This document shows positions 1-64,000 of a stretch of DNA of 64,000 bases, in pieces; positions within the stretch are counted from its first letter, which is position 1, and every line of letters begins with the position of its first letter. Both the position numbers and the translations under genes were made by a program. The stretch lies in assembly GCF_001697225.1 (NCBI RefSeq), contig NZ_CP014671.1, positions 372,001 to 436,000 of the forward strand, read 5' to 3'. This DNA is from Immundisolibacter cernigliae. Its GTDB lineage: Bacteria; Pseudomonadota; Gammaproteobacteria; Immundisolibacterales; Immundisolibacteraceae. The notes below the pieces were generated by a model, which ran no database searches, was not told the DNA's origin, and saw only the letters and a list, made by a program, of their open reading frames with translations.

Positions 1-2
1 TC

Positions 3-386
3 GCACCGACCCCGGAACGCGCGCCGGATACCGTCTGCGAACTGCCCACCCTGCCCCAGCAGGCGCTGCTGTACCGCCAGTGCGGCGACTTCAACCCGCT
101 GCATGCGGACCCGGCCGTGGCGCGCGCCGCCGGTTTCGAGCGGCCGATCCTGCACGGCCTGTGCACCTTTGCCGTGGCCGGCCATGCCCTGCTGCGCACG
201 CTGTGCGACTACGACCCGGCACGCCTGACGCAACTGCAGGCGCGCTTCTCGGCGCCGGTCTACCCGGGCGAGACGCTGCGTACGGAAATCTGGCACGAGG
301 CAGAATCCGTCGCCTTTCGCACCCTGGCGGTGGAGCGCAACGTGGTGGTGCTCAGCCACGGCCGGGCGCACATCGAGCGCACCTGA
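3..386 (+). CDS. MaoC-like (R)-hydratase, 3' part only
   Basis: The gene enters from the left edge of the window and ends at TGA 384-386, so about 127 C-terminal residues are visible. The hydratase-2 signature YRQCGDFNPLHADPAVA lies at visible residues 24-40 and is followed by a RPILHGLC stretch, the usual hot-dog fold pattern with the catalytic Asp and His. Enzymes of this family hydrate trans-2-enoyl-CoA to (R)-3-hydroxyacyl-CoA, in some cases to feed PHA synthesis. A PHA locus starts 3.4 kb downstream, so such a link is possible but inferred. The N-terminal half, which could be a second hot-dog domain or a dehydrogenase, is outside the window, so the exact subfamily is open. It converges with the UbiD gene. 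Confidence 0.8.
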   Translation, partial: APTPERAPDTVCELPTLPQQALLYRQCGDFNPLHADPAVARAAGFERPILHGLCTFAVAGHALLRTLCDYDPARLTQLQARFSAPVYPGETLRTEIWHEAESVAFRTLAVERNVVVLSHGRAHIERT

Positions 387-420
387 GCCCACGGATCAGC
401 GGCATCAGAAAACCCACAAG

Positions 421-452
421 TCGCCTTGCGGCAGCGCGCTGCCGCAAGGCGA
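421..452. repeat. Perfect 32-bp palindrome between convergent genes
   Basis: Two 16-base arms (left arm TCGCCTTGCGGCAGCG) are exact reverse complements with no spacer. The element fills the 76-bp gap between the stop codons of the MaoC and UbiD genes. No T-run follows on either strand, so it is not a canonical intrinsic terminator, but transcripts from both sides would fold into a very stable hairpin. It resembles the REP-like units elsewhere in the window only in general base composition. Confidence 0.7.
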
Positions 453-462
453 CGATCAGCGA

Positions 463-2076
463 CTAATCCAGCTTGCGGCGCTCCCCGCGCTGCTTCTGGC
501 CCGTGACGTAGTAATCGCCACGCGCGGCCAGGGCGGCTTCTTCTTCCTCGTCGGCCGACCAGCTGCCCAGGTTGTAGCCAAACCAGGGCTTGCGCAGCTT
601 CAGTTCCGGCAGGCCCAGTTCCTGCCACAGCGCGATGGCGCCTTCCATGAACTCCTTGCCGGGCAGGGATACCGGCGGGTACGGCCAGTCGCGCGTGGCG
701 TCGATCAGCAGGCCCGACATGCGCGGCTTCTCGCCGGTCAGGCCACGATTGGCACCCGGCGGGGCGATGGACGGGTCCAGCGCCATCAGCGGGATGTCCA
801 CTACGCGCACGTCCCGGTGCGGCTGCATGGCGTAGGACAGGGCCCAGTAGATGGCGTTCGGGTCGTGAATGTCGACGTCCTCGTCGACCACGATGGCCAT
901 CTTGCCGACGAATTTCTTGGACAGGTGGTCCAGGATGCGCGTGGCGTCGTCGTCCTTCTCGCGGCGGATGCGCACCAGGCAGACGCCAAACGAGCCGGAT
1001 GTCTCCGGGAAGTGGACTTCCTGCACGCAATCGAAACCGGCCGCCTTCAGGTAATCGAAACAGGCCGCCGTCCAGCCGATGCCGCGGATCTTGGACGATT
1101 CGCTCGGCGGGAACTGCGACAAAAAGGCCTGATAAATCGGCTTGTTGCGCATGGTAATTGCCGTGACTTCCATGAACCACGAGTAATCCCGCGCCGCCAT
1201 GTAGCCGGGGAACTCGCCGAACGGGCCTTCCATCTCCTGGATGTTGGTCGGCACGAAGCCCTCCACCACGATCTGTGCCTGCGCCGGCACCAGCAGGTCG
1301 TGCGAGACGCACTGCGTCAGTTCGATCGCCTGCCCGGCCAGGCCGCCGGCCACGTCGTACTCGCACACGTCGTTGGGCAGGCGGGTGACGGCAGCGTAGG
1401 AAATGGCCGGCGGCACGCCAATCACGATCGCCGCCGGCATTTTGTCGTGGCCGCGCTCGCGCCACATTTCGATGTGCCGGCGCATGCCGTAACCGGGCGA
1501 GGCCGGGTACACGCCGATGCGGTCCTCGGCCTTGACCATGCCGCGGTAGTTGCCCACGTTGTGCAGGCCGGTGTCCGGATCCTTGCTGATCCAGTGCGAG
1601 GCGGTGGTGTAGGGCGCGTTGTCGAAACCGGGGGTCGAGATCGGGATCGGCAGGCGCGACAGGCAACGCTCTTTCAGGTCATCGCCGCGCAGGATCTGTT
1701 CGTGCACCGGACCGGTGCCGACGATGACCGGCGCGATCGGATGCGCCTGGGCGTGGTCCCAGCGGCGCGGGATTTCCTCGACCGTGCACTGCAGGCCAAG
1801 CGCATAGATGTCCGACGAGCCGGCCATCGCGCACAGCACCAGCGGCATGTCGTACGTGCGGCCCTTGGCGTCGGTGATGTTCTCGAACAGCCAGGCCTTG
1901 CGGTCCTTTTCTTCAAGACCCCGGAACTGCAACCGCACCAGCGGGTGCATCTGCGTGTCCTTGTCGATCGGCCGGCTGATACGCTGCAGCTTGCCGGCCC
2001 GCTCCAGAGTGTCGATGTATTCGTTCAGGTCCCGGTAGTAATGACCGGACGGCAGATCGGACGCGGCGGTGGCCAT
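463..2076 (-). CDS. UbiD family decarboxylase
   Basis: The 537-residue product matches the usual length of prenylated-FMN-dependent (de)carboxylases. Visible family marks are TGLHNVGNYR (169-178), which binds phosphate and metal of the cofactor, and EMEGPFGEFPGY (281-292), which holds the two acidic active-site residues. The family removes or adds carboxyl groups on aromatic or conjugated acids. The true ubiquinone UbiD also belongs here, but no ubi gene is adjacent and the gene stands alone with its own palindromic upstream site, so a catabolic or carboxylating role on an aromatic substrate is at least as likely. It needs prFMN from a UbiX protein, which is not in the window. The ATG at 2076 is preceded by a GAGGAGAAAA ribosome site. 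Confidence 0.9.
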   Translation of the reverse strand: MATAASDLPSGHYYRDLNEYIDTLERAGKLQRISRPIDKDTQMHPLVRLQFRGLEEKDRKAWLFENITDAKGRTYDMPLVLCAMAGSSDIYALGLQCTVEEIPRRWDHAQAHPIAPVIVGTGPVHEQILRGDDLKERCLSRLPIPISTPGFDNAPYTTASHWISKDPDTGLHNVGNYRGMVKAEDRIGVYPASPGYGMRRHIEMWRERGHDKMPAAIVIGVPPAISYAAVTRLPNDVCEYDVAGGLAGQAIELTQCVSHDLLVPAQAQIVVEGFVPTNIQEMEGPFGEFPGYMAARDYSWFMEVTAITMRNKPIYQAFLSQFPPSESSKIRGIGWTAACFDYLKAAGFDCVQEVHFPETSGSFGVCLVRIRREKDDDATRILDHLSKKFVGKMAIVVDEDVDIHDPNAIYWALSYAMQPHRDVRVVDIPLMALDPSIAPPGANRGLTGEKPRMSGLLIDATRDWPYPPVSLPGKEFMEGAIALWQELGLPELKLRKPWFGYNLGSWSADEEEEAALAARGDYYVTGQKQRGERRKLD

Positions 2077-2125
2077 GGCGTTTTCTCCTCGATGCGCAAA
2101 AAAGAGCGCGAGGGTAGACGTCGGG

Positions 2126-2139
2126 TGACCGTACGGTCA
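2126..2139. promoter_or_regulatory. Candidate operator palindrome upstream of the UbiD gene
   Basis: TGACCGTACGGTCA is a perfect 14-bp inverted repeat 50 bp upstream of the UbiD start codon, in the gap between UbiD and ctpA. Short palindromes of this form are typical operators of TetR-type repressors. No regulator gene is adjacent, so the cognate protein is unknown. Confidence 0.45.
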
Positions 2140-2200
2140 ATCAGGTACCGCCCGTCAGGGGCCTCTGCCGCCCGGCGTCCAGGCCGTGGGTCGCGCGCCG

Positions 2201-3553
2201 CTACTTGGCCCGCGACTGCACGATGTTGAGCGCCTTGAGCAGGTTCAGCGCCTCGTGCACGCCGAAGTCCGCCTTGGCCAGACTCACCTCCTTCGTGTCA
2301 GTCGCCGGCTGGTCAGCCGCCGCCTTGGGCGCGGCGCTCGTGGCCGGTTTGGCCTTGCCGTTGGGATTGTCCAGGTGCCGGGCCAGATCGCGTTCGCCCA
2401 GCGGCTGGAAAGGCTGCTCGAGCGCAGTCAGCTGCACCCGCTCCAGCGGCACATCCGGCTCGATGCCTTCGGCCTGGATGGAGCGCCCCTTGGGCGTGAA
2501 ATAGCGGGCCGTGGTCAGCTTCAGGGCGGCGCTCTCGCTGATCGGCAGGATCGTCTGCACCGATCCCTTGCCGAAGGTCTTCTCGCCCATGATGATGGCC
2601 CGACCGTTGTCCTGCAGGGCACCGGCGACGATTTCCGAGGCCGACGCCGAACCGGCGTTGACCAGCACCACGATGGGCACGCCTTCGAGGATGTCGCCCG
2701 AAGTGGCTGAAAACTTCTGGGCCGCTTCCGGTCCGCGGCCTTCGGTGTAGACGATCAGTCCGTCACTGATGAAGGCATCCGACACCGACACCGCCGCCGT
2801 CAGCACGCCGCCCGGGTTGTTGCGCAGGTCCAGCACGAGTCCTTTCAGCGCGCCGCCGTTCTTCTCCTTCAGCTCCGTTACCGCGTCGCGCAGCTTGCGC
2901 CCGGTATTGACCTGGAACTGGGACACGCGCAGGTAGCCATAACCCGGATCCAGCGAACGACTGCGCACGCTGTTGACCTTGATCACCGCCCGCGTGAGCT
3001 TGATCTGCAGCGGCCGCTCCTGGCCCTCGCGCACGATGGTCAGGGTGATGTCGGTCCCTGGCGCGCCGCGCATCAGCTTGACCGCCTCGTTCAGTGACAG
3101 ACCCTTCACGGCCGTATCATCGAGCCGGATGATCAGATCGCCTGCCAGAATGCCGGCTTTCTGGGCGGGCGTATCGTCGATTGGCGACACCACCTTCACG
3201 AAGCCGTCTTCCATGCCGACCTCGATGCCAAGGCCGCCGAACTCACCGGATGTGCCTTCCTTCAGTTCCTGGAATTCTTCCTGCTCCAGGTAGGCCGAAT
3301 GCGGATCGAGGCCGGCCAACATGCCGCGGATGGCGCTCTTGAGCAGGTCGCCGTCGCTGACCGGCTCGACGTAATTCTGGCGAATGATGCCCAGCACCTC
3401 GCTGAACAGGCGCAGTTCCTGCACCGGCAGATCCATGGTGGCGCCGGCCGGGACAGGGTCGCTGCGCTCGGCATGGGCGCCGTCACGCAGCACCAGCAGC
3501 GCGCAGAAAAAACCGACGGCAATCAGGGCCGACGCCTTGAGCAGCTTGGACAT
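2201..3553 (-). CDS. ctpA: S41 family C-terminal processing peptidase
   Basis: The 450-residue product starts with a signal or anchor segment (about residues 5-22, ending near AHA), then a PDZ domain (about 105-175, with GGLGIEV and AQKAGILAGD), then the protease domain. The Ser-Lys dyad is visible in NAGSASASEIVAGAL (299-313) and KTFGKGSVQ (325-333). Such proteases cut periplasmic substrates from their C-termini after PDZ recognition. The reading frame is open further upstream, antisense to phaR, but the ATG at 3553 gives a proper signal sequence. TATACT on the minus strand (3621-3626) is a possible -10 box; no good -35 was seen. It is divergent from phaR. Confidence 0.93.
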   Translation of the reverse strand: MSKLLKASALIAVGFFCALLVLRDGAHAERSDPVPAGATMDLPVQELRLFSEVLGIIRQNYVEPVSDGDLLKSAIRGMLAGLDPHSAYLEQEEFQELKEGTSGEFGGLGIEVGMEDGFVKVVSPIDDTPAQKAGILAGDLIIRLDDTAVKGLSLNEAVKLMRGAPGTDITLTIVREGQERPLQIKLTRAVIKVNSVRSRSLDPGYGYLRVSQFQVNTGRKLRDAVTELKEKNGGALKGLVLDLRNNPGGVLTAAVSVSDAFISDGLIVYTEGRGPEAAQKFSATSGDILEGVPIVVLVNAGSASASEIVAGALQDNGRAIIMGEKTFGKGSVQTILPISESAALKLTTARYFTPKGRSIQAEGIEPDVPLERVQLTALEQPFQPLGERDLARHLDNPNGKAKPATSAAPKAAADQPATDTKEVSLAKADFGVHEALNLLKALNIVQSRAK

Positions 3554-3740
3554 GAGTACTCCGAAAAGCCGCGCTGGCGGCACCGACCTCGCCTGCCGGC
3601 AAGGATTCATCTGCGCGGAAAGTATAAGGCCGCAATCATGCGGTTCGGGCGCCGACACCCCAGCCGGCCGCCGGCGGACGGACTGCACCGGCTGTGTACA
3701 ATCGGTCCCCTGCGTCCGGTCGCGACATGACCGGAATCGC

Positions 3741-3757
3741 ACTGCGGATCGTGCAGT
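3741..3757. promoter_or_regulatory. Possible PhaR autoregulatory site
   Basis: ACTGC at 3741-3745 and GCAGT at 3753-3757 form a perfect inverted repeat with a 7-base spacer, 25-41 bp before the phaR start codon. It shares the CTGC...GCAG character of the site at the phasin promoter. PhaR proteins are known to repress their own gene in several bacteria; the assignment here is inference. Confidence 0.3.
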
Positions 3758-3781
3758 CACATCAGGCGGAGTCGACAGCCC

Positions 3782-4243
3782 GTGCGGATTCTGAAGAAAT
3801 ATCCCAATCGCCGCCTGTACGACACCGTTCAGAGCTGCTTTGTGGCCCTCGAAGACGTCAAGCGCCTGGTGCTGTCCGGGGAGCCGTTCGAGGTCCATGA
3901 CTCCAAGACCGGCGAGGTCATCACCCGCAGCGTGCTGCTGCAGATCATCGCCGAGCAGGAAGCCGACAGCGGCGGCTCGCTGCTCACCGACGAAGTACTG
4001 CGCCAGCTGATCCGCTTCTACGGCGACAGCCTGCATGGGCTGCTGCGGGAGTACCTGGAACGCAGCATGGCCATGTTCATGGAACAGCAGGGCGCCTTTC
4101 ATGAGCAGTTGCGCACCATGCTCAGCGGCCACCCGCTGAACATGATGTCGCGCCTGGCCGAACAGAATCTGGATATCTGGAGCCGCCTGGCGAACTCCAT
4201 GCGCGGCGAGGCAGCGGGTGAGGGAAACCCGGCCAAGAAATAA
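3782..4243 (+). CDS. phaR: PHA synthesis regulator PhaR
   Basis: The 153-residue protein begins MRILKKYPNRRLYDT, the hallmark of the PHB_acc_N DNA-binding domain (residues 1-60), followed by a PHB_acc domain (about 65-105: LLTDEVLRQLIRFYGDSL and the following helix). PhaR senses PHA granules: when free it represses the phasin gene and often its own; when PHA forms it moves to the granule surface. The start is GTG at 3782 with AGGCGGAG about 11 bases upstream. The next gene is the phasin, its classic target, behind its own promoter. The C-terminal tail (110-153) is Met-rich and Gln-rich and could be the granule-binding part. Confidence 0.93.
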   Translation: MRILKKYPNRRLYDTVQSCFVALEDVKRLVLSGEPFEVHDSKTGEVITRSVLLQIIAEQEADSGGSLLTDEVLRQLIRFYGDSLHGLLREYLERSMAMFMEQQGAFHEQLRTMLSGHPLNMMSRLAEQNLDIWSRLANSMRGEAAGEGNPAKK

Positions 4244-4265
4244 TTTCTGCGGCGCGGAAAAATGC

Positions 4266-4294
4266 TTGACATCGAAAATTTTGCCGCCTAGCAT
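4266..4294 (+). promoter_or_regulatory. Sigma-70 promoter of the phasin gene
   Basis: TTGACA (4266-4271) and TAGCAT (4289-4294) are separated by exactly 17 bases, which is close to consensus. Transcription would start near 4301, at the edge of the candidate operator, with a GGAGG ribosome site at 4326-4330 before the ATG. Confidence 0.7.
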
Positions 4295-4303
4295 GGCGTC
4301 TGC

Positions 4304-4322
4304 GTTTTTGCAGTGCAGAATT
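4304..4322 (+). promoter_or_regulatory. Candidate PhaR operator, copy 1
   Basis: GTTTTTGCAGTGCAGAATT overlaps the expected transcription start of the phasin gene. The same 19 bases with one mismatch occur, on the opposite strand, upstream of the class I PHA synthase (10504-10522). With the preceding CTGC at 4300-4303 it also forms CTGC-N6-GCAG. Position and duplication point to PhaR; binding is inferred. Confidence 0.5.
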
Positions 4323-4338
4323 TCCGGAGGTACGGCAC

Positions 4339-4689
4339 ATGTACAACGTCATGGACAGCATGAAAGACCAGATGAAACCCCTTGCGGACCTGACCGCGGT
4401 CGGCACCCAGGCGTTTGAGAAACTGCTCAAGAAACACGTCGATCTGGCCGGTGACTGCTTCGAATCCGGCCTGGCGCAAGCCCGCCAGTACAGCTCGCCG
4501 ACGGACTTGCCGGCCCTGATGGGCGCGCAGGGCGCCTTCATGGCCGACATGGGCAAGAAAATGTTCGATCTGGCCAAGTTCGATATGGAAGTGATCGCAG
4601 AGGCCAACCAGGCGCTGGCCGGCATGCTCGAAAGCAGCATGAAGTCGATGACCACCATGCCGGCCTGGATGAGCACCAAGTCCGCCTGA
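4339..4689 (+). CDS. Phasin family protein
   Basis: The 116-residue product is largely helical and amphipathic, with no signal peptide, as expected of phasins that coat PHA granules. Its middle part (TAVGTQAFEKLLKKHVDLAG, then the GKKMFDLAKFDMEVIAEAN segment) is the Phasin_2-like pattern. The C-terminus is Met-rich. It lies directly after phaR and has a strong promoter with a probable PhaR operator, so it should be produced only when PHA accumulates. Two hairpins follow the stop codon. Confidence 0.85.
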   Translation: MYNVMDSMKDQMKPLADLTAVGTQAFEKLLKKHVDLAGDCFESGLAQARQYSSPTDLPALMGAQGAFMADMGKKMFDLAKFDMEVIAEANQALAGMLESSMKSMTTMPAWMSTKSA

Positions 4690-4703
4690 ACCGGCGCGCA
4701 CGA

Positions 4704-4774
4704 CCCCGTCCGCATGCCGGACGGGGGCTTGCCAAAGCCCCGCGACGCTGACGCGTCAGCGGGGCTTTCGTTTT
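4704..4774 (+). terminator. Double hairpin and T-run after the phasin gene
   Basis: The first stem pairs CCCCGTCCG (4704-4712) with CGGACGGGG (4718-4726). The second pairs AAAGCCCCGC (4734-4743) with GCGGGGCTTT (4759-4768), extended inward by GACGC/GCGTC, and is followed by CGTTTT. The second is a standard intrinsic terminator. The stop codon of the convergent class III phaC (4756-4758) lies inside this structure. Confidence 0.8.
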
Positions 4775-5811
4775 GGACTGGCGCGCAAAAAACGGCTGAC
4801 GGCAGGCGGTACGGTCGCCAGACCGTGACCTCCGGCGAAAACGCCCACATGCCCCCCGTCGACGGCCAGCTCCCGGTAATTTCGTCCGCCCACGGCACGC
4901 CGCAGGGCCTGCGACGCGGCCGGCGGAACCAGGTGATCGGCCCGCGCATGGACATTCAGGATCGGCAGGCGCAAACGCGACAGATCGACCGTCCGGCCAT
5001 CCAGGACCAGTGCGCCACGCACCAGAGCATTGTCCCGATAGCAGCCGGTCACGAACTCAAGCCAGGCTCGCCCGGCCTGATCCGGATAATCCCCCTGCCA
5101 TGCCAGCAGCCTGCGCAGGCGTTCGCGCCTCGGCGCATCGATGGCCCCGTCCAGCCAGGGCGCGCGCACTGCCCCGGCGCCTCGCAGCGGGCGCAGCAGG
5201 GCAAACACGGCGGCGAGCACGGCGCCGGGCAGGTTGCCGTCGGGCGCCAGCAGAGCGGGCAGGTCGAACGCTCCAGCCAGATGCGCCAGCACGTCGCTGG
5301 GCGTGTGAAAGTCCACCGGCGTTACCAGCGTCACCAGACGATGCAGGGCGCGCGGTTCCAGGCTGGCCAGGCACAGGGCGAGCGTACCGCCCTGGCAGAT
5401 ACCCAGCAGATCCACCGTGTCGGCGGCACCGTGACGCTGCACCACCCGCACCGCGCCGTGCAGATACCCGCATACGTAGTCGGCCAGTGACAGCCCGGCG
5501 TCGCTGGCATCGGGGCGCCCCCAGTCGAGCAAATACACCGGATGGCCAAGACCCTGCAGGCACTCGACGAATGAGCTGCCGCGGGCCAGATCCAGCACCT
5601 GCGGGCTGTTGACGAGCGAGTAGACCAACAGCAACGGGCGCGCTGCCGGCTCACGAAGCGGGGGGTAGTAGCGTAGGCTCGCCTTGCCTTCCACGGGCAG
5701 GCGCTCGGCGCTGCGGTCGGCCCACACCACCGGCTCTGCCGGCGCGGCGAGCAGGGCATCGATCCGTTCCCGCTGCGCCCGCACGGCGTCGGCGTCCAGA
5801 TCGGGAAACAT
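4756..5811 (-). CDS. phaC: Class III PHA synthase catalytic subunit PhaC
   Basis: The 351-residue alpha/beta hydrolase has the length of class III PhaC subunits. The lipase-like box GICQGG places the catalytic Cys at 139; the Asp is in HARADHLVPP and the His in DGGHVGVFAG. The enzyme polymerises (R)-3-hydroxyacyl-CoA of short chain length and needs PhaE. The start ATG at 5811 overlaps the phaE stop codon (TGATG), so the two subunits are translationally coupled. A longer open frame upstream is a shadow of phaE. A second, class I synthase is encoded 3 kb away, which is unusual within one locus. Confidence 0.9.
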   Translation of the reverse strand: MFPDLDADAVRAQRERIDALLAAPAEPVVWADRSAERLPVEGKASLRYYPPLREPAARPLLLVYSLVNSPQVLDLARGSSFVECLQGLGHPVYLLDWGRPDASDAGLSLADYVCGYLHGAVRVVQRHGAADTVDLLGICQGGTLALCLASLEPRALHRLVTLVTPVDFHTPSDVLAHLAGAFDLPALLAPDGNLPGAVLAAVFALLRPLRGAGAVRAPWLDGAIDAPRRERLRRLLAWQGDYPDQAGRAWLEFVTGCYRDNALVRGALVLDGRTVDLSRLRLPILNVHARADHLVPPAASQALRRAVGGRNYRELAVDGGHVGVFAGGHGLATVPPAVSRFLRASPKRKPR

Positions 5812-6515
5812 CACGCGCCTTGCGTGAGCTTGCGAAGCTGCCGGCGAATGGCAGCAAGCTCCTCGCTCAGTGCCCGCTGGCCGGCGCCATCGAGCTGCAC
5901 GCCCAGGGCCGCCTCCAGACATTGCCGGTGCGCGACGCGCAGGGCCGCCGCGGCAGCCGCCACGCCGGCCGATGACGCGACCCATGACGGCGCGCGAACG
6001 ATCTCCGACTCGACCTGATCCTGGCACAGCTGCCAGTGCGCAAACAGCCCGGCTGCACTCGTGATGGCGGTCGCCGGGCGGGCCTGCTCCAGCCGGGTCA
6101 GCGTGCGGGTGCCAAGGCCTTGGTACGGCAGGCAAAACGCGTCGAGCTTTTGCCGGTAGCTGACCAGTGCCAGCCAGAACCCGGCGCCAGCCGCCAGCCA
6201 GCCGGGCAACGGGAGGGCCGGCAGCGCAGGCGCTGCGACGGCCGGCACCGGCAGCTCGACCAGCGGCTCGAACCACGGCCCGGGGCTGCAGACACGGCGC
6301 AGCTGGCGCGGACGCTGCCGGTCGATGTGTCTTGCCAGCGCCGCCAGCGCGACCCGCGCCGGTTCCGCGGCCCCCGCCTCCAGGGCCTGCTGCCAGCGAT
6401 CGAGCAGCAGCCGGTAGTCCTCCAGTTGGCTACCGAAGGGCTCTGTATCGGCGGCGGGCATCGAAGGCGCCGCCTGGAACAGGGCAAGCCAGTCGGCCGG
6501 GGCAAAAGCGGTCAC
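5811..6515 (-). CDS. phaE: Class III PHA synthase subunit PhaE, short form
   Basis: The product has 234 residues and is not easily recognised by motif. Its identity rests on coupling to class III phaC and on features of PhaE: an N-terminal Trp-rich region (PADWLALFQ), a hydrophobic middle segment (about 105-125), and a C-terminal helical region ending QLRKLTQG. PhaE proteins are usually about 350 residues, so this one is short and probably lacks part of the central region. PhaE stabilises and activates the PhaC dimer. The gene starts 79 bp downstream of phaB on the same strand. Confidence 0.7.
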   Translation of the reverse strand: MTAFAPADWLALFQAAPSMPAADTEPFGSQLEDYRLLLDRWQQALEAGAAEPARVALAALARHIDRQRPRQLRRVCSPGPWFEPLVELPVPAVAAPALPALPLPGWLAAGAGFWLALVSYRQKLDAFCLPYQGLGTRTLTRLEQARPATAITSAAGLFAHWQLCQDQVESEIVRAPSWVASSAGVAAAAAALRVAHRQCLEAALGVQLDGAGQRALSEELAAIRRQLRKLTQGA

Positions 6516-6593
6516 GGCGGCAACGCAAAATCGGCATGGACCACAGGGCGGCGGATGCTAGCACGACGGCGCGTGCCCGCCTGCCGGGTATGG

Positions 6594-7334
6594 CTACATG
6601 TACACGCCGCCGTTGACGTTGATCTGCTGACCGGTGATGTAGTCGGCCTCGGTGGCGATGAAGGCGACCACCTTGGCCACCTCCTGCGGCTTGCCGAAGC
6701 GCCCCATCGGAATGCGGGCGCGAATCTTGTCCTGCACGTCCGGCGGCACCTTGGACAGCATTTCGGTTTCCGTGAAGCCGGGCGCGATGGCGTTCACGGT
6801 GATGCCGTAACGGGCCAGTTCCAGGGCCGCGGTCTTGGTGAAGGCGATGATGCCGCCCTTGCTGGCGCCGTAATTGGCCTGACCGAAATTGCCGGCCTGA
6901 CCGACGTACGAACTGATATTGATGATGCGCCCGTAGTTCTGCTCGATCATGATCGGCATCACGGCCGAGGTGCAGTAGTACACGCTGCCCAGATTGGTGT
7001 TGATGACCTGCAGCCAATCGTCATCGGTGAGCTTGCGCAGGGTCTTGTCGCGCGTGATGCCGGCGTTGTTCACCAGCACATCGATGCGTCCCCACTGCGC
7101 CTGTACCTCGCCGATCAGGCCGCGCGCCTGGTCCGGGTCGGCGACGTCGGCCTGCAGACACAGGCAGTCGACGCCCAGGGCGCGCACCTCGCCGGCCACC
7201 GCCTTGGCTTCGGCTTCTGCGCTGCGGTAGTTGACCACCACCGCCATGCCGCGGCGGGCCAGTTCGAGTGCAATGGCACGGCCAATGCCGCGGGACGAGC
7301 CGCTGACAATGGCTACCTGCCGGGCTTGGGACAT
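6594..7334 (-). CDS. phaB: Acetoacetyl-CoA reductase PhaB
   Basis: This 246-residue SDR has the cofactor motif SGSSRGIG (11-18), NNAG (89-92) and the active site with Ser 141/142, Tyr 155 and Lys 159 in NYGASKGG. ISSYVGQAGNFGQANYGASK is typical of NADPH-dependent acetoacetyl-CoA reductases, and ITRDKTLRKL is another family mark. It makes (R)-3-hydroxybutyryl-CoA, the substrate of both synthases encoded here. A FabG-type 3-oxoacyl-ACP reductase is the alternative, but the neighbours favour PhaB. The ribosome site is AGAGGAGAAA. Confidence 0.92.
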   Translation of the reverse strand: MSQARQVAIVSGSSRGIGRAIALELARRGMAVVVNYRSAEAEAKAVAGEVRALGVDCLCLQADVADPDQARGLIGEVQAQWGRIDVLVNNAGITRDKTLRKLTDDDWLQVINTNLGSVYYCTSAVMPIMIEQNYGRIINISSYVGQAGNFGQANYGASKGGIIAFTKTAALELARYGITVNAIAPGFTETEMLSKVPPDVQDKIRARIPMGRFGKPQEVAKVVAFIATEADYITGQQINVNGGVYM

Positions 7335-7405
7335 CGGGTTTCTCCTCTTCTACCGATTCAACTATGAGACGCCGCGCTGTTTCAGACCGCGCGCCCGGCC
7401 GTTGG

Positions 7406-8686
7406 TTACGGTGGTGATGGGCGCTTTTTCCTGCCGCGGGATGCCGGGGCCTTTGCCGAAACCGGCCCCCCGGCGCTGGCGCGTATGAACTCGCCAATGA
7501 CGGGCACGATCAGCTCGCGCCAGCGGCGGCCGCTGAAGGTGCCGTAATGGCCGACCTCCGGTTGGACATAATGCAGTTTTCGTGCCGCCGGCAGGTTGCA
7601 GCACAGGCCTTGCGCCGCCTCGGTCTGGCCAGGCCCGGAAATGTCGTCCTTGCCGCCCTCGATGGTCAGCAGCGCGGTATGTTCGATCGCACCCGGATCG
7701 ACCAATTCACCGCGGTGGTGCATCACGCCCCGCGGCAGGGCATGTTCCTGAAACACCGTGCTGATGGTTTGCAGGTAGAACTCGGCCGAGGTGTCCATCA
7801 CGGCCAGGTACTCGCGATAGAAATCCCGGTGGTGCTGCGCACTGTCGCCGTCGCCCTGCACCAGGTGGTTGAAAAAATCCTGGTGCGCGTCGACGTGACG
7901 CTGGATGTTCATGCTGATGAAGCCGGACAGCTGCATGAAACCCGGATAGACCCGTCGACCGAAGCCCGGGAAGGTCGCCGGTACCGTGGCCAGCAGGTTG
8001 CTCTCGAACCACTCCAGCGGGTGATTCATTGCCAGGTCGTTGGGCACCGTCGGGCTGACCCGGGTATCGATCGGCCCACCGATCAACGTCATGCTGGGCG
8101 GCGCCAGCGGATCCTTGCGGGCGGCCATCACCGATACCGCCGCCAGCACCGGCACCGCCGGCTGGCATACCGCCAGCACGTGCGTGTCCGGCCCCAGTGT
8201 GTGCAGAAAGCCGATCACGTAGTCGATGTAGTCGTCCAGATCGAAGCCGCCGTCCACCAGCGGCACCATGGCCGCGTCCAGCCAGTCGGTAACGTAGACA
8301 TCGTGATTCGGCAGCAGGGCGCGCACGGTGTCGCGCAGCAGGGTCGCGTAGTGGCCGGACATCGGCGCCACCACCAGCAGGCGCGGGTCATCCCGCACCG
8401 CGCCGCGACGAAAATGCAGCAGGTCGCAGAACGGCTCGCGCTGGACGACCTCAAGGTTGACCGGCACCTGGGCGCCGTCGATCAGCGTGCTGTGCAGGCC
8501 CCATTCAGGCTTGTCGTAGCGGCGCGTGACGTTGTCGAACAGCTCGCAGCTGGCCGACAGCCAGCGGGCGGCGGCCGTTTCCCGCCACGGATTGTCCGGG
8601 TGGCGCAGCATCCGGCTGGTCAGGTCTGCCGCCGCGCGGGCCGGGGCCAGACCGGCGTGGGCAATTTCCCGCATGTGGTAGAGCAT
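7406..8686 (-). CDS. phaZ: Intracellular PHA depolymerase PhaZ
   Basis: The 426-residue protein matches the length and N-terminus of intracellular PHB depolymerases (MLYHMREIAHAGLAPAR). The nucleophile region is LAVCQPAVPVLAAV with Cys 174, the variant serine-hydrolase box of this group; PEVGHYGTFSGRRWR holds the catalytic His. There is no signal peptide, in agreement with degradation of native granules in the cytoplasm. It lies 4 bp after the class I synthase gene, so synthesis and mobilisation are co-transcribed. The C-terminus is basic (ASRGRKKRP). Confidence 0.92.
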   Translation of the reverse strand: MLYHMREIAHAGLAPARAAADLTSRMLRHPDNPWRETAAARWLSASCELFDNVTRRYDKPEWGLHSTLIDGAQVPVNLEVVQREPFCDLLHFRRGAVRDDPRLLVVAPMSGHYATLLRDTVRALLPNHDVYVTDWLDAAMVPLVDGGFDLDDYIDYVIGFLHTLGPDTHVLAVCQPAVPVLAAVSVMAARKDPLAPPSMTLIGGPIDTRVSPTVPNDLAMNHPLEWFESNLLATVPATFPGFGRRVYPGFMQLSGFISMNIQRHVDAHQDFFNHLVQGDGDSAQHHRDFYREYLAVMDTSAEFYLQTISTVFQEHALPRGVMHHRGELVDPGAIEHTALLTIEGGKDDISGPGQTEAAQGLCCNLPAARKLHYVQPEVGHYGTFSGRRWRELIVPVIGEFIRASAGGPVSAKAPASRGRKKRPSPP

Positions 8687-8690
8687 CCGA

Positions 8691-10472
8691 TCACTCCTTG
8701 TGGCTGGTCATGCGTACGTACGAACCGGGTGCGTCTTCGATGGCAGGGAGTCCGCCCGTGCCGGGCATGCGGGCCATGACCTTGCCGCCGGCCCGCCGGC
8801 CGAGCCAGAACTTCCAGTCCGGCCACCAGGAACCGGCGTGTTCCTGTGCCGCCGTGCGCCATTCCTCCGGGTTCGTGGGCAGGCTGTCGCAGGTCCAGTG
8901 CTGGTACTTGTGCGCGGCGGGCGGGTTGATGATGCCGGCGATGTGGCCGGAGCCGGACAGCACGAAACGCGTCTTGCCGCCCGGCAACAGCGCTCCGGCA
9001 TGGACCGAGCGCCAGGGCGCGATGTGGTCCTCCACCGTGGCCACGAAATAGCACGGCACGGCGATTTTCGACAGGTCGATCGGCACCCCGGCCAGGGTGA
9101 TGCCGCCCGGCTCGCGCAGGCGGTTGTGCAGGTACATGTTGCGCAGATAAAAGCTGTGCATGGCCGCCGGCATGCGCGTTGCATCCGCATTCCAGAACAG
9201 CAGGTCGAACGGCGCCGGGTCCTTGCCCAGCAGGTAGTTGTTGACGAAGAACGACCAGATCAGGTCGTTCGCGCGCAGCAGGTTGAAGGCCGTCGCCATG
9301 TCGGCACTGTCCAGATAACCGGTCTGGGCCATCTTGCCCTCCAGAGCGGATATCTGGTCCTCGTCGATGAACACACCCAGGTCACCCGGCTCGGTGAAGT
9401 CGAGCAGGCTGGCAAAGGTGGTCGCCGACTTGATCCGCTCGTCCCCGGTGGCCGCCATGTACGCCAGCGTGCTCAGCAGCAGCGTGCCGCCGATGCAGTA
9501 GCCGACTGCGTTCACCTCGCGCTCACCGCAGGCCTGTTCGATGGCGTCCAGCGCCGCCAGCGGCCCCTCGATCATGTAGTCCTCGAAGGATTTGCCCGCC
9601 AGCTCGGGCCCGGGATTGACCCAGGAAATCATGAACACCGTGTAGCCCTGCTCCACCCACCAGCCGACCAGCGAATTCTTCGGCTGCAGGTCCATCACAT
9701 AGAACTTGTTGATCCACGGCGGCACCACCAGCAGCGGGCGCCGGTACACCTGATCGGTAACCGGGGTGTACTGGATCAGTTGCATGAGGCCGTTCTGGAA
9801 CACCACCTTGCCGGGCGTGGCGGCGATGTTGACGCCCACCTCGAATGCGCCCGGATCGGTCATGCGCGGATCCAGCCGCCCGCCGCCGCGCTGCATGTCC
9901 TCCAGCATGTGCCGCAGGCCGTGCAGCAGGTTCTGTCCGCCTGATTCCACCGTGGCGCGCAACACTTCCGGATTGGTGGCGACGAAGTTCGACGGCGACA
10001 GCGCATCGGCGAACTGGCGCGTGTAGAACGTCAGCTTGCGGCGTGTGGCCGGATCGAGGTCGCCCACGCCGGTGACCTGTTCCAGCAGCCACTGGCCGGT
10101 CAGCAGATAGCACTGGCGTATCAGGTCGAAGGCCGGCAGTTGCCAGTCGGTGCCGCGAAACCGGCGATCCGCCACAGCGCCGGCAGGTGGCGTCTGGCCG
10201 GCCAGGGCTGCCAGGCTGTGTTGCCACAGCTGGGCATAGCCCTCCCAGAGTTTGGCCTGCGCCTGCATCAGGCGCCCCGGGTCCGCGAGCAGGGACTGGT
10301 TGAACAGCGCCAGAGCCTGCAGCAGCCCCCCTGCCATGCTGTTCAGCACCGGGCCATCCAGCACCGGCTGCTGCCATGCATCCTGCATCTGGTCCTGTAT
10401 CTGCTGGGCAACCTGCGCCAGCTCCTCCAGAACCGTGCCCGGATCCATCGTGGCGCTGTTCTCATTCGGCAT
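8691..10472 (-). CDS. phaC: Class I PHA synthase PhaC
   Basis: The 593-residue enzyme has the N-terminal PhaC_N domain (about 90-260) and a catalytic alpha/beta domain with GYCIGGT, giving Cys 326. VATVEDHIAPW (Asp) and GSGHIAGIINPP (His) complete the triad, and PPWINKFYVMDL is the conserved class I segment. It polymerises short-chain (R)-3-hydroxyacyl-CoA without a PhaE partner. It heads the minus-strand unit with phaZ, and the candidate PhaR operator lies 32-50 bp before its ATG. Presence beside a class III pair suggests either different substrate ranges or acquisition of one set. Confidence 0.95.
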   Translation of the reverse strand: MPNENSATMDPGTVLEELAQVAQQIQDQMQDAWQQPVLDGPVLNSMAGGLLQALALFNQSLLADPGRLMQAQAKLWEGYAQLWQHSLAALAGQTPPAGAVADRRFRGTDWQLPAFDLIRQCYLLTGQWLLEQVTGVGDLDPATRRKLTFYTRQFADALSPSNFVATNPEVLRATVESGGQNLLHGLRHMLEDMQRGGGRLDPRMTDPGAFEVGVNIAATPGKVVFQNGLMQLIQYTPVTDQVYRRPLLVVPPWINKFYVMDLQPKNSLVGWWVEQGYTVFMISWVNPGPELAGKSFEDYMIEGPLAALDAIEQACGEREVNAVGYCIGGTLLLSTLAYMAATGDERIKSATTFASLLDFTEPGDLGVFIDEDQISALEGKMAQTGYLDSADMATAFNLLRANDLIWSFFVNNYLLGKDPAPFDLLFWNADATRMPAAMHSFYLRNMYLHNRLREPGGITLAGVPIDLSKIAVPCYFVATVEDHIAPWRSVHAGALLPGGKTRFVLSGSGHIAGIINPPAAHKYQHWTCDSLPTNPEEWRTAAQEHAGSWWPDWKFWLGRRAGGKVMARMPGTGGLPAIEDAPGSYVRMTSHKE

Positions 10473-10503
10473 GAATAGGCCTCCCGGAGTGTCCCTGGAC
10501 GCG

Positions 10504-10522
10504 AATTGTGCACTGCAAAAAC
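10504..10522 (-). promoter_or_regulatory. Candidate PhaR operator, copy 2
   Basis: Read on the minus strand this is GTTTTTGCAGTGCACAATT, matching 18 of 19 bases of the site at the phasin promoter (4304-4322). It lies 32 bp before the class I phaC start codon. TTCAAG with CACAAT 16 bases later on this strand is a possible weak promoter that would overlap the site. Confidence 0.5.
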
Positions 10523-10672
10523 ATGCCTTGAAGGGTAGTGAAAAGCCGCCCGACTGTAAAGGCGAGCGGCGCGGGCGCGCGGCCGGATTGCTGTTGTGGC
10601 CGTCCCGAAACTGTCATCATTTCGTGCGCCGGACCAAAACACACCCCAACACCACCGGAGAAACCCGCCGTC

Positions 10673-11455
10673 ATGGCCGACCAACGCAAACCCACCACCG
10701 CCATCTGTGCCTATACCAGCGACGCCATCTACGTGCGCGACAAGAGCCTGGTCGACGAGCTGATCGGCGAAATCACCTTCACGCAGATGATGTTCTTCCA
10801 GATCATGGGCCGCATGCCGTCGCCGGCCGAGGTCAAGATCGTCGACGCGGTGCTGGTCACACTGATGGAACACGGCATCACGCCCAGCGCCATCGCCACC
10901 CGCCTGACCCTGATGAGCGCGCCCGAGTCCCTGCAGGGCGCGGTCGCGGCCGGGCTGCTGGGCGTCGGCGGGCAGTTCCTGGGCACCATGCAGGGCGCGG
11001 CCGAACTGATTGCCGAGATGATGGCCGCCGAAGACGGCGTGCCGGCCGCCGCCGAGCGCATCGCCCGGCGCCATCGCGCGAGCAAGACCGCCCTGCCCGG
11101 CTTTGGCCACAACCTGCACCGGCCGGACGATCCGCGCACGCCAAAGATCCTGGCCGTGGCGACCGCCGCCGGTGTCCAGGGCAAGCACATCGCCGCCCTG
11201 CTGGCGCTGGGCGAGGCGGTGGACCGCGTCTACGAGCGTCACATCACCATCAACGCCACCGGCGCCATCGCCGCCGTGCTGTCGGAAATCGGCATTCCGG
11301 TCGAGGTCATGCGCGGCTTTGCGGTCATCACCCGCGCCGCCGGCCTGGTCGGCCATGTCAAGGAGGAGCTCGAAAACCCGGCCGCGCGCGGCATCTGGGA
11401 CGCCGCCACGCACGCGGTCGAGTACTCCGGGAACGCCCTCAAGAACCATGCTTGA
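10673..11455 (+). CDS. Citryl-CoA lyase-like (citrate synthase fold)
   Basis: The product of 260 residues covers only the core of the citrate synthase fold, the size of citryl-CoA lyase-type proteins rather than true citrate synthase (about 430). LPGFGHNLHRPDDPRT contains a probable active-site His, and the ATGAIAAVLSEIG and GLVGHVKEE segments are typical of the family. The known reaction class is Claisen or retro-Claisen chemistry on acyl-CoA with an oxo-acid. The substrate cannot be read from sequence. The ATG at 10673 has a GGAG about 13 bases upstream; an earlier open frame is ignored. It overlaps the next gene by 8 bp, so the two should act together. Confidence 0.8.
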   Translation: MADQRKPTTAICAYTSDAIYVRDKSLVDELIGEITFTQMMFFQIMGRMPSPAEVKIVDAVLVTLMEHGITPSAIATRLTLMSAPESLQGAVAAGLLGVGGQFLGTMQGAAELIAEMMAAEDGVPAAAERIARRHRASKTALPGFGHNLHRPDDPRTPKILAVATAAGVQGKHIAALLALGEAVDRVYERHITINATGAIAAVLSEIGIPVEVMRGFAVITRAAGLVGHVKEELENPAARGIWDAATHAVEYSGNALKNHA

Positions 11456-12824
11456 GGCCAGCCTCACCGAGCGCCTGGCCGACTGGCAACTGGCCCGGCG
11501 CCAGACCGGCTTCGCCGCCGCCGACATCGAGGCCGCCCGCCTGCTGGTGCTGGACTGGCTCGGTTCGGCCGTGGCCGGCATCGGCACGGAGACCGGGCGC
11601 ATTTTTCTGGAATACGCGCGCTTGCAGCCGGCCGGCAAGGTGACGCTGCTGGGTCTGTCCGAAGGCCGCTCGGTGGAAGTGGCGGCGCTGGTCAACGGCG
11701 CCCTGTCGCACATCGTCGAGATGGACGATGTCGAGCGCGAGTCGGTCACGCACCCCGGCGCGGTGGTGGTGCCGGCCGCGCTGGCGGTGGCCGAGCGGAT
11801 CGGCGCCAGCGGCCTTGAGCTGCTGGCCGCCGTGGTGGCCGGTTACGAGATCATGGTGCGCGTCGGCGCGGCCCTGGGCGCCGAGCACTACTACCACTTC
11901 CACAACACCTCCACGGCCGGGGTGTTCGGCGCCGCCGCCGCGGCCGGCTGGCTGCTGAATCTCGACCGCGACCGGCTGGTGTGGGCGCTGGGCAACGCCG
12001 GCACGCAGGCCTCCGGCCTGTGGCAGTTCAACGAAGAGGGCGCGCTCACCAAGCCTCTGCACCCCGGCCGGGCGGCTGCCAACGGCGTGCTGGCGGCCAC
12101 CTTGTCGCGCCTGGGCCTGACCGGCGCCCGCCACATCCTGGAAGGCGAGCGCGGTTTCTTCGCCGGCCTTGCGCCGCGCGGCGACCCGCAGCAGGTGGTG
12201 GCGCACCTGGGCGAAGCGGACGAGCCGCTGCGCGTGCGGAAAATCTCGATCAAGCCGCACGCTTCCTGCCGGCACACGCACGCGCCCATCGACGCGGCCT
12301 TGGCGCTGCGCGCGCAGTTGCCAGCCGATGCGACCATCGCTGCGGTGCGTGTCAGCACCTACCAGGCAGCGCTGACCCTGTGCGACAAACCGGACCCGCG
12401 CAGCTCGGCAGACGCCAAGTTCAGCCTGCAGTTCTGCGTCGCCTCGGCCCTGCTGCACGGCCAGGTCGGCCTCACGGAATTCTCGGACGCGGCGCTGACC
12501 GACAAGGCCGTACGCGCGCTGCTGCCGCACATCGAAGTCGCCATCGATCCGGCGCGTGAGGCGGCGTACCCGGGCTGCTGGTCGGCAGCCATCGAGGTCA
12601 CGCTGGCCGATGGCCGCAGCTTCAAGGCCGCACAGGACCGGCCCAAGGGCGATCCGGAAAATCCGCTCTCGGTGCCGGAACTGGAAGCCAAGTTCCGTGA
12701 TCTGGCCGCCGCCGGTGGGGCGCACAGCGGCCAGGTCGAGCGCCTGCTCGATTGGCTGCGCGCGCTGGCCAGGCCCGAGCCCTTGGACCCGCTCCCCCTG
12801 CGCGAGCTGGCGCGCAGCCCCTGA
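11448..12824 (+). CDS. MmgE/PrpD family protein
   Basis: The 458-residue protein shows the family layout: helical N-terminal domain with HIVEMDDVERESVTHPG (about 88-104), AGTQASGLWQFNEEGALTKPLHPGRAA (two conserved patches) and the C-terminal lid with KPHASCRHTHAPID. Members include 2-methylcitrate dehydratase, cis-aconitate decarboxylase and others acting on tricarboxylic or hydroxy acids. Its coupling to a citryl-CoA lyase-like gene suggests a short pathway that makes or breaks a citrate-like compound, but the substrate is unknown. No prpB or prpC is nearby, so this is not the standard methylcitrate cycle. Confidence 0.85.
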   Translation: MLEASLTERLADWQLARRQTGFAAADIEAARLLVLDWLGSAVAGIGTETGRIFLEYARLQPAGKVTLLGLSEGRSVEVAALVNGALSHIVEMDDVERESVTHPGAVVVPAALAVAERIGASGLELLAAVVAGYEIMVRVGAALGAEHYYHFHNTSTAGVFGAAAAAGWLLNLDRDRLVWALGNAGTQASGLWQFNEEGALTKPLHPGRAAANGVLAATLSRLGLTGARHILEGERGFFAGLAPRGDPQQVVAHLGEADEPLRVRKISIKPHASCRHTHAPIDAALALRAQLPADATIAAVRVSTYQAALTLCDKPDPRSSADAKFSLQFCVASALLHGQVGLTEFSDAALTDKAVRALLPHIEVAIDPAREAAYPGCWSAAIEVTLADGRSFKAAQDRPKGDPENPLSVPELEAKFRDLAAAGGAHSGQVERLLDWLRALARPEPLDPLPLRELARSP

Positions 12825-12956
12825 CCGGGCACCACCACCACTGCCAACTACGACACGGCCCTGGCGCTGCTGGACGATCCCCAGCCGGGGCATTTGGCGC
12901 CGGCGCCGTCTGGGGCCGGCGCCCCGCGTGATCGAACAATGACTGAGGAGGGGAAA

Positions 12957-13070
12957 ATGAAGGCACGCAAACCGCAGCTCAGCCGCCGGCGCTTTCTGCA
13001 CGGCAGCGCGGCGCTGGCGGCCGAACACGCCGTGCGCGGCATCAGCCCCAATGCGGAGCGCAGCGCATGA
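12957..13070 (+). CDS. 37-residue Tat-signal-like stub
   Basis: A short frame starts at ATG 12957 behind a strong GAGGAGGGG ribosome site and ends at TGA 13068-13070, overlapping the ATG of the VOC gene (ATGA). The peptide contains SRRRFLHGSAALAA, a good twin-arginine signal motif and start of a hydrophobic stretch, but no mature protein follows. It may be the remnant of an exported oxidoreductase gene whose body was deleted, or a leader that couples translation to the VOC gene. Which of these is true cannot be told from sequence. Confidence 0.45.
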   Translation: MKARKPQLSRRRFLHGSAALAAEHAVRGISPNAERSA

Positions 13071-14014
13071 GCCTGCCACTTGGACGTTTCGATCGCTTCG
13101 GCATGGTGGTCGGCAATCTCGAAGCGGCGATGCAGGCCTATGCGCAGGTGTTCGGCATCCGCCGGTTCGAGCTGTGCCAGATCGACGGCCGGCCGGCCGC
13201 GCTGGGCGGCTTCGGCAGCCTGCGCCTGGAGCTGATCGAAGGCAGCGCCGGTGGCGATGTGCTCGGCGAATTCTTCGACCGTCGCGGCGAGGGCATGAGC
13301 CACGCCGTGTTCATGCCGGACCGGGACCACAGCCCTGAGCGGATCGCACAGCGCGCGACGGCGCTCGATCTGGGCGCTGAAATCAGCCGCGATCGGCTCA
13401 CCATCGCCAGCCGCGCCCAGCTCGGCGGGCTGGCGCTGGTCGCGCAGTCGGCGCCGCCGCCGATACACGGCCAGCGGAGCTTCCAGCAAAAAGCCCTGTT
13501 GCCGTGTCAGAAGCTGTTCCACATCGGCATGGTGGTGCGCGACCGGGAGCTGGCGATCGGCGGTTTCCAGCGCCTGCTCGGCATCGACGAATTCCTGCGC
13601 ATGGAACTTCACACCGACCAGGGCCTGCGGGTGTGGATCGACGGCACGCCGGCGCTGCATCACGCGCGCACCGCCTTTGGCCGTCGCGGTGATTTTGCCT
13701 GCGAGCTGATGGAACCCCTGGGCGGGGACGGCATGTACCAGCGTTTCCTGGCGGCCCATGACGAAGGGCCGCAGCATTACTTCCCGACCATCCTCGACCC
13801 GGCCGATTTTGCCGCCGTGCGCGACGGCCTGGCCCGCGCCGGACTTGCTGTGCGTCTGGAAGGCGCCATCGGCGACGCCATGCGCTATTACTACCTCGAC
13901 AGTGCGCCGCTGATGGGCATGTGCATCGAAATCATCGTCGCGCAGCGGCCGGACTGGTGGCAGTCGCTGGGCATGAGCGCGCTGGACGCCTGGCGGGTGG
14001 GACTGGACGGCTGA
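13067..14014 (+). CDS. Two-domain VOC (glyoxalase/dioxygenase fold) protein
   Basis: The 315-residue product has two VOC modules: residues 8-125 (FDRFGMVVGNLEAAM and following) and 150-305 (LFHIGMVVRDRELAI and following). Possible metal ligands are His 107 (GMSHAVF), His 152 and Glu near the C-terminus (MCIEII). VOC enzymes include epimerases, dioxygenases and lyases. No closer function is visible. It follows the citryl-CoA lyase/PrpD pair on the same strand, with 242 bp between, and may belong to the same pathway. Convergent with the GGDEF/EAL gene. Confidence 0.8.
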   Translation: MSLPLGRFDRFGMVVGNLEAAMQAYAQVFGIRRFELCQIDGRPAALGGFGSLRLELIEGSAGGDVLGEFFDRRGEGMSHAVFMPDRDHSPERIAQRATALDLGAEISRDRLTIASRAQLGGLALVAQSAPPPIHGQRSFQQKALLPCQKLFHIGMVVRDRELAIGGFQRLLGIDEFLRMELHTDQGLRVWIDGTPALHHARTAFGRRGDFACELMEPLGGDGMYQRFLAAHDEGPQHYFPTILDPADFAAVRDGLARAGLAVRLEGAIGDAMRYYYLDSAPLMGMCIEIIVAQRPDWWQSLGMSALDAWRVGLDG

Positions 14015-14113
14015 ACGCGAGCGAAACCCGCCGCATACCGATACCGCGCGGCGCCGGGGCAGCGACCGGGCAAGCGGCGCAGAAAAACGCCTGTCACACG
14101 ATCATTCCGCACC

Positions 14114-17077
14114 TCACCGTCCCGGCGATGCATCGCCATTCGAGGTGCCAGGCATCCGGCGCCCTGGCCAGCGAGCAATCCAGGCGGCAATCTCGGCGTT
14201 CGGCATCGGCCGGGCGATGCCGTAACCCTGCGCAATGTCGCAGCCCATGTCGGCCAGGATCGCCAGCGTGGCCTCGTCTTCCGTGCCCTCGGCCACCACT
14301 TTCAGGCCCAGCGCGTGACCGAGGTCGATCATCGCCTGCACGATTTGCCGCGTCTGCGGCTGCGCCAGGCCGATGGTGAACGCGCGGTCGATCTTGAGGC
14401 CGCTCAGCGGCAACTCCCGCAGATAGGTCATGGACGAGTAGCCGGTACCGAAATCGTCCAGGTAGATCGGCAGGCCCAGGGCATGCAGTTCCTGCAATAC
14501 CTTCAGGCTGCGCACCGGATCATCCATGACGGCGGTTTCGGTCAGCTCAAGGTGCAGGCAGTTACGCGGCAGCGGCCAGTGATCGAGCAGTTCCTTCACA
14601 CGGGCTACGAACTGCGGGTCATGCAGGTTGCGCGTGGACACGTTGACCGCGATCGGCAGCAGCAACCCGGCGGCGGCATGGCGCGCGGCAAGCTCGCACA
14701 CGCCGTCCAGGATCGCGTAGGTCAGCGGTCGAATCAGGCCGGTTTTCTCGGCCAGGCCGATGAATCGGGCCGGCGACACATCGCCATGCAGCGGATGACG
14801 CCAGCGGGCCAGGGCCTCCATGCTGCAAATCTTCCCGGACCGCAGGTCAAGCTGCGGCTGCACGTGCACCTGCAGCGCCCGCATGTCGATCGCGGCGCGC
14901 AGATCGCCCGCCAGAATCAGGCGCTCGCGCCATTCCTTGTCCAGATCCGGATGGGCAAGCAACACCTGGGAAGCGCCATCGCCTGCCTCGTGCGCGGCCA
15001 GTTTCGCCGCCTGCAGCAGGCGCTCGGCATCGCCCGGCCGGCGCCCACCGACGGCAATGCCGACGGTGGCCTGGATGTCCACGCCGACCGATGTCAGCTG
15101 CGCCGGTGGCGCCAGACTGGCCAGCGTCCGATTGGCTTCGCGGTTCGCGGCCGACTCGTCGGCGTCGGACACAAGCAGCGCAAATTCCGACTGCGCCACA
15201 CGCGCCAGCAGCGTCGGTGACAGTGCCTCGAGCCGGCGGGCGACGTCGTTCAGGAACTCATCGCCGCTGGCCTGTCCGAGCGTGGCCGCTATTTCCCAGT
15301 AGTTCTGGATCTGCACCACCAGCACGGCGAGGGAACCGGAACTGCCGGCGGTCAGGCCGGTCGTGTGCTCGACAAAACTGGCCTGATTCGGCAGGCCGGT
15401 CACGGCGTCGAAATAGGCCAGGTGGCGCAGCCTTACCTCCGCCAGCCGCCCGCGCTCGCGCAGGCGGGCGGTGGCAATGCCAAACGACAGATCGTCGGCC
15501 ATCTCGGACAGCAGTTCGACTTCGCGTGCGTTGAACGCATCCGCCTCGGCGGAATGGAGGCTCAGGGCACCGATGACGCTGCCGTCCACCCGCAGCGGCA
15601 GCACGAGTCCGGACCGCAGGCCACGGCCGGCGGCCGCCCGGAACAACTCGTGTGTCGCGGGCGTCGCCGTGGCGTCTTTCATGACCACCACCTCACCGCT
15701 GGCGATGGCCTGCGCGGTCGGTGTCTGATGCGCCAGCGCGGTGTCCCAGTGCGCCTGCAGGTAAGCGGCAAAGCCACCGTCGTCGCCGGCCCGGGCCATC
15801 GGCTCGATACCGGTTTCGGTGACATAGACCACCCCGGCGCAACGATAGCCGCCCACCTCGACCCCGACCCGGCACATCGCCTCCAACAGCGACCGCTCGT
15901 CCTGCTCTCGCAGCAGGATCCGGTTACCGGTGCTCAGGACCGCATACGCCCGCATGGCGCCGTCGATACGGTCAGCCATGTGGTTGAAGGCGCTGCTCAT
16001 GGCCAGCAGTTCGGCGACCCTGCCACCGGCCGGCAGGCGCACGCCCTGCTCGCCTCTGGCCAGGCGCGACGCGGAAGCGGCCAGCCGGCGCACCGGTGCC
16101 ATCACCACCGCATTGACCAGCAGCCAGACCAACGCCGCCAGCAGCAACAGGGCACCGAACACCACCAGCGGCTGCCTGCGCGTGATTGCCGTGAGCGATG
16201 TCGCAAGCTCATCCTGTGGCCAGCCGAGCACCAGGTAAGGCGCGTCGTAAACCACGTCCCCGCCCAGGCGCAGGTAGGTGTAATGATGTGACGGATCGGC
16301 CGCGCCGGCTGCCGGCACGGGGATACTGCCACCCAGCGGCTGGCGCTGGATCAGCGCCGCCAGCGCCGCGCGCTGCAGCGGCATGACCAGGCCATCCGGC
16401 GCCTGTGCCGGATGGCGCAGCAGCTCGTTCAGATCGTGATCCAGCAAAACCAGCGTGGCCCCGCCCGGCAGCGCGGACGAATCGACCAATTCAGCCAGCC
16501 ACCGGCTGCCGATGGCGGCGAAGACCACCGCCACCACCTCGCCGTCGGCGCCAATCATCGGCAAACCGAAATTGATGCCCGGCACACCGGTGATGCGCCC
16601 GGTCTGGTAGGTCCCGGCGGCGAAGCTGCGGGTTTCGAGCGCGCGCCGGAAATAGCCGCGATCGCCAAGGTTCAGGCCCTCCCGGAACGGCAGGGCCGAA
16701 CACAGCACCCGTCCGTCGACACCGATGACGCCAAGGTTGGCGAACGCCTGGTCGCTGGTCAGCAAGCGCTTCATCAGCGCAGTGCAGTAAGCCGGCTCGT
16801 CGACCAGGCGCGGCAGCTGTGCCGTTACCGTCAACACCGAGCGCACCTCGGCCACCAGCTGGGCATGCCGCCGGGCCACACCGTCGGCCATCGCCTGGGC
16901 ATGCTCGACCGTGTCCTGGCGCACCGCCACCTGCAGGCGCTCGGCCGACCACCACAGCAGGGCCACCACGGGCAACGCAACCAGCAACACCACGACCGAC
17001 GCGATGGTGCGCAGGCTCACGCCCGTGCGCGCCCAGCGGCGACGCTCCTGCTCCCCGTTGTCCAACTGCTCGGGCAT
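14114..17077 (-). CDS. Membrane sensor with HAMP, GAF, degenerate GGDEF and EAL domains
   Basis: The 987-residue protein has a TM segment near residues 27-47, a periplasmic dCache-type sensor (about 50-300), a second TM (about 310-333), a HAMP (about 335-385), a GAF (about 400-555), GGDEF (about 575-725) and EAL (about 740-970). The GGDEF site reads AQSEF, so diguanylate cyclase activity is unlikely. The EAL site keeps MEALARW, LELTET, DDFGTGYSS and KIDRAF, so c-di-GMP phosphodiesterase activity is likely. The start chosen is ATG 17077, since upstream sequence is not family-like and the TM is then near the N-terminus. It is divergent from argG. Confidence 0.9.
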   Translation of the reverse strand: MPEQLDNGEQERRRWARTGVSLRTIASVVVLLVALPVVALLWWSAERLQVAVRQDTVEHAQAMADGVARRHAQLVAEVRSVLTVTAQLPRLVDEPAYCTALMKRLLTSDQAFANLGVIGVDGRVLCSALPFREGLNLGDRGYFRRALETRSFAAGTYQTGRITGVPGINFGLPMIGADGEVVAVVFAAIGSRWLAELVDSSALPGGATLVLLDHDLNELLRHPAQAPDGLVMPLQRAALAALIQRQPLGGSIPVPAAGAADPSHHYTYLRLGGDVVYDAPYLVLGWPQDELATSLTAITRRQPLVVFGALLLLAALVWLLVNAVVMAPVRRLAASASRLARGEQGVRLPAGGRVAELLAMSSAFNHMADRIDGAMRAYAVLSTGNRILLREQDERSLLEAMCRVGVEVGGYRCAGVVYVTETGIEPMARAGDDGGFAAYLQAHWDTALAHQTPTAQAIASGEVVVMKDATATPATHELFRAAAGRGLRSGLVLPLRVDGSVIGALSLHSAEADAFNAREVELLSEMADDLSFGIATARLRERGRLAEVRLRHLAYFDAVTGLPNQASFVEHTTGLTAGSSGSLAVLVVQIQNYWEIAATLGQASGDEFLNDVARRLEALSPTLLARVAQSEFALLVSDADESAANREANRTLASLAPPAQLTSVGVDIQATVGIAVGGRRPGDAERLLQAAKLAAHEAGDGASQVLLAHPDLDKEWRERLILAGDLRAAIDMRALQVHVQPQLDLRSGKICSMEALARWRHPLHGDVSPARFIGLAEKTGLIRPLTYAILDGVCELAARHAAAGLLLPIAVNVSTRNLHDPQFVARVKELLDHWPLPRNCLHLELTETAVMDDPVRSLKVLQELHALGLPIYLDDFGTGYSSMTYLRELPLSGLKIDRAFTIGLAQPQTRQIVQAMIDLGHALGLKVVAEGTEDEATLAILADMGCDIAQGYGIARPMPNAEIAAWIARWPGRRMPGTSNGDASPGR

Positions 17078-17208
17078 GGGACTGCCCTCCGTTTGTGGGT
17101 CTGCCGCGACGACAGCGTCCCGGGCCGGACCGGGGCACGCGCTGCCGCCGGATCGGCTTGGCCTAGAATAGGCGCCCCTCGATGCCGCCCAGCGGAGCAA
17201 ACTCCTTC

Positions 17209-18429
<1,221 letters not shown>

Positions 18430-18433
18430 GCAC

Positions 18434-19597
18434 TTGGCCGACATCGTGGGCCCGCTGAGCCCGGATTCGGTGGGGCTGGTCGAGCCGCGCAGCTTCCGCC
18501 ACGAGCAGCCGCTGGCGCTCGACTGTGGCCGCGAGCTGCCCGGCTTCGATCTGAAGTACGAGACCTACGGCAGCCTGAACGCCGCCCGCAGCAACGCCAT
18601 CCTGGTCTGCCATGCGCTGTCGGGCGATCACCACGCCGCCGGCTGGAACGCCCCGGACGACAAGCGCCCCGGCTGGTGGGACAACTGCATCGGCCCCGGC
18701 AAGCCGATCGACACCGACAAGTTCTTCGTGGTGGCCTGCAACAACCTGGGCGGCTGCGCCGGCTCGACCGGCCCGAACAGCATCAATCCGGCCACCGGCC
18801 GCCTGTGGGGGCCGGACTTCCCCATCGTCACCGTGCGCGACTGGGTGCGCAGCCAGGCCCTGCTGGCCGATCACCTGGGCATCGAGCGCTTCGCGGCCGT
18901 GGCCGGCGGCAGCCTGGGCGGCATGCAGGCCCTGCAGTGGACAATCGAGTTCCCGGGCCGGGTACGCAGTGCGCTCCTGATCGCCGCCGCGCCGCGCCTG
19001 TCGGCGCAGAACATCGCCTTCAACGAGGTGGCGCGCAAGGCCATCATGTCCGACCCGGACTTCCACGAGGGCCGCTATGCCGAACAGGGCGTGGTGCCGC
19101 GCCGCGGGCTGATGCTGGCGCGCATGCTGGGGCACATCACGTATCTTTCGGACGGCCTGATGCGGCAGAAATTCGGCCGCGAGCTGCGCGAGGGCAAGCT
19201 GAACTTCGGCTTCGATGTCGAGTTCCAGATCGAGTCCTACCTGCGCCATCAGGGCGAGACCTTCGTCGACCGCTTCGACGCCAACACCTATCTGTTGATG
19301 ACCAAGGCGCTGGATTACTTCGACCCGGCGGCCGAGTACGACGGCGATCTGGCGCGGGCCCTGGCCCGCGCGCAGGCGCGCTTTCTGGTGGTGGCCTTCT
19401 CCAGCGACTGGCGCTTCGCGCCGGAGCGCTCGCGCGAGCTGGTCAAGGCCCTGCACACCGGCGGCAGCGCCGTCAGCTACGCGGCCATCGACTCGCCGGA
19501 CGGTCACGATGCCTTCCTGCTGCCCAACGAACACTACTTCGGCGTGCTGCGGGCGTTCCTGAACCGCGTCCATGCCGAACTGGAGGTGGCCGCATGA
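18434..19597 (+). CDS. metX: Homoserine O-acyltransferase
   Basis: The product (about 387 residues) is an alpha/beta hydrolase with the nucleophile elbow GGSLGGMQ, the oxyanion segment [12 protein letters not shown] and the C-terminal DGHDAFL with the catalytic His. It activates homoserine with acetyl- or succinyl-CoA as first step of methionine synthesis. The start is uncertain: no ATG lies near the family N-terminus (PDSVGLV). TTG 18434 and GTG 18446 are non-overlapping options, GTG 18401 would overlap argG by 29 bp. The stop overlaps the metW start (ATGA), as in many gammaproteobacteria and betaproteobacteria. Confidence 0.93.
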
Positions 19598-20325
19598 CAG
19601 CCCCGACAGATCGGCGCCTCGACACCGTCGGCCAGCCGCACCTGCAGCGCCGCGCGACCGACCGGCAGCATGAAACCAGCCACCTGCGCGGCGACCACGC
19701 CCTGATCGCGCAGTGGATCCGGCCCGGCAGCCGGGTGCTCGATCTGGGCTGCGGCGACGGCGGCCTGCTGGCACATTTGCGCGCCGCACGGGCGGTGACC
19801 GGCTACGGCATCGAACTTCAAATCGACAAGGTCGTGCGCTGCATCGAACGCGGCGTGAACGTGATCCAGGGCGACCTCGACGCCGGCCTGGCCGATTTCG
19901 ACACCGGCTCCTTCGACTACGTGATCATGAGCCTGACCCTGCAGGCGGTGTATTTTCCGGCCCGGTTGCTGGAGGAAATGCTGCGCGTCGGGCGCGAGGG
20001 CATCGTCGCCTTTCCGAACTTCGGGCACCTGAACTGCCGCCTGCAACTGGCCTTCGGCGGCCATATGCCGGTCTCCTCGGCGCTGCCCGAGACCTGGTAC
20101 GAGACCGACAACATCCACCTGTGCACCATCCGCGACTTCGAGAGCCTGTGCCACACGCTGGGCATCCGCATCCTGCAGCGAACGGTGGTCAATCATCAGC
20201 ACCGCCGGTCGCTGGGCGCGCGCCTGCTGCCCAACCTGCTGGGCGAGGTTGCGCTGTACAGGTTCGAGCGCAAGACTGACCTCGGCCATCCGGCTGCCCC
20301 ATCACTCCACGGAGATCGCCCATGA
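19594..20325 (+). CDS. metW: MetW, methionine biosynthesis methyltransferase-like protein
   Basis: The 243-residue product has the SAM-binding motif [15 protein letters not shown] and the MetW block [25 protein letters not shown] and [15 protein letters not shown]. MetW is the usual partner of MetX and is thought to support its activity. The N-terminal about 40 residues ([13 protein letters not shown] onward) are longer than the common 195-residue form, and the C-terminal tail after YRFERK is also extended. It overlaps metX by 4 bp and the DUF4399 gene by 4 bp. Confidence 0.92.
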
Positions 20326-20738
20326 AAACGCCGCTGCGAAGCCTGGCACTGCCACTGCTGCTCAGTCCCCTGTTGGCACTGGCCGCAACGCCCGCGCCGC
20401 CGGGCGCCGAGGTCTATTTCATCTCGCCCAAGGACGGGCAGACAGTGAGCAGCCCGGTGACCGTACGCTTCGGCCTCAAGGGCATGGGCGTGGCCCCGGC
20501 CGGCACGCAGAAGGACGCCACCGGCCACCATCACCTGCTGATCGATGCCGATCTGCCGCCGCTCGACCAGCCGGTGCCCACCGACGACCACCACAAGCAT
20601 TTCGGCGCCGGCCAGACCGAGACCGTCATCACGCTGCCGCCTGGCAAACATACGCTGCAGCTGCTGCTGGGCGACTTCGCCCATACCCCGCACGAACCGC
20701 CGGTGATGTCGCCGAAAATCACCATCGAGGTCAAGTAA
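20322..20738 (+). CDS. DUF4399 periplasmic protein
   Basis: The 138-residue product has a signal peptide ([22 protein letters not shown]) and one DUF4399 domain: VYFISPKDGQTVSSPVTVRFG, then a His-rich ATGHHHLLIDADLPP and a TDDHHKHFGAGQTE block. The clustered His residues suggest metal binding, but the function of the family is not known. It is coupled to metW by an ATGA overlap, although nothing links it to methionine synthesis by function. Confidence 0.85.
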   Translation: MKTPLRSLALPLLLSPLLALAATPAPPGAEVYFISPKDGQTVSSPVTVRFGLKGMGVAPAGTQKDATGHHHLLIDADLPPLDQPVPTDDHHKHFGAGQTETVITLPPGKHTLQLLLGDFAHTPHEPPVMSPKITIEVK

Positions 20739-20821
20739 GACTGTCCAGACGCCGGCCGCGGCGCCACGCCGCGGCGCCGCCCGTGCGCCCCTCCCACCCC
20801 TGACATCCCCAAGGAAGCTTC

Positions 20822-21634
20822 ATGCCGCCCGCCGAACCGAGCCTGCTGCAAGTAATCGTGCTGGCCGTGGTGCAGGGCATCACCGAATTCCTGCCGATAT
20901 CAAGCTCGGCGCACCTGATCCTGGTGCCGCAGGTGTTCGGCTGGCCGGATCAGGGCCTGGCCTTCGACGGCGCCATGCACGTCGGCACGCTGGCCGCCGT
21001 ACTGTGGTATTTCCGCAAAAACCTGTGGCCCCTGACACGAGATTTTGGCGCCAGCCTGCGTGGCCAGGGCCTGACCCCGAATGGCCGCCTGGCCTGGGCG
21101 GTGCTGCTCGGCACACTGCCGGCGGCGATCGCCGGCCTGCTGCTGCACGACCTCATCGAAGGCCCGCTGCGCAGCCCGAAAGTCATTGCCGCCACCACCA
21201 TCGGCTACGGCCTGCTGCTGCTGCTGGCCGACCGCATCGGCGCCCAGCGCCGCGACGAGTACACCTTCCGCTGGCGCGATGCCGCGTTGATCGCCTGCGC
21301 GCAGGTGCTGGCGCTGGTGCCCGGCACGTCGCGCTCGGGCATTACCATGACGGCCGGCTTGCTGGCCGGGCTCACGCGCGCCGGCGCGGCACGGTTCTCG
21401 TTCCTGCTGTCGATCCCGATCACCGCGCTGGCCGGCGGCTACGAAATCCTCAAGCTGGTGCAGGCCGGCGCGCCGTCCGAACTCGACAAGGCACTCCTTG
21501 CGGCCGCGGCGGCCGCCGTCAGCGGGTACCTCGCCATCGCCTTCCTGATGCGCCTGCTGCAGAGCCGCGGCATGACGCCGTTCGTGGTCTACCGCCTGCT
21601 GCTGGGCGCGTACCTGATCGCAGTCTTTTACTGA
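20822..21634 (+). CDS. uppP: Undecaprenyl-diphosphatase UppP
   Basis: The 270-residue integral membrane protein has the two BacA/UppP motifs, GITEFLPISSSAHLIL (19-34) and PGTSRSGITMTAG, with about eight membrane segments. It dephosphorylates undecaprenyl pyrophosphate to recycle the lipid carrier of peptidoglycan and of the polysaccharides made by the cluster at 47-64 kb. ATG 20822 follows an AAGGAAG ribosome site. The gene converges with ppnP with only 14 bp between stops. Confidence 0.96.
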   Translation: MPPAEPSLLQVIVLAVVQGITEFLPISSSAHLILVPQVFGWPDQGLAFDGAMHVGTLAAVLWYFRKNLWPLTRDFGASLRGQGLTPNGRLAWAVLLGTLPAAIAGLLLHDLIEGPLRSPKVIAATTIGYGLLLLLADRIGAQRRDEYTFRWRDAALIACAQVLALVPGTSRSGITMTAGLLAGLTRAGAARFSFLLSIPITALAGGYEILKLVQAGAPSELDKALLAAAAAAVSGYLAIAFLMRLLQSRGMTPFVVYRLLLGAYLIAVFY

Positions 21635-21648
21635 GGCGGGACCGGCGC

Positions 21649-21963
21649 TTATCCGAAGTGGCAGACGTAGTCGATCCGCTCCAGCGTCTGGATGTCGAAA
21701 CTGCTGTCACCGGGCACGTCGAAAGCCTGGCCGGCGCCGTACTCGAGCCAGTCGCCTGAACCGGCCTGCCGCACCCGGCAGCGGCCGGCGAGGATCTCCA
21801 TCCGCTCCGGCGCGCCGGTGCTGAAGGTGAGCGAGGACGGGAAAATCACGCCCAGGCTCTTTCGGGTACCGTCGGCCAGCAGCACGGTATGGCTGACGCA
21901 CTGGCCGTCGAAGTAGACGTTGGCCTGTTTGATGACGCTCACGGCGTCGAAGCGGTCGGACAT
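21649..21963 (-). CDS. ppnP: Pyrimidine/purine nucleoside phosphorylase PpnP
   Basis: The 104-residue cupin-like protein (DUF1255) shows the family marks [22 protein letters not shown] and the C-terminal [11 protein letters not shown]-like segment (here [13 protein letters not shown]). PpnP cleaves nucleosides with phosphate. ATG 21963 gives the family length; the frame is open further upstream into ettA. It sits 23 bp after ettA on the same strand. Confidence 0.92.
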
Positions 21964-21986
21964 TGCGATTCTCGTTTGCGTGTTGA

Positions 21987-23651
21987 TCAGCGCAGCGCCT
22001 TGAAGCGGATGCGGTGCGGCCGGGCGGCTTCCTCGCCCAGGCGACGCCGCTTGTCGGCCTCGTATTCCTGGTAGTTGCCGGCAAAGAAGGTCCACTGCGA
22101 GTCGCCCTCGGCGGCCAGGATGTGGGTGGCGATGCGGTCCAGGAACCAGCGGTCGTGGCTGATCACCAGCGCGGAGCCGGCGAACTCCAGCAGCGCCTCC
22201 TCCAGCGCGCGCAGCGTCTCGACGTCGAGGTCATTCGACGGCTCGTCCAGCAGCAGCACGTTGCCGCCCTTGAGCAGCGTCTTGGCCAGATGCAGGCGCC
22301 CGCGCTCGCCGCCGGACAGGCTGCCGACCGGCTTTTGCTGATCCGCGCCCTTGAAGTTGAAGCGCCCCAGGTACGCCCGCGACGGCATCTCGAACTTGCC
22401 GACGGTGATGATGTCGGCGCCGCCGGAGATGTCCTGCCAGGCGGTCTTTTCGTTGGCCAGTTCGTCGCGACTCTGGTCGACCAGGGCGATCTGCACCGAC
22501 TGGCCGATCTTGATGCTGCCGCCGTCCGGCTGCTCTTTACCGGTCAGCATCCGGAACAGCGTCGACTTGCCGGCGCCGTTCGGGCCGATGATGCCCACGA
22601 TCGCGCCCGGCGGAATCTTGAAGCTCAGGTCGTCGATCAGCAGTCGCTCGCCGTAGCCCTTTTTGACGTGCTCGAACTCGATCACCTCATTGCCCAGGCG
22701 CTCGGCGACCGGGATGAAGATTTCCTTGGTTTCGTTGCGCTTCTGGTAGTCGTGGCTGGACAGTTCCTCGAAGCGGTTCAGGCGCGCCTTGCTCTTGGCC
22801 TGGCGGCCCTTGGGGTTCTGGCGCACCCATTCGAGTTCCTGCGCCATGGCCTTCTGGCGGGCCGATTCGCTGGATTCTTCCTGCTTCAGGCGCTGGCTTT
22901 TCTGCTCCAGCCAGTCGCTGTAGTTGCCCTTGAAGGGAATGCCGCGCCCGCGATCGAGCTCCAGAATCCACTCCGCCACGTTGTCCAGGAAATACCGGTC
23001 ATGCGTGACGGCCACCACGGTGCCGGCGAAGCGGTGCAGGAACTGCTCCAGCCAGTCCACGGATTCGGCATCCAGGTGGTTGGTCGGCTCGTCCAGCAAC
23101 AGCATGTCGGGCTTTGACAGCAGCAGCCGGCACAGCGCGACGCGGCGCTTCTCGCCGCCGGACAGCGTGCCGATCTGCGCCTCCCACGGCGGCAGGCGCA
23201 GCGCGTCGGCGGCCACTTCCAGCTGCACGCCGGCACTGTCGCCGTCGGCGGCGGCGATTTCGGCTTCCAGGCGCGCCTGCTCCTCGGCCAGCTTGTCGAA
23301 ATCGGCGTCCGGGTCGCCATAGGCGGCGTAGACCTCCTCCAGACGCTTTTGCGCCGCCAGTACGCCGCCGATGCCCTCCTCCACCGCCTGGCGCACGGTC
23401 TGCGTGGCGTCCAGCTGCGGCTCCTGCGGCAGATAGCCGATGCGGATGCCGGGCATCGGCACCGCCTCGCCCTCGATCTCGGTATCCACGCCGGCCATGA
23501 TGCGCAGCAGCGTCGACTTGCCGGAGCCGTTCAGGCCCAGCACGCCGATCTTGGCGCCCGGGAAGAACGACAGCGAGATGTCCTTGAGAATTTCCCGCTT
23601 CGGCGGCACGACCTTGCCGACGCGGTTCATGGTGAAAACGTATTGAGCCAT
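21987..23651 (-). CDS. ettA: Energy-dependent translational throttle protein EttA (ABC-F)
   Basis: The 554-residue soluble protein has two ABC domains with Walker [10 protein letters not shown] and GPNGAGKST, two LSGGE signatures and the interdomain linker with [36 protein letters not shown] is the standard EttA N-terminus, which fixes the start at 23651. EttA binds the ribosomal E site and gates entry to elongation by ATP/ADP ratio. Confidence 0.95.
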
Positions 23652-23717
23652 TTGCCAGAAACAGGTGCAGAAAAGGGCCGGCAAGGATAGAGCAAAGCCG
23701 CCCGGATCGCCCGCCGG

Positions 23718-24385
23718 TCAGCTGCCGTGCGTCACCCGGTCGCGCAGATACACCGGCAGCGCCCGCTCGGCGGATACCGCCTCGCCACGCGCGTACGCGG
23801 CCGCTGCCAACCGGGCCAGACCACCGGCGCGCGGCTGCACATCGGCATCCACCGCGTCGATGCAGTGGCCCAGCCGGGCGCGCAGGACGTCGCCATACGC
23901 GGCCCAGCCCGGCCCGACGCCCGCGCCGCGCCATGCCGGATCGGCCGGCAGCGCTATCGCCTCCGGCGGCGCCAGGCCATCGGCGGCATCCGCCACCACC
24001 AGACCGTCCGCGCCGCGCGTGTAGTACCCGAAGTAGACCTCGCCCAGACGCGCATCGAGCGCCGCCAATGTTCGCTGCGCGCCGCCGGCCTGCGCCAGTG
24101 CTGCCAGCGTGGACACCGGCACCACCGGCCGGTCGAGCCCCAAGGCAAGACCCTGCGCCACGCCGGCGGCGATACGCAGGCCGGTGAAGGCACCCGGCCC
24201 GCGGCCAAACGCGATCACGTCCAGCGACTGGCGCGTCAGGCCGGCCTGGGCCAGCAGGCCCTCGATCATCGGCAGGATCAGCGCCGCGTGCTGGCGCGGC
24301 ACTAAGCGGTGGTCTTCGAGCACGCCGGCAGCGGTGAGCAGCGCCACCGAGCAGCAGTCGGTGGCGGTTTCGAGGGCCAGCAGGT

Positions 24386-24389
<4 letters not shown>
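23718..24389 (-). CDS. tsaB: tRNA threonylcarbamoyladenosine biosynthesis protein TsaB
   Basis: The 223-residue product begins MNLLALETATDCCSVAL and has GRGPGAFTGLRIAAGVAQGLA, the TsaB core. It is the pseudo-enzyme partner of TsaD in the t6A modification of tRNAs. The start overlaps the yoaA stop by 4 bp (ATGA), so hemW, yoaA and tsaB form one coupled unit. Confidence 0.93.
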
Positions 24390-26310
<1,921 letters not shown>

Positions 26311-26314
<4 letters not shown>

Positions 26315-27549
26315 GCGCTTGCCGACGATTCGCGGCCGCTGCCGGCCGTCGCCGCGGGCAAGAACTCCTCCAGCACGCTGTCGAGCAGATCGAAGCCGCG
26401 CTCGGTGGCGCGGGCGCCCTGCCCGTCCAGCGTCACCAAACCGCGCTGCGCGGCCTGCTCGAGACGCGGGCGGATGGTGGTCAGCGGCAGGCCGGTGCGC
26501 TCGCGAAACTGCTTCCAGGCGAAGCCCTCGCACAGGCGCAGCGCGTTCAGCAGGAACTCGAAGGCCCGCTCGTCGGCGCTCAAAAAGCGTTGCTCAGCCA
26601 CTGCATCGCCGGCACTGGCGCGGGCCATGTAGGTCTGCGGCTGACGGTACCTGGCCAGGCGCAGGATGCCGTCCGGCAGGGTCAGCTTGCCGTGCGCCCC
26701 GGCGCCGATGCCAAGGTAGTCGCCGAACTGCCAGTAGTTCAGGTTGTGCCGGCACTCCTGCCCCGGCCGGGCGTAGGCGGACACCTCGTAGCGCCGGTAA
26801 CCGGCCGCCGCCAGGCGCGCCAGCCCCGCCTCGTAGATCGCCTCCAGCAGGTCCGGCTCGGGCAGCACCGGCGGGTGACTGTGGAAAACGGTGTTCGGCT
26901 CCAGGGTGAGCTGATACCAGGACACGTGACCGGTGTCGTACGCCAGCGCAGCGTCCAGATCGGCCAGCGCCTGCGCCACGTCCTGCCCCGGCAGGCCAAA
27001 CATCAGATCGATGTTCACCCGCTCGAAGCCCGCCGACAGCGCCACCTCGATCGCCCGCCTCGCCGCGGCGGCGTCGTGAATGCGGCCCAGTGCCTTGAGC
27101 TGTCGATCGTGGAAGCTCTGCACGCCCAGCGACAGGCGGTTCACGCCGGCCCGGCTGAAACCTTCCAGGCGCGCCGTGTCCAGCGTGCCTGGGTTGGCCT
27201 CCAGCGTGATTTCCGCGCCGGCCAGCAGCGGCAGCCGGGCCCGCAGGTCCGACAACAGCCGGGCGATGGCGTCCGGCTCGAACAGGCTTGGCGTGCCGCC
27301 ACCGATGAACACGCTCATCACCGGTCGGCCCCACACGCGCGGCAGGTCGGCTTCCAGATCCCGCAGCAGGGCGTCGATGTAATCGCCCTGCGGCAGCTCG
27401 CCGCCGGCGGCGTGGGAATTGAAGTCGCAGTACGGGCACTTGCGCACGCACCACGGCAGATGCACGTACAGGGACAGCGGCGGGGCGCTGCTAAACTGCG
27501 CCGCCGCGCCGTCCGCCGGGCGGTGGAACGTGAGGGATTTGAAGGTCAT
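26311..27549 (-). CDS. hemW: Radical SAM heme chaperone HemW
   Basis: The 412-residue product has the radical SAM triad CVRKCPYC (Cys 34, 38, 41), GGGTPS, and the C-terminal HemW domain (LNALRLCEGF, then GLVTLDG). It lacks the N-terminal extension of the oxygen-independent coproporphyrinogen oxidase HemN. HemW carries heme to respiratory enzymes. There is no other start in frame before the radical SAM core, so ATG 27549 is firm. It shares a CATG with the divergent SCO1 gene. Confidence 0.93.
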
Positions 27550-28222
27550 GGGGATGCGCCAGCCCAGGCACTGGGCGTGTGGAGTATATCGCCGGCCGCT
27601 GCTGGCCCTTTTCGGAGCCCTGCTGGCGGCGCTTTTGCTGCTGCCCCTTGCCGGCCTGGCCGCGCCCGGAGGCGGCACCGTCATCACCCCGCCGCGGCCA
27701 ATCGCCACGCTGTCGCTGGTCGACCAGCAGGGTGCACCGATCACCCCCTCGACCCTGTCTGGCCGGTGGACGGTGCTGTTTTTCGGCTTCACGCACTGCC
27801 CGGACGTGTGCCCGACCACCCTGGCGCGCCTGGCCGGCGTGCAGCGGCAACTGCCGGAGGCGCTGCGCCCGAAGGTGCGCTTCATGCTGGTGTCGGTGGA
27901 CCCGATGCGCGACACGCCGCAGCGGCTGGCCCAGTACGTCGGCCAGTTCGGGCAGGGCTTCGTCGGCGCCACGGCGCCGCTGGGCGAGCTGGCGCCGCTA
28001 TTGCGCGAACTTGGCGTGAGCTATGCCTACACCGCGCAGCCGGCAGGCGAACATGCCGGACACGGCGCCCACGCGGACCACGGCACCCCCGCCTACACGG
28101 TGACGCACTCGGAAACCCTTTACGTGCTGGACCCGCAGGCGCGCCTGCACGCCGTGTTCACCGACCCGAAGGACGACTACGCCCTGCTGCGCGACCTGAG
28201 CGCCTGGGCCAACCAGCCTTAG
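27548..28222 (+). CDS. SCO1/SenC family copper chaperone
   Basis: The 224-residue protein has an N-terminal membrane anchor (about 18-38) and a thioredoxin-like fold with CPDVCPTT (Cys 84 and 88) and VTHSETLYVLD (His 187), the three copper ligands of Sco proteins. It acts in the periplasm in the assembly of the CuA site of cytochrome oxidase. An extra segment EHAGHGAHADHG (168-179) adds five His and may hold more metal. The start could be ATG 27548 or 27554; the first overlaps the hemW start codon. Both neighbours serve respiratory enzymes. Confidence 0.9.
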   Translation: MGMRQPRHWACGVYRRPLLALFGALLAALLLLPLAGLAAPGGGTVITPPRPIATLSLVDQQGAPITPSTLSGRWTVLFFGFTHCPDVCPTTLARLAGVQRQLPEALRPKVRFMLVSVDPMRDTPQRLAQYVGQFGQGFVGATAPLGELAPLLRELGVSYAYTAQPAGEHAGHGAHADHGTPAYTVTHSETLYVLDPQARLHAVFTDPKDDYALLRDLSAWANQP

Positions 28223-28322
28223 AACCGTCGCCACCGGGCGCGGTTCTGTCGTCGGCATGCGCTGCCATCTGCCATAAATCAGCGGCAGCCAGCTGATTGC
28301 TTGGGCCATCGGAGAGCGGTAT

Positions 28323-28366
28323 CCCGGCTGCGCCGGGCGATCGTCGCGCAGCTGCGCTTCCACAAT
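28323..28366. repeat. REP-like palindromic element, copy a
   Basis: The stretch with GGCTGCGCCGGGCGATCG, then TCGCGCA and GCTGCGCTTCCACAAT matches, with about 80 % identity by eye, the element at 38245-38294. It contains two small inverted repeats and lies in the 166-bp gap after the convergent SCO1 and ispF genes. No gene was found in this gap. Confidence 0.5.
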
Positions 28367-28388
28367 AGTCGCAGCCGCTCGCCTCTGC

Positions 28389-28862
28389 TCAGGCGCGCGC
28401 CAGCAGACACACGGCGTGGGCGGATATCGCCTCGCCGCGGCCGACCGGACCCAGACCTTCGGTGGTGGTGGCCTTGACGCTGACGGCACCGATGTCGAGG
28501 CCCAGATCGGCCGCGATGTTGGCGCGCATGGCGTCCCGATGCGGGGCGAGCTTCGGCCGCTGCGCCAGCACGGTGGCGTCGATGTTGAGCACCCCGTAAC
28601 CGGCTTCGCGTACCAGCGAAGCTACGCGCCGCAAGAGCACGCGGCTGTCTGCGCCTGCATAGGCCGGGTCGGTGTCCGGAAAGTGCTGGCCGATGTCGCC
28701 CAGGGCCGCCGCGCCCAGCAGCGCGTCGGCCAGGGCGTGCAGCAGCACGTCGCCGTCGGAGTGGGCGATCGGGCCGTGGCTGTGCTGGATCTCTACGCCA
28801 CCGAGCACCAGGCGCCGGCCGGGCGCCAGGGCGTGCAGGTCGTAGCCGTGGCCGATGCGCAT
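28389..28862 (-). CDS. ispF: 2-C-methyl-D-erythritol 2,4-cyclodiphosphate synthase
   Basis: The 157-residue product begins [10 protein letters not shown] with the zinc ligands Asp 8 and His 10, and has [24 protein letters not shown] and [15 protein letters not shown]. It makes MEcPP in the MEP isoprenoid pathway. It follows ispD after 28 bp, and the gap has a CTGGAGACCTGAGGAGACC ribosome-site region. Confidence 0.96.
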
Positions 28863-28890
28863 CAGGTCTCCTCAGGTCTCCAGGGGGGCT

Positions 28891-29616
28891 TTAGGCCGTG
28901 CGATCGAACCGCGCTTGCGCGGCCAGCAGGCACTCGGCCAGCGGCAGGTCCTGCGCCACGGTGATCTTGATGTTGTCGCGCCGCCCCGGCAGCAGGCGCG
29001 GGCGAAAGCCTGCGCTTTCCATGGCCTGGGCCTCGTCGGTGGGTTCCTGGCCGGCGGCCAGCGCTGCGGCCAGCGCCGCCCGCAGCACATCGAGTCGAAA
29101 CCGCTGCGGCGTCTGCACCGTCCACAGGCCGTCGCGCGGCACGGTTTCGCGCACCCGGCCGGCGGCGTCGGCGCGCTTGAGGGTGTCGGTCAGCGGTGTG
29201 GCCAGCAGGCAGCCGTGCTCGTCCAGCGGCTCGGCGCACAGGCTGTGGATGTCGCCCGCATGCAGCAGCGGGCGCACGGCGTCGTGCACCAGCACCGGTG
29301 TTCGCGGCTGCTGGCGTCTGGCCAGCCAGTCGAGTGCGGCCAGCACGGATGCGGCGCGGCTGGCGCCGCCGGCCACCACCTGCAGCGGTTTGGCGCAGGT
29401 GAAGCCGAGCGCCTGCCAGTACGGATCGGCCTCGCGCAGCGCCAGCACGATGCCGGCGATGCGCGGGTGTGCGGCCAGGCGTTCGAGGGTGTGCACGAGC
29501 ACGGGCGCGCCGGCCAGCGGCAGGTACTGCTTGGGCAGGTCCGCGGCCATGCGCACGCCGATGCCGGCGGCGGGCACGATCGCCCAGTGGTCGGCGCTCG
29601 ACAGGGCATCCGCCAC
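28891..29616 (-). CDS. ispD: 2-C-methyl-D-erythritol 4-phosphate cytidylyltransferase
   Basis: The 241-residue product has the nucleotide-binding loop PAAGIGVRMAADLPKQY, VLVHDAVRPL and TPQRFRLD, all IspD marks. It forms CDP-methylerythritol in the MEP pathway. It lies 7 bp after ftsB in the run eno-ftsB-ispD-ispF that is conserved in gammaproteobacteria. Confidence 0.96.
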   Translation of the reverse strand: MADALSSADHWAIVPAAGIGVRMAADLPKQYLPLAGAPVLVHTLERLAAHPRIAGIVLALREADPYWQALGFTCAKPLQVVAGGASRAASVLAALDWLARRQQPRTPVLVHDAVRPLLHAGDIHSLCAEPLDEHGCLLATPLTDTLKRADAAGRVRETVPRDGLWTVQTPQRFRLDVLRAALAAALAAGQEPTDEAQAMESAGFRPRLLPGRRDNIKITVAQDLPLAECLLAAQARFDRTA

Positions 29617-29623
29617 CGGACGC

Positions 29624-29898
29624 CTACTCGATGACGCGGATGAAGGTCTCGCCGGGCTTGATCATGCCAAGCTCGCTGCGGGCGCGGTCTTCCACGGCAG
29701 TCACGCCGCTGCGCAGATCCTCGACCTCGGCCGTGAGCTGCGCGTTGCGTTCGGCCAGCTGGTCGACGGCGTCGTGCTCGCGCTCGACCCGGTCCTGCAG
29801 CTCGCCAAGCTCGAACAGGTTGCCGGGCGCCACCAGCAAGCGGTGTTGCAGGCCGAGCATGACCAGCAACAGCGCGAGCAGGCCGGCGCGCATGGCCA

Positions 29899-29899
<1 letters not shown>
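29624..29899 (-). CDS. ftsB: Cell division protein FtsB
   Basis: The 91-residue protein has one TM segment (about 5-22), then a coiled coil (about 30-70, LGELQDRVEREHDAVDQL) and a conserved end with ELGMIKPGETFIRV. It links FtsQ and FtsL in the divisome. The start ATG 29899 overlaps the eno stop (TGATG); ATG 29893 is a possible second start. Confidence 0.93.
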
Positions 29900-35646
<5,747 letters not shown>

Positions 35647-35647
<1 letters not shown>

Positions 35648-36930
35648 CAGGCGGCCAGCTCGTGATTGCCCGGGCCGGGCGGCAGCGCCCGGCCACCGCG
35701 CCCGGCCAGGCGAAACACCAGCACCAGATGGCCGGCAGCCCGCCAGGCGGCGACCTGCGCGGTGATCAGGTCGGTCGCGTCCTCGGTCACCAGCAGATAC
35801 AAAAGCCCCGCTTCGGGCAGGCTCGCCGGCAGACGCGTCTGGCGCGCCGGTGGACAGCTCGCCACGGCGCGCTGCAGGGCGGCCTCGTCGTCAATCGGCT
35901 GCCAGTCCTCGCCCAGCGCCAGCGCGTTCAGCGCCAGCGCCTCGGCCCGTGCGTGGGCCACCAGCTCCAGCACCAGCGCCAGGCGCCGGTCGAGCGCGGC
36001 CGCATCGCGCGGGCGTCGCTGCCAGGGCGCAAAGCCCGCCACCGCCGTATCGCAGCAGATGGCGATGCCGTCGGCGTGCAGCTCGCTGCCGCCGCGAAAC
36101 ACCCGCGACATCAGCTCGCCCCGCCGCGCGCTGGCGCGGTGGTCAAGCCGCGTCGACGGATCGCCCAGCTGGTACGGGCGGGTGTGGGCGTATTCGAGCG
36201 CCCCGGCGTGGCGGGCCGCGTGCACGCCCGTCCTGAGACAGCGCGCCGCCAGCTCGCGCAGCGGCGGCAGGCTCACCGGCAGCGGCGGCGGCAGCACTGC
36301 CAGCTCCAGCGGCAGCGCGGCGCCGACCGTGCTGCGGGTCAGGAACAAGGGAAAGAAACTGTGCACGGCCAGACCCGGCAAACGCAGCAGGCCGCGCGCG
36401 CGGGGAATCACGACTGTCTCGCACACGCGGCTTTCGCCGGCCTCCAGCCGCTCGATCAGGGCGCTGCGGGACGGCGCCACCGGCCGCCAGCCGGGGCCGC
36501 GCCATTCGCGCAGCAGCAGCTCGCGCGCCGGACGGCGGCCAGTGTTGGTCAGGCGCACCTGGCCGCGACACGGCTGTCCGGCGATGGCAACCTCATGGTT
36601 CAGGCGCACGAGGTGCAGACGCGGGCGCCATACCCGTCCCGCGGCGGCGCTCAGGGCAAGCAGCGACAGGCCCGCCGCGGCAAGTCCCAGGTCGAAACCC
36701 GGATTACTGCGCCGGGCCAGCAACAGCAGCAGGATGCTCGCCAGCAGAACCGCCAGGCCGCTGGCGGTCAGACCGTCCCGCAGCGCCCGCAGTGGCGCCC
36801 GCCAGCCACCGCGCCGCTCGGTCAGGCGCGGCACCAGGCGCAGTTCGAGCAGCCAACGGGTCATCCGCCACAGGTGCCAGGCCAGCGGCTCCTGCGGCAC
36901 GCGCAGCGGGCGGTCGGCGAATTCCTTCAT
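35647..36930 (-). CDS. DUF58 domain protein
   Basis: The 427-residue protein has a membrane hairpin near residues 45-95 and the DUF58 signature DHRASARRGELMSRVFRGG (about 263-281), followed by a von Willebrand A-like region. DUF58 proteins usually work with MoxR ATPases and transglutaminase-like proteins in envelope maturation. It overlaps the transglutaminase gene start by one base. Confidence 0.9.
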
Positions 36931-37031
36931 CGCGGATCGTGTTCGAACGCCGGAAAAAACCGTTGCAGGGGCGCGCCCCGCGCGCGGCCGTCGGGACAGG
37001 TCGTGGCGTAACGCTTCGTCATCGCTTCAGG

Positions 37032-37103
37032 TCGCGGGCATGGCCCGCTCCTACACACGGACGCAACGGATGATTCCATTGTAGGAGCGCGCCTTGCGGG
37101 CAA
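37032..37103. repeat. REP-like inverted pair, copy b
   Basis: TCGCGGGCATGGCCCGCTCC (37032 onward, ending CTAC at 37054) faces GTAGGAGCGCGCCTTGCGGG (37081-37100) in inverted orientation. The same unit occurs at 39180-39283. It fills the gap between moxR and the DUF58 gene, just after the moxR stop codon, and may act on mRNA stability. Confidence 0.65.
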
Positions 37104-37115
37104 CCGCCGGGACGT

Positions 37116-38069
37116 TCAGCGCGGCAGCGGCACGCCGGCGGTCAGGTCGTCGAGCAAGGCGGCGGTGATGCGCCGGTCGTGCTCGCGGCCCTGGCGCGGC
37201 AGCAGGCGGTGGTCCCACACCGGGTGCAGCAGGGCGCGAACGTCCTCGGCCTGCACGGCGCTGCGGCCGTGCAGCAGGGCGCGGGCACGCGCGGCTTCCG
37301 CCAGATGCATGGCGCCGCGCGGCGAAATGCCCAGCCGCACGCGCGCGTCCTCGCGCGTGGCCCGTGCCAGGGCGACGACGTAGTGCGCCAGGTCCGGGTG
37401 CAGATAAACCTCACGCGACTGCTCCCGCAGGCGCAGCAGGCCGGCCGGGTCGAGCACCGGCACCAGCGGTGGCGCGCTGCGGTACTCGCCCAGCAGCGAG
37501 CGTTCGGCGGCGGCATCCGGATAACCCAGGCGCGTGGCGATCAGGAAGCGATCCAGCTGCGCCTCCGGCAGCGGATTGGTGCTGTCGAAGTCGATCGGGT
37601 TCTGGGTGGCGATGACCGTGAACAGCGGCGACAGCGGATGGCTGACGCCGTCGGCCGTCACCTGACCTTCTTCCATGGCCTGCAGGAAGGCCGACTGGCT
37701 GCGCGTCGGGGCGCGGTTGATCTCGTCGGCCAGCAGCAGGTCGGTGAAGATCGGCCCGGCCACGAACTCGAAGCGGCCGTCGCCCGGGTGATACACGCTG
37801 CCACCGAGCACGTCGGCCGGCAGCAGGTCGGACGTGAACTGCACGCGGTTGAAGGCCACACCGAGCACCCGCGCCAGGCCCTTGGCCAGCGTGGTCTTGC
37901 CCACGCCGGGCACGTCCTCGAGCAGCACGTGCCCGCCGGCCAGCACCGTGACCAGCAGCAGGTCCAGCACGCTGCTTTCGCCCAGCCAGACGGTGGCCAG
38001 CTGCGCGCGCACCCCCGACAGCGTGGCGGCGGCCTCGGAAGCGGAATCGAGCGGGACGACACGCGCCAT
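37116..38069 (-). CDS. MoxR family AAA ATPase
   Basis: The 317-residue ATPase has Walker A EDVPGVGKTTLAKG, Walker B LLADEINRAP, and the family segment ATQNPIDFDSTNPLPEAQLDRF. It likely remodels a complex together with the DUF58 and transglutaminase proteins encoded downstream. ATG 38069 is chosen as it is close to the family start; upstream codons are in the intergenic region. Confidence 0.94.
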   Translation of the reverse strand: MARVVPLDSASEAAATLSGVRAQLATVWLGESSVLDLLLVTVLAGGHVLLEDVPGVGKTTLAKGLARVLGVAFNRVQFTSDLLPADVLGGSVYHPGDGRFEFVAGPIFTDLLLADEINRAPTRSQSAFLQAMEEGQVTADGVSHPLSPLFTVIATQNPIDFDSTNPLPEAQLDRFLIATRLGYPDAAAERSLLGEYRSAPPLVPVLDPAGLLRLREQSREVYLHPDLAHYVVALARATREDARVRLGISPRGAMHLAEAARARALLHGRSAVQAEDVRALLHPVWDHRLLPRQGREHDRRITAALLDDLTAGVPLPR

Positions 38070-38238
38070 CAGCGAACCTCGGAGGATGACAGGATTGCCT
38101 GGATTATCGGCCGCCCGGCGCGCATGTTGAGCACAAAGGCCGGCGCGGCGCCTGGCATGCCCGCCGATCAGCCCGGGCATCCGCGGCCCGGCCGGGAGTT
38201 CAACAGACCTGGCCCTGGACGGGAGCTACGGAAACACC

Positions 38239-38291
38239 GTAGGAGCCCAGCTACGCTGGGCGATCATCGCGCAACACAGTTGCGCTCCTAC
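38239..38291. repeat. REP-like palindromic element, copy c
   Basis: It is bounded by GTAGGAGC (38239-38246) and its reverse complement GCTCCTAC (38284-38291), with CAGCTACGCTGGGCGATC between. It is related to the element at 28323-28366. It lies between moxR and the SDR gene, a 251-bp gap where no gene was found. Confidence 0.65.
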
Positions 38292-38320
38292 AATTTCCAG
38301 GCCGGTTGAGTCAGCGCTGC

Positions 38321-39103
38321 CTACAGATACGCCGCCATGCCGCCGTCCACGTCCAGCTGCGTGCCGGTGACGTAGCTGGCGGCGTCGGAGGCCAGGAACA
38401 GCGCCACGTTGCCGACCTCCTGCATGCGCCCGACGCGGCCCATGGGCACGCGGTAGAACTCGGCGCTGGACTTCAGGAAGGCCTCGTAGCTGCCCTGCGC
38501 CGGGTCGTGCCACTTCTCCCAGGCCGGAGTTTCGACCAGTCCCAGCCCGATCGCGTTGGCGCGCACACCCTGCGCGGCGTGCTCGCGCGCCAGCAGCTTG
38601 GTGAAGGCGAGGCACCCGGCGCGCACGACGCTGGATGCATAGAACGTCATGTCCGGCTGGCGGGCGAAGATGGCGTTGATGTTGATGATGCTGCCGCCGC
38701 CGCGGGCCAGCATCAGCGGCACCGCGGCGCGCGCGGTGCGGATCATGGCCATCAGCTTGACGTCGAATTCCCTGTGCCACTGGTCGTCGCTGAGGCTGGC
38801 CAGGGTGCCGGATTCGGACGTGGCGGCATTGTTGACCAGCACGTCCACCCCGCCGAAGCGGTTCCGGACCTCCGCCAGCAAGCGGTCGATGTCCTCGGCC
38901 TGACCGACGTCGGCCTGAATGCCGGCGATGCGATCACCGTGGCTGGCGCGCCAGTGCTCGATCTGTGCACTCAGGCCGGCGCCGTCGCGAGCGCAGGTGA
39001 GCACACTGGCGCCGGCTTCCAGAAAGGTCTGCGTGATGCAGTGGCCGATGCCCTGCCGGCCGCCGGTGACGATGGCGACCTTGCCCTTGAGGTTGATGTC
39101 CAT
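38321..39103 (-). CDS. SDR family protein lacking catalytic Ser and Lys
   Basis: The 260-residue protein has a normal Rossmann core: TGGRQGIG (13-20), NNAATSESG (91-99) and the C-terminal VTGTQLDVDGGM. But the active site is altered. At the Ser position the sequence reads ININAIFARQ (140-149) with no Ser, and after Tyr 155 it reads YASSV, so the Lys of YxxxK is Val. Codons are clear, with no frameshift. It is therefore either a non-catalytic SDR or one with an unusual mechanism. It lies beside an aldehyde dehydrogenase on the same strand. Confidence 0.88.
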   Translation of the reverse strand: MDINLKGKVAIVTGGRQGIGHCITQTFLEAGASVLTCARDGAGLSAQIEHWRASHGDRIAGIQADVGQAEDIDRLLAEVRNRFGGVDVLVNNAATSESGTLASLSDDQWHREFDVKLMAMIRTARAAVPLMLARGGGSIININAIFARQPDMTFYASSVVRAGCLAFTKLLAREHAAQGVRANAIGLGLVETPAWEKWHDPAQGSYEAFLKSSAEFYRVPMGRVGRMQEVGNVALFLASDAASYVTGTQLDVDGGMAAYL

Positions 39104-39179
39104 GGCTCATCTCCTGTTTGCGAGTTGCCGTTGAGGTTGGCGCCTCGGTCGCGGCGGTAAGTCAAACCGTTCTCATAGA

Positions 39180-39283
39180 GTAGGAGCGGCCCATGGCCGC
39201 GACCGCAAGGCCCGCCTGCTGCACCCTATCGAACGTACCCGCCGACCTGCGCCGCAACGGTCGCGGGCATGGCCCGCTCCTAC
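39180..39283. repeat. REP-like inverted pair, copy d
   Basis: GTAGGAGCGGCCCATGGCCG (39180-39199) faces TCGCGGGCATGGCCCGCTCC (39261-39280, ending TAC at 39283). The second arm is identical for 23 bases to the one at 37032-37054. The TAG stop codon of the aldehyde dehydrogenase (39280-39282) lies in the outer end of this arm. Confidence 0.7.
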
Positions 39284-40743
39284 TTCAGGCCGGTCCAGAC
39301 GGCTTTGAGCTCGGTGTACATGGCGATGCCCTCCTCGCCGTTCTCGCGGCCCAGGCCGGACATCTTGTAACCGCCGAAGGGCACCGCGGCGTCGAGCACG
39401 CCGTAGGCGTTGATGTACACAGTGCCGGCCTTGATCGCCCGCGCCACGCGGTGCGCCTTGCCGACGTTCTGCGTCCACAGGCCCGCCGCCAGGCCAAATT
39501 GCGTGTCGTTGGCCAGGCTGAGCACCTCGGCTTCGTCCTCGAAGGGAATCACCGACAGCACCGGGCCGAAGATTTCCTCCTGCGCCACGCGCATGGAGTT
39601 GCTGACGCCGGCCAGCACCGTCGGCTGGTAGAAAAAGCCGCGCCCGCCGACATCCGCCGGACCGCCGCCCGCCACCACCGTGGCGCCCTCGGACACGCCC
39701 AGCTTCACGTACTCGTCCACGCGCTTCCAGTGCTGTTCGGACACCAGTGCGCCGACGCGCGTGTCCTCGGCGAACGGGTCGCCCACCTTCATGCGCGCGG
39801 CGGCCTGTGAAGCCGCCTCGAGCGCCTGCTCGTACAGCGGCTTTTCGACGAACAGCCGCGAGCCGGCGATGCACACCTCGCCCTGGTTGTAGAAGATGGC
39901 CGCGCCGATGGCGCGCATGGCCGATTTGAGGTCCGCGTCGCCAAAGATGATGTGCGGCGACTTGCCGCCCAGCTCCAGGCTGATGCGCTTCAGCGTGCCG
40001 GCGGCCTGGCGCATGATGTGCTGACCGGTTCGGGTGCTGCCGGTGAAGGCGATCTTGTCGACGTCCGGGTGCGTGATCAGCGCCTCGCCGGCCTCGGTGC
40101 CGATGCCGGACACGATGTTCACCACACCGGGCGGAAAGCCGGCCTGGTTGATCAGGTTGCCCAGGTACAGCGCCGTCAGGGGCGTCTGCTCGGCGGGTTT
40201 GAGCACCACCGTGTTGCCGGCGGCCAGCGCCGGGGCCAGCTTCATCACCGCCATGAACAGCGGGAAGTTCCACGGCACGATCTGGCCGATGACGCCGATC
40301 GGCTCGCGCAGGGTATAGGTGTGAAACGGCCCGCGCACCGGCACCGTCTCGCCGCGCAGCTTGGTCGGCCAGCCGGCGTAGTAGCGCAGGGCCTGCACCG
40401 ACAGCGGCAGGTCGATCTTGCGCGCGTCGCCGAAGGGCTTGCCGGTGTCGTAGGTCTCCAGCGCCGCCAGGGCGTCGGTGTTCTGTTCGATCAGGTCGGC
40501 GAAGCGGTGCAGCAGGCGCTCGCGGTCCGATGCGGCCATGCCGGCCCAGGAATCGGCCTCGAAGGCCGCCCGGGCAGCCTTGACGGCGCGGTCGATGTCC
40601 GCCGCCGAGCCCTTGGCGACCTCGCCCAGCGACTGCCCGGTGGCCGGGTTGATGTTGTCGAAGCGGGCGCCGCCGGCGGCGTCCTGGTACTCGCCGTTGA
40701 TGTAGAGGCGGGTCGGGGCGGTGAGTTTCTCGAATGGGATCAT
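39280..40743 (-). CDS. Aldehyde dehydrogenase (NAD-dependent family)
   Basis: The 487-residue enzyme has PWNFPLFMAVMKLAPALAAG, GSTRTGQ, LELGGKSP (general base Glu) and NQGEVCIAGSR (catalytic Cys), and ends near PFGGYKMSGLGRENG. It resembles betaine-aldehyde or phenylacetaldehyde-type dehydrogenases, but the substrate cannot be told. The stop codon is inside a REP-like element. An upstream ATG-side ribosome site GGAGGAAACC supports the start at 40743. Confidence 0.93.
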   Translation of the reverse strand: MIPFEKLTAPTRLYINGEYQDAAGGARFDNINPATGQSLGEVAKGSAADIDRAVKAARAAFEADSWAGMAASDRERLLHRFADLIEQNTDALAALETYDTGKPFGDARKIDLPLSVQALRYYAGWPTKLRGETVPVRGPFHTYTLREPIGVIGQIVPWNFPLFMAVMKLAPALAAGNTVVLKPAEQTPLTALYLGNLINQAGFPPGVVNIVSGIGTEAGEALITHPDVDKIAFTGSTRTGQHIMRQAAGTLKRISLELGGKSPHIIFGDADLKSAMRAIGAAIFYNQGEVCIAGSRLFVEKPLYEQALEAASQAAARMKVGDPFAEDTRVGALVSEQHWKRVDEYVKLGVSEGATVVAGGGPADVGGRGFFYQPTVLAGVSNSMRVAQEEIFGPVLSVIPFEDEAEVLSLANDTQFGLAAGLWTQNVGKAHRVARAIKAGTVYINAYGVLDAAVPFGGYKMSGLGRENGEEGIAMYTELKAVWTGLK

Positions 40744-40793
40744 GGGTGGTTTCCTCCTTCAGGATTCGGGAATCTTTGGTTGCGGGGCACGCC

Positions 40794-43538
40794 TCAGTGG
40801 GCTTCGTCCCAGTTCAGGCCAACGCCGGTTTCCACTTCCAGCGGCACGGTCAGCGGATTGTCGGCGGTCATCAGGGCCGTGACCTGTGCCCGCACCGCCT
40901 CGGCGCGCTCGGCCGGCAGCTCGAACACCAGTTCGTCGTGCACCTGCATGATCATGCGCGCCGGCTGGCCATTGTCGTGCAGCCAGCGGTCGATGCGAAT
41001 CATGGCCAGCTTGATCAGGTCGGCGGCGGTGCCCTGCATGGGCGCGTTGATGGCGGTGCGCTCGGCGTACTGGCGGCGCTGGTTGTTGCCGGCGCGGATG
41101 TCCGGCAGGTACAGGCGCCGGCCGTAGACGGTCTGCACGTAGCCGCGCTCGCGCGCCGCGGCGCGGGTGGCGTCCATGTAGGCGCGCACGCCGGGGTAGC
41201 GTTCGAAGTACTGGTCCACGTAGCGCTGCGCGGCGCCCCGATCGATGCCCAGCTGCTGCGCCAGGCCGAAGGCCGACATGCCGTAGATGAGGCCGAAGTT
41301 GATGGCCTTGGCGGCGCGCCGCTGCTCGCCGCTGACCGCGTCCGGCGCCAGGCCGAAGATTTCCCCCGCCGTGGCGCGGTGCACGTCCAGGCCCCGTGCG
41401 AACGCCTCGACCAGACCTTCATCGCCCGACAGGTGGGCCATGATGCGCAGCTCGATCTGCGAGTAGTCGGCCGACAGCAGCACGCAGCCGGGCGGCGCGA
41501 TGAAGGCCTGGCGGATGCGCCGGCCCTCGGCGGTACGCACCGGGATGTTCTGCAGGTTCGGATCCGACGACGACAGCCGGCCGGTCGAGGCCACCGCCTG
41601 GTGATAGGAGGTATGCACGCGGCCGGTGGCCGGGTTGACCTGTTGCGGCAGCTTGTCGGTGTAGGTAGAGCGCAGCTTGGACAGGCCGCGGTGCTCCAGG
41701 ATCACCCGCGGCAGCGGGTAGTGCAGGGCGAGCTCCTGCAGCACGTCCTCGGCGGTGGACGGCTGCTTGGTCGGGGTGCGACCCAGCACCGGCAGTTTCT
41801 GTTCCTCGTACAGCACCTGCTGGATCTGCAGCGGCGAACCCAGGTTGAACGGGTGCCCGGCCAGCTCGTGCGCCTCGGCTTCCAGGCGCTGCATGGCGGC
41901 GGCCAGCTCGCCGCTTTGCGTGCGCAGCAGGGCCGCATCGATCAGCACGCCGTGGCGCTCGATGCGCGAGAGCACCGGCAGCAGCGGCATTTCGATCTGC
42001 TCGAACACGCGCCGCAGCTCGGGCGCCGCCTCGATCTGCGGCCAGAAGTGCCGGTGCAGGCGCAGCGTGACGTCGGCGTCCTCGGCCGCGTAGCGGGTGG
42101 CGGTTTCAATGTCCACCTGATTGAAAGTGAGCTGGTTCTTGCCGCTGCCGGCCACGTCCTTGAAGGTGATGGTGGCGTGGCCAAGATGTCTGGCGGACAG
42201 GGTGTCCATGTCGTGTCGGCTGGCGGTGCTGTCCAGCACGTAGGATTCGAGCATGGTGTCGAAGGCCGGACCGGCCGGCGTGATGCCGTAGCGGGCCAGC
42301 ACCGTGCAGTCGAACTTGAAACCCTGGCCGATCTTGCGCGGCGTATCGGCTTCCAGCAGCGGCTTCAACCGCGCCAGCACGGCGTCCCGGGCAAGCTGCT
42401 CCGGCGCGCCCGGATAGTCGTGGCCGACCGGCACGTAGGCCGCCTCGCCGGGCGCGACTGCAAACGACAGGCCGACGATCTGGGCCGTGATGGCGTCCAG
42501 GCGGTCGGTCTCCAGATCGAAGCTGAATTCGTCGGCCGCCGCCAGGCGTTCGCACCAGCGCTCGAGCGCAGCCTCGTCGAGCACGGTTTCGTAGGCCTCG
42601 CGGTCGATCACCTGCGCGGCGGCAACGGCGGGCGCCTGCAGCACGGCCGTATCCGCGGCGGCAAGCGCCTGCCCACCCACCGATCCGCCGTCCAGTTCCT
42701 TCAGCCACGACCTGAACTCCAGCTCGGTGAACAGCCGGCGCAGCGTGTCCACGTCCGGCGCGCCGCGGTTCAGGTTGTCCGGGTCGATGTCCAGCGGCAC
42801 GTCGCAGCGCACCGTGGCCAGGTCCAGGTACAGCGGCAACTGCTCCAGCGTGGCACGCAGGTTCTCGCCCACCTTGCCGCCGATGTCGCCGGCATGGGCG
42901 ATCACGCCATCCAGCGAGCCGTAGTCGGTGAGCCATTTGGCGGCGGTCTTGGGGCCGACCTTGGGCACGCCGGGGATGTTGTCCACCGTGTCGCCGGTCA
43001 GGGCCAGGAAATCGGCGATCAGTTCCGGCGGCACGCCGAATTTCTCCCGCACGCCGGCCACGTCGAGCACCGTGTTGCTCATGGTGTTGACCAGCCGCAC
43101 CCGGCCATCCACCAGCTGCGCCAGGTCCTTGTCGGCGGTCGAGATCAGCACCTGTTCGCCGCGGCTGGCCGCGCGCCGGGCCAGGGTGCCGATCACGTCG
43201 TCCGCCTCCACGCCGTCGATCACCAGCAGCGGCAGACCGAGCGCCCGCACCAGTTCCAGCGTCGGGCCGATCTGCACCGCCAGCTCCGGCGGCATCGGCG
43301 GGCGGTTGGCCTTGTAGTCGGCAAACGCGTCGTGCCGGAAGGTCGGCCCCTTGGCGTCGAACACCACCGCGATGTGGGCGTCCGGATAGTCGCGCTCCAG
43401 CCGGCGCAGCATGTTGACCACGCCGTAGGTGACACCGGTCGGCTGGCCCTGGGAGTTGGTCAGCGGCGGCAGCGCATGGAAGGCGCGAAACAGGTAGGAC
43501 GAGCCGTCCACCAGGACGACGAGCGGTGATTCGGACAT
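40794..43538 (-). CDS. polA: DNA polymerase I
   Basis: The 914-residue protein has the 5'-nuclease domain (VDGSSYLFRAFHALPPL onward), a 3'-5' exonuclease domain with an intact DxE site (FDLETDRLD), and polymerase motifs A (SADYSQIELRIMAHLSGD), B (RRAAKAINFGLIYGMS) and C (MQVHDELVFE). It serves repair and Okazaki fragment maturation. Start ATG 43538 is the family start; an upstream frame is shadow. The next genes on the other strand, DUF2782 and thrB, are common polA neighbours. Confidence 0.97.
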   Translation of the reverse strand: MSESPLVVLVDGSSYLFRAFHALPPLTNSQGQPTGVTYGVVNMLRRLERDYPDAHIAVVFDAKGPTFRHDAFADYKANRPPMPPELAVQIGPTLELVRALGLPLLVIDGVEADDVIGTLARRAASRGEQVLISTADKDLAQLVDGRVRLVNTMSNTVLDVAGVREKFGVPPELIADFLALTGDTVDNIPGVPKVGPKTAAKWLTDYGSLDGVIAHAGDIGGKVGENLRATLEQLPLYLDLATVRCDVPLDIDPDNLNRGAPDVDTLRRLFTELEFRSWLKELDGGSVGGQALAAADTAVLQAPAVAAAQVIDREAYETVLDEAALERWCERLAAADEFSFDLETDRLDAITAQIVGLSFAVAPGEAAYVPVGHDYPGAPEQLARDAVLARLKPLLEADTPRKIGQGFKFDCTVLARYGITPAGPAFDTMLESYVLDSTASRHDMDTLSARHLGHATITFKDVAGSGKNQLTFNQVDIETATRYAAEDADVTLRLHRHFWPQIEAAPELRRVFEQIEMPLLPVLSRIERHGVLIDAALLRTQSGELAAAMQRLEAEAHELAGHPFNLGSPLQIQQVLYEEQKLPVLGRTPTKQPSTAEDVLQELALHYPLPRVILEHRGLSKLRSTYTDKLPQQVNPATGRVHTSYHQAVASTGRLSSSDPNLQNIPVRTAEGRRIRQAFIAPPGCVLLSADYSQIELRIMAHLSGDEGLVEAFARGLDVHRATAGEIFGLAPDAVSGEQRRAAKAINFGLIYGMSAFGLAQQLGIDRGAAQRYVDQYFERYPGVRAYMDATRAAARERGYVQTVYGRRLYLPDIRAGNNQRRQYAERTAINAPMQGTAADLIKLAMIRIDRWLHDNGQPARMIMQVHDELVFELPAERAEAVRAQVTALMTADNPLTVPLEVETGVGLNWDEAH

Positions 43539-43692
43539 GCTGACCGGGAAGTTCAAACGGCGCAGGGACGGGCCGGCCGGCAGTGTAGCGCAGCGGCCGA
43601 CGCACCCTAACCGCCCGCCGCGACGCCGGCCGGGCAGCACGGCGATGCTATGCTTTGGCCAGCATTTCAAGCCCTTTGCCGGAGTTCAACCC

Positions 43693-44081
43693 ATGCGCCG
43701 CATGCTGCTTATCGGTCTCCTGCTGGCCGCCGCGGCGCAGGCCGCCGAGGAGGGCCCCCGCCGGGCAGCGAAGCCCTGCCGGAGTTGCAGGTCGAGCCCC
43801 GCGACGATGCCCCGCCGGCCGGCAGCGAGGTGCCGCCCGAGCTGCAGGTGGCGCCGCAGGAAGGCGAGGCGCCCTCGCCCGAGGTCACCATCAAGCGCCA
43901 GGGCAAGGACACGCGCGAGGAGTACTCGATCAACGGCCGCGTCTACATGGTCAAGGTCAAACCGGCCGTCGGCCCCGCCTATTACCTGGTCGATCCGACC
44001 GGCCAGGGCGAGTTCAGCCAGCAGATCAACGACGTCAAGAACCCGCCTCCGGTGCCGCGCTGGGTGTTGCTGCGCTGGTAA
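43693..44081 (+). pseudogene. DUF2782 protein, frameshifted in a C-run
   Basis: The frame starting at ATG 43693 encodes a signal peptide (MRRMLLIGLLLAAAAQAAEEG), while the rest (PPPGSEALPELQ to YYLVDPTGQGEF) is in another frame that ends at 44081. The switch lies in the run of five C near 43759. Adding one C would restore one protein of about 129 residues of the DUF2782 family, which normally lies between polA and thrB. It is either a real frameshift or a sequencing error in the homopolymer; the intact C-terminal frame favours a recent or artefactual event. Confidence 0.7.
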
Positions 44082-44104
44082 GCGGTTGACCGGCGGGGAC
44101 TGGC

Positions 44105-45058
44105 GTGTCGGTATACACCCGGGTCGAGGCGGCCGAAGTAACGGCGTTCCTGCGCGATTACGCGGTCGGTGAGCTGCTGGACCTGCAGGGCATCGCCGAC
44201 GGCATCGAGAACACCAACTACTTCGTCACCACGCGCGGCGGGGCCTTCGTGCTGACGCTGTTCGAGCGCCATGCCGAGGTGGAGCTCGAATATTTCCTGG
44301 AGCTGATGGTCGCCCTGGCCGACCACGGCCTGGCCTGCCCACGGCCGATCATGGCCGACGACGGCAGTTATCTGCGCCGCCTGGCGCAGCGGCCGGCGGC
44401 GCTGGTCGAACGCCTGGCCGGCAAGGCCGTGACCGAGCCGTCGGTGGCGCAATGCGCGGCGGTCGGCGAGGCCCTGGGGCGCATCCACCGCATCGGCCGC
44501 CACGTGCACCGGCGCCGCTCCAACGAACGCGGTCCGGCCTGGTGGCGGGTGACCGCCGACGCCCTGCGCGGCGTGCTGCAGGCCGACACCATGGCGCTGA
44601 TCGATGCCGAGATCGCCTTCCAGGCGGCCTTCGACACCCAGCACCTGCCCCGCGGCGTGATCCACGCCGACCTGTTTCGCGACAACGTGTTGTTCGAGGG
44701 CGAGCGCCTTTCCGGCGTGATCGACTTCTACGCCGCCTGCAACGACATCCTGCTGTACGACCTGGCCATCTGCCTGAACGACTGGTGCGTGGTGCCTGAC
44801 GGCGACTTCGACGACGCCCGGGCGCGTGCCTTCCTGGCCGCCTATGTCAGCGGTCGCCCGCCCGTGGCCGGCGAGGCGGCGGCGCTGCCGGCGATGCTGC
44901 GCGCGGCGGCGCTGCGCTTCTGGCTGTCGCGCCTGTACGACCTGCATTTCCCGCGCGCCGGGGAAATCACCCACGTCAAGGATCCGGGCCACTTCGAGCG
45001 CATCCTGCGCCTGCGCATCGCGCAGCCGCAGCGCACTGCCGCGCTGTGGCCGGCCTGA
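44105..45058 (+). CDS. thrB: Homoserine kinase (ThrB, type II)
   Basis: The 317-residue product is of the APH-kinase fold: DGIENTNYFV, VIHADLFRDNVLF (catalytic loop) and GVIDFYAA. It phosphorylates homoserine toward threonine. The start is GTG 44105, 23 bp after the DUF2782 stop. MetX elsewhere in the window uses the same substrate. Confidence 0.93.
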   Translation: MSVYTRVEAAEVTAFLRDYAVGELLDLQGIADGIENTNYFVTTRGGAFVLTLFERHAEVELEYFLELMVALADHGLACPRPIMADDGSYLRRLAQRPAALVERLAGKAVTEPSVAQCAAVGEALGRIHRIGRHVHRRRSNERGPAWWRVTADALRGVLQADTMALIDAEIAFQAAFDTQHLPRGVIHADLFRDNVLFEGERLSGVIDFYAACNDILLYDLAICLNDWCVVPDGDFDDARARAFLAAYVSGRPPVAGEAAALPAMLRAAALRFWLSRLYDLHFPRAGEITHVKDPGHFERILRLRIAQPQRTAALWPA

Positions 45059-45062
45059 AGCG

Positions 45063-45995
45063 ATGACCGCGCTGCGCCGCGCCCTGCCCTACCTGTGGCT
45101 GAACCTGGCCTGCGTGTTCTGGGCCGGCAACATGGTGATCGGCCGCGCACTGCGCGACTACCTCGGGCCGGGGCTGATCGTAAGCGTGCGCGGCGCGATG
45201 TCGCTGGTGGTGCTGGCGGTGCTGCTGCGCTTCCTGCGCCGCGACGACGAACCGCCGCTGCGCGAGGACTTCTGGCGCCTGTGCTTCATGGCCTTCAGCG
45301 GCGTGGCCGGCTTTCAGGGCGTGTTCTACCTGGGCCTGCGCTACACGGACGCCATAAACGCCGCGCTGATGAATGCCGCAGGTCCGCTGGTGGCGCTGGC
45401 GCTGGCCTATCTGGTGCTGCGCGCGGTGGTGCGACCGGTGCAGTGGGTCGGGGCGCTGGTGTCACTGGCCGGCATCGGCGTGATCCTGTCCGCCGGCAGC
45501 CTCGAGCGGCTGGCCAGGCTGCACTTCAACGGCGGCGATCTGCTGCTGCTCGGCTCGATGGTGCTGTGGGGTGCCTACTCGATCGCCGGACGCGCGGTGA
45601 TGCGCCGCCGCTCGGTGCTGTCGGTGACGGCCCTCACGTCGGCCCTGTCGCTGCTGATGGTCGCGCCCTGGGGCCTTTGGGAATTCGCCACCACCGAGCC
45701 ACGCTTCACGCCGTGGGTGTGGCAGGCGCTGGCCTTCATCGCCGTGTTCGTCGGCGTCGGCGCCCTGCTGGCGTGGAACACCGGCGTCAAGGCAGTCGGC
45801 GCCGCCGAGGCCATGGCCTTCATGAACATGACCCCCGTCTACACTGTCGCCCTGTCGACCCTGCTGCTGCACGAACCGATGCGCACCTATCAGCTCGCCG
45901 GCGCGGTGCTGGTGGTCGGCGGCAGCCTGCTGGCGGCGCTTGGACCCCAGTGGCTGCAGCGCCTGCGGCGCGCGCCGGCCACCGAATCGAGTTGA
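45063..45995 (+). CDS. EamA/DMT family transporter
   Basis: The 310-residue product has ten membrane segments in two EamA repeats (about 12-140 and 155-295), with LACVFWAGNMVIGRALRD at the first and MNMTPVYTVALSTLLL at the second. It exports or imports a small metabolite of unknown kind. It starts 4 bp after thrB, so it may be co-expressed with threonine synthesis, but this is only context. Confidence 0.9.
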   Translation: MTALRRALPYLWLNLACVFWAGNMVIGRALRDYLGPGLIVSVRGAMSLVVLAVLLRFLRRDDEPPLREDFWRLCFMAFSGVAGFQGVFYLGLRYTDAINAALMNAAGPLVALALAYLVLRAVVRPVQWVGALVSLAGIGVILSAGSLERLARLHFNGGDLLLLGSMVLWGAYSIAGRAVMRRRSVLSVTALTSALSLLMVAPWGLWEFATTEPRFTPWVWQALAFIAVFVGVGALLAWNTGVKAVGAAEAMAFMNMTPVYTVALSTLLLHEPMRTYQLAGAVLVVGGSLLAALGPQWLQRLRRAPATESS

Positions 45996-46000
45996 ACCCG

Positions 46001-46819
46001 ATGGACAGCCTGTACGGAAAAACGCTCTTCATCACCGGCGCCAGCCGCGGCATCGGCAAGGCGATCGCGCTGCGCGCCGCCGAGGACGGCGCCAACATCG
46101 TCATCGCCGCCAAGACCAGCGAGCCGCACCCCAGGCTGGCGGGCACCATCCACACGGCGGCGCAGGAAATCGAGGACGCCGGCGGGCGCGCCCTGCCGCT
46201 GCTCATGGACGTGCGCGACGCGGATGCCGTGGACGCCGCCGTGGCGCAGGCCGTGGCGCACTTCGGCGGCATCGACATCCTGGTCAACAACGCCTCCGCC
46301 ATCAGCCTGACCGGCACGCTGGACACGCCGGTCAAGCGCTTCGACCTGATGATGGACGTCAACCTGCGCGGCACCTGGCTGGCGTCGCGCGCCTGCCTGC
46401 CGCACCTGCTGCGGGCCGAGAACCCGCACATCCTGGTGCTGTCGCCGCCGCTGAACCTGGAGCCGCGCTGGCTGGCGCCGCACCCGGCCTACACCACCAC
46501 CAAGTACGGCATGAGCCTGTGCATGCTCGGCCTGGCGGAGGAATTTCGCGAGCATGGCGTGGCCGTCAACGCCCTGTGGCCGCGCACGGTGATCGCCACC
46601 GCCGCCATCGACCTGCTGCCGGACGTCGACCCGGCCGCCTGCCGGCGACCGGAGATCGTGGCCGACGCCGCGCACTGGATCCTGACCCGGCCCAGCCGCG
46701 ACGCGAGCGGCAATTTCTACATCGACGAAGCCGTGCTGGCGCAGGCCGGCGTGACCGATTTCGACCGCTACGCCGTGGACCCCGCCCGCGAGCTGATGAT
46801 GGACCTGTTCCTGGACTGA
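46001..46819 (+). CDS. SDR family oxidoreductase (HSDL2-like)
   Basis: The 272-residue product has TGASRGIGKAI, NNASAIS, LVLSPPLN (Ser) and the Tyr-Lys pair in AYTTTKYGMS. RWLAPHPAYTTTKYG and the C-terminal RPEIVADAAHWIL match the group of hydroxysteroid dehydrogenase-like 2 proteins. Its substrate is unknown. The start is 5 bp after the EamA gene stop. Catalytic residues are intact, unlike the SDR at 38.3-39.1 kb. Confidence 0.9.
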   Translation: MDSLYGKTLFITGASRGIGKAIALRAAEDGANIVIAAKTSEPHPRLAGTIHTAAQEIEDAGGRALPLLMDVRDADAVDAAVAQAVAHFGGIDILVNNASAISLTGTLDTPVKRFDLMMDVNLRGTWLASRACLPHLLRAENPHILVLSPPLNLEPRWLAPHPAYTTTKYGMSLCMLGLAEEFREHGVAVNALWPRTVIATAAIDLLPDVDPAACRRPEIVADAAHWILTRPSRDASGNFYIDEAVLAQAGVTDFDRYAVDPARELMMDLFLD

Positions 46820-46850
46820 TTGCGCCGCGCAAGTGTCGGCGCCGTGGCAG

Positions 46851-46945
46851 CGCGACGCCGCTCCCACGGGGGGCGCCCCCGCCGCGAATCTTCCGGACCG
46901 CGATCGCCGCACCCGAAGATTTCGGCCCGAGGGCGGGCCTCCCAC
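46851..46945. repeat. REP-like units in convergent gap
   Basis: CGCGACGCCGCTCCCAC (46851-46867) and GGGCGGGCCTCCCAC (46931-46945) are units of the GTGGGAGCGG...CGCG type. The 260-bp gap between two convergent genes holds only these and the heptamer array at 47036; no gene was found. Confidence 0.4.
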
Positions 46946-47035
46946 GGAGTTATCCAGTTGTCATCGCCACTCGCCCCATAATCCAACGATCCAACCCCCT
47001 TCGACCTCGCGGCACAAAACCACCGCACACCTCGT

Positions 47036-47084
47036 CCCTTGATTCTTTCCCCTTGAATCTTGAATCTTGCCCCTTGAATCTATT
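47036..47084 (-). repeat. Heptamer tandem repeat array, copy 1
   Basis: Seven 7-bp units in register: CCCTTGA, TTCTTTC, CCCTTGA, ATCTTGA, ATCTTGC, CCCTTGA, ATCTATT. Read on the minus strand they are the TTCAAGR family seen at 60.8-62.2 kb. The TAG stop codon of the adjacent glycosyltransferase (47080-47082) is in the last unit. Confidence 0.8.
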
Positions 47085-48219
47085 TCTTACGCATCCCCAC
47101 ACATCGCTCAATGCCGTCAGCAAAGCGCTGCACCATATTGTCCAGCGTGTAATGCTGCGCATCGCGCAACGCCGCCTGCTTGATCGCATCCAGCCTGGCG
47201 CGGTCGTTGAACAGTGCAATCACCGCCTCCGCATAACGATCCGCCCCACCATGCACAACCAGGCCATTCTCCCCATCCCGCAGATAGGCGATCTCCGGGC
47301 TGTGCCGGGACTCCGCCGTCGTGATCATCGGCGTGCCCGAACAGAATGAATCCAGAATATGCAGTCCAACCAGGCCAGGGTTGATCACGACATCGGCCAG
47401 CTTGAACCAGGCCGCTTTCTCCTGGCCCTTGCGCACCCCTACCCACTTCAGCCATGGCCGCGTCTCGGCCGCCGCCCGTATTTCGCTGGCGCTGGGGCCG
47501 TCGCCGATCACCACCAGGCGAAACGCGGGCAGCGCGGCATGGATGCCGTCTGCCGCCGCCACCATGTAGTCCAGGCGTTTGTCCGGGTAGAGCGATCCGC
47601 AAAACAGGCCGACTGGCGCGCCCTCCGGCGCATCGATCTCCACCCGCATCGCCTGCAATTGCGCATCCGTCACGCTGGCCAGATCGCGCTCGAACGCCTC
47701 GTTGTCGATCGCATTGTCCAGGCAGGTAATGCGCTCCTGCGGATATCCCGCGCGGCGCACGATCTGCACCGTCATGTCCGTGTAGGCAAACCACCAGTCC
47801 ACCCGCGTCAGGATCACCTGCTTCCACTTCTCGCGCAGGCCGGCCGGGGCGTCGCTCTGGAAATTCACCCCGTGCCCCCAGTACGCCACCCGGCGCGGCG
47901 ACCATAACCGGCCCAGCAGCAAGGGATAGTTCGACAGAATGCGGTTCTCCTGCATCACCACCACCAGATCGGCATCGCGCAGATCGGCCGGGAAAGGCTG
48001 CCACACCAGATCGCGCGCGCCCAGTTCCCAGAAACGGTTTTGCACCTTGTGCGCCCAGGGCAACGAACCCTCGTCCTTCTTGACTGACTCGCGCCGCGAC
48101 GCCTGGCCATGCACCAGATGCAGGTCGATACCTCGACTGGCGCAGGCCTCGCGCAGGCGATCGAACAACGCTGTCCTGTAATGCAACAGTCGATATTGAA
48201 AGACAACGGCTTTCTTCAT
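47080..48219 (-). CDS. Glycosyltransferase family 4 protein
   Basis: The 379-residue product has a GT-B fold: N-terminal KAVVFQYRLLHYRTALFDRL, then the donor-binding half with GLFCGSLYPDKRLDYMV and a late ESRHSPEIAYLRDGENGLVV region with the usual Glu. It adds a sugar in polysaccharide assembly. ATG 48219 is preferred; a GTG three codons earlier is possible. It is the last gene of the minus-strand exopolysaccharide cluster, and its stop codon is within a heptamer repeat. Confidence 0.85.
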   Translation of the reverse strand: MKKAVVFQYRLLHYRTALFDRLREACASRGIDLHLVHGQASRRESVKKDEGSLPWAHKVQNRFWELGARDLVWQPFPADLRDADLVVVMQENRILSNYPLLLGRLWSPRRVAYWGHGVNFQSDAPAGLREKWKQVILTRVDWWFAYTDMTVQIVRRAGYPQERITCLDNAIDNEAFERDLASVTDAQLQAMRVEIDAPEGAPVGLFCGSLYPDKRLDYMVAAADGIHAALPAFRLVVIGDGPSASEIRAAAETRPWLKWVGVRKGQEKAAWFKLADVVINPGLVGLHILDSFCSGTPMITTAESRHSPEIAYLRDGENGLVVHGGADRYAEAVIALFNDRARLDAIKQAALRDAQHYTLDNMVQRFADGIERCVGMRKK

Positions 48220-48238
48220 ATCCAACACGCAGCAACCA

Positions 48239-48400
48239 TCATGAAAACATCCGATCCAATGGTAACGATCTAGCCAATACCCACTTCTTGAAGGCTATCG
48301 GCAGCAGCATCCCGGCTGCTGCCAACAGCGGGAAATAAACCAGAAAATTCAAACCGTCCCAAGGCATCACCTTCAGCCCAATCCCCTTCAGCAGTCCCAT
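48239..48400 (-). CDS. 53-residue membrane peptide
   Basis: An open frame from ATG 48400 to TGA 48239-48241 fills the gap between two glycosyltransferase genes, starting 3 bp after the stop of the upstream one. The peptide has one strong hydrophobic segment (about 16-37, FLVYFPLLAAAGMLLPIAF) followed by a basic region (KKWVLARS). No family is recognised. Fit of the frame to the gap and its membrane character support it as real; a second such gene is at 57936-58103. Confidence 0.5.
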   Translation of the reverse strand: MGLLKGIGLKVMPWDGLNFLVYFPLLAAAGMLLPIAFKKWVLARSLPLDRMFS

Positions 48401-48403
48401 TGC

Positions 48404-49140
48404 TTATAAGTCCTTAACGGTGCCACGCCAATCCCTGCCCAGTGCTTTATCGACCAGCGGCAACACACCATTGGCCCGCTCATCCCAGCTCATCTTTTCT
48501 CGAACGCGCTCTGCTGCTGCCCTGCTCATTGCCACGCGACTTTGCTCGTCATGGACAAGCTTCCGTATCGCATCCGCAAGCCCCTGAACCACGCCTGCCT
48601 CATTCCGGTTTCTGGTCGCTACAACTATCGCAGTTTCAGCCGTCACCAAAGTCGCTGGTCCACCGATGTCCAGACAGATCACCGGCAGCCCATTCGCCTG
48701 CGCCTCCAGCACCACATTGCCGCTGGAATCATGCAGGCTGGGAAACAGGAAACAATGCATGGTCCGGTACAGCGCGAACAGCTCCTGCTGCGGCATGTGG
48801 CTCACCCAGCGGAGGCTGTCCTGCACACCCGCCTCAGCCGCCACCTTGCGCAACTCTGGCTCGAACGGCCCCTTGCCCAGCAACGTGAACTCGACCGGCA
48901 CCCCTTGTGCCACCGCCTGCGCCACGGCCCGGATCGCCAGATGCGCCCCCTTCCAGCCCAGCAGCCGGCCAGCGAACAAAACACGCAGCGGCTCGCCCGG
49001 CTGCCGCGCAGTGGGCTGAATGCCGGCAGGGGCATCAATGCCGATTTCGGGATACACGATTGCACGGCGGCGGAATGGCCACGGCAACGCCTGGCGAGTG
49101 TCTTCCGTCTTGGTGAGGATCAGCGTGGCCCTGGCATAGG
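48404..49140 (-). pseudogene. Glycosyltransferase family 4, C-terminal half cut by IS
   Basis: This is the 3' part of a gene split by the IS481-type element. It holds the donor-binding half: RVLFAGRLLGWKGAHLAI, PSLHDSSGNVVLEAQANGLP and CLDIGGPATLV. Removal of the IS and one copy of the CATAGG duplication joins it in frame with 50221-50737 to give 415 residues, with AAYARATLILTK over the junction. A start within the IS might still allow a fragment to be made, but the acceptor half is missing. Confidence 0.9.
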
Positions 49141-50220
49141 TGTTCCATCCCGGATCATCATATAGTTCCGTCTCGGTCCCCGCTGCTGCTGGCGCGCGAG
49201 GTGTTCCGGGAGCTGGCAGGGGACGGGAAAGCGGTTGATCGGGAGGTGTCCGCATGCTGATTGCACTGCACAAACAAGCCCGCACCACGCCCCACGTGCG
49301 GGCGCAGATCGCGGCCAGTGATGAGCCGGTGGCGGTGCTGGCCCGCCGCTTTGGCGTCACCGAGCCGACGATCTACAAATGGAAGCGGCGCCCGGATGTC
49401 TACGACCGGCCGCACACCGCGCACCGCCTGCAAACGACGTTGACCCCCGGCCAGGAGGCGATCGTGGTCTACCTGCGCCGGGCCCTGCTGCTGCCGCTGG
49501 ACGACCTGCTGGCGGTGACGCGCGAGTTCCTGTGTCCGGACGTGTCCCGCTCCGGGCTGGACCGCTGCCTGCGCCGCCACGGCGTGGGCAACCTGCGCGC
49601 CCTGCGCCCGGCGCCGGACAAAGCGGTCAGCAAGACCTTCAAGACCTACGTGCCCGGCTTTGTGCACGTCGACGTGAAGTACCTGCCGCAGATGGCCGAC
49701 GAGGACCGGCGCCGGTTCCTGTTCGTGGCCATCGATCGGGCCACCCGCTGGGTTTACGTGGCCCTGAAAGCCGACAAGAGCGCGCGCTCGGCGCGCGCCT
49801 TCCTCAGTGCCCTGGCCACGGCCTGCCCGGTGCGCATCACGCGCCTGCTCACCGACAACGGCACCGAGTTCACGGACCGGCTGTTCGGGAGCCGGGCGCG
49901 GGCCCCGACCGGGACGCATGAGTTCGATCGCCTGTGCCAGGAACTGGGCATCGAGCACCGTCTGACGCCCCCGCGCCACCCGCAGACCAATGGCATGGTC
50001 GAGCGCTTCAACGGGCGCATCGCGGACCTGCTGCGCACGCACCACTTCAGGTCCAGCGAGGACCTGGAGCAGACCCTGCACCGCTATGTCACGCTCTACA
50101 ACCACCACTTGCCGCAGAAGGCACTGAACGCCCAGACTCCGGCTCAAGCGCTTCAGCACTGGTACGCTTCAAAACCGGAGCTGTTTCATCGAAGGCCAAA
50201 TAATCGGCCGGGACGTGACA
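49141..50220 (+). mobile_element. IS481-family insertion sequence, 1080 bp
   Basis: The ends are TGTTCCATCCCGG on the left and, read inward from the right, TGTCACGTCCCGG; 16 of the first 25 bases match. The element is flanked by direct repeats CATAGG at 49135-49140 and 50221-50226, a 6-bp target duplication. It carries one intact transposase gene. It has split a glycosyltransferase gene. Clean ends and an intact gene suggest recent insertion. Confidence 0.93.
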
Positions 50221-50225
50221 CATAG
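49254..50225 (+). CDS. IS481-family transposase
   Basis: The 323-residue product has an N-terminal HTH (about 22-46, AVLARRFGVTEPTIYKWKRR) and an rve core with DDE residues in HVDVKYLPQ, LTDNGTEF and NGMVERFNGRI. It is full length. The ribosome site GGGAGGTG is strong. The TAG stop codon (50223-50225) lies outside the IS, in the duplicated target CATAGG, so the end of this protein depends on the insertion site. Confidence 0.95.
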   Translation: MLIALHKQARTTPHVRAQIAASDEPVAVLARRFGVTEPTIYKWKRRPDVYDRPHTAHRLQTTLTPGQEAIVVYLRRALLLPLDDLLAVTREFLCPDVSRSGLDRCLRRHGVGNLRALRPAPDKAVSKTFKTYVPGFVHVDVKYLPQMADEDRRRFLFVAIDRATRWVYVALKADKSARSARAFLSALATACPVRITRLLTDNGTEFTDRLFGSRARAPTGTHEFDRLCQELGIEHRLTPPRHPQTNGMVERFNGRIADLLRTHHFRSSEDLEQTLHRYVTLYNHHLPQKALNAQTPAQALQHWYASKPELFHRRPNNRPGRDT

Positions 50226-50737
50226 GCTGCCCACAGGAAAGGATCGAACAAGGCCACCTTGTTGAGCAGTGAGCGCAACAGTTCCTTGATCTTTTGGCGC
50301 CCGTGGATTGATCGCTTGAGCGCCAGCGGTGCATCTTCACCACCCCCCACAGGGCCGAATACAAAGGGTATTCCCAGATACCCCAGAAATGACGGATGGC
50401 GAAACACGCCATAGGTGCAATGGATGGCCAGATCAAATCGTTGCTCGCGCTGCAGGCGTCGCGCAAACTCCAGCAAGCCGAATTGCCACAACGTATAGAG
50501 CAGCGGGGCGGTCGTCGAATTGAGCGGCATTGCCCGCAGCCAGGCCGGGCGAAAAAAGACGACGTGCACATTGGGCGGCAATTGCACGCCCTCGGCTTCG
50601 ACCAGTGGGCGGCGGGTCGCGTCCGTGATCACCGTCACCTCATGCTGCTTGCCCAGTTCTTCCGCCCAGCGCCAGCCGACGCCGGGCTCGCTGCCGACGT
50701 TGGGTGCAAAGGCAAATGCACTAAGCAGGATTTTCAT
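50221..50737 (-). pseudogene. Glycosyltransferase family 4, N-terminal half cut by IS
   Basis: From ATG 50737 the product begins MKILLSAFAFAPNVGSEPGVGWRWAEELG, a typical GT4 acceptor half, up to DPFLWAAY at the insertion point. Beyond this the frame runs into the IS and ends at 50186 after a few foreign residues. It would be the 5' part of the gene continued at 48404-49140. Confidence 0.9.
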
Positions 50738-50772
50738 GCTGTGTCAGGCGACGGTAATAGGCGGGCGGCGGC

Positions 50773-51399
50773 TCAGAACTTGTCGCCCATGGCCAGATAG
50801 CTGCCATAGATCAGCAAGGGGAAACGGCTGCCCACATAGCGCGACACCTTGCCGCTGCCGTATACCCTCACCCGCGAAAAGCCGGCCATCCGCAACTTGA
50901 GCTTGAGTGTGTCGGGGAAGTGTTGCGATACGTGTGCTCCGCCAAGAATGCTGCGCCCGCGGAGTTTCCGCTTGATGTCGCCGGGGTTCGGCGTCGTCAG
51001 CAAGAGTCGTCCACCTATTTTCAGCACCCGGAAAATCTCGCCTAGCGTCTGGTCGACGTCGGCCTGATAGATATGCTCGATGAACTCGCCCGCCACCACT
51101 GCGTCGTAGGTTCCGTCCTCGTTCGGGATCTTGGTGGAGTAGCCATGCACGCCTTCCTCGTACACATCCTTTGGCAGACGATCCAGCCGGGCGCGCACAG
51201 CATCCAGACCGTAAATCTTAAGACTGCCGTCCAGGGCCTTGAGCACGCTGCCGCCGCGCCCGGTATTGCAGCCGATATCAAGCACGCTGCGCGTTCCTGC
51301 CGGAAGGAATCGGTGAAACTGGCGATAGCGATCTTCCGTAAACGGATCAATCTCGCTTTCCGGCTGCGTCAGATTCAGCGCCTCGTAATTGTTATCCAT
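50773..51399 (-). CDS. Class I SAM-dependent methyltransferase
   Basis: The 208-residue product has the SAM motif VLDIGCNTGRGGSVL, the acidic YGLDAV, and FDAV-like YDAVVAGEFIEHI, as in Methyltransf_11/23 families. In a polysaccharide cluster it may methylate a sugar or lipid intermediate. ATG 51399 with GGGCGAGAAG upstream is preferred; ATG 51432 is an option. Confidence 0.82.
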   Translation of the reverse strand: MDNNYEALNLTQPESEIDPFTEDRYRQFHRFLPAGTRSVLDIGCNTGRGGSVLKALDGSLKIYGLDAVRARLDRLPKDVYEEGVHGYSTKIPNEDGTYDAVVAGEFIEHIYQADVDQTLGEIFRVLKIGGRLLLTTPNPGDIKRKLRGRSILGGAHVSQHFPDTLKLKLRMAGFSRVRVYGSGKVSRYVGSRFPLLIYGSYLAMGDKF

Positions 51400-51439
51400 C
51401 TTCTCGCCCAGCCAATTTCCACAAATTGCCATGACTGCA

Positions 51440-52273
51440 TCATGCCCGGCCAAGAATGACCTTCGCATAGCCCCACATGAAATGCACCGGCCACAGCACC
51501 CCGCCGTGACGCCAGCACATCGTCAGCCAAGAGCGCCAAGGCAGGCCCTTGCGCGAGAAGATTTGCCGTATACGCAGCGGCAAGGGCGCTGCCTTGTCAC
51601 GATGGGTTCCTTTCAAGGAATTTCGGGAGCACACGCCCACGTACCCGGCAGTCAACAAAATGCGGATACCCAGCTTGCGCGCCCGCATTGAATAATCCGT
51701 ATCGCCCATGCCGTGCTCGAAGGCCGGATCAAGATTGCCGAGCCTGCGAGCGATGCCATCTGGAACCAGCACCACGTTTCCGTTCACTACATCCACATCC
51801 TGCGGCAACAGTTCCGGATGAACCATGACGCACAAAAAAGGGCGAAATCGTGGCGACACATAGCGCGCCCCTCCGTAGGTCGTCTTGCCGGTTTCCGGAT
51901 CACTGACCGCTCCCACCACGATGGCCTCATCCGGCGCGGCCGAATCGCGCGCTGATAGCAGCAGGTTAAACGCATCCTGTTGCAGCATGGTGTCGTCGTT
52001 CAACCACACATAGGCTGGAAAGCCGACCTGCAAGGCCGCATCGAATGCCCGGTTCATGCTGCGGTTCCAGAAATAGCTGCCGTCGCCACGCAGAATCACG
52101 GCATCCGGCACCAGCGCCTGCACCGCCTCGGCCGTGCCGTCGGTCGAGCCATCATCAAACAGGAACAACTGGCATTCGACCCCGGCCTGCCTGGCAGCGA
52201 TGGCCAGATGCTGTAGGCATTCAACGGTTTTGGCGCGGCGGTTGTAGCACGCCATCAGCACCGCAAGCTTCAC
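51440..52273 (-). CDS. Glycosyltransferase family 2 protein
   Basis: The 277-residue product begins with MKLAVLMACYNRRAKTVECL and has FLFDDGSTDGT and VWLNDDTML, the DxD-like pattern of GT2 enzymes. It is of the GT-A fold with a C-terminal basic region (RIRQIFSRKGLPWRSW). The start is GTG 52273, which overlaps the stop of the glycoside hydrolase gene (GTGA). Confidence 0.87.
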   Translation of the reverse strand: MKLAVLMACYNRRAKTVECLQHLAIAARQAGVECQLFLFDDGSTDGTAEAVQALVPDAVILRGDGSYFWNRSMNRAFDAALQVGFPAYVWLNDDTMLQQDAFNLLLSARDSAAPDEAIVVGAVSDPETGKTTYGGARYVSPRFRPFLCVMVHPELLPQDVDVVNGNVVLVPDGIARRLGNLDPAFEHGMGDTDYSMRARKLGIRILLTAGYVGVCSRNSLKGTHRDKAAPLPLRIRQIFSRKGLPWRSWLTMCWRHGGVLWPVHFMWGYAKVILGRA

Positions 52274-53567
52274 GGCAGTCCCCAAGCCTGGTCATCGGAC
52301 ACAATCAAAACCGGGGACTCATCCACCTGAAGCCGCGTAAGTGAAGGGACAGCCTTCGCACTGCCTAGCAGCGTTTCAAGCTGCTGCGCCTGCCATTCAG
52401 CGGGCACGACCCAGTCAAGCGGGCCCGCTGTATTCCACACCAGTCGCGCCTGTCGTGTGCCCCGGTTCAGCGTGCAAATCCATAACTGGTCGTTCTGGGT
52501 GCGGCATTCCTTGATCGTTGCACCACGTAGCCAGCGCTCGGTTTTGATGTAGGCACGCCCGGCCGGGTTGATGTCTTTGCCTCGACCATACGCTAATGCC
52601 ATGGTGGGGATATCCCACGAATACCAATAAAAGCGGCGTAGACCGGTCGCTGCCCCTAAGCTCAGCGCACGGGAAACAACAGCCGCACCCGCCTCGGGGC
52701 TGTACAGGGGCTGCGAGTCCGGACGTCGTCCCTCGCCATGCGGTTTGTCTGGTCCGTCGATGTAAAACCCCATTTCGGTGTTCCAGATATCGAGATGACC
52801 CTGACCATTCTCGCGCAACACCGCCTGCAGGCCCGTGATCAGCTTGGCCATCTGTTCCGGATTTTTGGAGTAGAAATGAAAGCCTATCGCGTCGACATAC
52901 TTACCCCCCCCGCCTTGAGAAACACATCGACACGCTTGATACCGGTGTTTTCTCCCGATGGCGACATGGAAACGAGCTTCGCCCCGGGATCGATCTCGCG
53001 AATTACCTGCGAGGCGATACGCGCCATCTCCACCATGCGCGCAACGGGAAAACGTACCTTGCTTTGCCAGCCATCCACCTCCGTAAAGTGCGGCTCATTC
53101 ATCAATTCGTAGAATTTGATGCGGCCCTTATAGCGGCTGAGGACCTGACGCAGATAATTTTCCCAGTCCTGCATGGATTCCGGGGCTAGCGCATGGCCGG
53201 GATTCCAGTCGCTGACATGTGTCCGATCGGCCGCCCAGCGCGGTGGGTAGCCCAGAGTGAGCAACACTTCGACCCCCTGGCTTTCTGCTCGTGCCACGGC
53301 CTGATCAAGCGCACGGAAATTCCATCTACCTTTGAACGGCTCGATCTCGGACCAGGTGGTTTCGCCCGTGATGACGCGCCAACCATGAAAACGCGCCTGC
53401 GGCCAATAGCGTGTGGTCGCCCCCCACCGAACGTGCATCCCGAAGTACTCGGATTCCACAACCCGCGGACCATCGGGAGGCTCCAGGACCATGCCTGCCT
53501 GCGCCGGGATGCTGATGGGATAAAGAATCGCCGCCAGCAGGATGTGGATGACCCAGCGCCGAATCAT
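52270..53567 (-). pseudogene. Secreted glycoside hydrolase, frameshifted in a run of eight C
   Basis: From ATG 53567 the frame encodes a signal peptide (IHILLAAILYPISIPAQA) and a TIM-barrel glycosidase with ELMNEPHF (acid/base Glu). It breaks at C8, 52914-52921. The other frame continues with KYVDAIGFHFYSKNPEQ and includes DIWNTEMGFY (probable nucleophile Glu), to the stop at 52270. One extra base in the run restores 432 residues. It resembles GH39-like enzymes such as PslG that act in exopolysaccharide clusters. Neighbouring genes overlap both ends by 4 bp, so the gene is an integral part of the operon. Sequencing error or phase variation are both possible. Confidence 0.8.
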
Positions 53568-54931
53568 GCCTGCGCCCCCCAGTTGTTGAATGCCCGGGCA
53601 AGTCCCGCTGACCCAGATCGAAGCGTTACGGGCTGCGCTGCCAGCAGCGTCAGGGCAAGCCCCAATGGCAGGATCATGTTGTATTCCGCTGCGTATGTGA
53701 GGAAGAAAAACACCTGCCCCAACAGGAGCGCCAGCAGGACCTTGTTGTCCAAAACCTGCGCTGCGCGGGAGTGCGGCCAGCGCCACATGCCACGGATGGC
53801 AAACGCATAGGCTGCCAGCATTGCGAGCAAGCCCACCAGCCCGGTCCGCAAGAGCATGGTGACGTACTGGCTGTGCGGCGATTGCGTCAGTTCAGTCTGC
53901 GAGGCCTCGATGCGGCGGTTGAATCCCGAGCCAAAGGGAAAGCCCGCCAGATTGACCAAGGGACCGGAAGTTGCCCATTGCTGTACCAACGCCTGCCAGC
54001 TCTGGACACGCCAGGTCATCGTACTGTTTTGCTGGCCAACCTCCTCGACCGAGCGGGACAACGACTGCTGAAGCCGATCCAGTTTGCCGCCCAGGAGTAG
54101 TGGGGTGAGCACTACTGCACCGATGACGGCCGCGGCCAGCGCCCCCGTCAATGCCCGCGAACGCACCTTGCCTGCTGCAAGAACCAGCACCGCCGTGGAC
54201 ACGAAGGCCATCACCCACAGCGTGCGATGCTGAAGCACGACGATGCAGATGAACAGGATGGGAACCAGACCGCTCCACCACGCCGGCCCGATCTTGTTGA
54301 GCCGGGCATACAGGCCAATGATGAAACCCTGCACCAGGAAGAAAGTCTGGGTCGAGGTGAACACGCGCAGGGACTGTCCTCCCTCGTTCCAATAGTGGGT
54401 AATCTCCAGGCCGGCTGCCAGTGCCAGCCAGCGGAAGCAGGCAATCACAACCATGACCGCAGATGCAAACATCCAGGAACGGGCAATTGTTTCGAGATCG
54501 GCCGAACTCAGGCGGAAGGTCATGAGATACCAGACGCCCGCCCAGAAATAGAAGTAAGGCCGCAATTCGACACCCGACTTGCTACCGAACTTCAGCACGC
54601 CGAGAGCGAATGAAAAAGCCAGCATTGCACCAAAAATCAGCCACAGGTAATGCGGCCAACGAAGTTTGGTCACGAACAGCCGCAACAAACCCGCCGCGCC
54701 GATGAGCAGGAACAGCAGGTCGGGGATGAACAGGTTCACGCCTAGCGGTAGGCTCGGCTGCACGATGATGATGGCTTCGAGCAGGAACACCCAGATCACC
54801 CAGCGTATTGCCAGTGTCGGACGTTGGTAAAAACTCCATACGCCGTAAAACAACACTAGGGGCAGCACGAACGCCCCCACAAAAAGGGTGGCAGTAAAGA
54901 CAAAATGCAAGACAGGAAAAAGCCATTCCAT
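53564..54931 (-). CDS. O-antigen ligase/polymerase-like membrane protein (Wzy)
   Basis: The 455-residue protein has about ten to twelve membrane segments and a large periplasmic loop (about 300-365) with GSGFNRRIEAS and SPHSQYVTMLLRTG, the pattern of the Wzy_C/O-antigen ligase family. It likely joins repeat units of the exopolysaccharide in the periplasm. It overlaps the glycosidase gene by 4 bp and the small membrane gene by 1 bp. Confidence 0.88.
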   Translation of the reverse strand: MEWLFPVLHFVFTATLFVGAFVLPLVLFYGVWSFYQRPTLAIRWVIWVFLLEAIIIVQPSLPLGVNLFIPDLLFLLIGAAGLLRLFVTKLRWPHYLWLIFGAMLAFSFALGVLKFGSKSGVELRPYFYFWAGVWYLMTFRLSSADLETIARSWMFASAVMVVIACFRWLALAAGLEITHYWNEGGQSLRVFTSTQTFFLVQGFIIGLYARLNKIGPAWWSGLVPILFICIVVLQHRTLWVMAFVSTAVLVLAAGKVRSRALTGALAAAVIGAVVLTPLLLGGKLDRLQQSLSRSVEEVGQQNSTMTWRVQSWQALVQQWATSGPLVNLAGFPFGSGFNRRIEASQTELTQSPHSQYVTMLLRTGLVGLLAMLAAYAFAIRGMWRWPHSRAAQVLDNKVLLALLLGQVFFFLTYAAEYNMILPLGLALTLLAAQPVTLRSGSAGLARAFNNWGAQA

Positions 54932-55323
54932 CAGTTAGGGCTCCCGGTTGGGTTCACCGTTCTGACGCGCGAAGCACGCGACTGCGGCGCCAGCACGAAC
55001 AGGGCTGCCAGAACCAGCGCGCCGATCCCCCCAGGCACCAGCACGCCGGCCTTGTTGCTCCGGCGACTGCGCCCGGCAAGCCACCAGATGGCGCCTAGGC
55101 TGGCCAGCGTCGCCACCCAGACCGTGAAGTAGCCGAGCACCATCACTACCAGCAGCAGGAAGGGGGCGACTAACATCACGCCCGACCGCCGCTCTTTCAG
55201 CCCTAGCCACATCGACAAGCCGCGCAGCATGGCCACGGCGATGACGAAGGTGGCGGAGGAATCCAGTACCCGCAAAGGCAGCGCCTGAAAGACCAGACCC
55301 GGCGTGAAGTAGAAAGCTTCCAT
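54931..55323 (-). CDS. Small membrane protein of unknown function
   Basis: The 130-residue product has about four hydrophobic segments (about 21-40, 47-64, 66-83, 98-112) and a basic loop (AGRSRRSNKAG). No family is recognised. It lies between the flippase and polymerase genes, overlapping the latter by one base (TGATG), and so it is likely to be translated. It might be a fragment of, or accessory to, the polymerase. Confidence 0.65.
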   Translation of the reverse strand: MEAFYFTPGLVFQALPLRVLDSSATFVIAVAMLRGLSMWLGLKERRSGVMLVAPFLLLVVMVLGYFTVWVATLASLGAIWWLAGRSRRSNKAGVLVPGGIGALVLAALFVLAPQSRASRVRTVNPTGSPN

Positions 55324-55325
55324 GA

Positions 55326-56825
55326 TCAGACCCCCGCGCCACGCATCGCGGACAAGCGCTGCAACAGCGGCAGGCGCGTAAACAGAAACGCCAAGTCGTC
55401 ACCCAGCACCTGCCGCGGCCACAACATCCCAATCAGAAGCAGACCAGCGCTCGCCGCGCCGACCAGACCCGCCAGGCGCAACACCGCCCCGGCATGCGTG
55501 CCCATCAACACACTTTCCATCACACCTAACAGCAGCATGACCGCCGCTGCCAGCAGGAGTGGGCTGCGCAAGGCGCGCACAATGCGGACCAGCGGGATAT
55601 CCAGATCCCTCGCCAGTGCAACGGTCATCAATGTGGCCCGGGCTGCATAAACCGCGCAGACCGCCCAGGCCAGCACGGTGAGGGAGTGCTGCATGAGCAG
55701 CATCAGGACGACGAGCAGGGCAATGGCGACGGCTGTCTGCACCTTCAGTTCAACGCCGGTGCGGCCGCGGCCCCACAGGATCGGGCCCGCCACTGCCATC
55801 AGCGCGTGGAAGGGCATAGCCACGCACAGGGCGGCGAATACCGGGCCGGCCTCGGACCAGCGCGCGCCGTACAACCCGACGACGACGCTGTCGGCCACGA
55901 CCGCGGCGCCAAAGAAGATCGGCAGGGTGACCAGCGCAACCGCCTTGAGCAAGGCCAGGTAACCCCGGGACAGGGACGCATGATCCTCCTGCGCCCGGCT
56001 GCTGGTGGCGAACACCACCTGCTGGATGGTGTTGACCACGTGGTTCACGGGGGTGCGCGCCAGGCTGTAGGAAACCGAATACACGCCCAATGCCCCCAGT
56101 CCCTTGAAACGGGCGATCAGCAGGTTGTCCAGGTTTTCCGTCACCCAGTTGGCCAGATTGCTGCCCACCACGCGCAGACCGAAGGTCGGCAGTCCGACAG
56201 GCAGCCTTGTCCAGCGTGGTCGCAACGGCTGTGGCGCGGCGTGCGCGCAGATGGCCGCCATGACGAGCTGTTGCACCAGCAGCGCCACGACCAGACTCCA
56301 GCCACCCCATCCCAGGACGGCCAGCGGAATCGCCGTCAAGACGAAGCCGGCGAAATAGCCGGTCACCTGTGCCATCTGGATGCGCCGGAAATCGATGCGC
56401 CGCCGCAGTTCCGCCGTGGGCAGGACGATGAAGGCGGTAATCATGATGGCCAATGCCATGACGCGAATGCCGTCCTGCAAATCAGGCGCCTCAAGCAACG
56501 CTGCAAACCACGGCGCCCCCCAGTACACGCCCGCGGCCACCCCGGCATGGCTGAGTAGCAAATGCCCCCAGGCCGTGCGGCGGATGTCCTCGGTCAACTC
56601 GCCGCGCTGGACCAGCGCCATGCCGAGTCCAAGATCGGCCATCAGCACGGCGAGTCCGTAAACCAGCAGGCTGCCACCGAAAAAGCCGAAACCGGCCGGA
56701 TCGATCAGTCGGGCCAATACGACCATGGCGCCGAATTGCAGCAGGATGCGCGCGAGGATGCCGAGCACATTCCACTTGAATGCGCGCATGGCCTTGCCCA
56801 GCAATGCGGCGCGTTCGCCGTTCAT
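55326..56825 (-). CDS. Polysaccharide flippase (Wzx-like, MOP superfamily)
   Basis: The 499-residue protein has about 14 membrane segments. The N-terminal LARLIDPAGFGFFGGSLLV and the middle LDNLLIARFKGLGALGVYSVSY are typical of the polysaccharide biosynthesis/flippase family. It would move lipid-linked repeat units across the inner membrane. It starts within the last codon of the fucosyltransferase-like gene (4-bp overlap). Confidence 0.9.
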   Translation of the reverse strand: MNGERAALLGKAMRAFKWNVLGILARILLQFGAMVVLARLIDPAGFGFFGGSLLVYGLAVLMADLGLGMALVQRGELTEDIRRTAWGHLLLSHAGVAAGVYWGAPWFAALLEAPDLQDGIRVMALAIMITAFIVLPTAELRRRIDFRRIQMAQVTGYFAGFVLTAIPLAVLGWGGWSLVVALLVQQLVMAAICAHAAPQPLRPRWTRLPVGLPTFGLRVVGSNLANWVTENLDNLLIARFKGLGALGVYSVSYSLARTPVNHVVNTIQQVVFATSSRAQEDHASLSRGYLALLKAVALVTLPIFFGAAVVADSVVVGLYGARWSEAGPVFAALCVAMPFHALMAVAGPILWGRGRTGVELKVQTAVAIALLVVLMLLMQHSLTVLAWAVCAVYAARATLMTVALARDLDIPLVRIVRALRSPLLLAAAVMLLLGVMESVLMGTHAGAVLRLAGLVGAASAGLLLIGMLWPRQVLGDDLAFLFTRLPLLQRLSAMRGAGV

Positions 56826-57949
56826 CCCTGCGTTTCCACGGCCAGCGGCACCACGCCGTAGAGCGCCAGATCGGTGGCGGTCCGGTTGCAGTGGAGCGTG
56901 AGTTGTAGCCGGTCCAGCAATGCTTGTGGCAGCCGGCCGTCCTCGGCCACGGGAACGCCGCGCGGGCAGCGTGCTGGCTCGCTTGCGACGTGTGCGCGAA
57001 AACGCGCCGTGGCGCCGTGGGGCGGACGTTGCGCCGCTTCATGTCCCCACAGGCTCAGCATGCCCTCCTCCACCTGTAGCTGCGGTGCAAACCATACGTA
57101 GGGCGCGCGCGAAAGAAAGGCTCCCCACAGGCTGAAGGATGAGACTGAACACACCAGCAGGTCGGCGCTCGCCATGGCCAGCAGATCGCTGCAGACGGAA
57201 TCGCGCTGGTGGAAGCCGGTTACCGGAGAAAAATGCTGGATGAACGGCGCTACGGCTTCGGGCGTGCCGTCGGTGAACAACTGAAACTGCACCCGATGGC
57301 CGAAATGGTGGCGCAGCTGGTCGCATACGGCCATGTACCAGGCCAGCGGCAAGGCGCGGTTGAAGCAACCGCGGTAGTCGATGTTTTCGTCTGCGGCCTT
57401 GAAATCACCCGCCCGGATGTGGACCGCCACCGTCAGGCGCTCCGGATCGAGACGCACCCGCCAGTCGCCCAGGTTCCGGGCCGTGCCGCGCGCCGCATAG
57501 AGCTGCGACAGCACGTAATCACGCGCTTCGCGCACGGCCAGGAAACCGCCCCACATGCCGCCGACTTCCAGCGCAAAGAGACGCTTCTCCCTCCACCCCA
57601 GGCGTTCAGCGAACACCGCAACCGCCTTGCGGAAATCGTGCTCGCCGGTGGACAGGTAATCGGTCTCGGTAAACCGGTAGCGCGGCATCGCCTTCAGCAG
57701 TGCGCGATGCGTCACCCAGTCCAGGCGCGACGTGCCGAAATAGCGCCGGTACTGGCGCGGGTTGAGTCCAAAAGCCGGCGGCAGGGCCTTGCCGTCGATG
57801 GCCTGCGCCGCCAGCCAGGCCTTGGCCCAGGGATAGAGTTCGTTGCCGAGCCCGGCGCCGCGTCCGATCACCGCGGGCAGGCAAAGGCGAATGCCTGTGG
57901 ACGGACGTGCGGGCGTGTCGGATACGTACATGGTTTCAGCTTGCTGCAT
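56822..57949 (-). CDS. Fucosyltransferase-like (GT11-type) protein
   Basis: The product of about 375 residues has VAVHIRAGDF, like the HxRxGD motif of alpha-1,2-fucosyltransferases (GT11), preceded by a GAGLGNELYPWAKAWL segment and followed by LLAMASADLLVCSVSSFSLWGAFLS, a second family-like motif. It would use GDP-fucose, which fits with gmd and fcl in this cluster. The start may be ATG 57949 or 57931; the first overlaps the small gene upstream by 14 bp. Confidence 0.75.
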   Translation of the reverse strand: MQQAETMYVSDTPARPSTGIRLCLPAVIGRGAGLGNELYPWAKAWLAAQAIDGKALPPAFGLNPRQYRRYFGTSRLDWVTHRALLKAMPRYRFTETDYLSTGEHDFRKAVAVFAERLGWREKRLFALEVGGMWGGFLAVREARDYVLSQLYAARGTARNLGDWRVRLDPERLTVAVHIRAGDFKAADENIDYRGCFNRALPLAWYMAVCDQLRHHFGHRVQFQLFTDGTPEAVAPFIQHFSPVTGFHQRDSVCSDLLAMASADLLVCSVSSFSLWGAFLSRAPYVWFAPQLQVEEGMLSLWGHEAAQRPPHGATARFRAHVASEPARCPRGVPVAEDGRLPQALLDRLQLTLHCNRTATDLALYGVVPLAVETQG

Positions 57950-58103
57950 GATGGCGGAAGCGCGTTTCCATGTTGCGCCAGAGCCAGACCAGCAGGGCCA
58001 GCACCGAGAGAATCGCAAGGCCGAGCCAGTGCGATTTCATTCCGTGTGTGCCGAGGCCTGCAAGCGCAGCCGCCTCGGCGTGGCCTTCAATGTATTTCGT
58101 CAC
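57936..58103 (-). CDS. 55-residue membrane peptide
   Basis: A frame from GTG 58103 (overlapping the stop of the upstream glycosyltransferase as GTGA) to TGA at 57936-57938. It encodes one TM segment, HWLGLAILSVLALLVWLW (about 25-42), followed by RNMETRFRHH. Family is unknown. Coupling on one side and a tight fit on the other make it likely to be real. Compare the small gene at 48239-48400. Confidence 0.55.
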   Translation of the reverse strand: MTKYIEGHAEAAALAGLGTHGMKSHWLGLAILSVLALLVWLWRNMETRFRHHAAS

Positions 58104-59260
58104 GACGAATCCCTTCTTGGGCCGGCGCCGGCAGCTCGATGAGCCAAGGACCTACCTGGCCCGACAGCACCGCACGCCTCGACGTAGAGGGCGCAGTAAT
58201 CGCGCACGCCGCGCTCCGCACCGAACGTGCGGTGCACCACTGCACTGCGCGCCGCACTGTGGTCGTCTAGGCCCGGCCCTCGATCCAGCAGGGGCTGCAG
58301 GGCTGCAGTCACGCTTCGGGCGTCGGGCTGGCAATAGGCAATACCGTCCAGGTACTGGCGTATGTCGGCCAGGCCGGGAACGTCGGCCAGCAGCGCGGGC
58401 AATCCCATGCCGAGCGCTTCGAGCGTGGCGATGCTGAAGCCTTCGAACAGCGAGGGCATGACGTACAGATCCGCTGCGCAAAGGATCGGACGCACGTCGT
58501 CGACGGCACCGATGAAGCGGATGCGCTCGGCGAGCCCCAGGCGTCTGGCCAGCGCTCGCTCGGGTTGACCCTGTTCTTCCAGCCCCACATGCAGGTAGCG
58601 CCAGGCTGTGTGCGTACAGGTCGGCAGGGCCTCGATGAGCGCCGTGTGGTTCTTGGTCTGCGAGCAGTTGCCCACCGTGACCATCACGTATTCGTCCTCC
58701 CGGATGCCCAGAGTGGCACGCGCCTGCGCCCGTGCATCGGGCGTGACGGGCTGGAAACGGACGCCGTCGAACCAGTTGGGAATGAGGGTCGGGGCGGTTC
58801 CGTACAGGCTGCGCTCGGTCTGGTCCACGCCGGGCGCGATGCTCACGAAGCGCACGCCGAGGCGTTCGGCCATGCGTCTTTCCAGGCCGCGCCGAACACG
58901 CAGAAAGCCACCGAAATTGAAATTGTTGTGGACGGTGCGGACCAGTCTGGCGCTGCCCGCCAGTCGGGCCGCGACGACGTAAGGGAAGAACCCGCGCTCG
59001 GAATGCAGGTGCACGAGGTGGTATCCGGCCCGCCCGGCAAAACGCGCGACCTTCAGGAAAAACAAGGGTGAGCGCGAAAACGGAATATGGTGGATACGGT
59101 AGCCCGCCGTCTCCAGCGCACCCGCATAAGGACCGACTTCCCTGCCCGTGGACAGAATCCCGCACTCCACGCCCTGCGCGCGAAAGAGCGGCGCGGCGAT
59201 ACGCAGCATGGTTTCCGCCCCCGAGGGCCGAAGCTCATTGAGAACGTGCAGGACTCTCAT
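58100..59260 (-). CDS. Glycosyltransferase family 4 protein
   Basis: The 386-residue GT-B enzyme begins MRVLHVLNELRPSGAETML and has VTVGNCSQTKNHTALIEAL and MPSLFEGFSIATLEALGMGLP, with the donor-binding Glu residues. The end (AHRAAGAGPRRDSS) is Ala/Arg-rich and may be less conserved. It overlaps the next glycosyltransferase gene by 4 bp. Confidence 0.9.
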   Translation of the reverse strand: MRVLHVLNELRPSGAETMLRIAAPLFRAQGVECGILSTGREVGPYAGALETAGYRIHHIPFSRSPLFFLKVARFAGRAGYHLVHLHSERGFFPYVVAARLAGSARLVRTVHNNFNFGGFLRVRRGLERRMAERLGVRFVSIAPGVDQTERSLYGTAPTLIPNWFDGVRFQPVTPDARAQARATLGIREDEYVMVTVGNCSQTKNHTALIEALPTCTHTAWRYLHVGLEEQGQPERALARRLGLAERIRFIGAVDDVRPILCAADLYVMPSLFEGFSIATLEALGMGLPALLADVPGLADIRQYLDGIAYCQPDARSVTAALQPLLDRGPGLDDHSAARSAVVHRTFGAERGVRDYCALYVEACGAVGPGRSLAHRAAGAGPRRDSS

Positions 59261-60513
59261 GCCGACACCTCACCGGTGGCATGAGCCGGCACACGGTCGG
59301 AGTGCGCCAGTACCTGCTGGTAGTGCTCCAGGTAGGACTGGGCCACTGCGGCGGGCGAAAACACCTCGCTTGCACGGGCACGCCCCCGCTCCGAACAGCG
59401 CACATAGCATTCGGGGTTTTCGAGCAGCTTCAGGACGGCTTCGGCGATTTTCCTGGGCGATCGGACATCGACCAGCGCGCCGCCGCCTGAATCCGCGCCT
59501 AATACCCATGGCACCGCACCGCTATCGCGCCCCGCAACCACAGGCACGCCCAGCGCCATTGCCTCGGCGATTGTCATGCCGAAGGATTCCTCGAGCGCCG
59601 GATGCAACAACAGGTCCATCCCGGCCAGTTGTTTCATCGTCTCCGTGTAGGGCGTCCATCCGTGGAAAACGAACGCATTTTCCATTTTCTGCGCCACCGT
59701 CCATGTCCAGGCCTGCTCCGCGGGCCCGTAACCCGGGCCGTACAGGTGCATTTCCGCTTGCGGGTAGACAGCGCGAATGTGTTTCATCGCAAGCAGACCC
59801 GGCTCGGGGTTTTTCCTGGGAGACCAGCCGTTCAACAACATGGCGATCCTCGGCGCCCGCGCCGCCAGATCAGGTGCACGGCGCACGCGCCCGCTCTCGA
59901 TCAACCCTCCGGGAAGCGGATTGGGTACCACGCTCAATGGCGCACGCGTCATCCCTTGCAGGGCCTCGACCAGGTAGGGTGAAACAACCGTGGCGTGCCG
60001 CGCCCGCCGCAGGACGGATTTCGCCATGAGCAGCCTGCCGACTCGATAAAGATCGCGTTGCACCTTCAAAATGGCCCAAGGGGAATCGTGGCAAGTCAGC
60101 ACGCATGGCAAGCCGGAATCCAAGGCTGCTGCGCCAAACTCGTAGCTCCAATGCGCATGGACAATTTCGGGACATTCCTGCCGTATCGCATCCGCAAGCG
60201 CATGACGTTCCAGCGCAAAGAAATCCAGCATCCGCCCACGCGCCCCCCGGTCAGAGCGCATGGCATGCCGACGCCGCGGAACGTAGTACATGGTGAATCG
60301 GTGTCCACGCGCGACGACCCGATTGTGACGAGAGGGCTCCAGTGCGGGATCGGTGCTAAATGCGCTGATTTCGTGCCCCAGGCCAAGCAGGGTCTCGATC
60401 AGGGTGACGAGCAGCGTGGCTCCCTTCATCTCGCGCGGAAGGTGGCGAGTATCTCCCTCCAGCAGATGTTCGATGTCAGGTGTGCCCAGCGGCCCGGCGA
60501 TTCCTATGCGCAT
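59257..60513 (-). CDS. Glycosyltransferase family 4 protein
   Basis: The 418-residue GT-B enzyme has IVHAHWSYEFGAAAL, VVPNPL, and HPALEESFGMTIAEAMALGVP with the EX7E motif. It adds a sugar of unknown identity to the exopolysaccharide. ATG 60513 fits the MRIGIAGP start. The gap of 65 bp to fcl shows nothing notable. Confidence 0.9.
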   Translation of the reverse strand: MRIGIAGPLGTPDIEHLLEGDTRHLPREMKGATLLVTLIETLLGLGHEISAFSTDPALEPSRHNRVVARGHRFTMYYVPRRRHAMRSDRGARGRMLDFFALERHALADAIRQECPEIVHAHWSYEFGAAALDSGLPCVLTCHDSPWAILKVQRDLYRVGRLLMAKSVLRRARHATVVSPYLVEALQGMTRAPLSVVPNPLPGGLIESGRVRRAPDLAARAPRIAMLLNGWSPRKNPEPGLLAMKHIRAVYPQAEMHLYGPGYGPAEQAWTWTVAQKMENAFVFHGWTPYTETMKQLAGMDLLLHPALEESFGMTIAEAMALGVPVVAGRDSGAVPWVLGADSGGGALVDVRSPRKIAEAVLKLLENPECYVRCSERGRARASEVFSPAAVAQSYLEHYQQVLAHSDRVPAHATGEVSA

Positions 60514-60578
60514 GTATTTGACTCTGTCAAGTCAATACACAGAAATATTTCTGACGAAGGCATACAAAGCGCCCGGAT

Positions 60579-61715
60579 TCACTGTCCATCTGTCGATGCC
60601 AGGAAATCCCGGTACGCTCGCGCCAGCCCCTCGCGCATGACGGTCGAGGCCTTCCACCCCATCGCGTTCAGCCGCCCCACGTCCATCAGCTTGCGCGGCG
60701 TGCCGTCGGGTTTGGTGGCGTCGAATTCGATCGCGCCCTGATAGCCCACGGTGGCCGCCACGGTTTCGGCCAGTTCGCGGATGGTCAGGTCGTGGCCGAC
60801 GCCGATGTTTATTACAGGGGCAAGGTCCAAGGTACAAGGTTCAAGGGGAGAGACGGATGGTTCAAGAGGCAAGGGGCAAGGTTCAGGGGGGGAGGCAGAT
60901 GGCCAGAGTAGCTTGCTGAATTCGGCGTCGGGCAGGTTCATCAGGTAGAGGCAGGCGTCGGCCATGTCTTCGCTGTACATGAATTCGCGCCGGGGGGTGC
61001 CTGTGCCCCAGAGGGGGATGCAAGGTTCAAGATTCAAGGTGCAAGTTTCTTGGAAGAGCTTCTTCAGGTCTTCGGGGATGGGGCCGTTGCGGGCTTCGTC
61101 CTGTTCGATGGCGGACCAGTTGCGCTCGGATGCGAGTTTGGCCAGGTGGAACTTGCGGATCATGGCGGGGATGACGTGCGAGTCCATCAGGCTGTAGTTG
61201 TCGCCGGGGCCGTACAGGTTGGTGGGCATGGCGGCCAGGTACTGGGTGCCGTACTGGCGGTTGTAGCTCCAGCACATCTCGATGCCGGCAATCTTGGCCA
61301 GTGCGTAGGGCCGGTTGGTGGGTTCCAGCGGGCCGGTGAGGAGGTGTTCCTCTTTCAGGGGCTGGGGGGCCAGCTTGGGGTAGATGCAGCTGGAGCCCAG
61401 GAACAGCAGGCGCCTGACGCTGTTTTTGTATGCGGCGTGGATGATGTTGGTCTGGATGGCGAGGTTGTCGCGGATGAATTCGGCGGGGTAGGTGTCGTTG
61501 GCGTGAATGCCGCCGACTTTGGCTGCCGCCAGGAAGACGTAGTCGGGCTTCTCGGCGGCAAAAAAGGCTTCGACGGCGGCCTGGTTTGTGAGGTCGAGTT
61601 CGGCGTGGGTGCGGGTGAGCAGATTCGCGTAGCCGCGTTCGTGCAGCTTCCTCATCAGCGCGGAGCCGACGAGGCCGCGGTGGCCGGCGACGTGGATTTT
61701 AGATTCAAGGTTCAA
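60579..61715 (-). CDS. fcl: GDP-L-fucose synthase with repeat-encoded insertions
   Basis: The 378-residue SDR has [16 protein letters not shown] (N-terminal nucleotide loop), [16 protein letters not shown] and the Tyr-Lys pair in [10 protein letters not shown], ending with [12 protein letters not shown]. It turns GDP-4-keto-6-deoxymannose into GDP-fucose. It is about 60 residues longer than usual. Two inserts, near residues 220-232 ([10 protein letters not shown]) and 272-300 ([12 protein letters not shown] onward), are encoded by heptamer repeats and keep the frame. The start is TTG 61715 within a repeat unit; a stop codon lies two codons upstream and no ATG exists before the nucleotide-binding loop. 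Confidence 0.88.
60819..60902 (+). repeat. Heptamer array inside fcl, copy 2
   Basis: Twelve 7-bp units (84 bp, so 28 codons), including GGCAAGG, TCCAAGG, TACAAGG, TTCAAGG, TTCAAGA and GGCAAGG, with decayed units in the middle and at the end. The orientation is TTCAAGR on the plus strand. The length being a multiple of three keeps the fcl frame open. Confidence 0.8.
61019..61053 (+). repeat. Heptamer array inside fcl, copy 3
   Basis: Units TGCAAGG, TTCAAGA, TTCAAGG, TGCAAGT and a decayed fifth. They encode the TCTLNLEPC insert of Fcl. Confidence 0.75.
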
Positions 61716-61808
61716 GATTCAAGATCCAAGTTGGAAGATTCAAGGTTCAAGATTCAAGATTCAAGGGGCAAGATGCAAGGTTCAAGACTCAAGATGCAAG
61801 GTTCAATC
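61704..61808 (+). repeat. Heptamer array left of the four-helix-bundle gene, copy 4
   Basis: Fourteen units in exact 7-bp register from 61704 to 61801, consensus TTCAAGR with variants GGCAAGA, TGCAAGG and TCCAAGT, plus a last TTCAATC. It contains the TTG start codon of fcl (61713-61715) and the TGA stop codon of the four-helix-bundle gene (61803-61805). Confidence 0.93.
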
Positions 61809-62165
61809 AGGGGGGCGTGTGCGGGCGCGGATGGTGCGGATTAGGGCGTGGAGCATTTTGGAGATTTCCTCTGCTTCGTTCAGCCAGCGTTTGCCTTGTT
61901 CGCGGTCGATGTAGCCGATGTCCATGCCTATGTAAATTTGTGTTCTGAGTTCGCCGGCTGAGCCTTTTGCGTAGTTCATGAAGTTGGCGATCTCCTTGTC
62001 CGATCCGCGTTCGTGGCCCTCTGCGATGTTCGAGGGAATCGACAAGCCTGCGCGCGTGATCTGGTCTCGAAACCCAAAGTCCTTCAGGTCAACAAACGCC
62101 TTGTAAAGATCAGCACTCAACCGCGCCGACCTCTTCCAAACTTCCAGCTCCTCGAACCGAGCCAC
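61803..62165 (-). CDS. Four-helix-bundle protein (23S rRNA intervening-sequence type)
   Basis: The 120-residue product MARFEELEVWKRSARLSADL with RAGLSIPSNIAEGHERGS is typical of the S23/IVP four-helix-bundle family, first seen in 23S rRNA intervening sequences and related to Avd of diversity-generating retroelements. Its function is unknown. The start is GTG 62165. It is lodged between gmd and fcl, and heptamer arrays in inverted orientation lie on both sides, so the gene and arrays look like one inserted cassette. No reverse transcriptase or variable repeat was seen. Confidence 0.93.
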   Translation of the reverse strand: MARFEELEVWKRSARLSADLYKAFVDLKDFGFRDQITRAGLSIPSNIAEGHERGSDKEIANFMNYAKGSAGELRTQIYIGMDIGYIDREQGKRWLNEAEEISKMLHALIRTIRARTRPPD

Positions 62166-62174
62166 GACCGCGCC

Positions 62175-62216
62175 TCTTAAACCTTAAATCTTGAGTCTTG
62201 AGTCTTGAATCTTGTA
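62175..62216 (-). repeat. Heptamer array right of the four-helix-bundle gene, copy 5
   Basis: Six units in exact register: TCTTAAA, CCTTAAA, TCTTGAG, TCTTGAG, TCTTGAA, TCTTGTA. This is the reverse complement of the TTCAAGR consensus, so it is inverted with respect to the left array. It begins 9 bp upstream of the GTG start of the four-helix gene and ends 7 bp before the gmd stop codon. Confidence 0.9.
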
Positions 62217-62223
62217 CCTGCCG

Positions 62224-63360
62224 CTACTCGTGGTAGTCATAAGCCTGAAACCCCGCCATCTTGACCAGCGCATCTCGCCGAGCAGCACTGTAGTCGGCGG
62301 TAACCATTTCCTTGACCAACTCGGACAGGGTGGTGGGCGGAGACCAGCCGAGTTTCTCCCGCGCCTTGCTGGCGTCGCCGAGCAGCGTTTCCACTTCGGT
62401 CGGGCGGAAGTAGCGCGGGTCGACGCGCACGATGGCCTGGCCAGGTTTCAGCTGGGCGACGCGGCCATCCGTGGCCGGTCCGGGGTTGACTGAGTCGACG
62501 TAGCCGACCTCGTCGGCGCCCTGCCCTTCCCAATGCAGGCCGATGCCCAGTTCGGTGGCGGCGAATTCGACAAACTGGCGCACGCTGTACTGCACGCCGG
62601 TGGCGATGACGAAGTCTTCCGGCTGCTGCTGCTGCAGCATGAGCCACTGCATTTCGACATAGTCGCGGGCGTGGCCCCAGTCGCGCAGGGCCGACAGGTT
62701 GCCCAGGTACAGGCAATCCTGCAGGCCCAGCGCGATCCGAGCGACCGCGCGGGTGATCTTGCGCGTGACGAAGGTCTCGCCGCGCAGCGGGCTTTCGTGG
62801 TTGAACAGGATGCCGTTGCAGGCGTACATGCCGTAGGCCTCGCGGTAGTTCACCACGATCCAGTAGCCGTATAGCTTGGCGACGGCGTAGGGGCTGCGCG
62901 GGTAGAAGGGGGTGGTCTCCTTCTGGGGTGTTTCCTGCACCAGGCCGTACAGCTCGGAGGTGGAGGCCTGGTAGAAGCGGGTCTTCTTCTCCAGGCCGAG
63001 GATGCGGATGGCCTCCAGCAGGCGCAGCACGCCGATGGCGTCGGAGTTGGCGGTGTATTCGGGCTCCTCGAAGCTGACCGCGACGTGGCTTTGCGCGGCC
63101 AGGTTGTAGATTTCGTCCGGCTGCACCTGCTGGATGATGCGCACCAGGCTGGACGAGTCGGTCATGTCGCCGTAGTGCAGGACGAAGTTGCGGTTGTCGA
63201 CGTGCGGGTCCTGGTACAGGTGGTCGATGCGGTCGGTGTTGAACAGGGACGTGCGGCGCTTGATGCCGTGCACGATGTAGCCCTTCTTGAGCAGGAACTC
63301 GGCGAGGTAGGCGCCGTCCTGGCCGGTGATGCCGGTAATGAGGGCGATTTTTTTTGACAT
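62224..63360 (-). CDS. gmd: GDP-mannose 4,6-dehydratase
   Basis: The 378-residue SDR has [45 protein letters not shown] and the catalytic Tyr-Lys in [14 protein letters not shown]. It makes GDP-4-keto-6-deoxymannose for Fcl, here separated from it by the repeat-flanked cassette. The start ATG 63360 follows a 39-codon upstream frame that is not family-like. Confidence 0.96.
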
Positions 63361-63427
63361 GGTGTTGCGGCCTTCTGGTCGGTCGATTCCGGCATTGCCG
63401 GGGGGAGTGCGTTGCCCTGCGGCGTGC

Positions 63428-64000
63428 CTATTGCAGGCCGGACAGGCGCTTGCGGGTTTCGGGCGGCACTGCCGCAAGCAGGTCCTGCAGGAACCGTGCC
63501 TGCTGCGCGAATGCGCGCTCGTCGTCGGGGTCGATGGTCGAGGCCCGCACCAGCATGCCGTCCGGTATCTGGCCGCGGAATCCGTAGCGCAGCTGTGCCA
63601 GCTTGCCCTGCAGGCTGCCGATGATGGCGCGGTCGCCGACCATGACCCAGTAGGTGACCGGTTCGTGGCGCGGCCCGAACTGGGTGGTGAGTCGGCGCGC
63701 GGGAATTTCGCCCCATTGGGTCGGCAGGTTGGCGTTTACCGTGCTCAGAAGTTGCGCGCCCTGCGCCGGGTAGCAGACTTCCGGCCGGTGCACCTGCAGG
63801 TCGTCGCTCTGGTTGCTGCCGTAGGCGATGGACAGCATGACGCGCACGCCCTCCGCGTTCACGTAGCTGCGCATGAGGACCTGGCTGTAGATGCGGTCGA
63901 TGGTTTCCTGCTGGCGCGGGTCGACGATCTGAACTTGCTGTTTCTGTTCGATCCAGGTGCCGAACTGGCGCGGGATGGCGGTTTCCAGCTGGAAGGTGTC
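63428..64000 (-). CDS. epsI: Exosortase-associated EpsI family protein, N-terminus beyond window
   Basis: The visible 190 C-terminal residues include [39 protein letters not shown] and [11 protein letters not shown], the EpsI pattern. EpsI proteins accompany exosortases (often fused to or next to XrtA/XrtB) in exopolysaccharide operons. This marks the cluster as exosortase-linked; the exosortase gene must lie right of the window. A gap of 67 bp separates it from gmd. Confidence 0.88.

Follow-up and report, generated by a model that had tools for sequence, protein, structure and literature searches.

An SDR-fold protein of Immundisolibacter cernigliae in which the classical catalytic tetrad is exchanged for a conserved Lys-Arg set

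A 64,000-nucleotide stretch of the Immundisolibacter cernigliae chromosome (NZ_CP014671.1, positions 372,001 to 436,000; hereafter the window) encodes an SDR which, as judged from sequence, is an intact dehydrogenase-fold protein of a little-studied family, its catalytic set swapped for a conserved Lys-Arg set. Its reaction is probably not the usual one and likely belongs to aromatic-compound degradation. Routine annotation goes by the fold and calls SDRs alcohol dehydrogenases or ketoreductases; the conserved group described here has had its entire catalytic set exchanged. The most useful results are that the exchange is tied, throughout the group, to loss of the proline of the PG motif, and that the position of the catalytic Ser is free to vary.

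The ORF is uninterrupted, fills exactly the interval given in Table 1 and encodes 260 amino acids that match Pfam adh_short_C2 (2.5e-54) and adh_short (4.2e-45). A sequence-only reading of the same DNA had called the gene intact and its Rossmann motif kept, and the glycine motif TGGRQGIG (TGxxxGxG type) is indeed unbroken. The catalytic Ser had been reported as replaced, which the alignments bear out, Ala144 occupying its position. However, Tyr155 had been taken for the retained catalytic Tyr and the stretch YASSV for a YxxxK motif with Lys changed to Val. The register was established by alignment with the best solved structures (two sets of five chains each) and with 61 other SDRs, in which Tyr157, Lys161 and Pro187 form nearly invariant columns. 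On this basis the tetrad Asn-Ser-Tyr-Lys corresponds to Lys116-Ala144-Ser157-Arg161, so that all four positions differ from those of a classical SDR. Ser157, two residues after Tyr155, stands where the catalytic Tyr would be, and Arg161, not Val159, where the Lys would be. The Asn described as kept is present in the NNAG motif, which reads NNAA (N91-N92 retained, Gly changed to Ala); the Asn of the tetrad, by contrast, is replaced by Lys116, on the long helix 106-133. The PG motif reads LG (L187-G188). By these alignments the departure from the classical SDRs is real, but its register had been set two residues off, and Lys116 and Leu187 had been overlooked.

Table 1. Positions of the SDR gene, its active-site codons and the adjoining genes in the window.
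Feature	Position	Strand	Basis
SDR ORF, 260 aa, atypical Lys-x-Ser/Thr-Arg type	38321..39103	-	ORF, Pfam, alignments
Cofactor motif TGGRQGIG, residues 13-20	39044..39067	-	sequence, order orthologues
Lys116, tetrad Asn position	38756..38758	-	alignments
Ala144, catalytic Ser position	38672..38674	-	alignments
Tyr155, start residue of helix 155-178, 2 before catalytic Tyr position	38639..38641	-	alignments, model
Ser157, catalytic Tyr position; Thr in G007 orthologue	38633..38635	-	alignments
Arg161, catalytic Lys position	38621..38623	-	alignments
Leu187, position of PG-motif Pro in most SDRs	38543..38545	-	alignments
Aldehyde dehydrogenase (ALDH), 487 aa, upstream of SDR, same strand, 176 bp gap	39280..40743	-	Aldedh 4.8e-182
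polA, upstream of ALDH/SDR pair	40794..43526 (BLAST query range; longest ORF reaches 43670)	-	ORF list, orthologue loci

Eight genomes of the order were compared (G000-G007), and six have the SDR gene; no orthologue was found in G005 (60% complete) or G006 (72% complete). Identity to the window SDR is 97% in G001, 85% in G002, 62% in G003 and G004 and 61% in G007. Lys116, Ala144, Tyr155, Ser158 and Arg161 are invariant in all six members, as are T13, G14, G15, R16, Q17, G18 and G20 of the cofactor motif; at residue 157 five members have Ser and one has Thr. The values of dN/dS against the G001 and G002 orthologues were 0.018/0.158 and 0.094/0.379 by NG86 and 0.012/0.511 and 0.077/1.90 by YN00; both closest-orthologue comparisons show purifying selection. 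The question raised alongside the sequence-only reading, whether close homologues share the changes, is thus answered positively. Since the replacement residues are invariant down to 61% identity and selection is purifying, private decay or a sequencing artefact is barely conceivable; the structural model has a mean pLDDT of 96.3, with a Rossmann fold along its full length, and nothing was found in favour of decay.

A search profile was built from the SDRs of the six order members. Within the class it matched 5 of 369 genomes at 1e-60, namely four genomes of the order and one other (G366), whose SDR reads Lys-Ile-Thr-Arg at the tetrad positions. Across the phylum, 15 of 398 genomes matched at 1e-50, in 17 places: eight Lys-Ser-Thr-Arg, four Lys-Asn-Thr-Arg and three His-Ser-Tyr-Lys proteins, the window gene and its Lys-Gly-Gly-Asn paralogue. 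Another class of the phylum (that of G640) gave matches in 30 of 289 genomes at 1e-55, in 32 places; the 14 places that were read (12 and 2) are all of the Lys-x-Ser/Thr-Arg type, the 12 being Lys-x-Thr-Arg, and an SDR of the group may occur in as many as roughly a tenth of the sampled genomes of that class. The Lys, Ser/Thr and Arg of the window SDR are common to 25 examined sequences outside the order, all of which lack Tyr155; the form with both Ala144 and Tyr155 was seen, among the sequences examined, in the order alone. Membership of the window SDR in this atypical group is well supported by the alignments. A conserved alternative residue set beside an intact cofactor motif also supports the earlier suggestion that the protein might use another mechanism. 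The paralogue, in the same genome as the window (L036:6112-6918), has tetrad residues near those of the Microcystis protein AerF (Lys-Gly-Ser-Asn), and divergent from it lies a 208-aa ORF (L036:5378-6004) with carboxymuconolactone decarboxylase-like and Rieske domains. A further SDR, at L008 in G006, has Val-Ala-Ser-Arg at these positions and an intact PG motif.

In an alignment of 127 rows, gathered by likeness to the window SDR and not at random, Pro187 is absent from all 19 Lys-x-Ser/Thr-Arg rows and from 2 of the 108 others. Twelve later rows also lack it, giving 31 of 31 for the group; therefore the changes arrive as a package, and the linked loss of Pro187 provides a simple sequence test for Lys-x-Ser/Thr-Arg proteins. 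Position 144 is occupied by S, A, N or I across these 31 rows, a variability which argues against Ser-Tyr-Lys carbonyl chemistry. Arg39, a usual mark of NADP, occurs in all 31 rows and is also common in ordinary SDRs, several of them aligned alongside.

A first, quick tree, built with the tetrad columns included and its careful search unfinished, set all 21 rows having Lys at 116 together with Arg or Asn at 161 apart from the remaining rows by a branch of support 70. A second tree, from a careful search, was built without the tetrad columns and column 187, from 54 rows, made up of the 21 and a choice of 33 among the other 106. Its subgroups are firm (order rows 100/99, Lys-Ser-Thr-Arg 100/100, Lys-Asn/Ile-Thr-Arg 99/98), and they group with six other rows (97/88) and not as a single clade; four changes are needed, and a single change was found in 0% of bootstrap trees. 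A single origin of the SDRs with Lys116 and Arg or Asn at 161 is thus not recovered once the trait columns are removed. The best NCBIfam family, NF005468 (PRK07062), was rejected as a family name, with a score of 218.8 bits against a curated cut-off of 266 and matches in none of 14 control genomes. A scan of genome contigs, which may omit near relatives, gave no closer kin among the best 80 matches listed (top identity 39%), and literature searches found nothing on a Lys-x-Ser/Thr-Arg SDR subfamily.

The gene neighbours put the reaction within reach of testing in an isolate that degrades pollutants. In all five orthologue loci an ALDH gene lies no more than 2.5 kb from the SDR, and polA stands upstream of the ALDH and SDR genes in G001 and G007 also. 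The order in G003 and G004 is ALDH, enoyl-CoA hydratase (ECH), SDR. G007 has a longer run on one strand, polA-ECH-ALDH-ECH-MaoC-thiolase-SDR-IOR alpha-IOR beta, with IOR beta cut by the contig end; the IOR is an IOR-family 2-oxoacid:ferredoxin oxidoreductase. In I. cernigliae the two ECH genes, MaoC, IOR alpha and IOR beta are found far from the SDR, at about 13.6-19.6 kb of the chromosome, their products sharing 50-67% identity with the G007 counterparts; the G007 thiolase has no I. cernigliae match at the strict cut-off of 1e-60. These genes adjoin two catechol 2,3-dioxygenase-like genes, both under the TIGR03211 cut-off. The whole stretch (L140:2290-10636; about 11.3-19.6 kb of the genome) resembles the EdcB/EdcC route and lies in an organism that degrades PAHs. 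Novosphingobium breaks oestrogen down with the extradiol dioxygenase EdcB and then the IOR-family EdcC; mutants support both, and the subsequent steps are proposed to be beta-oxidation-like (PMC7793797). A review's table of the pathway places a ‘Reductase’ after EdcC (PMC12507874).

Elsewhere in the group the surroundings vary. Flanks of 1.5 kb at 41 other loci yielded no ALDH. Wider stretches around eight Lys-Ser-Thr-Arg SDRs (one being the source of the query proteins and one cut at 4.4 kb) hold an ALDH in six, an aspartate dehydrogenase in seven, and an alpha/beta hydrolase and a VOC protein in all eight, in at least four of them just distantly similar. Unlike the window-type loci, these show a different, catabolic-looking cluster. 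The kept cluster of VOC, ALDH, aspartate dehydrogenase and alpha/beta hydrolase was seen at L142 and L149-L153, with a Rieske oxygenase, a TPP enzyme and IclR added at L150. Wide stretches were read at five Lys-Asn-Thr-Arg and Lys-Ile-Thr-Arg loci, and none of the tested neighbours occurs in any of them. Among the 12 later loci, for which short flanks were read, an ECH-like neighbour occurs in L164 alone and an alpha/beta hydrolase in L166 alone; by eye, the flanking genes of 11 of the 12 have no shared theme.

Short REP-like, hairpin-forming repeats with GTAGGAGCG(G/C) ends lie in the intergenic gaps at 37045-37090, 38220-38291 and 39180-39283. The window holds 10 matches with at most one mismatch, where 4.4 are expected; three of the shuffles reach 10. 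The segment 38205-38305 folds as DNA with a z of -4.45.

Structural comparison of the model with VIA-align gave Z scores of 36.0-37.9 across 241-259 residues in the 50 rows shown, among them sorbose reductase 3ai1 (37.9), BbsCD 7pcs (36.9) and Pseudomonas aeruginosa Q9HYA2 (3lf2, 36.5). Many ordinary SDRs score equally, and the comparison therefore demonstrates the fold and not the function. The top Foldseek match was AerF (6jhb, with NADPH and 4-hydroxyphenylpyruvic acid; E 3.9e-27), Q9HYA2 (3lf1) being ranked 27; by their entry titles, NADPH is bound in 3lf2 and 6jhb.

The leading, though tentative, reading is by analogy: the window SDR would be an NADP(H)-dependent conjugate (ene) reductase working downstream of aromatic ring cleavage, and not a carbonyl reductase or alcohol dehydrogenase. 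We infer the preference for NADPH, the type of reaction, the substrate and the roles of single residues as follows. NADPH would be seated in the ordinary Rossmann site, with Arg161 assuming the contact that the usual Lys makes with the cofactor (nicotinamide) ribose. Lys116, together with Ser157 or Tyr155, would hold or polarise the oxygen (carbonyl or enolate) of a substrate with alpha,beta-unsaturation; hydride would pass to the beta carbon of the conjugated C=C, and Lys116, Tyr155 or water would supply the proton. The candidate substrate is an unsaturated 2-oxo acid or CoA ester produced by extradiol ring cleavage, and the co-workers would be the adjacent ALDH and, in relatives, the ECHs, MaoC, thiolase and IOR-family oxidoreductase. 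The ene-reductase proposal draws on the SDR enoyl reductases, which have lost Ser and carry Tyr upstream, on the Lys116 of AerF, on the BacG reductase and on the ‘Reductase’ after EdcC. Several observations count against it. An ideal helix would turn residues 155 and 161 some 120 degrees away from each other, a less than ideal spacing (Y-x5-R) for sharing one face, and Tyr155 might therefore fall short of the active site. The analogy with AerF is weakened by the Asn at 161 and the retained PG proline of that protein. The absence of Tyr155 from the 25 rows outside the order, the unmatched G007 thiolase and the Asn/Ile loci devoid of the tested neighbours also tell against ene reduction. It is a doubtful extension that the whole Pseudomonadota SDR group, with its Lys-(Ser/Thr)-Arg site, no PG proline and a dispensable Ser, carries out conjugate reduction, the branch in the order of Immundisolibacter having added a displaced Tyr (Y-x5-R) as a further route for the tyrosine hydroxyl in an SDR ene-reductase, on extradiol ring-cleavage products.

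Beta-oxidation neighbours would suit a 3-hydroxyacyl-CoA dehydrogenase equally, and in G007 the ECHs, MaoC and thiolase leave just this step vacant. The window SDR would then be a 3-hydroxyacyl-CoA or alcohol dehydrogenase or a ketoreductase working in the ordinary direction, Lys116 (with Ser157 or Tyr155) replacing Tyr as acid/base; in Q9HYA2 the Lys is presumably used in this way, and carbonyl reductases such as 3ai1 are among the best structural matches. This seems somewhat unlikely, as the catalytic positions hold no Tyr, Ser or Lys, the PG motif is lost and Arg39 suggests NADP(H), which is unusual in catabolic oxidation. BbsCD, also among the structural matches, is a heterotetramer reportedly containing inactive pseudoenzyme subunits, and a comparable dependence of the window SDR on an active SDR partner can be imagined. 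It is improbable, however, given the conservation of the cofactor motif and of the replacement residues, and given that no SDR gene adjoins the window SDR or its orthologues in the loci read, the nearest being about 2.5 kb off on the opposite strand in G004. The alteration of four of four tetrad positions could be that of a non-redox enzyme or, as the sequence-only reading had proposed, of a ligand-binding or regulatory protein on the SDR fold. No positive evidence for a regulatory role emerged: no regulatory partner was seen, the conserved neighbours are catabolic enzymes and the dinucleotide motif is intact, which leaves this explanation with little likelihood.

Among the closest known systems is Q9HYA2 (34% identity), whose structures 3lf1 and 3lf2 were released in 2010 with titles that say ‘Atypical Cataly...’. 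Like the window SDR it has Lys at 116, Arg at 161, Arg39 and no PG proline, and at 157 its Thr corresponds to Ser in all but one of the six order members; unlike the window SDR, Q9HYA2 keeps Ser at 144, where all six order members have Ala, and has Val in place of Tyr155. Its catalytic tetrad, which we take to be Lys-Ser-Thr-Arg, may really be a Lys-Thr-Arg triad, as the variable Ser position argues. AerF (6jh7, 6jhb) shares Lys at 116 and has Ser at the Tyr position and Gly at the Ser position, but has Asn where Arg161 stands and retains the PG proline; BacG is presumably its relative, and literature searches turned up no account of how AerF works. The BacG reductase converts epoxy-3E-H2HPP to epoxy-4S-H4HPP (PMC9147277). 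The enoyl reductases FabI and FabV have lost Ser (Phe or Tyr stands there) and have Tyr shifted upstream, as Y-x6-K or Y-x8-K (PMC9260719); in contrast to the window SDR, where Y155-x5-R161 is found and not the Y-x6-K of FabI, they keep the Lys and act on acyl-ACP substrates. The divergent BcSDR (5u4s; LxxxK) likewise shows a natural, lineage-conserved loss of the catalytic Tyr, but retains the motif Lys and Ser131 (PMC11614110). The NADPH-sorbose reductase 3ai1 is the top sequence match (36% identity), yet has His at 116 and an intact Ser-Tyr-Lys. Thus, the atypical SDR group is known, being exemplified by the Q9HYA2 structures, whilst Ala144 and the invariant, displaced Tyr155 are new.
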